Shown: positions 1-64,000 of the stretch, one piece after another
Layout of the letters: every line of letters starts with the position of its first letter
Numbering within the stretch: position 1 is the stretch's first letter
From: Stereum hirsutum FP-91666 SS1
Lineage: Eukaryota > Basidiomycota > Agaricomycetes > Russulales > Stereaceae
Direction of reading: 5' to 3'
Assembly: GCF_000264905.1 (NCBI RefSeq)
Contig: NW_006763155.1
Location: 85,871 to 149,870 of the forward strand
Length of the DNA: 64,000 nt
The notes under the pieces: generated by a model
The model's input: the letters and a program-made list of their open reading frames with translations, nothing else
What the model was told of the DNA's origin: nothing
Database searches by the model: none
Made by a program: the position numbers and the translations under genes

Positions 1-1010
1 CCACGTACTCGAAGCAGGGCCGGTGGACAGAGGCAGAGGGGCTGGAGGTTGCGGTGATGGAGACGAGCAAGCGGTTGCTTGGCGAGGAGCATCCCTCCAC
101 GCTGACGTGGATGGCGAACCTCGCCACCACGTACTCGACGCAGGGCCGGTGGACAGAGGCAGAGGGGCTGGAGGTTGCGGTGGTGGAGACGAGCAAGCGG
201 GTGCTTGGCGAGGAGCATCCCTCCACGCTGACGTGGATGGCGAACCTCGCCACCACGTACTCGACGCAGGGCCGGTGGACAGAGGCAGAGGGGCTGGAGG
301 TTGCGGTGATGGAGACGAGCAAGCGGGTGCTCGGCGAGGAACATCCATCCACACTAACAATGATGGCGAACCTCGCCTTCATGTACAAGCGCCAGGGCCG
401 GTGGACGGAGGCGGAGGGGCTGGAGGTTGCGGTGGTGGAGACGAGCAAGCGGGTGCTTGGCGAGGAGCATCCTGACACGCTGACGATGATGGGGAACCTC
501 GCCTCGACGTACTCGAAGCAGGGCCGGTGGACAGAGGCGGAGGGGCTGGAGGTTGCGGTGGTGGAGACGAGCAAGCGGGTGCTTGGTGAGGAGCATCCTG
601 ATACGCTGACGAGCATCGCGAACCTCGCCTCGACGTACTGGGCCCAGGGCCGGTGGACAGAGGTGGAGGAGCTGCAGGTAGCGGTGATGGAGATGAGCAA
701 GCGGGTGCTTGGCGAGGAGCATCCTGACACACTGACGAGGATAGCCATCCTCGCCTTCATATACGAGAGCCAGGGCCGGTGGACAGAGGCGGAGGGGCTG
801 CAGGTAGCGGTGGTGGAGACGAGCAAGCGGGTGCTCGGCGATGAACATCCTGACACGCAGAGGAGTATAGATAACCTCACCGTGATGCAAAGAAAACAGG
901 GCCGCAGGACAGATTCCTCAGAACTTTCGGAAATACCCATGAGCCACCGTGACGCGTCCCGCCAGGGAAGTTCTGGTCAATCCCCGCATCCGCCACCAAG
1001 GTCCCCTTAA
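1..1010 (+). CDS. C-terminal TPR array of an NLR-type protein, cut by the window edge
   Basis: An open frame running from the left edge (codons start at base 3) to a TAA at 1008-1010 encodes seven 42-residue repeats plus a decayed eighth. Each repeat has the kinesin-light-chain-like TPR signature: QGRWTEAEGLEVAV, then ETSKRVLGEEHP, then S/DTLT and NLA. Repeat starts are spaced exactly 126 bp (3, 129, 255, 381, 507, 633, 759, 885). The last unit drifts into a polar tail. In Agaricomycetes such arrays normally form the C-terminal sensor of NB-ARC STAND proteins, and the same repeat family ends the gene at 31028-34494. Any nucleotide-binding domain would lie off the left edge, so the full architecture is inferred. 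Repeats 2 and 3 are nearly identical in DNA, implying recent duplication or conversion. Confidence 0.85.
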   Translation, partial: TYSKQGRWTEAEGLEVAVMETSKRLLGEEHPSTLTWMANLATTYSTQGRWTEAEGLEVAVVETSKRVLGEEHPSTLTWMANLATTYSTQGRWTEAEGLEVAVMETSKRVLGEEHPSTLTMMANLAFMYKRQGRWTEAEGLEVAVVETSKRVLGEEHPDTLTMMGNLASTYSKQGRWTEAEGLEVAVVETSKRVLGEEHPDTLTSIANLASTYWAQGRWTEVEELQVAVMEMSKRVLGEEHPDTLTRIAILAFIYESQGRWTEAEGLQVAVVETSKRVLGDEHPDTQRSIDNLTVMQRKQGRRTDSSELSEIPMSHRDASRQGSSGQSPHPPPRSP

Positions 1011-4000
1011 AGGACTCAAGGCGGGTGAATGACCACTTATCATGCGATCATTAATTGCACTGTTGTCATCGTTATTGTAGGGTCTGGTCTCACTAACGGC
1101 GGCGCGATGGATCAGATGCCGACTGTCACCGTTCTGTCATAGTGCATTGGATCGCAACGTTCCGCCAGCCGTCAGAGGATGTAGGAGCAGTCATGATTGT
1201 TCCCATTCAGCGAGCCGCACTTCATGAGTTGTTGGTAATAAACGAGATCGTTAATGTCCATCCTCAGACTCGACGGAGATGATGTTGTTGATGCCTCCCA
1301 GACGACGCTACCAGCGGAAATAAGTAGTTATGAGCCATAAAGAGTTGAAGAGATGATGATTGAAAGACGAGACTACGCACGAGCGAAGTAGACAAAGGCT
1401 GCGGCACGCACTTCAACGCGAACTCAGAAATAATGAGGTATTTGTCGCTATGGAGCTAGGCGCGTTGCGACACAAGTACACCTCAAATGCAAGCCGTTGT
1501 CATCCGCACCTTTTCGGGCAACATGCACTGAAGCGGTCGACAAAGCAATCATGAGCGTAATTCAAGTTGGTGACGGAAATGGGTGTACGCATATCGTCGT
1601 TGGAACTCAGGAAGATATTCATAATGAACTCCCATAAAAGAAAGAGGCCGAGCGCACTACACCGCCAAGATCATTATCCATGTCTGAGCTGCGTGGAGCA
1701 CTTAGTTGGAAAGGCGCGATGAGGGTGTAGGTAGTCGTACTGAGAAGGAGGGGCTTCCGAATGTGAGACAAAGCGAATGCTTGAAAGTGGAAGGAGTGGG
1801 GCTGATCCTCTGGACGGCCATGAAAAATGGTGCGATGAGTCGTCTACAAGGAACGTAGCATAATTTAAGCCCTTGAAACTAGACGAAAGGAAATGGTTCA
1901 TCTCGAGTCGGACGTTCGTTTATAGGTCTCGACGGTGCTTCGTAAACGGTTGCGCATTTTTGATCAAGATTCCACTCATTGAAGAAGAAACGTATATGAT
2001 GTACACGGTGGACCAGAAGCGGAACTACTTGTGAAAACGAGATGAATCGTATCGTCAGTAGTCAGCTAGAACCCTTCCTCAAACACAGATCTTGATACAC
2101 GGGAACTCAACACGAAATCATGGATAGCTGCACCAACGTCTCACAAGACGTCGTCTCGCTTTAATTCATAGGCTGCACCGCCAAAAGGATCACCGCGAGC
2201 TGCACCGCGTCTCTTCAAATCGCCTTCACTATCTCCTCTAGCCACGTCGTTCAGAACCGCATCTCAAAGAATCACATTCGCCAATTGTGACCCTCCTCGC
2301 CACCGCCACCTATACCACTGCTCATACCGCCCTCATAGTCATTCCTGTGGACCCCCTGTTCTGAGCACTCGCTTTCAAATATCCACTGGTACACGCACCC
2401 GTTTGTATCTCGACCGTTCACCTATCCACCACCCACTCCTTCGTCCAAGCCACGGCCTCCGTCCTGCCGTTCTCCAAATCGAACATGACGTCATTCTTCG
2501 GGTTTGGAAGAGGCATAAGATACCATTATGGAGGTCAAAGACATGCCAAATGTTCTGGCTGAAGGGGTAGAGCTGAAGGCAGTGGCAGTATTTGTGTTGA
2601 GAGATATCGCGGTGGTGACAGTGGACGAGGTGGAGGTGGCGGTGGCGCTAGCAGAGCAGGCGGAATTCGCAGTGGTGCCGTGACGAAAAAAGTGAGGCGT
2701 GCAAAAGGGGGATCAACGCGAGTGCACAGAGCGGGTTGGAGTAGACGTACGCTGGTATCGAGGCGTTCGTTTAGCCCCCAGCAACTAGACGTTCATATAG
2801 GTCCTACTCACCAGCCCACCAGTCATATGAAACATCTTACACGCCCTCCGACCACCTCACCGCCTGCGATCTTCGATCCATCTCGTACCGAAACTTTTCG
2901 TGGAGGAAGGGTTGTGGTGGGACAAATACAACGGGCAACGAAGGGCCATGACAAGATGTAGGTCGCATTTGAACCCGTTGTTCTCGCGATTTGACTGAGT
3001 CGATGTTACTAGGAGGCATCGGATTGACTGGGTTTGGAAGTGCTAGACTGCACACCGAATGGTTCAGAATGGGGAGGCGATGTGGGTGGATGAACACGTG
3101 AAGGCAATAGACGTCCATGTGGCGAGGACTTATCGAGCAGAGATATACAAAGGAAAGAATCAGCTAAGTGTGAAAGACAAGGGATAGAACGTGCGCATTG
3201 ACTACAGACAGCAATCGGCCGTCGTCATCGCCGGGTATTATCCAGAAAGCGTGGAGTTTCAGTGATAAAGAGACAGCAATGCATATCTCTGAAAAACCAG
3301 GTGTTTCATGACCCGCAAAGGCATCGTTCGAGGCATGGTCGAACGGCAGGATAGAGAGCCACCGCGGGCACATTTCAAGCAGCGACGTTACCGGCTTGAT
3401 GGAGTCCACAATCGCGTTCAGATTGATATACAATGCGAGATCGTATCTGCGGAAGAAGGAGGAGCAGAAGAGGTATTTCGATTGCAGCGAAGGCTCGAAA
3501 AGAGTATGGTCGACGTTTGATCGGAGATGCCTTTGGCTTGGCTCAAAGCGTGATATTTGTTTGCGCTTGTCACCGCACCGCTAAACGCGTTCTTGTCGTC
3601 GTCGTCCGCCTCTGACGATCCTCTGAGTCTCTGACTTACCACATCTTCTCAGACAATAGTACCGGAACGAGAATCCAGAGCTTCCCAGTCAACCCCACTG
3701 CTCAAATCCTTAGGTTATCTCTCTCTTTGTCTTCTCCACTCGGCTTCTCTTTCGCCACTCTTTCGCCACTCACTTGCTTCTCTTTTGTGAGCTAGAAATG
3801 AACATGGGCTGTGGCTGAAACGAGAGTAGGACGAATTACTCAATACGTCGTGATATATCAGGACGGATGTCATATATAGGAGTAGGATGGATTCGATGGT
3901 CGATGGAGCCCTTCATTGCGCCTCTTTCACACATCATCCACCCCTGTCTTCCGTGCACTTAACCCGATCTTTTTCACTCCATCGAATATATAAGGCGTAC

Positions 4001-5510
4001 TCATCCGACATTACCTCTACGGCGTCCAAACACATACGCATCTCTCCCACCGTCGTCTTTTTCGGCTCCCGCTTTATACATACTCAAGGGGTCAACGAAT
4101 TTCCACAAGTGGCAGGGACATTCGACGGAGCACCGCTGCAGACCACTGAGAGTAAGCACAGCCTACTGGTGGTGGGTCCAAAAAGAGTCTTTTGGCGCCA
4201 CAATCGGAAGGTTCGAGCAAGGATCCTCGCGCCAGACCTCGCCAGATCCGTTCAACTGGCTTTCATCAAGGCCAAAGCAGGATGCTCTTTCTAACACGCT
4301 CTCCATCCGACACGAGCATATGTACCTTATTACAATATCAAAAATCCTACAGTTCGTCATCTCCTTGCATCCTCCGACCCCTCTTGGACCGAAGGAATCG
4401 TACTCGACGTCATGTCTACTAGCCAGCATCCTTTTCTCACATCCCTCTGAAGGCATCTAATGATAAAAGCCAATTGCTGAACCCAGCTCCACATATCGAC
4501 TCACAAACGAGCCTTAGGTCCCGTTACCCGTCCCATTTGGCCGTTCCAGCTGCCTTTCCAACTTCCCTCGTTTGGAGACCTAGATGCCCTTCGTTCTTCA
4601 CCATTCGGGGAGATAGCGAGCTGAAGCTTTATTGAAGAGCTTTTGGATGCAGGAGGTATCAAACGGTTGAGTCCCGTGAATTAAATGAAACGAGCGGAAG
4701 ACGGAGCGAGAACGGTGAGACAGGGCCTCGAGTCGAAGGGATAGATGTTATGGGAAGAGCCTTGGCGAGAGTCAAATTGGGGATATGGCGGTAGAAGGTT
4801 GGGACACTGTCCTTCTCTTCCATCCATGATTTGATCTCATCGACCAGTTCATGATTTGTATCCACATCAGTAATCCATGCTGGTACTGACACGCCCGTAT
4901 GCTCTAATAGAAACTTGCCGAACTCAATTCGCCCTCGCCCTCCCTACGACTGGCCTTCACCACGTCACGTTACGTCACGCCACACCATCCATCCACTCTG
5001 ACACTCCCTTAACCTCACCTCTACATACCTCATCCTTTGATGACTCTTCTCCTCCGTCCTGATTTACCAGGAGCTCGAACACAGGACTCATCTCCACCGT
5101 AGTTCTGAAGTCTCGATAGCTAATACTTAGCGAGGTCCGTCGCCTCAATATCTAGTGAGCTGACATAGTTTCAATAAATCCCTGTGAAAGTTCATTGTTG
5201 AATTATCGTCGTGTCTTCTGATCCGATGTCTAGACGCCAACCTTGATAAACCATAGCCACAGAAGATAGATGCATCGATTAAATCCAGATAAATCTTGTC
5301 TCTTGGAAACCTGTATGGACAATATGTTTGCACTGTTTCTTCATGGGTCATAATTACCATATCCACAATTTGACGTGCACCATCCTATGAAATACGTACG
5401 CAGCGGGCATCCAAGTACGACTGCTCAAAGTGCCTATGAGATATTGAGGACTTTAAACTGAATATTGATTACTGAACCCATGGGTAGGTAAGTAGGTGGC
5501 ATCGATCTGA
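1011..5510. other. Intergenic stretch without a supported gene
   Basis: Only short open frames with no recognisable domain, no consistent splice pattern and many stops on both strands. It separates the TPR fragment from the minus-strand NLR gene. The only hint of content is the weak retroelement-like reading at 4050-4460, listed separately. Confidence 0.5.
4050..4460 (+). pseudogene. Possible degenerate Copia-type gag fragment (weak)
   Basis: The frame with codons at 4074 reads LYILKGSTNFHKWQ and stays open to a TAA at 4458-4460. The motif resembles the start of Copia gag (UBN2-type) proteins, where a short 'lysine-glycine-x-asparagine...W' segment is common. The residues that follow do not continue convincingly, and no protease, integrase, reverse transcriptase or long terminal repeat is visible nearby. 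It could equally be chance. Confidence 0.2.
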
Positions 5511-8500
5511 TTACCAATTTATAGACGGTTGAGAAAGATACACGAAACTAGAAAATTGCGATGAATGGCCTCCAGGTTGATCGCATGGTTCAACATCCGC
5601 TGCTGATCGTACATGACGGAAAGAAAGGCCTTCTCTCCGTGCTCCAGACTCTATCAAGAGCTTCACTGCGTCTGCGTTGTCATTCGGTCCGGTCAATGCT
5701 GCTCTAAGTGCGCTTTCGTATATCCCTCCTCGCATGTTAACATCCGCTCCGCCTTCAATCAAGAGTCGCATAATCGCATGGTCGCCTCGCCTCGATGCCG
5801 CCTGAAGCGCGTTTCCAAGCTTACCACCCTGTGCATTTACATCGGCACCCTTTTCCAAAAGCAGTTGCACCATAGACTCATTTCCACTTTGACAAGCTGG
5901 CTGCAGCGCCGTGCCGTATTCACCACCTAGCGCGTTCACGTCTGCCCCTCTCTGAAGCAGCAATTGTACAGTCTCGTGCGCGCCACGATAGGCTGCAAAA
6001 TGGAGAGGGGTTCCATATACTTCTTGTTGCGTGCAAACATCAGCACCGTTATTAATTAGCAATATAGCGATGGTTTGTTGACGATTTGTCAGTGCTGCAT
6101 GTAGAGCGCTATCCCGTTTACCGCCAATCAGATTCACGTTGGCGCCATGATCGATGAGTAGCTGCACAATATTCTCTTGTCCACGGTATGCTGCAGCCTG
6201 TAGCGCAGAGCCATATGCACCACCGGTACCATTCACTTTGGCTCCATACTGGAGTAGAAGCCGCGCAATAGACGTGTGACCTCGATACGACGCTACCTGA
6301 AGTGGACTTCCGTATAAGCCACCCGGGGCGTTGACATCTGCCCCCTTTTCCAAAAGCAGCTTCGCCGTGTTCTTCTGACCACCGTACACTGCTGCCTCAA
6401 GTGCAGTGTTGTATTTACTGTCCCATACGTCCACGTCGATCCCCTTCTCGAGTAATATTCGCACGACCGCTTCATGTCCGTGTAATGCAGCAACATGAAG
6501 TGAACTGCCATGTGTTTCGACATCGCTCTCCTTTTCAAGCAAAGCTCGGACTGCGGTCGCAGATCCTTGGAACGCAGCACAATACAGCACAGTCGGTAGC
6601 TTCCAGTAAGAATTATACCAGCGTCGACACCACAACTCGACGCAATGTCCGTGTTTCCCGCTAAACCCAACAAATTCACCCATAATGGATTGAAGACCTT
6701 CAGAGGGCTGGGATACATGCGAAGCATGTTTTATCCACCAGACACCAGCATATTCCAGTAGAGGAAAATCAGAAGTTCTGGGCGTCTTCTTCTGTCCGAC
6801 AAGCTCTGAGGTTTGCATGAGATACGTTAAGCATGCATAGGTAATGACTGCATGGGCCAAATTTTCGTTCAAGAAAAAGCAAGAGATGTGAGCGCTTCTG
6901 ACACGGGTATCCACAAGGTATTCTTTGACTGAGAAATGCGCTAACTGCAGGAAGTTCTGGGTAGTGGTTACCAACGTAGAGCAAATGCTCAGCACGTCGG
7001 GTGGGTTAGGCAAACGATCCTCGATGACAAAATGCGGTTGGTCGTCGAACGTAAATGCCAAAGCCTCAGCAACCTCTTTGAGAGATAAGGGCTGCAGGGA
7101 GAATGACAACCACAATAAAATACGCTTTGCGTACTCCTGATTGGGTGAATTGAGGATCCTACCCAGGATGCGCTCGTAGGTTTCGTCGAGTGTTCTGGGC
7201 AGAGTACGCAGTGTTTGACGAAGAGCAGCTGGACCCAGGCATTTTCTGAGGTCCTCGAGCTGGCAATGGACCCAACGAAACCTGATAGTACTCAATGAGA
7301 AGTTTTTCGAAGACTACGAGCATCAGAGAATAACTCACATTCCGTTCGCACCTGATACCAATGTGTTTTCAATCTCCATCAATATATCGGCCTTCCACCT
7401 TTTGAAGTCGGAATTGTCGCCTCGAATTGTAGAACGGACGTAACGTATGATATCGTCACGCATTCCAAGTTCCGACCCAAGTTTCACTACATATGCAGAA
7501 GGAACCAGTTGTTCCAGACATTTTCGGATGTTCGTCTCGGGTCTGCCAGTCAGCAGCAGATGCGTATTTGCACTGACAGACCATCCAGAAAGTGAGCGAA
7601 CAAAGCTAGAAATACTGCCCCACTGTTCCTCTGCACATTCGTCTAGTGCATCGATGACGATATACACGTGGTCAAATAGGTCGAGCATCTCACGCAGAGT
7701 GGATTGCAGAGAACCAAGGGAAAAGCTCCTTTGGCCGAGACAGCGCTGGTGCAGCATCCGCAGCACATGTGGAATCTCGATCGAGTGATCCAAGAGTTGT
7801 CTTATGATGGAGAGGATAAGACTCTCACATGACTGCTTCGTGGGATCACGGAAGTCGAAGTAATGATATGCGACGACGGAGACGCTCGTTTGATCAGTAG
7901 CGGCAACATATTCGAGTTCGTCGATGATGGTCGAACTGGTAGGGCGTATATGTCGTTCAGCCGTCCAAAGGTGAGTAAGAGTATTTAACTTACCTCAAGA
8001 TACTCTTTCCACAGCCAGCTGAGTACTAGTCAGTGCGGGCAACCAGCGAATGGACGAGGACTTACGACCGCCCGACAACCACATAACAGTTTTCTCGTCG
8101 TTCTTCCATCCTGTGAAAGTGGGGGAATTTAGAAACCAGCTTCCGGTCCCTTCTGCGTGCCTCTCACGAGCCTGTCGCTGGTTAGTTGAGACGTCTGGAG
8201 CTGATAACCAGGATATGAATTTGACGCGCTCCTGATCCTCTGGTAGTCACATTCAGTGCGTAAGTCAACACATCACCCCATACTAGCAGGGCACGTACCG
8301 ACGAAAGATTCAAACCGACTGCATTCTACAGCTTGGCAAACCGAACGTCTTATTGCTTCCAATGTTGATTGGGCCTCAGTAGATTTATCTAACGAATGGA
8401 TTAGTTTACGTTGGGAAATTTAATATGAGACCAACCATTCAATCTTTCAACTGCGTTGCAAATCGTTATAAGCATATTCCTCTGTGTTTCCTTTGATTCC

Positions 8501-10705
8501 TCTAAAACAGGAGGTAACGAATGAGCAACTCTCGGAAAATGAATGGTGTGTCTCATACCCGTCAGATGGTCCGATAGCGTGCTCAAGATATCGTTCGTTA
8601 CGGAGAGTGTTGTCGCAGATACCAGTCGATCCTCCTGCAGAGTCAAACGCGAAAGCTTCTCAAGCGCTTCTTGAACGTCGCCATTCTTGCCTATCAGCGC
8701 CTTGAAGTATCGTACTTTCGCATGTCAATAACGCAGGTGTAAGGCCGGTGAACGGCAGGTCCCGCTACTTGGAAGGATGACCACGAACTGACTTTTAATG
8801 CTTCGTACTACCCAACCAGTGCATCAGACAATGCAACTTCACGGAACATAATAATTGATATTTGCTCAAATAATGGGAGAGTAAGCTGCGGCCAACCTTC
8901 GTGTTTTGACGAAAGCTTTGCAGCACATTCATTTTAAGGCTCAGCCGACTACATGAATATTCCTTCCTAAGTGCTGTGATGCGAGCTTTCAGTATTCTTC
9001 GACTGGTGATTGGGATGCATGCATGCACAGCGAACTATCATCAGGGACCGGGAACAAATGCTTGTTGATCAAAATATAGGAGCAACCATGCACAAAGTAT
9101 CGGAAGGGGCAGCAGAGACTATATCCAATTGACAATAGCCATCAACTGAGACAAAAATATTATACACAGGTATTACTACAATCAACAGACATCGACGAAT
9201 GGGTAGGTGCAGCAACGGACAGACGAAGGAGCAGAAGACAAAGAACCCACATGGGCAGCAGTAAATCGTCCCACATGGGAAGCAGAAGAGCCCACTTGGG
9301 CGGCAGGTGGTTGCTCAAGACCGAGGTGGTCGAGCAGTGGGAGAGATGGAGGGCGACAATCACTTGTAACGAGAAACACTACGAGGCGAAAGCACATAAG
9401 ACAGACAATGTATGAGAAGGAAAAGGGACGTACACGAAGCATCAGGCCGTATAGAAGACCCATCCCATGTGGAGGGCGAACAGGTATCCAGTCCACACCA
9501 GAAGTTCCCGATATGACCGAGAAAAAACTTATGTGAATGGTAAGAGCCACAATCAGTGGGAAGAATTACAAGATCTCAGAGTGCAACAGAGTAGCGGGAA
9601 GGTTCTGAGAGCAACATTGAGAGTTTGCTGTGTTTTGTGCAGTAGCGAAAAGCGCGAAGAGATCTCGGAGTAACTTCTACGAGAATGAGCACATCAAGGC
9701 CTCGAAACGGCTGAATACAGAGAGCGAGGGAGGAGTGATAGCAAGACAGAAAGCGATGATATTGGATGTAGCGCGAATGGGCGAAGATGGACGACGTTGC
9801 AGAAAGCAAAGCAGAACGAAGACGGCGACGCGCGAGAGGCAGCCACAACTGTACAGTAGACAAATGCACCCGAGCCTGCACGTGCGATGATGAGCGCGGA
9901 AGGAGCGCGGAAGATCCGATCCGATTCTGACTCAGCAATTTCCATGTAAGGGAATTGCACGATTCTCCGCCAAAAACCAAACGATACTTCCTGTAAGACC
10001 CACTACTAAAGTAGCGGGAATATATGTGACTTTCACGTCTATCTAGCGTGCTCACCGGTTCGACCTTCCCTCATGATCTTCGTAGCTAGACCCATGATTA
10101 CGAGCATGTGTGCGAGGGTTTTGACCATGTTTTCCTTGATCGATGGCGTAATCTCGTGGTCAAAGTGTATCTTGTAACGACTGAGCATATGCGTAAGACT
10201 CTCGAAGAGCTCAATGATAGAGTCGTAGCTCTTCCCGACACCTTTCGCTGCCTGATGAAAACAATCTGCATCAGAGCATGTTCCATATTATGATGATTCT
10301 AGACGAGGGCATACAGCGATGAGCCCGCTGACGGCGGTAAGGACAGGCTTTGCAAATGCAATGGGCTACATATGGTGAAAGATATCGATGAAGCTTCTCA
10401 GTGCAAGCGAAGATAAAATCAGTTACTCAGGAGCTTACCGGTATCATAGACGCAGCATCCCCAACGGAATCCGAAATGGTCTTGACGAGCTCAACAACGG
10501 GCGTTAAGGCCTTGTATATTGTCTCCCTTTTCTTCTGGAAAGTCAAGAACACGTCTTGGCGAAGATCGATGTCGTACTTGAGACTGTCGATATCACAGGG
10601 TATAACGACGAGATCCCCAAGCTCATGCTTTGAGTGCTGCTCATATTGTTTAATGGCGTCTCTGAATATCGCCGGGAACTGGTCCTGATCGAAATCGCCA
10701 GACAT
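5511..10705 (-). CDS. STAND/NLR protein: Goodbye domain, NACHT NTPase, ankyrin repeats
   Basis: Ten exons can be joined in one frame (1123 aa): 10705-10439, 10347-10315, 10251-10056, 8714-8559, 8501-8436, 8388-8299, 8239-8069, 8018-7994, 7935-7339 and 7281-5511. Start: ATG at 10705 (MSGDFDQDQFP), directly followed by the Goodbye-type helical domain (FQKKRETIYKALTPVVELVK). A second helical stretch contains YFKALIGKNGDVQEAL. The NACHT part has RVKFISWLSAPD and GTGSWFL before Walker A (SGAGCGKSIL), and Walker B VYIVIDALDECAEE. The winged-helix-like segment (ILLWLSFSLQPLSLKEVAEAL) precedes about nine ankyrin repeats such as DVNAPGGLYGSPLQVAS. Walker A sits on a 25-nt exon. The protein is expected to be a cytosolic signal-transduction ATPase that oligomerises on ligand binding and triggers cell death or defence; the ligand is unknown. 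I found no frameshift. Confidence 0.9.
8715..10055 (-). other. Oversized 1341-nt intron inside the NLR gene, possible insertion
   Basis: The donor (GTGAGC, bottom strand, beginning at 10055) and the acceptor (AAAG, ending at 8715) join MREGRTV to RYFKALIG, the same junction structure seen in related NLRs. All other introns of this gene are roughly 50-120 nt. The filling has no recognisable protein. An 11-bp inverted pair, TCCCGCTACTT at 8760-8770 and its complement at 10009-10019, lies near the two ends, and a third partial copy occurs near 9592. No target-site duplication is evident, so an inserted element is only a suggestion. Confidence 0.5.
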
Positions 10706-11264
10706 CATTGCGAGGTAGGTCAAGGATGGTAGAAGGTCGTGCAGAACGCAGTAGATGATGGTGGTGTGATTGAGAGGCAGGCCGTGGGATTGAAGAAGTC
10801 TGTGTGGTGCATTTGGGGGCGATGCTGTGTATGCCGATGTACGCATTGGGTCAATAGGGATGGCGGTGTACCTGCAGTTGTGAACCTCCGAGGAGGCCAA
10901 GGATGAAAAATGACCCTCGCATATTCAATGTTTCTCTTCTGAAAGCCGAGTAAGGCCGGGTACATGTGAATATATTTAATACTGCATACACCCACAACTG
11001 TAATGGGAGAGAACTTCATAGTTCCAGTGGTCCACGAAACGAATTATGTCACCGTACCAAGCCGATAGTAGGAAACGAGCAACGAGAGTAGCTTCAGAGA
11101 AAGGAGAAAACACAGTCATTTTTGAGTCGAGATTGAAGAGGAAGCTTCAAGAATGAGCTTGATGAGTACATCAGGAAATATGATCTTATTCGCAGAAAAA
11201 ATATCTTGCACCGAGAACAGACCACTGATGGGCGCATATTGAGGTGGCACGAGGACAATCTGTT
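10706..11264. other. 5' flank of the NLR gene, no gene seen
   Basis: The NLR frame is open upstream to an ATG at 10900, but the added residues look non-coding (low-complexity proline/histidine text) and the Goodbye domain starts cleanly at 10705. Nothing else recognisable. Confidence 0.4.
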
Positions 11265-12960
11265 TCACTGCCTCTCAGACCCACATAACGTCCATGGCTA
11301 CGACAGGTAATATGGACAATATCGAAGTCAACGTCGTTTGTACAGAGGTCGAGCTCGAAGCAAACGAGCACTGACCTTTCCCCCCATTCCTCGGCCCCAT
11401 CCCCGTAACGCCGATCGGATGATAGATCGCTCCACCTTCGCCCTAACGAACTCTTCCACCTCTTCCACCGCGCCCTCACTCATCCGCCCTTCGGACCATC
11501 TATATGTCACGCCTCCCGCGTCGTCATACAGCGCCACCTCGATCAGGCGCTCGCAGAATCAGATTCCGGCGATGAGCAGGTCGGAGAGGTAGGCGGGTTC
11601 GTCGGTCGATGAGGAGGAGGAGGTATGTACGGGACTGCGGGAGAGGGTGTGTAGGATGTCCGGTGGGGTGTAGTAGTATGAGGCTGGGTTGGAGATTAGG
11701 GATTAGAGGCGGCGATATAGAGAAGTTTAAGACGCCAAGGTTTGTAGGGGTCTGGGGAGCGAGGGAGATCCGTACGATTTTGGATGATTGGAAGAAGTAG
11801 AGAATGCGATACGAGGTCACGTACTCGATATGCGTATGCTGAGAATCTGCTAACCACTTCATCTGCTTCTCCAGCGACGTCCCTGACCCGAATATTCTTC
11901 AGCACCTCGTCCTTCTCCTGTCTCTCGCAAAACGGGCTTCCTTCTCCTATCTCTCTCTAGCTGCAGCATACTGCTCCACCCGCTCGACAACTGCTCCAGC
12001 GTCTCGCAGACCATGTCGAAAGAAAGTGGAAAAGAGGAGAGCAAGCTGCGTGGTTATTCTTGGTTGTGACGAACGCAAGAGGTATGGTTTATGTGGTGCG
12101 AAGGATGTTTGGTCGGGGTAGTATAAAGAGGGTACGCAGGGATATCAGGTTAGAAGATAGGTTAGGTAGAAAAAAGTGAGAGCAAGGAATATAGAAGGTA
12201 AACGTACCACGACGGACTCTGCACCGACAACCTCTTTTCATCCACGGATCATTCTCTGCACGAACTGGTCGAACAACGAAACGAGTCAGCTTTCGATGAA
12301 AATGGGGAGAAAAGAGAAGGTAGGCGCACCTTTTTATGTAAAGGCAGGGAGTCATTTCCGTCTCTGAATCTCCCCAAGATTCAATAACTGTAGTATGATA
12401 AACGCATGGCGTGAAGGGAATGCGTGAGCACGAGGAGGAAGGAAGATCGATGGACAGGGCGGACGTACCGTCGGATTCCTTGCTTGAAGGGCCATTTGGA
12501 GGCGCGCATACATCGTCAGAATACCAACTGCGGTGTACGAAGAAGAAGAAAGAACGGATCGTACTCACGTTCCCCATGCCAGATGATCAAATTACCATCC
12601 CATCACTTGGTCACAACACGACGAAACGAAGCTCTCAGGGGAAAATCCTCCGACGAGCTTACCCTTATAAGCAAACCCCCTCAATGAACACGCCCCTAAA
12701 GGTCGATGACCAGGACAAAACGCACCTCGGCTCTAAAATCTTATGAGCGTCAGTTCCGGCTTGAGGAGCGTTAGAAAAGTTCCAGTCGACGCGAGGATTG
12801 TTATATGTCATACGTGCCATGTCTACATCACATAACCGGACGCGATTCAGAACGGAGGGCCAGTGTGGCGTAGAAATTCTGGAGAAGAGAACGTGGAGAG
12901 GAGAGGGAGGGAGAGAGAACGCACTGGGGACCATGATAAACACCATGTTGGTCTCATATT
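11265..12960 (-). pseudogene. Unidentified minus-strand coding remnants, including a GMC-oxidoreductase-like piece
   Basis: Several pieces read like protein on the bottom strand but do not join into one clean gene. At about 12.66-12.88 kb: MTYNNPRVDWNFSNAPQAG, then ILEPR that can splice to GKLVGG. This resembles the N-terminal FAD-domain region of GMC oxidoreductases (x-DWNF-x-PQ ... PRG-x-x-LGG). At about 12.5 kb: MYARLQMALQARNP. At 11.88-11.93 kb: DEVLKNIRVRDVAGEADEV. At 11.39-11.57 kb: VEEVEEFVRAKVERSIIRSA, which can splice to a short tail ending in TGA at 11265-11267. A TGA interrupts the frame near 11565. One decayed gene, two genes, or chance are all possible; no function is assigned. 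Confidence 0.3.
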
Positions 12961-13406
12961 CTCAGTGTGAATGACACCAACCGTAACATCCGGATCTTCA
13001 GAGAAGCTGGGTGTAAAGGCTCGTTCGTAAGAGATTCAACAACGAAGACGTGCGCGAGAGCGAGAAAGGGTGGATGTGACGCACCGAGCGGCGAGAGCGA
13101 TCCTAGGGCCAGCTCCGACGACAACCTTGTCCGTATTTTTTCAATATTGTGACGAGCGTCGTCGTTGATTGTGTTTACATGAAGCTCTGAGTTCTGTGGC
13201 ATGAACGTTTTGAACTGAGGCTTGAGCGGGGGAGATCTGTATCGCGTGGCGACATCTTATCTTATCTTATCTCCCATATCGCAGAGCATCGGCAGCTTGT
13301 TCCCAACCACCACTCTTCTTCTCGGCTGCGACCACCATGCTCGCAGCTCGGATATCGCGTGTTCTTTGCCAAAGGCTTTTTACTTCACAAATCAGACTCC
13401 TCTACG
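12961..13406. other. Upstream region of the O-methyltransferase gene
   Basis: No gene recognised. A short TCTTA tandem run lies at about 13255-13272, roughly 135 nt before the chosen start codon. Confidence 0.4.
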
Positions 13407-15164
13407 ATGCTCTCTATCCAGGATAAAGTGCAACAACTACGCTCTCTCGTCCGCTTGCTTTCAGACGCATCTGAGGAAGTCATCCAATCATGGCTCATCG
13501 ACGATGCGCTATCCAATTCTTTTGAGGACGACACAAAATCTGGTTCCATTCCATCTCATCGTCTCTTCGAAGCTCGGCGTACGTTGCTAGGCGCAGCTGG
13601 GATGATAATTGATATCGTTCAAGATCCTCAGGCTCGCCTCATGGAGCTCGCTGCCCAGTTCTACGAGGCTCGTGCGTTGCACATCGCCGTTCAGGCTGGA
13701 ATTCCAGATATCTTGGCCGAGGACAATGAGGAGGACGGTGGTGAGAAGGGTGTTTCGTTGGAAGCACTAGCACTGGCGGGTAGGACAGGTATAAACGCGC
13801 AAAAACTAGGTCCGCATACCTTCGTTGAATTGTCTCGTCATATTACCCTGATACAAGACTCCGGTCGCTATTAGGAAGCGTTCTTCGCTGCCTTTGTACG
13901 GCTCACGTATTCTCTGAAGTCTCTCCCGATACCTTCGCGAACACCCCGACGAGCAAGTGTCTAGTCAATAATGAACCTCTCCAGGCATGGATAAGCCACA
14001 CTATGTACGCACCTCTGTCCTACGTTCTCTCAACGTTCTCTCGCTGTTCCCCCGGCTCCCTTTCCAATACTTCACTAGACCCTGTACCTGACGCCGTCTC
14101 AACAGGGGTGTACTATCCTATGAAACCTCTCGAAAACTGCCCGAAGTCGTCCTAGACCCCACCCGGACTCATTCCCAGGCTCCTCTCGAAACTGCGTTCC
14201 AGCTCGCCTTCGATACTCCACTGTCGATATGGCCGCCGTTGTATGCAGGTCAATTTTTTCATCCTGTGCTCAGCCTACATAACACAATCAAACGTCTCAT
14301 CTTGCGTCATGGCGGGCAGATTACCCTTGGGCCGAACTCGGAGATGCAACGATCGTCGACGTCGGAGGTGGCGTAGGTATATCCAACTTTCCCTTCGTCC
14401 CATCAACGACTGCTCGTATTGACCTACTCCTTCCCGGTAAAATTTCATCAGGGGGCATGAGCCTCGATCTCGCACGCATGTACCCCCGACTCAGGTTTCT
14501 CATCCAAGACCAGCCGGACGTCGTGACAGAAGCTCGATTAGTATGGCAAAAGGAGTACTCCGAAGCACTCAACGCAGGCCGCGTGCAGCTCATGGTACAC
14601 GATTTCTTCACGGAACAACCGTTCCCAGGTGCCGAAGTCTACATTCTACGATACATTCTGTACGTCATCCCCTTCTTATTGTACATACATGCATCCTCGA
14701 CTGATCAATGCCGATGTATCCTATCAAGACACGACCAGAACGACAAAAACTGCCTCAAAATCCTCCGCGCACTCCGTCCCGCCCTGCTCATCCAACCCGA
14801 AACCTCCCGCATCCTCATCTGTGACCAAATCTTGCACACGACCTTTGGCTCTACGACATTCCCCGCTTTGAACGCCCCTGCGCCTCTCCCTGCGAACTAC
14901 GGTGATGCGTCAAGGTTCGCGCATATGTGGGACTTGAGCATAATGGGAACATTTACCGGGAAAGAGAGGACGGTGGATGAGTTGAGTGTACTAGCGAAGA
15001 AGGCGGGGTTGAGGGTTGAGAAGGTTTGGGTTTGTAGGGGGTTGGTTTGGATTACGGAGTTGAGATTGGGGGAGGAGGTGGATGAGGAGCTCGAGGAGGA
15101 TTTGGAGGAGGCACAGAGAGATGTTGAGAGCGATACGGAAGTGGAAGAGGGATCAGAGGAATGA
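13407..15164 (+). CDS. SAM-dependent O-methyltransferase (fungal plant-type OMT family)
   Basis: Six exons join in frame (458 aa): 13407-13809, 13875-14004, 14106-14248, 14320-14376, 14452-14659, 14729-15164. The N-terminal helical dimerisation region (AAQFYEARALHIAVQAGIPD) is followed by a winged-helix part with LRCLCTAHVFSEVSPDTFAN. The SAM-binding motif DVGGGVGGGMSLDLA is split by an intron. Then come FLIQDQPDVV, VHDFF and YILRYILHDQN, with the HD pair in the usual place of the catalytic base, and a C-terminal substrate region. The tail is unusually acidic (EEVDEELEEDLEEA). The family transfers methyl groups to hydroxyls of phenolic or polyketide metabolites; the substrate cannot be read from sequence. 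The stretch between exons 3 and 4 looks about 30 residues shorter than in relatives. Start chosen at the ATG giving MLSIQDKV; an in-frame ATG exists at 13359. Confidence 0.85.
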
Positions 15165-15304
15165 TATGGGATTCACATAACGGCGGCGTTGAGCATGTAT
15201 ATCTTGGCCGAATATGTGATACACAATAGCCGCTGCCTAAACCTGAATGGAAAGTGAAGATCGAACGTACATACGGAGTACAGAGGCGCTACGTCACCTC
15301 CACC

Positions 15305-16700
15305 TTATGCCTGTGAAGCAGCCTGGCGATAAAATGGTCGAGCAATCTCACCGCCGATGGTAGTAAGGGCAGCTTTGACGGTGTTTCTGTGGTCGTGTCG
15401 ACTAGGATGCGAGTTTTTTGAGCGGGTCGGCCGATTGGGTGGAGGGTACCGATGGGAAGGAACCAGATCAATCCGTGCAGTCGATCAGGCCTCAGGTCTT
15501 AAGATGGGGAGTAGAAAGAGAGACGTACGGGGCGACAAAGTTCCATATGATGCTCTTTTCCAACTTTCTGAGGGTGTATATCCTCTAGGCGTAGAAGATC
15601 TGGACACATGTCGCCGCTGGATGAATACAACGATAAATCCGAAAAAAAAGAAAACAGTCAGCTTCGGACGTCTCGCAGCTCTTCTTTGTATGTACGAACG
15701 AAAGGGCGGAGGAGGAAGAGGACTCGATAATTGGGTGAAGAGAGAAAGAGACATACTGATACCGATCAACAAATGTATGATTGCGAGCCCCTACTCCGTA
15801 TGCTCCAGCGACTCCAGCCTGCCACATCCGACCAGTAAGAAATCTCAAGCTACTCACACGGTGATGGGGATGGTGTGCAACGTGTCGAGGGCGTAGAGGC
15901 CATAGAGCCACAACGAACCACTAATCCACCGAGAGCGTGAGTTCATTGCGAGTACTCAGTACAGTATGGCCAGTGGGTCGTCCGTCGGAGACCGAACATA
16001 TGTCAGATGCAAGTCCAGGATCCTAGTACCCAGACGGACGACACTATCGGACCGTCCGTAATGTCTTAGTTTGAATCGAACTGACCCAAGCGAGCCTCCG
16101 TTGTTTATAAACAGGGACTCATCTAACGCACGAATGCGCGAACGCACGAATGCGCGAACGCACGAATGCAAGAATGCACGAATTATGAAGAGAATGAACG
16201 ATGAGAACCCAGCGTGAGATAGTAGGCTTTGCTTCAAATCCTCTCGTCAGCAGCAGGCATCATCGAGTCAAAGCAAAACACATTCGACGGAGTGACATAC
16301 ACCAAAGTAGGTAACTCAGTTACGATGAGATTGAGAAGAGCTTCGAGGTCTGAGTTCGAGGATCGGGAGCGTTGTGGTTATTGTGGCGAGACCGAATGCG
16401 ATAACCATCGGAATGACCGCCAACGATACGAGTCCATGCATCCGCCAGTTGGTGAGTGAAAGAGCAAGGAGAAGGTACCGACAGTTCAAACCGTAATGCA
16501 GTGTTTTCTTTCAGAGCTGAAAGTAGTTCAGAAGATGATGGATGGATAGGAAGACGAAGAAGACGAGGTCACAGACGTTGGCGAGCACGATCCCTGCGTA
16601 TGGATGCTATCGTGGGCGGCACCGTCAGAGAGCTCAGAAAGAGATGCATTCGCGCCTTCGTCCATAATGCAGGAGAATGCTGTACTAAGTAATCCAAGGC
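15305..16700 (-). CDS. Candidate multi-pass membrane protein, exon structure unresolved
   Basis: Bottom-strand pieces with membrane character appear in order: YAGIVLANVCDLVFFVF (about 16.5-16.6 kb), LVSLAVIPMVIAFGLATI (about 16.38-16.43 kb), SLWLYGLYALDTLHTIPITV (about 15.86-15.92 kb) and WQAGVAGAYGVGARN (about 15.8 kb). The last piece is a polar tail ending KAALTTIGGEIARPFYRQAA with a TAA at 15305-15307. This resembles one of the fungal multi-pass families (RTA1-like or DUF6534-like), but I could not join all exons in one frame, and a 16-bp minisatellite lies between the second and third pieces. It may be decayed. Start not determined. Confidence 0.3.
16127..16184. repeat. 16-bp minisatellite
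   Basis: Three tandem 16-bp units (CGCACGAATGCGCGAA and variants) plus a partial fourth. The third unit has two differences. Confidence 0.85.
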
Positions 16701-16723
16701 AGCAACGCTGAGCGCTGACCTCT

Positions 16724-16750
16724 GAGAGAGAGATAGAGAGAGAGAGAGAG
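16724..16750. repeat. (GA)n microsatellite
   Basis: About thirteen GA dinucleotides with one interruption, roughly 380 nt upstream of the alpha/beta hydrolase start codon. Bases 16751-17128 between it and the start hold nothing else I recognise. Confidence 0.85.
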
Positions 16751-17128
16751 GTTCCGTCTGCCAGCGAGAGTCACGGTGTGGCGACTCGCGCGGGGGAAAA
16801 TGAAGATTTAATCTCCGCTCGAACTCTAAATCGGTCTCCTGGGCCCCGGCTTCACTAGCTTCACTTGTCGTCCAAACCAACTTGAACGTTTGATTTCTGA
16901 ACCTTTCCGACGAACCTTCCGCATGCAGCGAGCGAGAGAGCACCTACGCACGGACCGAGTGGATCAAGGGGACTTCATGGTGCTCGGTGAACCTCCCTCA
17001 CAGTGGCTACACTCTCGGCTCTCCACTCGGGCTTCACGGACCTCTCCTCTCGCCACCAATACCCCCCTGGTTCACGAGCGTACTCAATCTTCCACGTCCC
17101 CTCCTCTCACTCATCCACGTTCTCGACG

Positions 17129-18453
17129 ATGCCGTTCACCTTCCGCAATCAACCTCTCAAGGCCTTCTACATGACAGGCGCTATATGTCTCCTCATCTTC
17201 GTACGAATCCCGATCTGGACGATCCGCTACATCTTGCCTTCCGGGCGTCCCAGTCGCAGGTGGTCGCTAGGACGCTCCTTGATCGTCTCGTCTCTGCACA
17301 CCCTTATCGATCTAATGTATTCGACTGCCCTCCTGCAATCACCCCCGCTAGAAAAGCTTGCCGAAGAAGGCACCGACTCCGGTTTCGTATGGGTCGAAGC
17401 AACACCTTCTCTAATCGCGGGCGACATTTTGGAAAAGGCGAAGCAGAATGGCGTTGAAGCTGTAAGGACGGCGGGGTTTTGGTTCGGTGAGCGTGGGCCT
17501 GATGGGATGGTTGGTCAGAGGGCGAAAAGTGATGAGCTGGTGTTCTACCATCTGCACGGTCCGTCTTCGCTCTCGCTCGCTCTGCGTCTGACCGTTTGCT
17601 CACGAGCCCATTCCTCAATTTTAGGTGGCGCATACGTCGTAAGTGTCTTCACTGTGGTGACGAAAGCCCAGCTAATCGACACACAATCGCTGCTTTCCAG
17701 ATGGGCGCCGCACATCCCTCCAACTCAGCGAACAAAACTCTATGGAACGGTCTCCTAGAACATAGCAAGATCGCCCGCCTCTTCGCACTCGAATACCGCT
17801 TATCCTCTGCTCCCCCCTTCCCTTCACGCAACCCATTCCCCGCTGCTCTGATCGAGGCCATCGCAGGCTACCGCTATCTCGTGCACGACGTCGGCTTCGA
17901 CCCGAGTAATATCATCATCAGCGGGGATTCGGCTGGTGGCAACCTGGCTTATGCGCTTGCGCGATACATGTCGGCGAAGGAATACGGGCATGAGCTTCCA
18001 CGTCCAGGCGCGGTCCTTCTGCTATCACCGACTGTAGACTGGACGGACACGCATACAGGGCCCGAGTCGTCCATGCAGCGCAACACTCGTACAGACTTCG
18101 TGCATTCCATTTTCACAAGTCGATACACATACAACGCCCTACGGGGCAATCTCCCCTCCTCCGAAATCGCCACAAACTCATGGATCTCCCCTGCTTCGCT
18201 CAAACTCAAGGATTCAGACACGCGCGGGATTTTCGAAGGATTCCCGAGGACGTTGATCGTTTCCGGGGCACTTGAGATGACTTTGGACCCGATGCGTACG
18301 TTGAGGGATAGGATGGTAGCGGATATGGGTGGGAATGCGGTACGGTATATGGAGGTGCCCGAGAGTACGCACGATTTTTTGATACAGGGGTGGCATGAGC
18401 CGGAGAGGACGGAGACGTTGAAGGAGATTGGGCGGTGGGTGGAGGGGTTGTGA
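17129..18453 (+). CDS. Alpha/beta hydrolase, hormone-sensitive-lipase type (esterase)
   Basis: Three exons (17129-17558, 17625-17638, 17701-18453) give 398 aa. The N-terminus (MPFTFRNQPLKAFYMTGAICLLIF) contains one membrane segment around residues 11-30, so the enzyme is probably membrane-anchored. The oxyanion-hole motif HGGAYV is created only by splicing, because it spans the 14-nt second exon. ALEYRLSSAPPFP follows, then the nucleophile elbow GDSAGGN, a late acid region (SGALEMTLDP) and the catalytic histidine in ESTHDFLI. Relatives hydrolyse esters such as acetylated sterols or other small carboxylic esters; the true substrate is unknown. It lies 2 kb downstream of the O-methyltransferase on the same strand, which would fit a shared metabolic role but does not prove it. 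Confidence 0.88.
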
Positions 18454-19031
18454 TCGTATGTATGCACACAGCGAGGCGCGCACGATGGTGTTGTGAGTGT
18501 ATATAGTTTTTTTCTGTGCGTGTTCTGCTCTCACGAACGAACGTCAGCTAATTTCCGTATGTGCAGACGTTCTTGCCTATGTCCGATTTCAATCCGGCTC
18601 TCCTCCTCTCTGTAATATTCCATATATTTAGTCCGGCCTCATTTTCCTCTGGTATTGTGTATGCACCTTGGTCAAGGACGAAATGAAGGCCGTAGTGAGT
18701 AGCCCTTACCTGCGAGAGAGAGGCTCTGTCCGTCAGCGAGTGCGAGGAGAATCAGACAGTTCAAACTCCTGCACTATTTGACGCCGGGGTAGCAGGAATT
18801 GAGCGGTATGTGTATTATCTTTTTCTGCCCCGAACACATGAGTACGTCAGGTTGGACATGCCTCACAACCTTCTATATCGTTATATGGAGCACGCTCTGA
18901 AATCGCGTCACCTACGGATAGTCAATGGCGGCATATATCCGATATACTCACGACCATCCATTTACAGTGACTATATGTGTATATCCCATTCGTGTTATCC
19001 ATTCGATCTCGCCTGCTTCAGTTCGACCATC
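18454..19031. other. Intergenic region before the GH30 gene
   Basis: No gene seen. The GH30 reading frame is open upstream to 18810, but the signal peptide begins at 19032, so this part is taken as promoter and 5' leader. Confidence 0.5.
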
Positions 19032-20691
<1,660 letters not shown>

Positions 20692-22531
20692 TTCTCTCGG
20701 CGAGTGTCCCGAAAACCTGTGTTTATTTGATTTTAGCAATACTATTGACATGTTCTGTGGCTACTAAGAGTAAGCTTTTACCAAGTCCGAAGAGAAAGTA
20801 TGAGAAGTGAGGTTCCGGGCGAGAATCCGAGGCAACGTTGTTGCATATGCTCCAAGAAATGAGATATGGGTATGACAGATAGACATGTAGCACCAATAAA
20901 TATGAAATGTATCGTGTATATGTATACGAAAGCACGATAGGTAACCAAGTAGGTGTAACAAGCGTCGGGGGAAAAGACATACCTCGTACAGAGCCGCAGC
21001 TTACTGTCATCTCCGTCGACAGCTTCACCGCTACCACCCAATTTGATCTCCCAGTACCGTATTCGCTACCACTATGGATCATAAGTTCCCCTTCATGCTC
21101 GTAAGGGTGTGAATAGCTAGCGTCGCGTTCGGATGGGTCAACGGTGAGGATGGATCCATATACGATGATTCGCCGCATGAGAAGGGGTCAAGAGCGAGTT
21201 CGAGGTCCATGTCAATATAAACGGACGAAGAAGCTGGAAAATGAAGTCAGAGTAGTAAATCGAAATAGATGGCAGAACATGAGAGGAGGTACAAGATAAG
21301 ACTCGTTCATCGTAAGAGCGAAGTCGACAGAAGTCGACGTTGTGGCATCGCAGTCAGCGTTCGATTTTCACTTGTTCAACCGTCCTCTGAGCTCATCCGC
21401 GATCTAGCTATGTCTCTGCTTACCCTTCATCCGCGATCTTATACTCCCGACTCTGATTTCTTAACCCGAACTATCTGGTCTCCTTTCGTGCTCGTCTTGG
21501 TCATTCACCTCGAACCGTCCCTTCTCTTTGGACCACTCTATGACTGTCATGTTCCGGGAGGAGATGCGGGCATCGCTCCGGCTGCTACTTCATCATCCAG
21601 TGCTCGTAGGGCTACTCTGGATGTCTCCAGGCATTTTTATATGCAGTCATGTGACGGTGAAGGACACAAGTTCGACGGCGCGAGCTTGGTGTCATAGAAC
21701 GCGGTGACTAAGATACGAGGGATGATTCTTCATACCTATCGGTCATATTGTCCCATGTTTCTATTCCACAACTACGCATATGACAGCTGTGGAGATGCTC
21801 TTCGGTAGATTATGGTCCCGTTACCTACCCTAGGCGCTAGACTGATGCTTGCGTTACGGGATGGCTGTCCGCTGGCGCATACGGGAAACTCGACGATATG
21901 CGTGACAGTGTTTCCCTTATTACCGGAATATAATTGACGTCTGGAAGTCGTCCCATAACTTGTGCATTAATGAGGTACCGTCACTGTTGGCGAGCGGGGT
22001 GTTTTTATTTCCGGTTATTCCAGCGTCAGACACGAAGTTGCTCAGACTTTTTTTTGTGTGTTGAAGTTCCGCGCTCCGTCCTATATTTGACATTGAAAAG
22101 TGTGCATTCACCTGTAATGACTCCGCTCAGTAGAGCCTCTATCGAAAATTCGTTTGCACTTGTTTGTACATCAAAAGCCGGGATGCAAAAGCCGATGTCA
22201 GTCTTCAAGTCAATTTTCGGGCCCGTCATCCGATGCTGTGGGGCTCAGTGCTTCAGCGTAAGGCCGAAAGAGATCATGGCTATGTTTTGGTAAGCTCAGG
22301 ATTTAACAATGATCCGAGGATACGTAGACTCTGAGCCATCGTGAAGATACTTCACACTTCGGTGAGAAAGATCGTTTTCACTGCGTATGGTACCTCATGC
22401 TGTTGCGGCTAGCGTAACTCCAAAATCTTATGTTTGCGCTGGTACGACTCGTCCCGTTTTTCCAGGATAAAAGTCCTGCGGAACAGGTGCTGTTCATAAT
22501 ATTCTGTTGCACGTTTCCTTACTCGATACAA
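20692..22531. other. Intergenic stretch, no supported gene
   Basis: Scattered open frames on both strands. Two bottom-strand pieces look slightly protein-like (around 21.0-21.18 kb, starting MRRIIVYGSILTVDP, and around 22.05-22.23 kb, starting MTGPKIDLKTDIGF), but neither has a recognisable domain or a supporting exon partner. Confidence 0.4.
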
Positions 22532-22533
22532 TA

Positions 22534-22774
22534 GAGAGTTTTCGCCACCCGGAATCTGCCGAAAACGCTCAGATTCTCCAGAACGCGGGATGCGTCCACA
22601 AGGTGACGATGGCGTCCTTGCCTCTGGCAAGTCTAGGAGAATGTGATGAGCATCACATTTAAAAGGCTCTCAAATATCTTCACGATTTTCAATGCACGAA
22701 ATACTGACGAGCGGAGGAATCTGGATCCGCCAGTCCAGAAAGATTTTCCCAGATTCTGGGTGGCGAAAACTCTC
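22534..22774. mobile_element. Non-autonomous inverted-repeat element (MITE-like), TA target site
   Basis: The left end at 22534 reads GAGAGTTTTCGCCACCC followed by GGAATCTG. The right end, ending at 22774, is the reverse complement of this over 25 bp with one mismatch. Both ends are flanked by TA (22532-22533 and 22775-22776), consistent with a TA target-site duplication. The 241-bp interior has no coding capacity, but includes further partial copies of the GGAATCTG/CAGATTC motif. TA duplication fits the Tc1/mariner group, while PIF/Harbinger elements usually show three bases; the superfamily is therefore a guess. Confidence 0.8.
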
Positions 22775-22776
22775 TA

Positions 22777-23608
22777 ATGAAGCAAGAGGATGAAACTCTC
22801 CGGACAGTTCATACTTGATCGCGTGATTTCATTACACAGTGTCGTTTCTGCGGCGCAGATACGAATGTTGAGGTGGAGAGCAGAGGCTGTGGTTGGCTTC
22901 CCGTTTACGCACCGCCTTGATGCAAGTATGACCGATGCTTCATGGTGACCAATATTAACCATATCTGTCAATACTTCCACCGACCACCCCCTAGATAACG
23001 ACATACTGTCGTCACAAATTCATGAACCGAAGCGAGGGCTGAAGAATGAGCTGCCTGTAATTGTACGATTCATAAATTGCAGGGCCACCCCGACTATTAC
23101 CACGAGTTGGTACATACCTATGCCCGTGAGAAAGGCAATGCAGAAACTCTATGGACGGTATCCCGTCACCCTTTCTCTTCGGTTCGACATAATATAGCAT
23201 TTATGCTCATCCGTATCCTAGACTCCAGTTATGCGCCTTCCATTGCAGACGAAACACGAGCCCGATGGGCAGTCCGATTGAACGCCATGAGGACTCATGA
23301 TTATGCGATTATGCGATTATGAATCTCGTGCCACTGGCCTAGGGGATAGTATAAGAGGATTCTATCTCACATGAGCCAACCCTGCCCGTATATGTGGTTC
23401 AAAATACCTCCTATCGGCATCATTGGCATGCAATCTTACTGATCAAATAGATTAAGAGCGGGATGAGGGAAGAATGCATAGAAACGTGCCCGAGGAGCGT
23501 TGACAGCGAATGAAGTTAGATAAACTTCAACACAAAAAAAAAACAGCCCAAAAGCGTAGCTGCATGTGTCTCAATCCCAAGGACCCTCATCCTTGGACCC
23601 CCACTGCC
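22777..23608. other. Intergenic stretch between the MITE and the acetyltransferase
   Basis: Open frames such as the bottom-strand one starting MSLSRGWSVEVLTDMVNIG (about 23.0 kb) show no known domain. A small GATTATGC tandem run occurs near 23300. Nothing firm. Confidence 0.4.
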
Positions 23609-24607
23609 ATGATATCCTACACTATACGACAGATGGTGAGCCCTTCCGGTAAGTCTGTCCCTGTTTATTCATGTGCTTGTACAATGACGCGGTAGTTGTT
23701 AATTCTTGAGTGTCTACAGGATACGACCTCAACCGCGCAGAAAAGGTTCTCAACGAAGCCTTTGCAGATGGTAAGCCACATAACCTTCACAGCATTTCAC
23801 AGCCCTTACCATAATTTCGCTCACCATCCACTCTTTCTCCACATCCATCAGAACACGCCTTCAAAGCCATAGTAGGGCGTAAATCATTTGCACAGCTCCT
23901 CACAGCCAACAACAGAGCACAGCTATTAGCGTGCTCCTTGGCTGGGGAAATCTATGTCGCTGAAGATGACGCAGGTCGCATGATAGGAGTAGCTCTTTGG
24001 TTCGGTCCTGGGAGAGACATATATGACAGGTACCAGAGATTGTTCTCCCACAATTTCCAGAGAACAAAGAAGGCTTATACTCGTATTTCATGCTAGTGAG
24101 GACCAAAGAAGCATCGCCCTTAATCCATTCCTTGCACAACTACCACATGATGTACGACAATGGACCATACAATCAATGCCGAGAATGAAAGCATTCCAGG
24201 AGCAAGTGTTTGGAAAAGGAAATACCCGATCGCAATGGTACTTACAGCGCATTGGTATCATTCCGGACCGCCAAGGAGAGGGCATCGGGACGGAGCTTCT
24301 TGACATGGTTCGTGACAAGGTCAGTGAACCAGCTCGAAGGAATAGGAACATGGCTAACGCATACTTGTATGTAGGCTGGCCGCCGCTGCGTCCTTGTGGA
24401 GGCGACAGATGATGAAACCGTGAGTATAGTAATTTATGGAGCCATATTGTACTAGACTAATATAAACGGATTATTTTACTATAGTGCGAGTTCTACGAAG
24501 CCATGAAGTTCGAGGAGCGAGGAGATCTCGATATGGAAGCTCCAAATGGACGTTTCAAAACCTACGCCTTCCTTTGGTCCCATTCGGACACAAATGGATC
24601 CACATAA
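23609..24607 (+). CDS. GNAT-family N-acetyltransferase
   Basis: Six exons join in frame (219 aa): 23609-23648, 23720-23770, 23852-24029, 24097-24319, 24375-24419, 24485-24607. The protein starts MISYTIRQMVSPSG and has the basidiomycete GNAT layout: NRAEKVLNEAFADEHAF, then IYVAEDDAGRMIGVALWFGPG (beta strands 2-4), a helical insert (YDSEDQRSIALNPFLAQLP), the acetyl-CoA-binding segment WYLQRIGIIPDRQGEGIGTE with the RQGEGIG pyrophosphate loop, and ATDDETCEFYEAMKFEERGD near the end. The enzyme would move an acetyl group from acetyl-CoA to an amine; the acceptor is unknown. The 24030-24096 intron was preferred over a 31-nt alternative because it is of normal length and yields YDSEDQ, as in relatives. 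Confidence 0.87.
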
Positions 24608-25570
24608 TTACAGAGTTCAAGGCCTCCAAACAAGGCCTCAATGCTGCCAAGTGAAAGTGACGACAGGAAGCTACGCATTATTCATGTGGGGAATCATGAG
24701 CGGAGATGATACTGTTGACCGTATTCATCTTCCAGATATGCTCCTGGTGTGTCCATAAATACGGACAGACTGAACCTCTGATGAAATGATATCAGTCCAC
24801 AGTTTCAGTAACCGATAAGACCACAAGTCGTGTCATGCCAAGCCGGTGGCCCCAGGCAGGCAATACCAGTCTCGAATAATACTAAATACATGCAAACGAG
24901 ACATGTAAACGCCTACCGTACCTCATTGGCGGTGCATATCGATAGATTTACTAGAGGAATACAAAACGTTGCATGTGAGGATATAGCTGGGTGAACCGTA
25001 TACTGGTTGACTCATGCAATGCGATCGACATGGTTGAAACTTTGCAATAATGCAAAATATAGGGTCGACGTAACTTCAGCTGTTTGGTCATCCCTGATCA
25101 ATACGATCTGCATATTTAGTAAGATCATCTTGCTGTAATCGCAAACCCCCATATACGCCGATACAAGACTCCCGGAGGCTCGATAGGTCAGACCACCAGC
25201 GTACAAGAATCATCATGTCTGCATCATAGGATTCGGCGATCGATCTTGCGGTTATATACAGCTCAAACACAGGGACACTGAAGGAATGATAAGGAGAACG
25301 ACCATGAAGGACGAGAACACCGTTATTATCGTGTACGTTGGCCTGTTTCAATCTTCGCGTACGAGCATGACGGATGTGGCGCAGGATATGTCGGGTGAGT
25401 GCAATGTATCATCGGTCCGCAAGGACATGTAGCTATATAGTGTTAGACACAGTTGGCTACGACCAGTGATAAATTGATGGTGGTGCTATCATGATCACGT
25501 CTCACGGGCAGCAATGACTGTGTGGCAACATCCGAGTAAGCCATGAATGGCGAATTTCAACACACAAAAG
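24608..25570. other. Intergenic stretch, one unconfirmed bottom-strand frame
   Basis: A bottom-strand open frame (about 25.09-25.35 kb, starting MKQANVHDNNGVLVLHG) has amino-acid composition compatible with coding, but no recognisable domain and no clear exon partner. Nothing else supported. Confidence 0.35.
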
Positions 25571-25578
25571 ATATAAGA
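25571..25578 (+). promoter_or_regulatory. TATA-like box upstream of the micro-exon gene
   Basis: ATATAAGA lies 71 nt before the ATG at 25642. It supports use of that ATG rather than the in-frame ATG at 25543, which lies upstream of the box. Confidence 0.4.
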
Positions 25579-25641
25579 GGGGGTAAGACCATGAGCCCCC
25601 TTTACGAACTACGACCTGTGTACCCATTTTTCAAGAACACT

Positions 25642-26417
25642 ATGCGCTTCAACACCCTTATCTCTCTATCCACTCTCGTGATGGTTATCTCACCCACCCT
25701 GGCTGCAGGCTCCGGAGGTCGGTCATCCATACAATCACTGCTCAAAGATACAGACGACACTGACCACTCATTTTATCCCAGGACCGCCGGATAGTCGTGC
25801 TCTCAATACCAACTTGGGAGGTACGCATAGGCTTCCCCGCACCATCATATAAGGGCTCACGTTCAATGTAGCAGGCATAGTCAATCGTGCTAACTCTGGA
25901 GGTAATATTAAATAATGTTTTCTCTTGTATGAAACGTCACTTAACCTCACAAAATCTAGGTGCTCCGGGGAAAGGACGTGCTAACTCTGGTGGTAAGTTC
26001 TGGTATATCCTTCCAGAGACTCATTTCAAGAGTTGATAGAACCAACGGTCGCAGGTGCGCCCGGAAACGGTCGGGCCAACTCCGGAGGTTAGTATCAGCA
26101 GACGATTCGAGTCTTTGAAACTACAGTCCTGACGAGCCGTACGTCCAGGTACCCCGGGCAAAGGTCGTGCCAACTCAGGCGGTAAGTATTGTCGTGAATG
26201 TTGCATGAAACAGTAATTAAGTGCTCAAGCATTTTTGTGCGCAGGCGCCCCTGGAAAAGGCCGAGCCAACTCTGGCGGTAAGCGTCCTATGCCTGATCCC
26301 CATAATTGGAGACTTATGAATGTGATAAAACTAGGTGCGCCTGGAAACGGTCGTGACATTACCGACGGTAAGCATATACTAGCAGTGGCCCTACCTATCG
26401 CCAAATATTGGTTTTGA
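25642..26417 (+). CDS. Small secreted repeat protein built from tandem micro-exons
   Basis: Eight exons: 25642-25717, 25782-25820 (39 nt), 25875-25901 (27 nt), 25960-25992, 26055-26087, 26149-26181, 26245-26277 (each 33 nt) and 26335-26417. Every intron is GT...AG, 54-64 nt long, and falls in phase 1, so exons can be added or skipped without changing frame. Product 118 aa: signal peptide MRFNTLISLSTLVMVIS...LAA, then GSGG, a diverged unit (GPPDSRALNTNLG), a shortened unit (GIVNRANSG), four units of the form G-A/T-P-G-K/N-G-R-A-N-S-G, a final unit GAPGNGRDITD and the tail GKHILAVALPIAKYWF. No cysteines in the repeat part, no KR dibasic sites, no known domain. Function unknown: a wall or matrix peptide, or a precursor of repeated peptides, are both conceivable. 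Start chosen because it gives a clean signal peptide. Confidence 0.75.
25782..26367 (+). repeat. Tandem exon-intron cassette array, about 85-96 bp period
   Basis: Seven consecutive cassettes start at 25782, 25875, 25960, 26055, 26149, 26245 and 26335. Each consists of a short conserved coding block and a diverged intron. Conservation sits in the coding blocks (GGTGCGCCCGGAAACGGTCG-type) while the introns share little beyond splice sites, which points to selection on the encoded peptide after duplication. Confidence 0.8.
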
Positions 26418-26699
26418 CATCGGACCTCATTGAAGTTGAGTGATCATCATCAAACCTGGAGTAAACATTACTTCTTCGAATCGGGCAGGATAGGAAGAGG
26501 TGGTAGGTTGTACGATTATACCGCAGACTGTTGGTGATGTAACTGTGACAGGGATTTTCGGGAGTGATTCGACACAATATATTGGAGATGTCGATAAATT
26601 AGTTTCGATAAGGTTGGAGTACATCGGCGATGAGCAAAAAGAAAAAATAGCGGCTACGTATGTCACTTCATCCAGACAGCCGTTCGCAAGCCGTGAGCC

Positions 26700-27615
26700 C
26701 TACAGGGCCTCTGATAAGTCCTTCCTTACGAGACCGGGGTGCTCGGTCCATAGCGGCCAAGGGTTTCCCATCCATGTTACGAGCTCTGTGTGATCCCTAT
26801 ACACATCGCCCGTATTCGGATGTATCAGCACGCTTCAAAAATTGATATATATTCCGTTGGGTAGGTCGGTGTTCGAAAATTTGTAGAATTCGCATGAATT
26901 TGGAAGACAGATGGGTAAAGTGGTATGAGATTTATCAAAGGTGTTATTGAGGAATAGGAAGACGCGTAAGCAGCTGTGCGACTGAAATGCAACAGGACAC
27001 GTACGAGCATGGGCCACGATGGACTGTCAACCACGAGAAGAAAGCACCGGTCTGGTGCGGGCTAAATGTATTGACTTCAAACATGGCCGTCGGGTGAGGA
27101 CCTTCGCCATCGAGTCCAGGTGCCATGTAAGTGATGGATGATTTCCGTCAAAATAATCCGTCAATCCCATGGAGGATGAAGACAGGTGTAGTGCCATACT
27201 CACCGATGGGTTCTTCAAAGAACTTGAAGACATGTAGCTGAATATTCAGTGTCAGACAACGAGTGGTATAGGATGGTACGAGTGTTGTATAGTCGGGTTC
27301 ACCTCAGGAAATTCTCTTCGAACTCGTTCGTGTAATAACCTGGCATACTCGAGCTGCGCTGGGACACATTGCATGTAGTATACTGTCAATTTGAACCGAT
27401 AATTCTGTCAGGCTCGGTCTCGACGATAAGAAGATATGAATATACGAACTGTGGAAGTCGAAGCCATTGCTCGAATTATGTATTGGAGCAGGGAACTGCT
27501 CATACGCAGCGGAGAGAGGACCCGGAGGATTAAACAACGACCGTCCGTCAGAATTGTGGGTGTTAGGAAGCGGCTCAGAGTTCTCATAACCCTTCAAGAG
27601 AGATTCATAGGGCAT
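26700..27615 (-). CDS. DOPA 4,5-dioxygenase-like extradiol ring-cleavage enzyme
   Basis: Five exons on the bottom strand (27615-27450, 27382-27303, 27237-27204, 27101-27005, 26832-26700) encode 169 aa with every junction in frame. The family signature is complete: NGFDFHIYYMQ at the first junction, LHERVRREFPELHVFKFFEEPIG, then GPHPTAMFEVNTFSP, FFSWLTVHRGPCSVLIHPNTG and VYRDHTELVTWMG. Histidines in FDFH, GPHP and LIHPN are in the positions that bind iron or act in catalysis in the DOPA 4,5-dioxygenase family (known from the betalain pathway of fly agaric). The substrate here is probably a catechol, but DOPA itself is not proven. The C-terminus (LVRKDLSEAL) ends 283 bp from the stop of the convergent micro-exon gene. 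Start ATG gives MPYESLLKGYE; there is no signal peptide, so it is likely cytosolic. Confidence 0.87.
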
Positions 27616-30321
27616 GGTGAGAGGCTATACTGGGATCGAGACAAATCAATTGTGGGCCGAAACGATATTTTAAATGCGAAGAGAGAATCCCATGATGAGC
27701 ACTTACGCCAAAGGGTTCAGAGCTTATGTGCGACTTCGTCCGAGGATCCCGTGCTTTCCGATACTGCTTTGAAAGCTATTTATGATAAAGAAGCAGAACT
27801 CGTAAGAGAAAGGTTATAATATGCATTCCTATGAGAACAACGAAGGGATCTCGGAACTTCCGGATGATAAAGGCTCGCATAAAAACGAATGCCTGGTATC
27901 ATGACGATCTTCACCTTGAATTATATAACTATGCACGGTAGGAAGAAGATCCAAGCTGCTAGTCATACTGTCGTCCGTCATACATTCACCATCGCTCTCC
28001 ATGAGCCAATCGCGGCCACAGAGATATACACTCGGTCCCATGCAAGCATGGGCTTCTTCTCCTGAAGTTCCTTACGTCGATTACTCTCACTTATGGACCC
28101 ACAGGACCCATTCGGACAAACAGCCATTGAAAACGTTTCAATATCTCCGGCCACAGTCATGCATGGTTTGCAATGGTAAGCGTCACCGACTACGTGATAT
28201 CTTATTCAGATATGTGGACGCGACCCTCGAAGTGTCAGCGAGATGAGTGGCATAACCGTTCCGAGCCCGATACAGCGCAGAACGAGCAATTCGTCTACAC
28301 GTCTGATATGTATCGTATGGTGGCGAGCGGCGGAAGGATGCACAGGTATGTATGGCGATGAGTATAAGCCCGAGCATGTCTTCTAAAGGACGTATGGAGG
28401 GACGCAAAGATGGTCCTTCGCGATTCTCCTATAGAAGCGAACCGCTGCAGTTTATTAGACATGACGATGCAATCATTTAATCGGTTCACCATAAACGGAC
28501 GAACCACGCATGCCCACTCCCGATATCCAAGATTCCTGGAATATCATAGAGCGGACGTCCGGCTGTTCATACGTTCTGGATCAGTGGTTCAGATGCCAAG
28601 GTAGAGTCGAGTGGGATGCTCCAGGCGCCAAGCCAGTACGGAATGTTGAGCATCGAGCACCAGTGCTGAACAATTGTGGATGAAGGGGCGTCCAACGCAG
28701 AAGAACGGCATATGCATATGAGCATATGTACATGACTTGATCGGAGGTAATGCCAAGAGCACGGTAGATCGAGGGTGAAGTCTGACGAAACACGCGTCCG
28801 TCCTTGTCCGGATATAAAGAAAGGAAGCAAGATACTATCGATGGAGCGAGTATGTGTATGTGTCGGTGTCTCTATGCCTTGATCTAAGTAAGTGAGAAAG
28901 CGAGTAAACAAACGCACGAAAACCAGAGGACGAAAGAATGGAAGACCGAGTCGGGTCGTGGAGATACCTGAGTACCAGTACTAGTTATGATATCAGCGTG
29001 TCCGAGCGAACCAGTTCAGTTTGTTCGTCGAGGGTGGTTGGTTGTTTGGGTGACATGAAGTGAAGCGACGAGGGTCCTCTCCGCGGGAGGGGACGAGGAA
29101 GGAGGGAGATGTGTCGGTGAAGAGGAGATGGTATGCAGAGAGTTATTTCCGAAGGGGAATGCCGCCAGAGATGTACGAGGAGGATGATGAGATAGCGCAG
29201 ACGGCCGATATGCATCAACACTAGATTGTTGCATTAAATATACCGATAACACAGGAAAGCAAGCGTGGCGAGCCGATTTCAACGACAACAAGACAAACGG
29301 ACAAACATACGTCTAAAGCTCGTGCCTTAGATGCCATACAACGACGAGACCGTTATGATGCTGATCAGGTGGAAAAGACGTACAATTCACAGAGCCGAGG
29401 TACAAAAGACAATAACCCACGGTCCTCATCCAGATCACAGATGCTTCAATACACATGCGCAGTCTACCCTTCCATAGCATACAACATGCGTATTCCAAAA
29501 CTGAAGGATGTGCGAGGATAGAATAGAGGTTCGAGAGCCGCGCGTGGATGGCGAGTGGACATGGAGTCGAAAGCATACAGTGTAGAATGAACGCACGATA
29601 CACAGTTCGGAAGCCGTATGCACCCGGCTGCGAGCCACTCCGTTCAAGTTACGCCGCCAAAGGTTACCCAGCGCAAGGATTAAGCACAGTCTCCTTGGTA
29701 CGTCCGCAAGTGGTAGTGAAGGCATTGTGGCGATTAGAAAATGGACGGAGTAGTCATCTGGGATAGCCAAGTCAGGAGGGAACGACGACGACTGAAAGAC
29801 CTCACTCACGAAGGAGCAGTACAAGGGCGCAGACAAGTAGGAGCCGCTTCAGGTAAAATGAGTGAGTATAGACCAATGGTATCAGGTCAAGGTCTGGATG
29901 ACGTGGAGCTGAGGTGAAAGGTTTAGAGCAGAAACGACGATGAGCGGTTCAGAGCCCAGCTGCGAGCATACTGGGAGAAACTGAGAGTGCGTAGATATCC
30001 TGCAAGGGCAAACATCTTTGAGGCGCGATGGCTGGTGTCGAGTAACGGTCGTCGCTGGTCGTCGTCGTTGAAGAAGAAGATCTCGGGCCACTCCGGCACC
30101 GGTACCGGATCAAAACTCCGGAAGTTTCCGCATATCGCCACAGAATCACCGCCATCAACTCGCCACATCGCCTCATCCTCGATGCCTCACAGTGCCTCAC
30201 CTCCCACCATACGCATCTCGCTTTGCTCTTCCCAATAACCAATCAACCAACAGGATACCACACACGCGAAAATAATTTGCACAACAAACGCTTCAAGTCA
30301 GCTTGGACAGCGCCGAACCGT
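27616..30321. other. Gene-poor stretch with unidentified frames and repeat modules
   Basis: At about 28.57-28.70 kb a bottom-strand piece (TIVQHWCSMLNIPYWLGAWS) looks coding, but I cannot place it in a family or join it to neighbours. From about 28.9 kb the sequence becomes the module-type repetitive DNA described for 34.5-49.6 kb: for example, a GGAACGACGACGACTGAAAG...GGCGCAGACAAGTAGGAG block at about 29.78-29.85 kb, and a block resembling the LOR-gene upstream region at about 30.00-30.20 kb. Confidence 0.35.
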
Positions 30322-30476
30322 TATATGTCTGAACGCCGCCTTCTGCGTCCCCCACGTCGAGACGCTCGTCATGAAAGAGAAGATGCAGTGGTGTTAAGTC
30401 GCGATGATCCTATTTGGCAGGACAGGCTGTGGTCGGATGCGATGGGCAGGCATTCAGCCGGAAGGATTGGACCGGT
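30322..30476 (+). pseudogene. Truncated LURP-one-related gene copy
   Basis: The DNA matches exon 1 of the intact gene at 57510 from 'GAACGCCGCCTTCTGCGTCC' through 'CGTCATGAAAGAGAAGATG' and then less well through the GCGATGATCCT...GGACAGGC segment. The first codons, including the ATG and the MGLFGH start, are missing or changed, and the frame hits a stop soon after. The intact gene's upstream block is also present before it (about 30.00-30.20 kb), which shows that promoter and exon were duplicated together. Confidence 0.6.
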
Positions 30477-31027
30477 GCGTCGTTTTTCCCTTCTGTTATA
30501 CGGCTGGCCTTGCCTCGTCCTGTTACTACTATTTGCCAAGCATTCCTCCTCTATGCACCTGTACATAATGAACTCTCTGTATCATGCAGCATGACTGTGC
30601 TCTTCGATAACAAATTTTTGGTCCTTAATTACCCTGCATTGAACCTCCTGCAGAAGCCAGGACAAGAGTATCATACTCATAGCCGCGTCATTTGTATAGG
30701 GGAATGAATTAAAAGTTGAGAAATCATGCCGTGCGTGTAAACTGCACGACATTCCTTATTCTGTCCTTGTGAGTGGCTTCCGATAATGTAAGAGCTTGAG
30801 TAGATAGCAGAAAGGTCAGTTTCGCGCTATGGCTTTCGCCGTACAAACGTTCAATGGCCCAAATACGGACACAAAACAATCTTAGAACAAGCTGTGCTAA
30901 TCCGATGCATCTGCCGTGAGACTGCCCGTTTAAACGCCAAAAGCCTGTGCCTCTGCGTCTCCTCACCTGTCTCTGTCTTGACCCCCACCTACGACTCTTG
31001 CTGGTTACTCCTCAGAACACGTCCTCT

Positions 31028-34000
31028 ATGACCGACCAACTCCATACTTCAGGTTTAAGGCTGGGCCAACTATGGCGAGAAGCTTTAGTAAAGTATGCCG
31101 CCGATACTCCCGATGGTACTCTATCGTCCGCGAGCGATATTCCCCTCGACCCAGATCAGGTCCTAGACATCGTCGAAGCCCGCATGAATGGTTTCAAAGC
31201 GTTCAAGGAGAGAAAGAAGAAGATCAGAGAGATACTTGGACCCGTCCTTCACATCGTGAAGTCGTTATCAGATACAATCAGCTCAGCACTGTCGGTGGAC
31301 CCGGGGCTTGTGAGCGACCTCTCCAATTTTCGCATGTTCTGTGATTCACTGATTTTTGTCTTTGTCTCTTAGAGTTACTCTTCAGCTGCGAAGCCGGTAT
31401 TCCAACTATTCAGTGCCTTGGTACAGGTATGGTTGCTTCTAAGATCGAGCGGAACCAGGCGCTTTCTGACATCGTTGATATCCAAGGCTGCGAAAGACTC
31501 TAGCGCAAACTACGATATGATACTCAAACTCCTCGAGGACTGCCGTCGCTACCTCGATCACGTTATTCTTCAAATCAGCAGCACTGTCACCGAACAACAG
31601 AAACGACTTATTGTGGACACATTGGTGGAAGTACTGTCAATTCTTGCGATGGCGAAGAAGGAGATTGTGAGGGGTAGAGCGAGTAACTAATTCCAACCTC
31701 AGTGCAACAATACCTCTCTTGCTGACTGTTGCGACCTAGCCCGCTTTCTCAGAAATCTCGTCGGGAAGGGTAGCGATGTGGCCGATGTGCGGGATAGGTG
31801 GAACCGACTCTTGATGTGGGATGACAAGACGATGGGCGCGACGACTCTGGATAACACCGTCAGGATCAAGTCGCAGGATACTGATACGCTTGGCTGCACC
31901 GAGTATCTATGGTAAATTGTTTTTGCGATATTTCCCGCTTTTATCCACTGCTTAGTCCTTAACTCCCAAGACAAACAGGCACAGGCACTAAAAACGCTCG
32001 TGGACGAGTTGAAATCAGCCCTACAAGGTATGAGATCTTATATTCAAATGATGAGTATATTCCATCACCAATGTGAGACCACTACAGACGTCAAAGCCGA
32101 ATGCTCCTCGGAAATAGCAGAACTTGTCGACAAGTTCACAGTCCTCGCTATAGATGTGAAGCCAGAGGATAGGACAGAAATATCAGAGGTCGCATCGCTG
32201 TTGAGAGGTTTGGCTCTCGAAATGAAAAGTACGCGTTTGGAAATCTGCGTAAATTCACCACCGATACATGTACTGAAGGTTCCTGGGTTTTCGGTAGGGC
32301 TAGCGGAGGATGTTGCGTCAATCAAGGTAACAGTGCAAGGTGTGTTCCTCTTTCTTCAAGACTGTCATAGCTCCTGAAACCTGATGATTGATCTTGAAGC
32401 GTTGCCAGTCCCAATCGTCATGGAGCCCAATGAGATCAAACGATGCCCACTCCCGACACCTACCTTTACCGGTAGAGAAGACGTGGTGCTACAGATGGAC
32501 AACTGTTTCTTTGATGGAACGAATAAGCGACACCTCTTCGTTATTCATGGTCTCGGCGGTGCTGGTAAGAGTCAGATTGTCTACAAATTCGTGGAGAGGT
32601 GCGATGAGCGAAATGGTGAGGACGAAAGGTATGTCTCGTCAATCAGTAACTCTGCTCGTCATATCTGTACCATCCGCTAAAACATTTCCATTAAATAAGG
32701 TTCTCTGAGGTTTTCTTCATCGATGCCGGTTCCCGCGAGACGATCACAGCAGATTTCAAGAATATCGCGTTGAACAATGGCTGTGATCCGACCAACACGG
32801 CTGTACTTGCTTGGTTCTGCCGACATCGGACCAGATGGCTCATTATCTTTGACAACGCCGACGATCCTGCCTTGAATATTCGTGACTACCTTCCGCAATG
32901 CACTCACGGTGACATCATTGTTACCACTCGTAATCCCGAGGTAGTGGCGCACGCTCGAGGTCGCAGACCATTTTACAAAGTCTCGGGAATGCTCCCAGAG
33001 GAGTCTAGCCGGCTTCTTGTCTTGATATCGACTCGCGGAATGGACGACGAGTCGTCGATCCCAGCGGATGAGGCTCAAGCCTCCCAATTGCTTGTTAAGG
33101 TTCGTCACAAACTATACACACAATATATCATGCATTCTGAGAAAGGACGCAGGACCTTGGATTCCTCGCCCTCGCTGTCGTCCAGGCCGGTGCATATATT
33201 TCCACCATACAGTCCACGATTGCCGAATATGCCGATCTCTACCGGCAGCGACGTGGTGAGCTCCTCAAGGAGTACCGCACGCTCGTGCAGAAGACAGACG
33301 ATTATGGAGCTACTGTCTACACAACATGGAGGGTCAGCTTTGAGCGACTCCCCACCGAGGCCCAGCAGCTTCTGCGAGTTTGCGCGTTTGTGCACCACGA
33401 AGGGATCTCGGAGACATTCTTCAGCCATGCATCTGACGAGATACTGGACTTTGAGCCTGTCATACCCATGAGCGACGACGAATCTGCCGCGTTTGACTCA
33501 GCCCGTACATTCCTAACTGAATTTGAACGCAACGGAGTCTGGGATAAAGTTGCCTTCCACGGAGTCATTCTGCAGGTTATGTCTTACTCGCTCCTTGATT
33601 TTGATAAAGCCAATAAAGTATACTCGATACATCCACTAGTCCATGAGTGGTTACGTGTCACTCTTGGTAATCCATATACTTATACTACTCGACTGTGTGT
33701 GCAGTTCGTACTATCATTGGCAGTCTCCAACGATGACTCTACTGTTGGACTCACCCATAATCGATACTATTGCCGCATATTGATAACACTGTCGAAGGGC
33801 GGTACCATAAAGTAGGAAGTGAAGTAGCCTCACGTATCCGTGGAGTGTACGACGACGCGGGACGTTGGATAGAGACAGAGCAGCCAGACAGGACGGTGCT
33901 GGAGATAAGGAAGCGGATGCTGGGGGAGGAACACCCCTCGACGCTGACGAGCATGTTGAACCTTACGGCGACATACCGGAACCTGGGTTGGTACCGGTGG

Positions 34001-34494
34001 ACAGATGCGGAGAGGCTGCGGGCGACGGTGATGGAACCTAGGAAGCGCGTTCTCGGCGAGGAGCACCCCTCGACACTGACGACAATTTCGAACCTTGCGT
34101 TGACATACTCGAGACAAGGCCGGTGTACAGAGGCGGAGAGTCTGCAGCGGACTTCAATCTGGGTCGGTGGATGATGGAGGAGAGTATGCAGGCGAAGGAG
34201 ATGGATATCACTAAGCGCACTCTCGGCGAGGAGCACCCAAACACGCTGACGAGCATGTCGAACCTCGCGTTGACATATTCGAAGCAGTACCGGTGGACAG
34301 AGGCGGAGAGATTACAGGTGTCGGTGTTGGAGACGAGGAAGCGAGTACTCAGTGAGGAGCATCCTAATACGCTGACAAGTATGTCAGACCTCGCGTCGAC
34401 ATACTTGCACCAGGGCCGGTTGACAGAGGCGGAGAGACTGAGGGGTAGACTCCTAGAGGTAGAGACGCGCAAAGCAGAGTGTGACAAAGAGTAA
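31028..34494 (+). CDS. STAND/NLR protein: Goodbye domain, NB-ARC, TPR repeats; probably broken
   Basis: The start MTDQLHTSGLRLGQLWREAL opens a Goodbye domain (31028-31309, then 31373-31426 and 31487-31666) whose FKERKKKIREILGPVLHIVK matches the equivalent part of the gene at 5511-10705. A helical linker and an alpha-helical block follow (about 32.0-32.34 kb). NB-ARC: TFTGREDVVLQMD, Walker A VIHGLGGAGKSQ, WLIIFDNADD (kinase 2), IIVTTRN, and LGFLALAVVQAGAYIS (GLPL-like), with introns at about 32.63-32.70 and 33.10-33.15 kb. LEIRKRMLGEEHPSTLT begins the TPR array (33.85-34.49 kb). Two frame breaks are visible: about 33.77 kb, where the frame must change before LLPHIDNT, and about 34.15-34.19 kb inside the repeats. 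Expected role as for other fungal NLRs, if functional. Confidence 0.75.
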
Positions 34495-36506
34495 ATCCTT
34501 GTTACCCGCTTTTTTGTCTTGGTAGTCAAATTCGAACATTGTACTTTTTGATCTAATACATCACGCGTACAGTAGTCCAGGCCCGAATAATGCATGATAG
34601 ATGGGTATAAAACGAAGACGTAGCAGAGAATTTCTCAAGCCCGGTTTAAGTTCGTGAATGTGAATGCAGACGGGGACTTCTGAGAGGGAGTGCGATGGGG
34701 CTTGGACCAAAAGCATAGTTGTGCCGCGTTGTGCGAAACAGATGAGGTCAAGGACGAGGATCTGGATGGACTGTAGACATCGTGAGGCGGGACGACCGGC
34801 GTAGTTGAACGATATTACGGATGGGCGAAGGGCAAGCCAGAGACACCGTAAAGAAAAAGGAAGCAGCGGCTGATAACGTTTTCGTACATTTCTCAGCAGA
34901 TAGTGCCAGAGAACATGTCATTTACGTTCAGCGATAATCTAAGAGTCTCCGACCAAGGTAATCCAGTCAGGAGATTATAGGGCACATAGAGTAAAGATGA
35001 AGGTAGCTAGATGGAGAACATGACCATTGCAAAGTCAGTTTCGGAGCACGAAGAGTACTCGCCCGAGCTTTTGCTTTGCGTCTCTCGTGATGGGAGGATG
35101 CATTGATGTGTGAATGAGCATACATAATGGCACGTCTCCCGGAGAGCCTACAACGACATGTCGATCGCCGTCTTCGCTTTCACTAAACAATGAAGGTACG
35201 CACAAGGTACGCAGCACATTAGCTGTTCCATTAGCGTTGTGATCTGAGCCATCCGGTCGTGCGTGCATTCGTTCGTTCATCGAAGTTCGTTGGGCGGTTG
35301 GCTGACTGGTTAGTTGATGAGGTCATACTGGCGGATGCGGGAGAGGCTGGGGCTGAGAATGGAGGGAGGGTGAAACCACCGAGGTCGTGAGGAGAGGTGA
35401 TTGTCGGGTGAGAAGGCGGTATGTAGAGAGTTAGTGCTGAATGAAAATGATCGTCAGATATGTACGGCGGAGAAAAAAGGAAGAACGCAGAGTACCGACC
35501 AGATTCGGAGCCGCAAGAGTTATGTTATATCGAAAGCAAGCGAGCGAGCGAGCTGAGGACGCTCGCGGGTTATAATATTTATCATCTCGTCGAGGACAAT
35601 TTAGCCTTCAATAGACCGTATCTGCAACCGTTTAAAACAGGTTTAAAACTGTGATCGGGCGTCCCGTTGGGCCTTAGCGAGCTTTAGCGAGGTCAAAAAT
35701 TCACTCGCAGATACGGTCTAATCGCACACATCACCCGTCGTCCAAGAATGAAGGGTAGTAGAGCCCAAACGCGAGCATATCTCCGACGAACACTTCCGAA
35801 GTCCAAAGTATGCACAATTCCCAAAGGAGCAGCGGACAGGTAATTTCGAACCTAGAGCGAGTATATCGGAAGTGAGACAGAGGTTTCGAGTGAGATACAA
35901 GCGGGGTTTTACCCAGTGAATGTCGTCCTTAATACTCCCAAGGTAGTAAAACGTGGTTCGAAAACGGAGGGGGAGTCGGGTGGTTCAGGTGGGCCCCCAC
36001 GACGAGACTCCACGCACGAAGGAGAGATACGAGGGCGGAGACAAGTGCAACTTACGTATCATCGCGTCAACCTCCACTCTCATACAGAACACATGTATCA
36101 TAGATGGAAAATGAGTGGGAGTAGAGTAGGGCTTTCAGAGTCCAGCATGCGTATGTGGAGCTCGCCCAGTGCGAAAAGAAACGACGACAGGTAGTCCCGA
36201 GCCCAGCTGCAAGCATATCAGGCGCCAAGTCACGAGAAGCTGGGAGCGCGAGCTAGTCGTGTCCTACCCAGAGTTAGGCATCTCCAGCGATTCGGACAGG
36301 CGCGATTCAGATGTTTGGTGAATGTGGCACCAGAATCCCAGGACATAGCGATGGCTTCCCCATCTTCCTTCGAACTGGATGAATCCATCGAAGCCGGCCG
36401 AAATGCTCTAGATGCCATTCAAGCACAAAGTCCGAAGTCACAATACCGGACGCCTAGAACACGAAGAAGTATAGCATCTGCGTGGCTGATTCAAGCAGTT
36501 CGAAGA

Positions 36507-36531
36507 ACACACACACACACACACACACACA
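36507..36531. repeat. (AC)n microsatellite
   Basis: About twelve uninterrupted AC dinucleotides within the repeat-rich, gene-poor region. Confidence 0.9.
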
Positions 36532-38754
36532 TAACCCATGCTAAGGTTGACGCTGAGGTCAGCCGACAACGCGTATGCCATTGACAGGATACAGCGAGAG
36601 GGTAGGAATCCGTGCTATCGATCGCGGGTCTGTGGGCGGCTGAGCGAGTGGACGAAGAGCAAAGACAAGCAAGGTTGTGTCGTACGGAGTCCGGCCTCAG
36701 TATTAGCACCCGTATCGGCGTCAGAGCCTGTTCCATTGTCATCGAGACCTGAACGGGCCGTGCGTTCGTCGACGTCCGGAGAGGAAAGGAGAGTTGTGGG
36801 TCGGTATGTGGAGTGTTAGATTTGAGAGAGATTATCGTCCGATGTACGAGGAGAAAGGAGTGACTGAACGGGGCACAATCCTACCATAGTCCGAGCCGCA
36901 AGAAATTTGAATACACCAATAAGGAAGAAAAACAAGCAGGGCGAGGTACCGATAGAACACCAGTCGATTCGAACACAAGAACAGAAACGGCGTCTGTCCG
37001 TCAGTCCGAGCTTTAATCGTCATTCATGCGAAACTACGACTCATCGAGCCAAGCAGAAGTATGAGGTACGAGTGAAATAGCCGAGGTACAGAAGACAAAA
37101 GACAAAAGCGCCAGGTCCTGACCCCCACAAAGCGAATGATCCATGATGGGTGTAGCAAAGACCCAAAAGCCAGCATTCGGATGAATAGATCCGAAGTCAA
37201 AAAGAATACAGTTCACAGAAAATCGCGAAGAAGCAGTTGCAGTTCTGGACCCGTAGCAAGCATATCGGATCTGAAGAGGCCCAAAGTTGCGAGTGAGATC
37301 TCATGCCGAGCGCGAGAATAGGTGACAGTCTTCTTTAATATTTCGGAGGCGTGGTATTGAAGGAGTGATGATGCTTCGGACCAAAGAGTAGACGTGTCTA
37401 AGCCTAGACGATTTCAGACTAAACGTCGGGGTATAAATGACGAGGAGTCCTGTCAAAAGCGTACAGTTGGCGAGAATAACGAGCAGCAGTCCTACTACGC
37501 GGTCAGCTACAAATATATTCTGAGTGAGAGCTAGTCGAGAACCCCACGGCTATGATAATCATAAGCTATCGTGTTGAGTACCCAGTCCATCAGTCTTCAA
37601 AACACATACATCACCTGTAGTCCAAACCTGGACAACAAGTGAGATTAGACGAAGTGTAACAGAGGATCCCGAAGAGAAGCGCACGGATGACGAGAAACTG
37701 TGACATCGAAAGTATACAGTCCGCGGAAAAACAGAGAAGAAGCGGTCCCAACCCCATAGCGAAGGTTACGAGTAGGAATACGGGTGCTGTTTTATCCTGT
37801 GACGGTCGCCCTTCGGCGTGGTAGTGAAGCTGTTGTGGGGGTCCGAAAACAGAGAGAGCAATCATATGGGGACAGGGGGAGACACGACGACAAGATATTG
37901 CCCACAAAGCAGAAGGAAGAGGACCGAAAGACAAAAGGACACGATCCGGATGTCTATCCTTGAACCACATATATCGCCCATGGCCCACATATGAGAGACG
38001 ATTGAGCGTGAACGAAGTGTAACAGAGGACCTCAGAAGCAAGCATGTGGATGACGAGTAGATTCGAGGTCAAAAGGTGTGCATACCGCTCGCCGAAACGA
38101 CGGTTAACAGTCTCGGTAAATACCCAGGTGCGAGGATCCTGGAAGTGAAGTCGCCCAAAGTCACGAGTATGAAGCTCAGTGTCGAGTGGTGGCAGTGAGG
38201 GAGTTGAAGTGTTTCGGAGAGGGAGAGCGAATTCTCTGCATAAATATGGCTGAAGAGGGAACGGACGACGATGGTGAGACCATTGACGAAGTAGAAGTAC
38301 GAGGGTGAAGCCAAGTACGAGTGGCAGAAGTGCTAGAATTGAGATAATGCGAGAAGCTCACATTTACGGGCCCATTCATGACGTGGAGCATCCAACACAA
38401 TAGGCGCCAACCGCATACAGCATGCATGGACCATAGACGGAGGATGTGCCAGGATAGAGGAGAGCTTCCAGAGGTCAGGGTGTGCATTACGAGGAGCCGG
38501 GGTTGAAAGCGTGAAGTGCGCAGAGAAACGATGTGGCCCCAGCTAAGTTGCGAAAAGATGAGAGCACGGAAGCTGCTTATATCCTACGCATGGCGGGCCT
38601 TTTCAGGGCTCGATGCAAGCGCGATGGCTGGAGGATGAGTCGATGAATGCGGAAAGGGGAGGAACTGGAATCGAAAGCGTAGTAGAGAAACGACGAGGAG
38701 CAGTCCCGGTACGAGCATAACGAGGCCAATTGCGAGAACCCAAGAGTACGAGTG

Positions 38755-39120
38755 CTAGTTGTATCCTGCGGAGGGCGAGCATCTTCGAGGCGGGATGTGT
38801 GGTTGGCTCGGGTGACGATCGTCGTCGTCGTTGAGAGAGAAAAAAAAGCGCCCACTCGGCCCACGCCGGAACCGGATCGGAAGTCCGGACCCCTCCCGCC
38901 ACCTCAGCCATCGCGGCACCACATCGCCTCGTCCTTGCCTGCGACCATCTTTCTTCGCCTTCGCTCGCTTCTGCTGTCCTCCCCCAAATCAACCAACACG
39001 ACCACCAGGCACGCACAAACAATGCGCACACTAAATGCTCAAATCCAGTGTGCACATCGTCCGACCCTGTTTCGAATAGCACTCAGGTCGAACGCTTTGC
39101 TTTCTCGTCGGCAGATCAAC
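38755..39120 (+). repeat. Copy of the LOR-gene upstream block without the gene
   Basis: Shares long near-identical stretches with 49610-49990 and 57050-57420: 'AGCATCTTCGAGGCGGGATG', 'GCGCCCACTCGGCCCACGCC', 'CACATCGCCTCGTCCTTGCC', 'ACCACCAGGCACGC' and 'AATGCGCACACTAAA'. After about 39.12 kb the similarity to the LOR exon 1 region is lost, so this is an orphan promoter or leader copy. Confidence 0.65.
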
Positions 39121-42100
39121 GAGAACTGTCATTTTCGCTCCCCTGTACGGTGTACGTCTTTCATATATCCGGTAATCCACGTAACAGATACCGTGGTTTT
39201 CCCTCTGGTTTCCGGCCTGTCCCACATACAGTAAAGCTCCTTCCCATATTTATCTCACCGCCGTCTTCGTCATCTTGTGGTTTTACGAGCGGTGGTCGTA
39301 TGCTTTATCGCTGAGAAGAAATGTCATCGTCCAGATATTGCGGCTCAATACTATCTGGGTAGTCGCCACAATCACGACATAACCTCATGAGCCCTGCTTA
39401 CCACGCTCTCAAGCAAGCGTGGAGAAATCCACTTCGACATAACTTAGTATGCCTTGTTTTTTTGAAGATGCACTCGTGCTCCACAGGACGGCAATTCCCC
39501 AGACTACTACACCCACACGACGCGCTAAACGTGTTCTGATATTGAAAATCATTCGTTCCATTCGCCCTTTTTTCCGGTTCCCGAGGCCTCGTGGTTTTTG
39601 CACTATCGAGTTTGGTTACGATTTGTCCTCATTTTCGGTGCGTCTTTCATAGCATTCTGTCTCCTCGCCCTTCTAAAGTTTTGTGTGTACGCCTACCGTA
39701 CTCCATAACGGATCTATGATTGTCAAACAAAAATACATTCCTCGCCCTTCCAACTTTGATGAACCCTTACAGAACCGGGATACCCTCTTCCACGCAACCG
39801 TATTCCGCAAGTTCTCCGGGGGATCCACATCATATTCCAATTCCCTTTACACCAGCCTGCAGTGCCATTGGCTCCGTCGCATACAGCGCGTGAAATAAGA
39901 TGACACACTGAAGGAGGTATCTAATTTTCATTGACACGGTAGTTGTTGAGATTGAGCTGGAAGCTATCTCGAACGAGAAGTTGCTCACGTCTCCCTTACA
40001 GTTTAGGTCGATCCATGCCGTCTTTTTTCGGTGACAGTTGGTATGTCCATTTCTTCAAATTTGAAGCTCCGGTGAACCCAAGTCGATAACGCCCGCCCAA
40101 ACTGACTACCTCTCCGAGCAGTGCATTAACAGTTTCCTCTCACGCCCAACCAGGCCTGGGCGAGAAAATACATGGTATGTCAATGTCCAACTTTACGATA
40201 TGTCTGGTAATGGAAATCAGGGTAGGATCTGCAAGCTATCTGTCGTTGTCGAAGTACGTCTCTAGACATTTTGGAGTAAACTTAGGAGATATTCATGCTA
40301 GTCAGGTTCTGTATCAGTGATACCACCGCGACTGGTGCCTCGGTTAACCCATGAAGGGTAGGTTCCATGTCATGAACATGGCATCGTGTACACATCTCCT
40401 TGTATGATGACACGAGCTGTATATGACGAGCATCATTCTCCAGGATGCGCTCGATGATTTTGGTGTTCGCCTCCATCGTCCCAGCGAGTTGGTGAGCTGT
40501 TTTCAGACGCTGATCTTGTGAACCGCTGACATATTGGACAATTTTTGATGTAGGGTGAAAGATGGGATGTCAGTGTGGCACTGGGGGCACGTAGTCCCTC
40601 GAATTTCAAAATATGATATTGCAGTACGAGCTTAAGCAATACTAACTCCAGTAGTGCTTCAGGACAGCCGCCGACATCCATGAGCAACTGCGTTATGGTC
40701 GAAAGGAAGTAGCCAACATCTTGACTCCAAACTCAAGACGATGAATAACCAAAGTAACTGAGTTAGTACAACCTCTTCATGCTTCATCCGTCTGCATTTC
40801 CATATCCCGTATGGACCGCTCTTCCATTCGACTACTTGTCACCGAGGAACCTGTCTTATCATTTCATTATTTTCAGCGCTTGATACACAGACTTATAGAC
40901 CTTTTGTCTAAGCTCGGCATACTCTACAGCAATTGCAACAGACCAACGGAGCAGTATAATCCTGCGCTCCCAGCGGAGACCAAGGACTCCCGGTACACGG
41001 ATAAATATTGTTTTAGGTACCCAAGAACGTGCGTCGTTCAGGTGCGTACAGTACAGAGCTATCGCTGTTTGATAGTGGCAATTCCCATGATCTCTCAGAC
41101 TAGGCTACAGTGACCGATACTACGGTCTTTCCATCACGCAAACGATTTCTCTTACTGGCCGATAGCCCCTTGATTTTGAAGCTGTCTTGTGGCTCCTGGA
41201 CTGACACTTCAGTTCATTTCTTACTTGCTCGGTTTAGTGATCAATGTAAGTACGGTGTAAACCGTTACTCTATGGATCTAGCATTATGTAGGGCATATAA
41301 ATGAAAGCTCCGAAATCTCAATGTGCGGGTGTGGAGGGGAGAGGCGTGTGGGTGTCTCACTCCACCCCATTCTTTAACTATCATATGGGGCGACCGTGCT
41401 GTAGTCCCGAACAGAGTTCAGAGCCAGCTGCTGCTCCATTGACAATGGAGCTCACGTTCGTTGGCCTCGTTCCCGCTGTCCAACATCTTCCTCGTACCGC
41501 CGTCAGGATTTGTTACTCGTATTTGGTAGATCAGTCCGTTCTTCCGGATTTGCGGCGTAGAAGGTGCATGAATAAGTACTGTCGTGATGTACGCTGTCAT
41601 CGGCGAAGTCATTGTGAGATTGAGCCGGATCTTCATGAGAACTGCTTTGGTGGTGCCATCTCCGCCGAGGATGCATGCGTACCACCAGTCGTTTAGGCTC
41701 TGATATCTTAGCCGCCTGCACGGCACGAAAATCACCGGACGGCTCTCAGGTAAAGACGATCAGGAACTTCTCGCAGCCATTCAGGTGTATTGTTTGTTGT
41801 TTGACATTTGGGGCTGATTGCATACTGCGATGTAAGAATCCGCTTAATTGGCCCACGGAAAGCGGATGGCGTAAACGGAGTGATGTATCCGCGCGCAAGG
41901 TGCTGAACTGTTTTGGGCAATCACATCCCATGTCCAGAGCCCAAGATTATCGTTCAGTGACGCAGAGGGCACGTGTCACATTCATCCGAATGATCCTAGT
42001 TCCACAAGACGAAGGAAAGGTTGTCATCATAGTCCGATGATCATCCCTACTTGCTTCCAGAGCGCATGTCGATATTAATCCTGACGACTGGCCTGGAGCT

Positions 42101-43000
42101 CATAGTTCTGTCTCGCAGTCGATCGGAGCACTCTCAGTGTAATATTATGTGCCTTTTTCTTGCACGATTCGAGTAAAGGTCAATTAATGCTGAAGAGGAT
42201 GCCACGAATGGCATTTTGTGAGATTGCAATGTAAGAGGGACAAAGGAGCAGGTGCGCGCGGAGTCTACAATACTCTGATCTACTTCTGTAGCTCACGAGT
42301 CCGCTCTGGTCGGGTCTTCCACACAGAGAGAGCAAGGTTCCTACCTTAGTACAAACAATTTACATCAGTGAATATACCATTCATATCTCTTTGAAATTGT
42401 TTGTGGTGCTCAAATGCCATAGCAGGCCGAGGTCCACAGCACGCCGTTCACACCGTGAGATATGAATGGAGATATGCTATGCTATCTGTGTGCTGCTGAG
42501 AACGGTGTAGACTTAATAATTCAGAGCTTTGACAAAGCTGCAGCTTGATGCTCTTTTGAGGCCATTTGAGTCGTTATCCGTCTGCAGAACCATCTGGGAG
42601 AGGATACCATCCATCCTTAGGTACATCACAATGCACAGCGTATGCTCAATTGAATGAAACGATCTGCGGCAGGTGGTCCAACTTCATATGTTGTCTCAGC
42701 CACCTATTGCATTATATGGTTCCGTCTTTCCGTCAAATAATGGGGCGGTTCATAATCAGCTGTGACAAGCCTGCGCCTTCTCTTATCTGCATTAAGCATT
42801 GTGCGTGTTCTGACAGAAAGCAAGGCCCAACTACCTTTGTCTGTATTCACCATGCGGCGTGATATCTCCGAGAGCTAGGTGCTTCACCTTCGATATATGT
42901 GCTTTTGGGGGTATCAGCCATATTGCGCCGCTGAATTTCGTCTGTTGGATACACAGCTAAGAGATATCGCTTTGGGGGAAAGCGGTTATATTGAAGAATA

Positions 43001-43010
43001 GTATATATAC
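43001..43010 (+). promoter_or_regulatory. TATA-like box of the caspase-like gene
   Basis: GTATATATAC lies 113 nt upstream of the ATG at 43123, a typical spacing for a fungal gene with a short leader. Confidence 0.4.
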
Positions 43011-43122
43011 AGGATCGGCCTCTTCACTCCCGCTTCTACAGCACTATCATTCACTCAGACATAGTCCACTTACTCATTGGGACGTTCTACGTATATCCTC
43101 ATCGTATCCTCCCATTGCTCCC

Positions 43123-45529
43123 ATGTCTACCCCCGAGACCAAATTCATAGAGGGCCAACCTTTGAAATGCGGTTGCGGGAAGGACAACGAAATTATCCCC
43201 CCTAAGACTACGTGAGTTGCTACGATCTCCGCATGTGTTGTTTACTGACCCCGTGTCAATAGTAGTGACAACCGTGATCTGTATGCGCTATTTTTCCTAT
43301 CAAACTTCTTACATTAATTTCATTGAACTAGCCTTAGCCCCTTCACGAACCTGTCTGCCCTCATTATTGGGATTCATGAATATAGGCAGAACGATCAGAA
43401 ATTAAGGTCTCTTCCCGGTGCATGTGCCGACGTGAAAGCCATGTACACCTTCCTCCGCGACATGAATGTCTCCACTAACCGCATCAAAGTCTTGCGTAAC
43501 GAGTCCGCGACAGATTCCAAGATATGCAGCGCTTTACGGGATGTTGCTAACCTCGCGAAGAAGGATGAGCCCATTCTCATCTACTTCTCTGGGCATGGCA
43601 GAAGAGCTACGGAACCTACGTCGAGGGGTCGGGTCATTTGTGCATATCGCGCGGATAAGGACGCCAGTGTCAACATCACTGAGGAGCTGCACAAGATTGC
43701 TAGCTGCAAGGGAAAGGAAAAGACTAATATCGTCCGTGATCCTCTGTTTTTTGCGCTCGTAGTCTTGAATACTCATCGTTGCCTCGTTTTATTATTCGAC
43801 AGACACTCATACTGGATTGTTGCTACGCTGGTTCTGGAGGTGATGGCTCGGTAAATTTATTTCAATTATACGATGTTACAGACCCGCATCGAATATTTCT
43901 AACTATAACATTGAGCAGTCTTCAGACGACATGCCTTCCTCTCATATCCTACTCGCTGGCTCTGGTAGAAATGAGACCGCCATGGAACGAAGTGAGGGTG
44001 GCGCGTTCACGAACGCGCTGCTGAATGCTCTCCGGGCACGAGATTCACGTCAGCACTCGTATAAATCACTCATCGAGAGTCTTCCTACTATTGCCGCGTG
44101 AGTATTTTTTACATTCAGCCAAATGACCCAAAGACTGACGAACTGATATGCATACTTTGTAATCTTCGGAACAGACAAAGCCCTCAGTGTATTGGCGTTC
44201 ACCAGGAAAGACTACTATTCACATGCACCTTGCGTCGTCTTGACAAGGAGTTCTACCAAGTGTCTAGGCAGCCTATGTCGGTCAATCCATCTGAATTACA
44301 TTGACATGGAGTTTGCTGATCAACTTTTTTTCATCAATGTACACAGGGAATCTTCCTCAGATTATACCTATCGCTTTCCTGGCGGTAAAGCGTACGGACT
44401 TACCAAGGGGTGCTCATTTGATATCTATATTGGTCCAAGCGTGGGATCTGAAAAGGTCGGAACATTCAAAGCAAAGTCAATCACAAACTTCGCTTGCGAT
44501 CTCGTGACAGAAAACCCCGTTGCCAACAAGCCTCCACGCATAGCATACGGGCTATGTACCCACATCGATCGCCTTTTCGAAATCTCTATCCCCAAAGAGC
44601 ATCGAGACACTGTCAAAGAACCTCTACTTGGAAAGCACAAGAATATCCCCGTCGCTTTCAAGGCCGAAAACGACAAGGCGGCCTTTTCGATCACATCAAT
44701 GAGTGGCCGACTCGACTTCGAGTATCACTACGGCATAAGAAAGACACGTCTGTGTCGATCACAGAACATACGCACGGTGATATCGGGTGCCGCCGACTTC
44801 GACTTTCATCTGACCCGCAGAAATAACAAAAACCCTCTATCGGAACAAGCTCTGCTACGCTGCTACGAGCTGAAGGAATCAACCAGCGGTTCTTGGGTTC
44901 CGAAAGAGAAGTCCCCCAATCTTATAAAGCCAGTGAACAAATTGGACCCGAAGGAGTATGTATTGGATCTGAACAAGTACAGGAACAAACCTCTAGGATT
45001 TGAAGTCGAGAACAAGAGCAATATGGCTCTATATGTGGCTCTCTTTTACTTTGACTTGGGTGATCTTAGCATCGGTGAGTCCAGATACTATCGTTTTGTT
45101 CAGATCTTTTCAGTATGCACTATCGCATTGAACGACTCACTACCTTGTGTTACATAACAGTTTCGTTCTACGAGCCGGGGTCAGCGAAGGATGGCCGCGT
45201 TGACTACTCCGTCGCGGCCGGAGATAAACTCAGTATTGGTTACGGACGCGGAGGCTCTAACGCGTTTGGATTCGAGGAACGAGGAGGTGATCAAGTCGAC
45301 AGGGGGGTCTTGAAACTTTTCTTCTCGACGCAATGGGTCGACTTCTCGGTCATCAAGCAGAGTTCACCCTTTGATGGCTGCGAGCGATTCCCTTACATTT
45401 ACAAACCCGTCAATTCGCCGTGGGGCTCGATCGAGGTGCAGGTCGAGCAAGGCAAAGGTACGCTGAATAACTCTTCACATCGTCTTACTTCGTAGTCATA
45501 ATCGTGCTTCATTTGTAGCCCCTAACTGA
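43123..45529 (+). CDS. Caspase-fold peptidase (C14, metacaspase-like) with long C-terminal region
   Basis: Eight exons join in frame (612 aa): 43123-43211, 43332-43731, 43803-43850, 43919-44097, 44175-44261, 44347-45074, 45161-45457, 45519-45529. The caspase p20 part has LSALIIGIHEY, LPGACADVKAMYTFL, the catalytic histidine in YFSGHGRR (about residue 118) and the catalytic cysteine in LILDCCYAGS (about residue 170; this motif is completed by splicing). Next are HILLAGSGRNETAMER and EGGAFTNALLNALR, then PQCIGVHQERLLF and an all-beta C-terminal region (about residues 270-612) with no domain I can name, typical of agaricomycete C14 proteins. Expected role: cysteine protease in cell death or stress, possibly acting with NLRs. 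The N-terminus has a small CGCG motif (LKCGCGKD) but no clear zinc finger. The donor at 44262 (GTCTAG) is weak. Confidence 0.85.
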
Positions 45530-48500
45530 GCGAAATACGAAAGAGCAGTACCCGGAAGTTGGAGGTGCACAATGGTCAGTCACATGGGGAAGACAATAAG
45601 AGGGAAGAAGTTACGGAATATTGTACGATTACGATGGATTGCGAGGTTCATACTCTTGGTTGTCACTGAAGGGGGAAGTGGGAGTACCGAAGCCGTCAAG
45701 GAATGTATTACTACGGAATTGTGGTTGAATTCAGTCTGAATTCTGTGTCTGAGAGTTCCTTACGATGGACCGTTCTAAAAGACAACGTACGATAGATGGA
45801 TCTCAAGTGCAAAGTGTCTCACTAACGAGTAGACCCGAGATCAAATGACGTACAATGCCAGTTCGCAGAACAACAGACGACAGGCATGTGCAGTTCAGAG
45901 CTCATACTCACATCGCAAGTGAAGCCGGCAAAAGTTGCGAGTAGGGTGACGACTAGTAGTGAAGGTGTCGAGGTGATTTGAAACAGAAAAGAAAGCTCAG
46001 CACTGATCTGGGCGTAGACGAACCAGGAAGGAACGACAACGAGAGACTCCACTCATAGAGAAGTACGGGCTCGAGAGCGGAGACGAGTAGGGTTTAGGGA
46101 AGTGCTAGAGCTGCAAGCCCGACATTCCGTCGCATGTAGGGCAAGTGTTGCACAGATAAATAACGACCGAGCTTAGACGAATGGTAGCAGAGGCCCAAAA
46201 GCAAGCGTGTCTTTGACGAGTAACTCCGACGTCGAAAGACGCATAGCAACAACCCACAGAAAAACAAAGAACAAGCAGCTCCAGGCCCGTAGCGAGCGCA
46301 CCGGAAGTGTGGTGGACAGAAGTTGCGAGTGGGAAACACAGCGCGAGAACGAGGGTAGTGAAGGCTGATTCGAAGACGGAGGGACCACATATAGGAGCCC
46401 GGACAATGCAGGAGGGAACGGCAACGACGACGAGACCACTCGCGAAAGGGACGTTCGGGAACGGAGACGAGTAGGAGTTACGGAAGAGTCGGAAGAACTA
46501 GAGCTGAGAAACTGACATACGATCGAAAGCAGCGCGCGTGTTGCATAGATGGAGGATGAGTCCTAGTGCAAAGATCAGGGATAGCCGCCGTTAGTACTTC
46601 AGACGCGTGGTATTAAAGGAGCAATAAGGGTTCTAAAACAGAGAAAGCAATCATCTGGGGATAGGTTATTCAGGCCGGTACAACGATGACAGGGGGGGGG
46701 GCAACTCACGGAGGACAGGCAGGAGGAAGCACGAGTCACAGAAGAGCTGGAGTCGGAACCCGTTTGATATCCGATTTCATACAGCACGAGTGAACTAAGT
46801 CCTAGCGAGCATACAAAGAGTAGAGCTATGATCATGGGACATACAGTTCGCAGAAGAATGAAGGGAAAGTGGTTTTGAACTCAGATGCGAGCACATGGGA
46901 AAGAAAGTCGCCAAGAGTTGCGAGTATTGGGAGAGAATACCTAGTGCGAGGACCAGCGACATTACTTTCGAGGCGTGGTGAAAAGGATAAAGTGGTGGTT
47001 CTGGGGGCGTGGTGGCTCGAAAATGGAGAGATCATTCGCTAGGTATGGACGATTCAGGGGGGAACAGAGACGACGCCGCCAAGACCAATCACGAAGGAGA
47101 CGTACGATGGCGGAGACGGGTACGAGTTGCGTATCATCGCATCAGCCCATTACTCACCAATCGCATACATCACGCATGGACCATGGACGAAGATGAATGG
47201 GGGCAGAAGAGCTTCCAGAGGCCAGCGAGTGCATGACGAGGAGCCGAAGTCAAAAAACTACGGTGTGCAGAAACGAGGAGTCTCAGTACGCACCCAGCCG
47301 TGAGTATATCGGGAGCCAAGTCGCCACAGAAGCTAAGAGTACAGGTGAGAGCATCTTCGAGGTGCGATGGGCGATGCTCGTACAAAGTTGGTGCAAAGGG
47401 TCGAGTGACGATCTAGAGTTGTGATTACTGGAAAATATAAAGAGTACTGATATGGGCATAAATTGCGAAGGAAACGTATGATTCAGTTAGCAGAGATGAG
47501 TACGAACGGAAGGAAGGAAGGAAGGAATGTAGCATATGGCACGCGTCAACCATAGATGGAGGACGAGAGGAGGACGGGGAGAGCGTGCAGAAGCCAGCGC
47601 GTGGATGACGAAGAGCCGGGGTGAAGCATAGTGCGTAGAGAAACGACAACCAGCAGTCCCGGTACGAGTATGTTGGGGCCAAGCTGCGAGAAGCTGAGAC
47701 TACGAGTGCTAGTTATGTCCTCTCTTAGTCTCTATGGCGAGTGCGATGGCTGGTGGTCGTAGGGAGGTTCGAGCGACGGTCGTGGTCGTTGAAGAAAAAG
47801 CGCCCAGTCAGCCCACGCCCGTCCCGGATCGGATCGGCCCGGCCACCTCGACCCAAAGCGCTCATCGCGTCGCCACATCGCCACCTCCCAAAACCTTCTC
47901 ATTCTCGCTAGTCGTGTGTTCGCTCGTTCGTTCAAGGCTGATCACTTGGTTCGTATGAAGTCAATTGAAGAGGGTCATTCTGGTGAAGAGGCTGGGGACG
48001 AGAACGTACATAGGTGGTGAGGTGTGAAGAGGGTCGGATTTAAAGAGGTTTATCGTCAGAAATATACAAGGAAAAGGAGCGTAGGAGTAAGCGTACCATG
48101 GCACCTTTCCGACATGAACCCCTAGATTGAGACAAGGATTTACGGATGCAAGCCGAGGCACGTATGTAGAAGGACGAAACGCATTAGTGCGCCATGTATC
48201 CGTTTCAAACACTCGGAGAGATGCAGATTTATGCTCAGAGGCCATTCAAGATGGAACAGTAAAGACAATGTCAGGCACGAGACGTCGAAGCTACAGCCGA
48301 AGTTGAAAAGCTCACAATTGCGAACCCTATCATCGTGTCCAGGACCCAGTCCATCAGCCTTCGCCCGTGGTCCGAACATAAGGGTATCCGGGAGCCCCCA
48401 CAGACAAATGTGCGACTGAGGATCCGGCGCGAGGAGAAGATACCTACAGTTGTAGTCCGTAGAACAACAGAGAACGAGGAGTTTCATCCCATATACATTC

Positions 48501-49609
48501 AGTTGAGTGAAGTTGCCAACAGTTGAGAGGATTCAGAGCCAAAATCAGAGACATCCAGGTACGAAAGGCAAATGGCACGATCACGAGCTCTATCCTTCGA
48601 TCGTATACATCGCCCGGAGTCCAAAGATGAGTGAAGAACAGGCGCAGACGAAGGGTAACAAGGGGGCACCGGCAAGCGTGTGGACGTATACATTCGAGAT
48701 CAAAAGACGTACAGACCCAGTGCGCAGAGATCCAGAGGAAAAGCAGCTGCGAGCCCATACATTCATCGGAAGTGAAATCGCCAGGAGCTGCGGGTACCGA
48801 GCAGGAATACCCGGTGCGAGAACCAGCGGTATTACTTCCGAGGTGTGGTGACGAGGGAAGAGTGATGATTGAAGCGTAGTAGCTCGAGAATGGAGGGATC
48901 ATTCGCTGGGGATGAATGATTCATGAGGGAACAAAGACGACGACAAAGAGACCTCTCGCGATGGACACGTACAAGGGCGGGGGCGAGTACGAGTAGCGCA
49001 TCGTCGCATCTGCCCATTGGTCTCTAATCGCATCCATTGCGGGGGGACCATGTATGGACAATGAGGTTGAGTAGAAGAGAGTCGGCATAGGCCAGTGTGT
49101 GGATGACGAGGAGTTGGGGTCAAAGTGTGCGGTGCGTAGAGAAACGCCGACCAGCAGTCTCGGTACGCAGCCGGCTGCGAGAATATCAGGAGTTAAGCGC
49201 GGAGTGAAGCTGAGGGTAGGCATACAAATTTGGATGCTAGCGTATTGGAAATGCGGGTAGAGTGGCAGTGACAGCCGCACGAGGAGTAGTAGTGAAGGAG
49301 ACGTAGTGATTCGAGAGCGGGAGGACTCAGCTCATGCCACAGGCCTCAGGATAGAAGAGAACGCTGACGAGGAGACTCCAGGCCCGAAGGAGAGATGCGA
49401 GGAAGGAGATAGGTACAACGACAAGTTGCCTATGATCTCTTCGATCTCCAGTCCCATACAGCACGCGTGAACTATAGATGGAGGACGAGCAGAGGGTGGG
49501 GAGGCCAGGGTGTGGATGACGAGGAGCTGAGCGTAGACGGCGTAGAGAAAGGACGAGAAACGGCTCAGCAGCTCGGAGCCCGGCTGCGAGCATACTACTG
49601 AGCTCGCGG
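45530..49609. repeat. Second block of diverged, repeated non-coding modules
   Basis: The same modules as at 34.5-39.2 kb recur in tandem. The 'GGGAACGACAACGAGA...GGAGACGAGTAGG' module is at 46.03, 46.41, 47.06, 48.92 and 49.36 kb. The 'GTGGATGACGAGGAGC...GCGTAGAGAAACGAC' module is at 47.23, 47.60, 49.10 and 49.51 kb. 'TCATCACTCTTT'-like and '(G)TGGAGGGATCATTC' pieces are near 47.0 and 48.9 kb. Open frames differ between copies, so I call no gene. Confidence 0.55.
47720..47900 (+). repeat. Partial copy of the LOR-gene upstream block
   Basis: Contains GGTCGTTGAAGAAAAAGCGC, CAGCCCACGCCCGTCCCGGA and CGCCACATCGCC as in the block before 57510, then diverges without any LOR exon. Confidence 0.5.
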
Positions 49610-50105
49610 AGGGTGCTGGTTGTGTCCTATCGAGCGCGAGCATCTTCAGGGTGCGATATGTGGTGGTAATAGAGAGTGTCGAGCGCTGTTGAGCGAGAAA
49701 AGCCAAGAAAGCGCCCACTCGGGCCACGCCGGGACCAGATTGGAGCGCCGGACCCCTCCGCCACTCAATATCGCCCACCACCGCCACGCCACATCGCCTC
49801 GTCCTTGCCTCCGACCATCTTTCTTCGTTTGTTCTTCTCCTTCTCTCGCTTCTGCTCTCCTCCCCCAAATCAGCCAACACGACCACCAGGCACGCCAAAA
49901 CAATGCGCACACTAAACGCGCGAAGTCAGTGTGCACGGTGCCCGACCCTGTTTCGACTGGCACTCGAGGCATAGGTCGAACGCTTTGCGCATCGCCTTCT
50001 CGTTCGCCTCGGAAGCGCTATATATCTCGCTACCAACCCTCTCATGCATCGGACAACTCCCATACGCATCACACCTTCCCAAACGCCCACCCACAACCAC
50101 GAACA
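49610..50105 (+). repeat. LOR-gene upstream block, second copy with pseudogene
   Basis: Matches 57050-57509 over several hundred bases, including GCGCCCACTCGGGCCACGCC, CCTCCGACCATCTTTCTTCG, CACCAGGCACGCCAAAACAA and CAGTGTGCACGGTGCCCGAC, and leads directly into the broken LOR copy at 50106. Confidence 0.65.
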
Positions 50106-50706
50106 ATGGGACTCTTCGGTCACTCCACCTCCCAATCCGTCCTCCTCGAGCCCTTCCACCCGCCCATCGGCCTCAACGCCGCCTTCTGCATGCCCCACGT
50201 CGAGACACTCATCATGAGGGAAGATGTGGAGTTTTAGTGGCGACGATTTTGGTATTCAGAATTTGGCGGGGCAGGATGTGGTGCGGTATCATGGGCAGTT
50301 CGCAGGATCGCAAGGGTGCGTCTTCTCTTTTGTCTTGGTTGATTATTTGTCGGGTTGACCGTCCCACAGAGTTCAGAGACGCGCGCCAAATGTCACTCTT
50401 CATCGTCCGTAACAGTCCTCGTGTTCCACAAAACACAGCTTATCTAGGCCATGGATGAGAATGATCTCCGTACGGTCAAGAAGAAGTTCTCCGGTGTGTT
50501 ACCCCTCTCATTGTTACTTGTGTTGTTCTCTTAATTCGTCATCTCTTTTTCCGCCGTTCTCATCGCTAATTCTTTTCCTCCCATATGCACGCAATAAAGT
50601 CAGCTCCTCACGCATGACTGTGTCTTGCCACACGACCCCAAAAACACTGCCTCCTCCTCGCACGACCTCATTGAACTCGAATGTAAAGGGAATTGGTTCG
50701 ATCGGT
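50106..50706 (+). pseudogene. Broken LURP-one-related gene copy
   Basis: It begins exactly like the intact gene (MGLFGHSTSQSVLLEP... ...HVETLIMRE). At about 50220 a short deletion (GGGAAGATG versus AGGAGAAGATG) shifts the frame to a stop at 50235. Downstream, exon 2-like (about 50371-50490, DENDLRTVKKKFS) and exon 3-like sequence (about 50605-50705, ending ATTGGTTCGATCG before a GT) remain recognisable. Exons 4 and 5 are absent. The equivalents of introns 1 and 2 are still in place, so this was a genomic duplication, not a retrocopy. Confidence 0.8.
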
Positions 50707-52556
50707 ACGTCCTTTCTTTCTTCATTTGTCACTACTTATTGTGCATTTTTGATTTTGGTGTGATGCACGGCATTTTGCGTATACGAGTAACTTTTGCATC
50801 TCCTTCCTCAGTTTACCGAGAGATGTGCTTTATTCCCCCTTTCCGGTCACTCAACCGCCGGTTACTTCTTGTTCATCTAGATCATATACTGATTCAAGCG
50901 GTGACCATTGCATACTTACGTTCTATCTTGTTTACTCTCATTTTTAAAACCTCGCATTGGTTTAAATGTTTTAGGATTTAAAATTCGATTATTGCCTCCA
51001 ATACCGTGGATGAAACCCCGCGGCCACACCGGTGCGGAATCCTACATCCAACCCGCGAATCAGGAGCGCTATAATATAAGATAAAAGATCGCCACGCGAC
51101 CTTGCGTGAGAAATGTTCTCCAAGTGCCCGCAATTGCTCTCGTCTTTGTTCTCATCCACAGCGATGAGCTAGTTACGATGGTTCTGTGAAAAAATATGTC
51201 TTATAATTCTCCTGGCCAGATACTTGCGCTTATCTGCATATACTACTCAAAAGGCTGAGGACAAACTCGCAGTCAACCCCTTGTCGTCTGACTCTTAGAC
51301 TCGCCTTTTCTGTCTCGTCTTTGCCCTCAGTTCTAAGTGTGAAGAAAGTACTTCATACGACGGGATCGTGCACTCTACCGAATGTCCGCTCATAATTCCA
51401 ACTCTTCGAATCATCTACCCATTCCATCCACTCGTCCCACATCTCTTTCGACGATCTGCACAATTTATTACTCTCGAGGATGCTCAGAGGCGATGAGTTG
51501 AAGCAATGTATGGGGGAATTGTAATAGAGTGGCCGGGGATTCATAGTAAGGGAGGTTTCGATGGATTACACGGGAATGGCTGGAACGGAGGGTGAGCCGA
51601 TGATAGTGAGAGGCGTTCCGTTGGTGGCGGATCTTCAGTTTTGGATCGAATGGAAAAAGTGGTTTGAACAGCATAGACACCACCCGGTACGTTCATATAT
51701 TTATCCTTTCCGTCTGTCGATCCATGTTCGCCATTGGCACAATTCTTACTCGATGCCTGTCGCAAAGACCAATTCGCTTGCTGCCTCCAACTGCAACTCG
51801 AATGTGCTTTACCCTAACCGATACTGGCCACAGATCTGCTCTCCTCCCTCGCATCGCGTAACCCATCCCCTCACACAGTCTCCTATTCCGCCGTCTTCCC
51901 ACCTCTCATACCTATTCGCCCATCCCAACGGATGATACCTCGCTGCTCTTACACTGTCTTTGGCGTCATGAGTCCAAAACTTGCATTTAGAAATACATGG
52001 AACTGCTGCTGAATTTGAAGTAAATTGACTTCTTTATTCATTTCAGGTACCAACCGACTTCGTCATTGTCATTACATTTCATTTCCTGGTTCCGCAGGGA
52101 GATGAGGCCACCATCAGGATCTCGACAAGCTGCCGCGTTTTGTCAGCTGGCCTGATTATAGATCCCGCGCAGTGTGAACTAGGAAAGTAAGGCGAGACTG
52201 TTGCATATTACACTCGACCCATAACTCCATAATCATAGATGAGACGGGTGTTACACTTGATAACATCCCGTGGCCTGAGAATATCCTCAGTGCTTAGGAT
52301 GTTCGGCGTGTCTTAACTTATAATGGTTAAGGTATCTTTCACTGTGGCTTCTCCCATTGTTCCTTTCAGTGCTCGAGGATCATTCAAATCGTTTGCGATC
52401 TTGCCGCTGTGTGCCCAGATCGCAGTTGATGGATTGTAGCAGTCAATTGGTCCTCGATGGTCCCATAAATTCACGTATTACACGCATCATTCAAATTTGG
52501 TTCTGTACACTTCCCCAAGATTCCTCATACACGTCTTCCCTCAAGACATACCCACC
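50707..52556. other. Intergenic stretch, no supported gene
   Basis: Bottom- and top-strand frames around 51.35-51.70 kb (for example EMWDEWMEWVDDSKSW on the bottom strand, and GEPMIVRGVPLVADLQFWIE on the top strand) look somewhat protein-like but conflict with each other and match no family I know. The remainder is AT-rich and featureless. Confidence 0.35.
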
Positions 52557-54261
52557 ATGCCATTTGTGATAGTCGACGATACCGATGCTGGTCTTTCAGT
52601 CAATCCGACTGGAGTACCAGGTGCATATACACAAGTCACTGACATAGCATTCACTACTAGTTTCGCCAAAACAGTCTCAGGAACGGCAGTATCGGTCACC
52701 ACCATTGAATACAGCTTCAACGGTATAAATGCTCCTTGACTCCTCCAATAAATATTTATCACATATGTTCTTTATAGGAACATCAATATCTGTATTTGGA
52801 AGCATTCTTAATATCAAATATGGCTCATCGGGCTCCGATACTACCCTCGGATTCTCGCTCGATGGTGCAGGACAGCAATTGATCGACATTTCTGCAGACC
52901 AAGAAAATGATCAGCATCGCGGTGTCTATAATTCTACATCTCTCTCCATCGATAACCACCTTCTTAATACCTCTGTTTCCTTCCCCGGAAATGATTCCGT
53001 CTTCTACCTCGACTATCTCATATACGACGCATCTGAGAATTCGTCTATCACCAATCCCACGACATCCACAATATTCATCGATGATACAAGTCCGTACCTT
53101 CTGTATTCGCAGGCTGGATGGGCACTCGGGCACGGACCTTCCTTTGGTAGTGTCACCTCCGAAGAAGCTGTGACGTTGAATGCGAGTATCGCTCAGGCAA
53201 CCACATTGGGAGCTAACGTATCGCTGACGTTCTTTGGTATGTACCTCATATGCGTGGAACTTCAGTTGCCGCTCTAACATTCATATGGTTTGCCGTAGGG
53301 TCAGCGTTGGAAATCTATGGAGTTGTCTTGAACAGTGGGCCTGCCGTCGCTGCGTACGCAATCGACGGTGGTGTCTCTCAGAACGTCTCCATGCCTCTGG
53401 ACAATGCAACGTACCCCGTATACAATTGGAACTTCATTCCCTCCAAAATCAATCTCGAAGAAGGCATACATAACATCACCATCACTTCGCTCCTACAGAG
53501 TTCAACTACTCTATACCTCGACTATATCCTAATCACCGCATCGAAGGCATATATACCGCCACCAGTATTAATATCACCAGGATCCGGCGTCACGTCGTCG
53601 TATTCTACACCGACATCCTCATCTCCGGCTCTTGACAACGGGAGGCATAGCTCGCATATTGGCGCGATAGCTGGAGGGTCGGTCGGTGGTGTACTTCTCC
53701 TCGGTGTATTGATAGCAGTGGTCCTGTTTCTCCGTCGTGATAACAAGATGTGAGTATCTCGTCTCGAATCAGTGTGCTAAAAACCCTTCAAATTGTATGG
53801 GGTTTTTGTTGACCTCTGCTCACAATAACATGTCCAGTTCTGGACACATTGCGTCGCAAACGGATATAGATCTTGATGATTGTATGTCCCATTGTCATGC
53901 TTACAGCCTCGTTTCACTGGCATATTCACCCAAAATGACTGACCATACCTCCGTAGTACATCCTTCAATGATGGAAGGAATCACCGCATTTCCTCTCGTG
54001 AACAGATCATCGCAGGCCACTCAACCAAGGCGGACCCTGAAGGATTTACATCCTGTCAACATCGAGGAAATGCAAGAGCTGGATACATCTGAGCCCGCAA
54101 CGCGTTCATCAAAACACGTGAGCAGAGGAAATGGTACCGGGGGAAGCGAGGGGGGCGACGCCAATGGTCACCATAGAAGAGAAATTGACAGTGGCATCCG
54201 TGCTTTACCAGACTCGGGTGTGACTGAGTCAGCCCTACCGCCAATTTACACGGATGATTAG
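52557..54261 (+). CDS. Single-pass membrane glycoprotein with extracellular beta-sandwich region
   Basis: Four exons (52557-52722, 52778-53236, 53299-53749, 53838-54261) encode 499 aa in one frame. The first 330 residues are beta-rich and carry several N-glycosylation sequons (NSTS, NTSV, NDSV, NASI, NVSL). They form two similar halves, each with a 'G-T/S-x-x-x-x-x-G' strand and Y-x-x-D elements (GTSISVFGSI and GSALEIYGVV). A proline/serine stalk leads into the membrane segment GAIAGGSVGGVLLLGVLIAVVLF followed by RR, and then a roughly 140-residue polar tail. The layout is that of a common agaricomycete family of type I surface proteins. No cleavable signal peptide is evident at MPFVIVDDTDAG, as in relatives. 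Function unknown; a wall-sensing or adhesion role is only inferred. Confidence 0.8.
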
Positions 54262-57049
54262 TCGATTTCTCGCTTGATTGGCACGGGAGATTGGTCAATT
54301 TGTTCGTAATTCGGCGGGTAATGATGCTTTATCTGATGAAATGGACGAGTGGTACCTGAGGGGTCGGCTTAGATACCTGTATTTATTTTTCACATGGTGA
54401 TTATTTATGCATAATCACTCAGATTCTTTGAAATCTCCTTACTCACGTCGCTAGCATTGAGAACTGAAATGAGATCCATGTAATTCTTTGCAAAGTGTTT
54501 TATGCCATCTCCTTGATCATTAGTGATTTCTTTCCTTGAGTGTTGAACATAGGGGAAACGAACAAGTACTAAACATCAACGTTGAGTAATCGAAGTAATG
54601 CAAGCATTGCGGACGGGAGAAGCATCGACGAGAGGAACGGGAGAAGCATTGACGAGAGGAGATAACACGCACACCGCCTCGGCTGCAAACGAATCATAAA
54701 ATGTGCATTTTCTCGAAATAGAGCAGACCTATTCGGGAAACCGCAGCGCAGCAAGGCCAAACTGGATACGAGGGTCAAACTTGACCGGGGCGGGATGTGG
54801 GATTGATGTGAGCTACGTCGCCGTGTTCAGTGTTCAGTTGTGTTTTTGGCGCGACGGCCTTGATCGTCTGCGACGCTGATGATACTGTATTCCTGTATTC
54901 ATGCTCAATTCGCCGCGTGCTGTAAAACTACATGTAGTACCCCATCATACATGTCCGATTTTGCGAGTGCGGTTCCTCCCAAATCAGTCAAGAACGTAAA
55001 TACAACCGGATGGAGGTCTCATACGCCATAGTCCTAAACGTCAAATTGACGAGCAAGACGATTGGGTGACAGCAACTGATGCCGTCAGTGCTGTATAGAA
55101 TCCAGTTATGACTGCATCCGCGGTCATTGTTTCCGGAGCCGCCATATGCCTACAATCAAACGCAAAGTGCACGGGTCGAACGGTCAGAAGATTCCAAAAA
55201 GAAATCAAGATAAATATAATGCAAGCGGGAGAAGCATCTTTATCCCACCGTGTAGCATAGTGCTGCCTTACTGAGATGCTTATATCAGAGATACTAACCG
55301 CGGCATAAGTAATGAAAGAAAGCGTTGGTGAATGCAGGACTTCTGATATTCCGAGATCAGCGGGAAAGATACAGAGTCAGTGCTTTCAAGCAGCGCTTCC
55401 AATTTCAGCCCGCGAATCTGCGACAACGTCGTCAATTCACAGTTCGTTTCCTCCGATCCTTCCGAGCCGCAGCTTGCTGTCGTAATCTACGATGATGATC
55501 ACGGAAAGCCGCGGTGGGAAGCATCACGATGAATAAGAACAGTGACGGACGTGAGCCAGAAAGACGATGAAACAAACGGTGGTATATATGTACTAGCATA
55601 TCGGGTGTGAGTGGGGAGGAATGAGAAGCCGACAATACGTGGGAACGCGCTATTTGGATGGACGATCACAGGCGACGGTCTTGACACTGAGCGTATCATT
55701 ACGAATGTAGGCGCGCTCGTAGCACAACAGCGTCAGAGGAAGTGCATGATATCGTCGAAGGGTCGATGTACGATGCATTTGGAGACACATTGCATTTATT
55801 CGCCTCTATACAGAATTGACTGGCTAAATGTGAAGAAGTCCATCAATTCTCTGACTCGTTATTATAATCCTCATGAAAATATAGGAAGAACACAACACTG
55901 GGTGCGGAGTTTAATCCCGGTGAAATCGTCACAACGTATTGTCGTGCCAAAGTCGGAACATGAACATGAACGTGCAGTCTCGCAGCACTGAGGCGGAGCA
56001 AAAATGGTGGCCTCAACATGGGCGTGGGGTCCGCAATAGAGGGCGATCTAATGTAGCGAAAAAGAGCCATACGCATGAAGACGCAGAGAGAACGAGAAGC
56101 CAAATGCAGAAGTGCAGTGGAAAAGTTGTAAAGCCTTGTGCGATAAATTTTGGACGATGTCACACCACTCTTGATCTAAAATAAATTAAGCATCGTCCCT
56201 GTGGTCGTGAACACGCACGATGATGTCTCGCTGTATTGTGCGACAGAGGAGGACTTTGAGCTATGCCGTGCTGGTCCACACTATTCAAGCTCAGAGTGAA
56301 AGGAGTGAACAGGCAAAATCGGATCACCTGATTACCTCGTTTCTGCATGCGTCAAAGCTATCCATACGCTATCTTTGTTTGCACGAAACCCAATGGTCTA
56401 TCCTGTTCTGGCACGAAGCGCATATCTAAGCAAAGACGACATTCAGAAAACGACGGCGAGAACAGTCACGAATTCGAAGCATTAGAGCTATAGCTCAAGT
56501 GGAAAAACCCACGATTATGATCCTTGTCGTCGTGTCAAGCACAGCCTGGCCTTTGATCGCATACACCGCCCGTGGTGCAAAGATGGCGAAGGAATGAGAT
56601 CAGACGAAGGATAGAAGAGGCCCCAAATGCAAGCGTGTAGATGACGAGTACGTCTGAGATCAAAAGGCGTACAGGTGCAGTTCGCAGAAGAAAGGAGTGC
56701 CGGAGCCATATACATCCAGATCCGAGCGCATTGGAAGTGAGAGTAGAAGTGTCTTACGCAGTGCGAGGGTTAGTAACAGTGTTTGAGGCATGGTAGTGAA
56801 GTAGTTTTGGAGGGAGTGATCATCTGGAGATAGACAAACAAGGAGGAAGTTGCGTATCGTCGCATCAGCCCATTAGCATCGAATCACATACGTCACGCGT
56901 GGGCCGTAGGTGGAGGATGAGTGTAGGTAGGAGAGAGCTTCCAGAGGTCAGGGCGAGGAGCCGTCAAAAGCGTACAGTGCGTAGAGAAACGACGAGCAGT
57001 CCCGGTACGAGCGTAGTGGGACCAAGTTACAAGGGGTTGAGTGTAAGGA
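54262..57049. other. Gene-poor stretch, repeat modules at its right end
   Basis: No supported gene. From about 56.5 kb the modules of the 34.5-49.6 kb region reappear ('GCATACACCGCCCGTGGTGC', 'GTAGATGACGAGTACGTCTG') and run into the LOR upstream block. Confidence 0.4.
54613..54660. repeat. 24-bp direct repeat, two copies
   Basis: The unit ACGGGAGAAGCATCGACGAG plus AGGA at 54613-54636 is repeated at 54637-54660 with one change (C to T). Confidence 0.85.
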
Positions 57050-57509
57050 TGCTGGTTGTGTCCTGCCCAGGGTTAGCATCTGCAGGGCACGATAGGTGGT
57101 GGTCAGAGAGAGAGTCGAATGACCTTCGTCGTCGTGGACGAGAAAAAAAAGCGCTCTCGGGCCATGCCGGCACCGGCTCGGAACACCGGACCTCCCGCCA
57201 CTCAATATCCCCCACCACTGCCACGCCACATCGCCTCCTCCCAACCTCCGACCACCTTTCTTCGCCTTCCCTTCGCTCGCTTCTGCTCTCCTCCCCCAAA
57301 TCATTGAACACGATCACCAGGCACGCCAAAACAATGCGCACACTAAACGCTCGATGTGAGTGTCCACGTCGCTCGACCCTGTTTCGACTGGCACTCGAGG
57401 CGTAGGTCGAACGCTTTGCGCATCGCCCCATCCCCCTACCTATATGTAAACCTCGCCATCTTCCCTCACATACGCATCGCATCTCCCTGCAACCGCACAC
57501 GAAACCACG
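57050..57509 (+). promoter_or_regulatory. Upstream block of the intact LOR gene
   Basis: This block recurs at about 30.0, 38.8, 47.7 and 49.6 kb. It contains an oligo-A run near 57142, a C/T-rich stretch (57200-57300) and a conserved short frame starting MRTLNAR at 57333. Its conservation across copies whose downstream gene is broken or absent reflects recent shared ancestry more than demonstrated function. Confidence 0.4.
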
Positions 57510-59172
57510 ATGGGACTGTTCGGCCATTCCACCTCCCAATCCGTCCTCCTCGAGCCCTTCCACCCGCCCATCGGCCTCAATGCCGCCTTTTGCATGCCCC
57601 ACGTCGAGACGCTCGTCATGAAGGAGAAGATGTGGAGTTTCAGTGGCGACGATTTCAGTATTCAGAATTCGGCGGGGCAGGATGTGGTGCGGTGTCATGG
57701 ACAGGCGTTTAGTTGGCGGGATCGCAAGGGTGCGTTTTTCTACGGTCGTGGAACGTTGGGCCCGTTTGTTGACTGTGATTCCACAGAATTTAAAGACGCG
57801 CGACAAATGCCACTGTTCACCGTCCGTAATAAAGTACTCGCGTTCCACAAGACGCAGTTGATCGAGGCTATGGACGGCACTGATCTTTGTACGGTCAAGA
57901 AGAAATTCTCTAGTGCGTTGCTCCTCCCATCTCTTCATTCATCGTTTCCATGCCCCTTCTCTTCATCATCCTTTGCACCCCCACCGACAATGGACTGACT
58001 GACTTACTATTACCGCCAACGAAACAGTCGGCTCCTCACGCATGATCGCCTCCTTCCACAACCTCGCCTCCGCGAACGCTTCCTCCTCCTCTCACGACCT
58101 CATCGAACTGGAGTGTAAAGGCGATTGGTTCGATCGGTGCGTTCCCTTTTTCCATTCTCGTCTTTCTTTTGCCATCCTATCCAAAGTTTCAACCTGGAAC
58201 ACATCTCGTTTTACCTCTTTCTCTACGCGGTGTTCTTTCTACGCCACATCATCTTCCCATCTCATCCACGTCCACGTGACGTCCACCGCTAACATTCCTC
58301 TCCCCCTCCCCTCCCTCCTCCCTCATCCGTAGATCCGCAATAATAACCCTTCTCGGCACCGAACGCGTCGTCGGCCAGATATCGCGCAAGATCTTGAATA
58401 TGAGAGAGGTCATTGGTGGGCAGCAGACTGTGCGTTACTTTGTTTATTTTTCGCATTATTTTTCGATGGGATCTTTGGTTTCGTTCTTCGTTTTTGGTGT
58501 CTGCGCGCGTGTGTGCTGTTGGCCCACATTGTCACGAAACCCGCTTCGACGGAGAGTGGACTTCGGACTTTCCTTTGTTCTCGACGTATGGTATACCACC
58601 GTGTGGAGAGAGATACACGCATACATCCACTGTCTCCACCATCAGCGTACACTTTCACTATGGATCTCGTCTATAGGTCTTCCCCGGACCCCCGACCATG
58701 ACTATGGTCTTGATCACGTTCACAGTCCTACATTCGCCCATTGTGTGGCTCACGTTTGAGCGTCTATTATTGTGGCGTAGTCTGGTCTGTCCTCACGAAA
58801 CCTCGACGCTGACATTTTCCTTTTCCTTTTCGTCCTGTGCTCTTTGCGCTTCTCTCAATATTCTATCCACATGCACCTTTGCTCCGCATCCGCATCCGCA
58901 TCCGTATCCACTTCCCCCCGGCTTGACTACTCCATTCAACATCGACTCCGAACCTGCCCCACCTCACGCCCACCATATACTCGAACACGTCGGCATCACC
59001 CTACGCTCTAACACTCTAACACCTCGACATGCAACATAATACAATGACACAACACGACGCGACACGACACGACCGATAGTACGCAGTAACAATCGCACCA
59101 GGCGTCGACGTCGCGCTCATGGCGGCGCTTTGTGTATGTTTCGACGAGGCATTTAATGAGTCGCAGAATTAG
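57510..59172 (+). CDS. LURP-one-related (LOR, tubby-like C-terminal fold) protein
   Basis: Five exons (57510-57729, 57787-57912, 58028-58136, 58333-58429, 59080-59172) give 214 aa, the usual length for fungal LOR proteins. Key stretches: MGLFGHSTSQSVLLEPFHP, VETLVMKEKMWSFSGDDFSI, DVVRCHGQAFSWRDRK, MPLFTVRNKVLAFHKTQ, CTVKKKFSIGSSRMIASF, LIELECKGDWFDRSA, GTERVVGQISRKILNMREV and YAVTIAPGVDVALMAALCV. These match the 12-strand barrel plus hydrophobic C-terminal helix of the DUF567/tubby-like family, related to phospholipid scramblases. The family's biochemical role is not settled. Four of the five donors or acceptors sit at the same points in the broken copies. The last intron is unusually long (650 nt), and two decayed copies follow downstream. 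Confidence 0.88.
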
Positions 59173-59979
59173 GGGCTCGGGTCGGAATTTTTATTGGTGG
59201 GTGGGTTGGGGTGGGATTGGTGGGAGGTCGGCGATACCTGAGCTGGTTGATCTTTCTTTTGGATGCGGGGAGGGAGAGTGGATCAGGAAGAGGAGCCGGA
59301 GGATGCGTGTTTCTCTCCCCATATCCTGTTCCAGTCTTTATCTTATTGATACCCCGCCATTTTTGCGCTGATGTTGTTGTGTGTGTTGTTGTCGTTGTCG
59401 TTGTCGTGTTTTGATTTGATTGAGGAAATCTTAGGAGATTTGTTCGATTCCTATTCTGTCGAGTTTGAGTCTGGTGATGAGTATGGTACTAGGAGGGGGT
59501 TATCAGTTGTCGGCCTGTGCTTCGTTGGTTTCCTTGCAAACCGTCTTCCACAGCATACTGTATTCTTGGTTTTGTTGTGTGCACTCACGATGACAGGTGT
59601 CATATCACCATCCGAGCATTTCGATCCAACTAACGTCCTGTCTTGTACCCACAGAGTCCAGAGATTATACGTCGTACTTCGTTCTGACCCTTCTCCTACG
59701 ACCAGCTAGATGAGTTGTAGATCGTCGCACTACGAAGTCAGACGAGACCGACCTCTACGATGACTGGGATATGTGGTACATTCGTCCATTTTTTCCTCTG
59801 GTACATTATGATTTCCTTGCGCTATACCCTCCGTCCCACTCCGTGCTTCCTTACCATCCAATATCTAATCATCGACGTCATCGGCATGTCCATCTTCCTC
59901 CCCCGCTTCTCTCTTTTCCTGTCTACGATCTTCTTCTTCATCTTTTCCTCTCACCTGTATTTCTCCATTTCCTGACAAA
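59173..59979. other. Spacer between the LOR gene and its decayed copies
   Basis: Thymidine-rich text with hydrophobic but non-homologous frames (for example 59.37-59.71 kb). Probably 3' flank and remnants of duplicated introns; no gene called. Confidence 0.35.
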
Positions 59980-60405
59980 CAAGTCCCTCCAAGCCAAACT
60001 TACATGTCTGTTTTTTTTTCAGCGCGGAATGGTCGTCTGATAGTGTTTTCGCATACCGTCGCATCAGTGATCCTTCCTCCTCGACTAGATTGGAATGTGA
60101 AAATGAGGGTTCGATCGGTGCGTTCTATATCGTTAATTTCGTATCGTTTTCGCCGCCATAATTTGTATCGTCACAAATCTTCACCTCCTTCACCTTCGTC
60201 CTCCCCACACTCCCCGTCTCTTTCTCTTTCTCGATCTCATCGCACGGAACCAGTACTGATAGGTACCTCGATATCCACAGCTTCCCCATTGAACTCGGAG
60301 GCCATAACCATAGGCTCCCCCGGAATAGACCGAGTCGTTGACCAAATCTCACGAAAAATCACACAAAAAATCCTGCATATGATAGAAGTGCCGGCCCGGG
60401 GCTAG
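59980..60405 (+). pseudogene. Decayed LOR copy (exon 3- and exon 4-like parts)
   Basis: An acceptor-like TTTTTTTTCAG at 60013-60023 is followed by SSTRLECENEG, corresponding to SHDLIELECKGDW of the intact gene, and by the conserved TTCGATCG/GTGCGTTC donor. Further on, EAITIGSPGIDRVVDQISRK matches GTERVVGQISRKILNM, ending in a stop at 60405. The start, exons 1-2 and the final exon are not recognisable. Confidence 0.65.
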
Positions 60406-60689
60406 TGACAAGTATGGAAAAGTCGACCGGTGATTTATTGAAGGTAGCAGGAAGGGAAGAAGGAATGGTGCGCTGCTATGCTACGAAGGTATGTTGGGTT
60501 TTTCGTAACACGTATTTTACGGCTTAGTGTACTCTATCCTTTAACTATTCGCGTTTCTTCGCGGCGACATGTATTCGACCCTATTGGCGCGCTCGAGCGA
60601 TAACGTCGGACTGAGTCGATTCCTTCCTCCTGGGTACCGCGTATGCTAAGGAGAGACATGATTTGTAGTCGTTATACAGGAAATGATTT

Positions 60690-61355
60690 GCACTCTACCA
60701 GAACGAGATGCATGTGACGGACGTTATGGGCTCGGACAAGCTCAACCTCTGCGCTTCGACCAATATTTCTAGTGCACTCCTCTCTTTATCCTATTGCCCC
60801 GTATTGCGTTTGCGCTATACAAACTATCCGCATACGTACGTCCCTCCCTACCTTCACTATTCAACCTCGTCGTGCCGGCCTTTCTCTTTGTCTTTATAGA
60901 AAAAAGCACAAAAACTGACTTATTTTGCTCGACACAGAACGGCCGTCTGATCGTGTCATTCTACTGCCGTCCCATGAACGCTCCGTCCTGGTCCTGGTCG
61001 TATCAGACTATCAAGTTGGATGGAGACACGACTGGTTCGCTTGCTGCGTACCAGATCTGTAATCGCACTTCATCTTTGCTGCGATATCTCGCATCTCCGT
61101 AGACATCCACCTCTTTCGCCCCCGTTCTCCCCGCCCCCTCCGTTGCTGCTCCCAGCACATTGCACTGCACGAATGTTATTGATCTTCCCTCTTCATATTC
61201 ACGTGGATTCGTTATTCAATAGGATGCTCGACGGTGGGCTGCCTACGCTGCATATCGATTACTTCTTTGATCTGTTAAAGTTTTCAGGAATGGAGAGTAT
61301 CCCATGGGGGTTTGTCGTCTGCATTTTGGATGGCTCAGAGATGGAAGATTATTGA
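60690..61355 (+). pseudogene. Second decayed LOR copy
   Basis: MGSDKLNLCASTNISSALL (60.73-60.79 kb) corresponds to the exon 2 end and donor (MDGTDLCTVKKKFS, then SALLLP in the intron). 'GAACGGCCGTCTGATCGTGT' and 'GGAGACACGACTGGTTCGCT' (60.94-61.04 kb) correspond to exon 3. The last frame ends at 61355. All parts are more diverged than the copy at 60.0 kb. Confidence 0.5.
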
Positions 61356-61528
61356 AGTTGCTAGTGAGGCATCAGGCATACGACACTACGCGGTCCGAAA
61401 GTGAATTCAATTAAACTAGCCACGGTCACTGCGCGGCAAAGAATGTGGTGGCTGAGTACTGCATACACCACTTCGATGTGTACACTCTCCAAATCTTGCC
61501 CACAAACATCCCGTACTGACACTCTACT
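61356..61528. other. Short spacer
   Basis: Nothing recognised between the decayed LOR copy and the stop codon of the minus-strand membrane protein gene. Confidence 0.3.
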
Positions 61529-63663
61529 TTATCTACAATGACTGAGTGGGACCATTTGGATCGGTGCCAAGTCGCCATCACCGTAAACCTAGGATCCGAA
61601 CGTTCAAATATTAGCTACCGTACCATACCGTAGCTGATATGAACAAGTCACGTACCACAGGTATCATGACGGTCTGACCAGTCTCCTCATAGCACCATTT
61701 CTGAGGATCGAAATTGTCCGTGAAGCAGAGTCTGTCGCGACTTTCGTGATGGGCAGGAGGTACTGAAGGAATTGAACCACCGAAATAGTCACCGACCCCG
61801 ATGTTCTGTGAAATAAAGGTAAGGGTTGATAGTGAAGATTGAAGAATAGTAGCTCATATTGATCGTACGGCTGGTGTCCATTTTATGCTTGTATCTCCCC
61901 TGTACATATCGCAGAAGAATTCGACGCTGTTATTCCATGAAGACGTTTATGTTAGAGCTTTCTAAATACTTACATAGATTCGACGGTTCCACTCCCCAAT
62001 TTTGAATCAACAGGAGTTTCAAACGCGCTTGTAGGTTCGTCTTCTGTGAGCGAGGATTCGCACATGAAAATATTGCCACCGAGTATGACCGGAGACCAAA
62101 TACACTTACCAACACTTGAGTCTCTGCCAAATGTGCGCAATTCTTTTACTGCTTGGCAGAATAGTATTGTGTTCAACCTGAGATTGACATCAAATACTGG
62201 TGATTCATTACTTTGGCAAATGACCTACACCCTTGTCCAGGGAGTTATCATGGCTCTTCCATTGCCGATCCAGGAGTTTGTATTGACCTTCAACAACATG
62301 AAAGGCTACACCTGAAAGTCAAATCGGGCGAGAAATAGCTTACGTGGTGGGCAATCTACGATGATGGCAGTTATAAGTGACTATGCTGATGGTATCTGAC
62401 CAACAGTGATCGTACCACGACAGTGATTAAATCCAGCACGGTGAGGCAAACCAATGCACTATATGAACGTTTAGTTGGACTAATGTATGTTTCAGTTGCA
62501 AATGTGCTTACAGGTAACCTTTGAGTGCTATTGAGCAAAAGATAGTCAGAGTGTTAACTCCACGTATTAAGTGTTCGCCCTACCGTCATACAGTAAAAAC
62601 TCAGCAATGGACAGTGGTCCGAAATTTCGCATCTCTCGTACATGGCGCCAGGTGCGGAAGTATATGCAGAGAAACATGGTACTTTCTAGAGCCAGTGTGG
62701 TGATAATATCCATTAGACGCACTATAACGGTAAGCTTAGTTATATTATGTGTCATACGTAGGAACCAGCATACATCTGTTGATTTATCGCTAAATAGTGT
62801 TTCACTGGCAAACCCTGCGTCAAATTGACTTACTTGAAGTAAACTGTTGTTGTAAAGGGTACAGTATCATTGCAGCCAAGATACTGATAAACTGAAACTA
62901 GCTGGTGAGCATAACTATACTGTTGCACTCAGAAATACAAGTAAGAAACATCTCATCGGATCTGAACTATGCGAAACTCACCGATCCAACCCCTATGGTA
63001 GTGATAATTGACAAAATGAATATTGGTGGGGCAATCCATATGTGCCAATTCGTTATAGCATACAGGCGAAGGCACATGCCACCTTTGAAAAGATCATCTG
63101 AGAGTGGACTGCCGGAGAACATTTGGCCACTCACCACTGATACCAATAGTGCGAATGATGAGGGGCGCAATGAGAAATCGAGTGGCCACAATACAGCTAA
63201 TGGTTAATATGCTGGTACGTAAGTATTAAACACCAAAACAGAGCAGGATATCGAACGAACCCCTTTATGCATGCTTTGTTAGTCACGTTGATTGCTTCTT
63301 CATAGTATGAAGACATGCCTTGGTGTTCACGTCATAAGTAGAAAGAAATACGGTCACAAAAGCTTCAATCAGACTTCCGTAACGCGCCATGTAGAATAGA
63401 CATTTCGGAAGAGTGATGTGACCGGATAGAATAAATAGCTCTGTCTCCTCAAAGAAACACAAGATTGTGTCCCAGAGAAGTAGCGCTATAACCCCGGATC
63501 ATCAAGAATTATTCAGGTTGGCAAGTGTGAGCGACTGAACGTACCAAACGATGCGACTATGCAGAGATTCGAGGCACTAGGAATGATGTTCAGAAGCAAA
63601 TTCATTCAATAACGTATCAAGCTCTTACACCGTGGATGCATCTTGGTTTGTCAGAAACGACAT
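61529..63663 (-). CDS. Multi-pass membrane protein, DUF6533-like family (exons partly resolved)
   Basis: The bottom strand shows a familiar agaricomycete pattern. A short N-terminus (MSFLTNQDAST from 63663) is followed by LLWDTILCFFEETELFILSG and CLFYMARYGSLIEAFVTVFL (63.39-63.50 kb), which corresponds to the DUF6533 N-terminal membrane unit. LRLYAITNWHIWIAPPIFIL (about 63.0-63.07 kb) follows, then IITTLALESTMFLCIYFRTW with the cytosolic RHVREMRNFGPLSIAEFLLYDG (62.58-62.72 kb), then LNTILFCQAVKELRTFG (about 62.13-62.18 kb). Polar C-terminal exons include RLCFTDNFDPQKWCYEETGQ, and a last exon ends in a TAA at 61529-61531. Introns are frequent and some joins are uncertain; the C-terminal exons could belong to a separate gene. 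Members are predicted plasma-membrane proteins of unknown function, sometimes compared with receptors. Confidence 0.55.
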
Positions 63664-64000
63664 CTTTGCAATATGAAAATGGGGATTCCGAAGTACAGTA
63701 GGGTGGGTATTTATACCATACTGCCTGTTCCAAAGAATGTTCTCTTCTGGCAGTGCACTGATGAAGACAACAACACGTGGTACACAGCCCATAGCTATTA
63801 CTAGTGGATCGCACTGCAGTATATGAGCATGGTTGGAATATAAATATATACATCCCGCTTAATGGATCACCGTTGCAGCAAAAGAAACTGTGATAGAAGG
63901 CTTCCGCATGCTCTCATTTGAGGCATAGTAAGGATAGGGTACCAGAGCCAAGATATATGAATGGATCCTGGAAATCTGGAGCTGGCGCTCGTTGGTCTGT
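63664..64000. other. Right edge, no gene seen
   Basis: 5' flank of the minus-strand membrane protein gene. The bottom-strand frame starting MYIFIFQPCS at 63853 overlaps the presumed start region and has no recognisable domain. Confidence 0.3.

Follow-up and report, generated by a model that had tools for sequence, protein, structure and literature searches.

Organization of the repeat gene

The window, that is, the whole stretch of 64,000 nucleotides analysed here, contains at 25642 an exon for a predicted signal peptide that is followed by seven short in-frame blocks. The spacing of these blocks is 85–96 bp (successive starts are 93, 85, 95, 94, 96 and 90 bp apart), and after removal of the seven intervening introns the frame that begins at the ATG at 25642 stays open over 118 codons up to a TGA ending at 26417. 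The first seven exons measure, in order, 76, 39, 27, 33, 33, 33 and 33 nt, and the last block begins at 26335. The introns (64, 54, 58, 62, 61, 63 and 57 nt) have GT–AG ends in seven of seven cases and all lie in phase 1, with the codon split after its first base. The layout described in an earlier note on this DNA, with seven cassettes at about 85–96 bp, four exons of exactly 33 nt (exons 4–7) and phase-1 GT...AG introns of 54–64 nt, was therefore recovered in full from the coordinates. The features are given below, with the branch match as the distance, in nucleotides, between the A of a YTNAY motif and the end of the intron.

25572..25577, plus strand: TATA-like box by sequence (TATAAG), 70 bp upstream of the ATG, of putative function
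25642..25717, plus strand: exon 1, 76 nt, signal peptide predicted by hydropathy, MRFNTLISLSTLVMVISPTLAA, plus GSG
25718..25781, plus strand: intron 1, 64 nt, phase 1, GT–AG, donor GTCGGT, branch match at 18
25782..25820, plus strand: exon 2, 39 nt, diverged unit GPPDSRALNTNLG
25821..25874, plus strand: intron 2, 54 nt, phase 1, GT–AG, branch match at 15
25875..25901, plus strand: exon 3, 27 nt, shortened unit GIVNRANSG
25902..25959, plus strand: intron 3, 58 nt, phase 1, GT–AG, donor GTAATA, branch match at 15
25960..25992, plus strand: exon 4, 33 nt, full unit GAPGKGRANSG
25993..26054, plus strand: intron 4, 62 nt, phase 1, GT–AG, branch match at 18
26055..26087, plus strand: exon 5, 33 nt, full unit GAPGNGRANSG
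26088..26148, plus strand: intron 5, 61 nt, phase 1, GT–AG, branch match at 16
26149..26181, plus strand: exon 6, 33 nt, full unit GTPGKGRANSG
26182..26244, plus strand: intron 6, 63 nt, phase 1, GT–AG, no YTNAY, just TTAAG at 24
26245..26277, plus strand: exon 7, 33 nt, full unit GAPGKGRANSG
26278..26334, plus strand: intron 7, 57 nt, phase 1, GT–AG, branch match at 18
26335..26367, plus strand: exon 8, 33 nt, last unit with altered end, GAPGNGRDITD
26368..26435, plus strand: probable intron 8 (prediction), 68 nt, GTAAGC...GAAG, branch match at 18
26436..26443, plus strand: probable final coding end (prediction), VE and TGA

At the end of the array a GTAAGC donor stands directly after the last 33-nt block, its first six bases identical to those of the intron 7 donor, and together with the acceptor at 26435 it would delimit a 68-nt intron with YTNAY at 18. 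This branch spacing, which was not used in finding the intron, matches the pattern seen in six of introns 1–7. A branch match is seen for one of the three candidate acceptors, the chance in shuffled sequence being about 0.09–0.10 for each. The resulting nine-exon model has its stop at 26443 and gives a protein of 104 residues ending in GRDITDVE, versus 118 residues when intron 8 is not removed and exon 8 runs to the TGA at 26417 with the read-through tail KHILAVALPIAKYWF. Exon 8 probably brings the number of 33-nt exons to five, with intron 8 (26368–26435) behind it, and the coding sequence likely does not end at 26417; some doubt attaches to intron 8 because the read-through from 26368 to 26417 is itself an open frame. 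In the protein search the tail was represented by one candidate of one, the window's own ORF (P0004), with two contigs in the database, which do not decide between intron 8 and read-through.

The reading that we favour, with a probability of about 0.72, is that of a gene, likely fungal in view of its intron sizes and of the genes around it, whose nine exons are predicted to be spliced together to encode a single secreted protein of ~104 residues, rich in glycine and without cysteine. In this reading five of the exons are symmetric, in phase 1 and 33 nt long, each predicted to add one 11-residue repeat.

Splicing signals and the consequences of skipping or retention

A YTNAY motif with its A placed 15–18 nt from the acceptor is found in six of the seven introns, versus 0.69 expected. 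This figure was not reached in any of 20,000 shuffles and, since the 15–18 window had been chosen after the distances were seen, the shuffle test was also run with any 4-nt distance window, in which six matches were again never reached (0/3,000). A control of branch spacing on 138 candidate introns of the contig, scored with the stricter YTRAY motif, was uninformative. Two of the donors are off-form, those of intron 1 (GTCGGT) and intron 3 (GTAATA).

In the nine-exon model any single exon from 2 to 8 can be skipped with the frame and the stop kept, and the frame-safe symmetry of the units proposed in the earlier note holds to this extent. Retention of any single intron from 1 to 6 brings a stop before the end of the array. 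Only intron 7 could be kept in the transcript without introducing a stop; it is 57 nt long and open in frame and, if retained, would lengthen the repeat internally by 19 residues.

The intact frame and stop after single skips, together with the symmetry of exons 2–8, would suit a gene that varies as micro-exon genes do, with differential exon skipping producing secreted isoforms of different repeat number; the micro-exon genes of schistosomes are said to use alternative splicing in this way (PMC5825161, PMC4350168). Nevertheless, this is unlikely, as the safety of skipping follows from duplication of symmetric exons in any case and is no evidence of its use. Moreover, short introns favour intron definition. 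Exon skipping is also reported as 1% of the coding-region events in Schizophyllum commune, with intron retention at 43–44% (PMC5034255), and the claim that splicing varies the number of repeats is thus left without support. Equally doubtful is the idea that the gene would be an independently evolved fungal counterpart of the schistosome micro-exon genes in which splicing would tune the number of 11-residue binding peptides.

It is more likely that the full set of exons is joined than that the gene serves to change its number of repeats. In the nine-exon reading each short intron is probably recognised singly, by intron definition, so that all units would normally be joined in full, and occasional retention of one of introns 1–6 would truncate the protein. 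Should the splicing prediction hold, five 33-nt exons in a row are joined exactly within one short gene, which would be a compact system for testing how intron definition copes with short exons and why an intron has been kept for every repeat of such a protein over so long a time.

The predicted product and its comparison with known systems

The hydropathy of exon 1 reaches 2.2 in a 9-residue window and is followed by an Ala-Ala cleavage region. With this hydrophobic N-terminal stretch, secretion, as proposed earlier, is predicted here too. Cleavage would likely occur after Ala21/Ala22, with export of the repeat chain. Least certain, and put forward tentatively, is the role of the exported chain, which, with a strictly kept motif present in several copies, might bind in a multivalent manner outside the cell, to the wall, a surface or a partner molecule. 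The 118-residue form contains no N-glycosylation sequons, no cysteine in its mature part and no dibasic pairs, a single Arg after Gly being found in the full units.

The absence of dibasic pairs bears on a second explanation, in which the protein would be a precursor of multiple short secreted peptides, cut once per unit in the manner of KEX2-processed repeat proteins. Such precursors (KEPs) are described in Agaricomycetes and, as here, have a signal peptide and short repeats (PMC9769878). The signal peptide (by hydropathy) and the near-identical short repeats of the present gene agree with this, but no dibasic KEX2 sites flank its repeats and the full units offer just the single Arg after Gly, making a peptide precursor unlikely.

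No relative with a matching repeat was found in the protein searches. Three of 7,525 candidates scored at E 1 or better (P0001, P0003 and P0002). P0001 and P0003 (E 1.2e-4 and 9.4e-3) are exon-1 read-throughs, covering exon 1 and intron 1 of related DNA, and carry no information on the repeats. With the window ORF at 25543–25794 as reference, 3 of 83 residues differ in P0001 and 10 of 83 in P0003, and the signal peptide is unchanged in both (0/22 in each). The in-frame ATG at 25543 extends the signal-peptide ORF upstream (25543–25641); this extension is probably not translated, since 7 of its 33 residues differ in P0003 versus none of the 22 of the signal peptide. P0002 (103 residues, E 1.2e-3) aligned with 51% of the query at 45% identity and carries NSGG-rich repeats behind a lipoprotein-like start; it was judged, together with P0005 (E 0.32 in a search over the 7,995 candidates sharing most words), to be a low-complexity look-alike. 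The PDB search returned three thymidine phosphorylase sequences (E 0.016–0.017), also taken for low complexity. For the 118-residue form no Pfam family was found at E 10, with filters that drop most matches above about 0.1, and there was no match in plasmids or, at gathering scores, in Rfam.

The statement of the earlier note that no described family has this layout proved too strong, as parts of it are shared by micro-exon genes, bicycle genes and a Tremella metallothionein. The micro-exon genes of schistosomes are described as coding for secreted proteins largely by short symmetric exons (PMC5825161, PMC4350168), and these the short symmetric exons found here resemble, the product here being predicted to be secreted. 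They are, however, animal genes of many families with alternative splicing described, with ~80% of the coding sequence given as lying in exons of 6–36 bp, versus one gene here with 61% (nine-exon model) or 45% (eight-exon model). Adding the 39-nt exon raises these shares to 73% and 55%, still below the ~80%. The bicycle genes of aphids, which code for putative effectors, likewise have many small exons of a single phase (PMC9168663); these exons are almost all of phase 2, with ~17 per gene in that account, whereas the present gene has eight or nine. All its internal exons are in phase 1. Tremella mesenterica belongs to the Basidiomycota. Its metallothionein TmMT is reported as a fungal repeat protein coded by 10 small exons of 63–105 bp with introns of 48–204 bp (PMC4755600, whose abstract labels the species an ascomycete). 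TmMT is presented there as a Cys-rich metal binder, whereas the protein predicted here has a signal peptide and a mature part devoid of cysteine, and hence of cysteine-rich repeats. Fibrillar collagen genes also string together small, symmetric exons that code for a Gly-rich repeat, in line with the loose analogy with collagen drawn earlier; the analogy does not extend to the unbroken Gly-X-Y triplets, which are absent from the unit GAPGKGRANSG. In SP7-like effectors a signature sequence typical of the family closes each repeat. These effectors of arbuscular mycorrhizal fungi, likened to the present gene by description only, have a signal peptide, imperfect hydrophilic repeats and one conserved intron before the first repeat, introns per repeat going unmentioned in that description (PMC11333574). 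A 2024 paper states that functional microexons had previously been undescribed in filamentous fungi and describes a single regulated microexon in Trichoderma (PMC11121469). Among the matches listed from the open-licence literature, taken at the level of their extracts, no fungal gene for a secreted protein could be recognised in which every repeat has a micro-exon of its own. Such genes are probably missed easily by gene finders, and secreted repeat proteins with this architecture may be under-counted.

Conservation of the units and origin of the array

Across the four full units 11 of the 33 sites vary, and 10 of these 11 are third codon positions (hypergeometric P 1.3e-6). Summed over the six pairs, pS is 0.69 and pN 0.043 (pN/pS 0.06). 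The bias extends to the incomplete units: with exon 8 added, third positions account for seven of the eight sites that vary within the first seven codons, and with exon 3 added they account for all four in the last five codons. Column-wise comparison of the introns, made from each of their ends, gives a mean identity of 0.26 once the six outermost columns on either side are set apart, and among the first and last 25 columns examined only +1, +2, −2 and −1 are invariant. Both the conservation of the coding blocks amid diverged introns (26% identity) and the selection on the repeated peptide that had been claimed for this locus are thereby supported. Gapped intron alignments gave a mean of 0.496, versus 0.487 for shuffles. 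Among the 21 pairs, introns 2 and 6 beat 100 of 100 shuffles, and for two further pairs 3 and 4 of the 100 shuffles scored at least as high, which might reflect a faint trace of common intron origin.

From their sequences the units appear to be old, preserved as peptide and without sign of recent exchange. With pS at 0.69, near saturation, and the introns hardly alignable, no mark of recent unequal crossover is seen, and the variation by this route suggested in the earlier note is not supported. Recent satellite growth or slippage was rejected, as most third positions vary between the units and the array is absent from the list that Tandem Repeats Finder gives with its default score.

In its own genome (46 Mb in 38 contigs, with all counts being lower bounds and simple repeats skipped in the DNA search) no second copy of the gene was found by protein, unit pattern or DNA. 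The protein matched its own locus and gave one weak C3 match (E 2.96, 30% identity); the unit pattern, allowing 3 mismatches at most, was found four times on the forward strand, always in the repeat gene, and never on the reverse (control 0); the 851-bp gene DNA matched only itself at E 10. As this last search included the introns, there is no sign of a spreading intron family, with the proviso that short diverged copies could escape, and an introner-type spread of introns is thus argued against.

These results also weigh on a third explanation, as unlikely as the peptide precursor, in which the repeats came first and an uninterrupted 33-nt repeat gene later gained an intron at the identical spot of each unit. 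The little or no detectable likeness among the introns would agree with it, but an identical phase and position in every unit is accounted for more simply by duplication, and neither another DNA copy nor a spreading intron family is seen in the genome within the limit just given. In the favoured nine-exon reading the array probably expanded in the distant past as an exon was duplicated with its flanking intron, as suggested by the phase and the position of the split Gly codon, identical in every unit; since the intron likeness is gone, duplication is not directly demonstrable. Purifying selection then preserved the peptide, with the synonymous sites and the introns drifting to the near saturation visible in the sequence. 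Overall, the locus is real and unusual, ordinary in principle, and represents a repeat gene of tandem exons that is new in its setting.

One frame of the minus strand (PPELARPFPGA) varies in 2 of 11 columns, exactly as the plus frame does (2/11), and codon positions alone therefore do not choose the strand. On the plus strand AG precedes and GT follows each of the six blocks examined (exons 3–8), and no AG/GT flanks these blocks on the minus strand; the plus strand also has the TATA-like box at 25572 and the predicted signal peptide. That the locus is a defunct or silent relic, or instead codes on the opposite strand, is very improbable: the edge units (exons 2, 3 and 8) are diverged and the minus frame is equally conserved, but GT and AG are kept in 7/7 introns amid saturated sequence with the frame intact, branch-site spacing is kept in six introns and the minus strand is devoid of AG/GT at the edges of exons 3–8.

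A scan for five-residue words repeated at least four times at a spacing of 60–150 bases and in more than one frame, covering 259,870 bases in 21 sequences (the window and 20 stretches of its own contig), flagged the repeat locus on both strands and otherwise only CSSPS, one word of a 126-bp TPR repeat, through a mixed chain. Positions 1–865 of the window hold a 126-bp tandem array (6.9 copies, 89% match) of 42-residue TPR-like units (QGRWTEAEGLEV...), and a similar array is found in L017, the TPR label being given by appearance. At 32384–34595 lie pieces of a likely NB-type receptor gene, with a GLGGAGKS motif in the ORF at 32384, a DUF7779 match at 33285–33815 (E 6.4e-9) and TPR-like units after that match. 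In three stretches of the same contig (L022:6580, L024:8350 and L027:1840) the word IVSGS is repeated three times at 129-bp spacing, in what look like WD40-like repeat genes.
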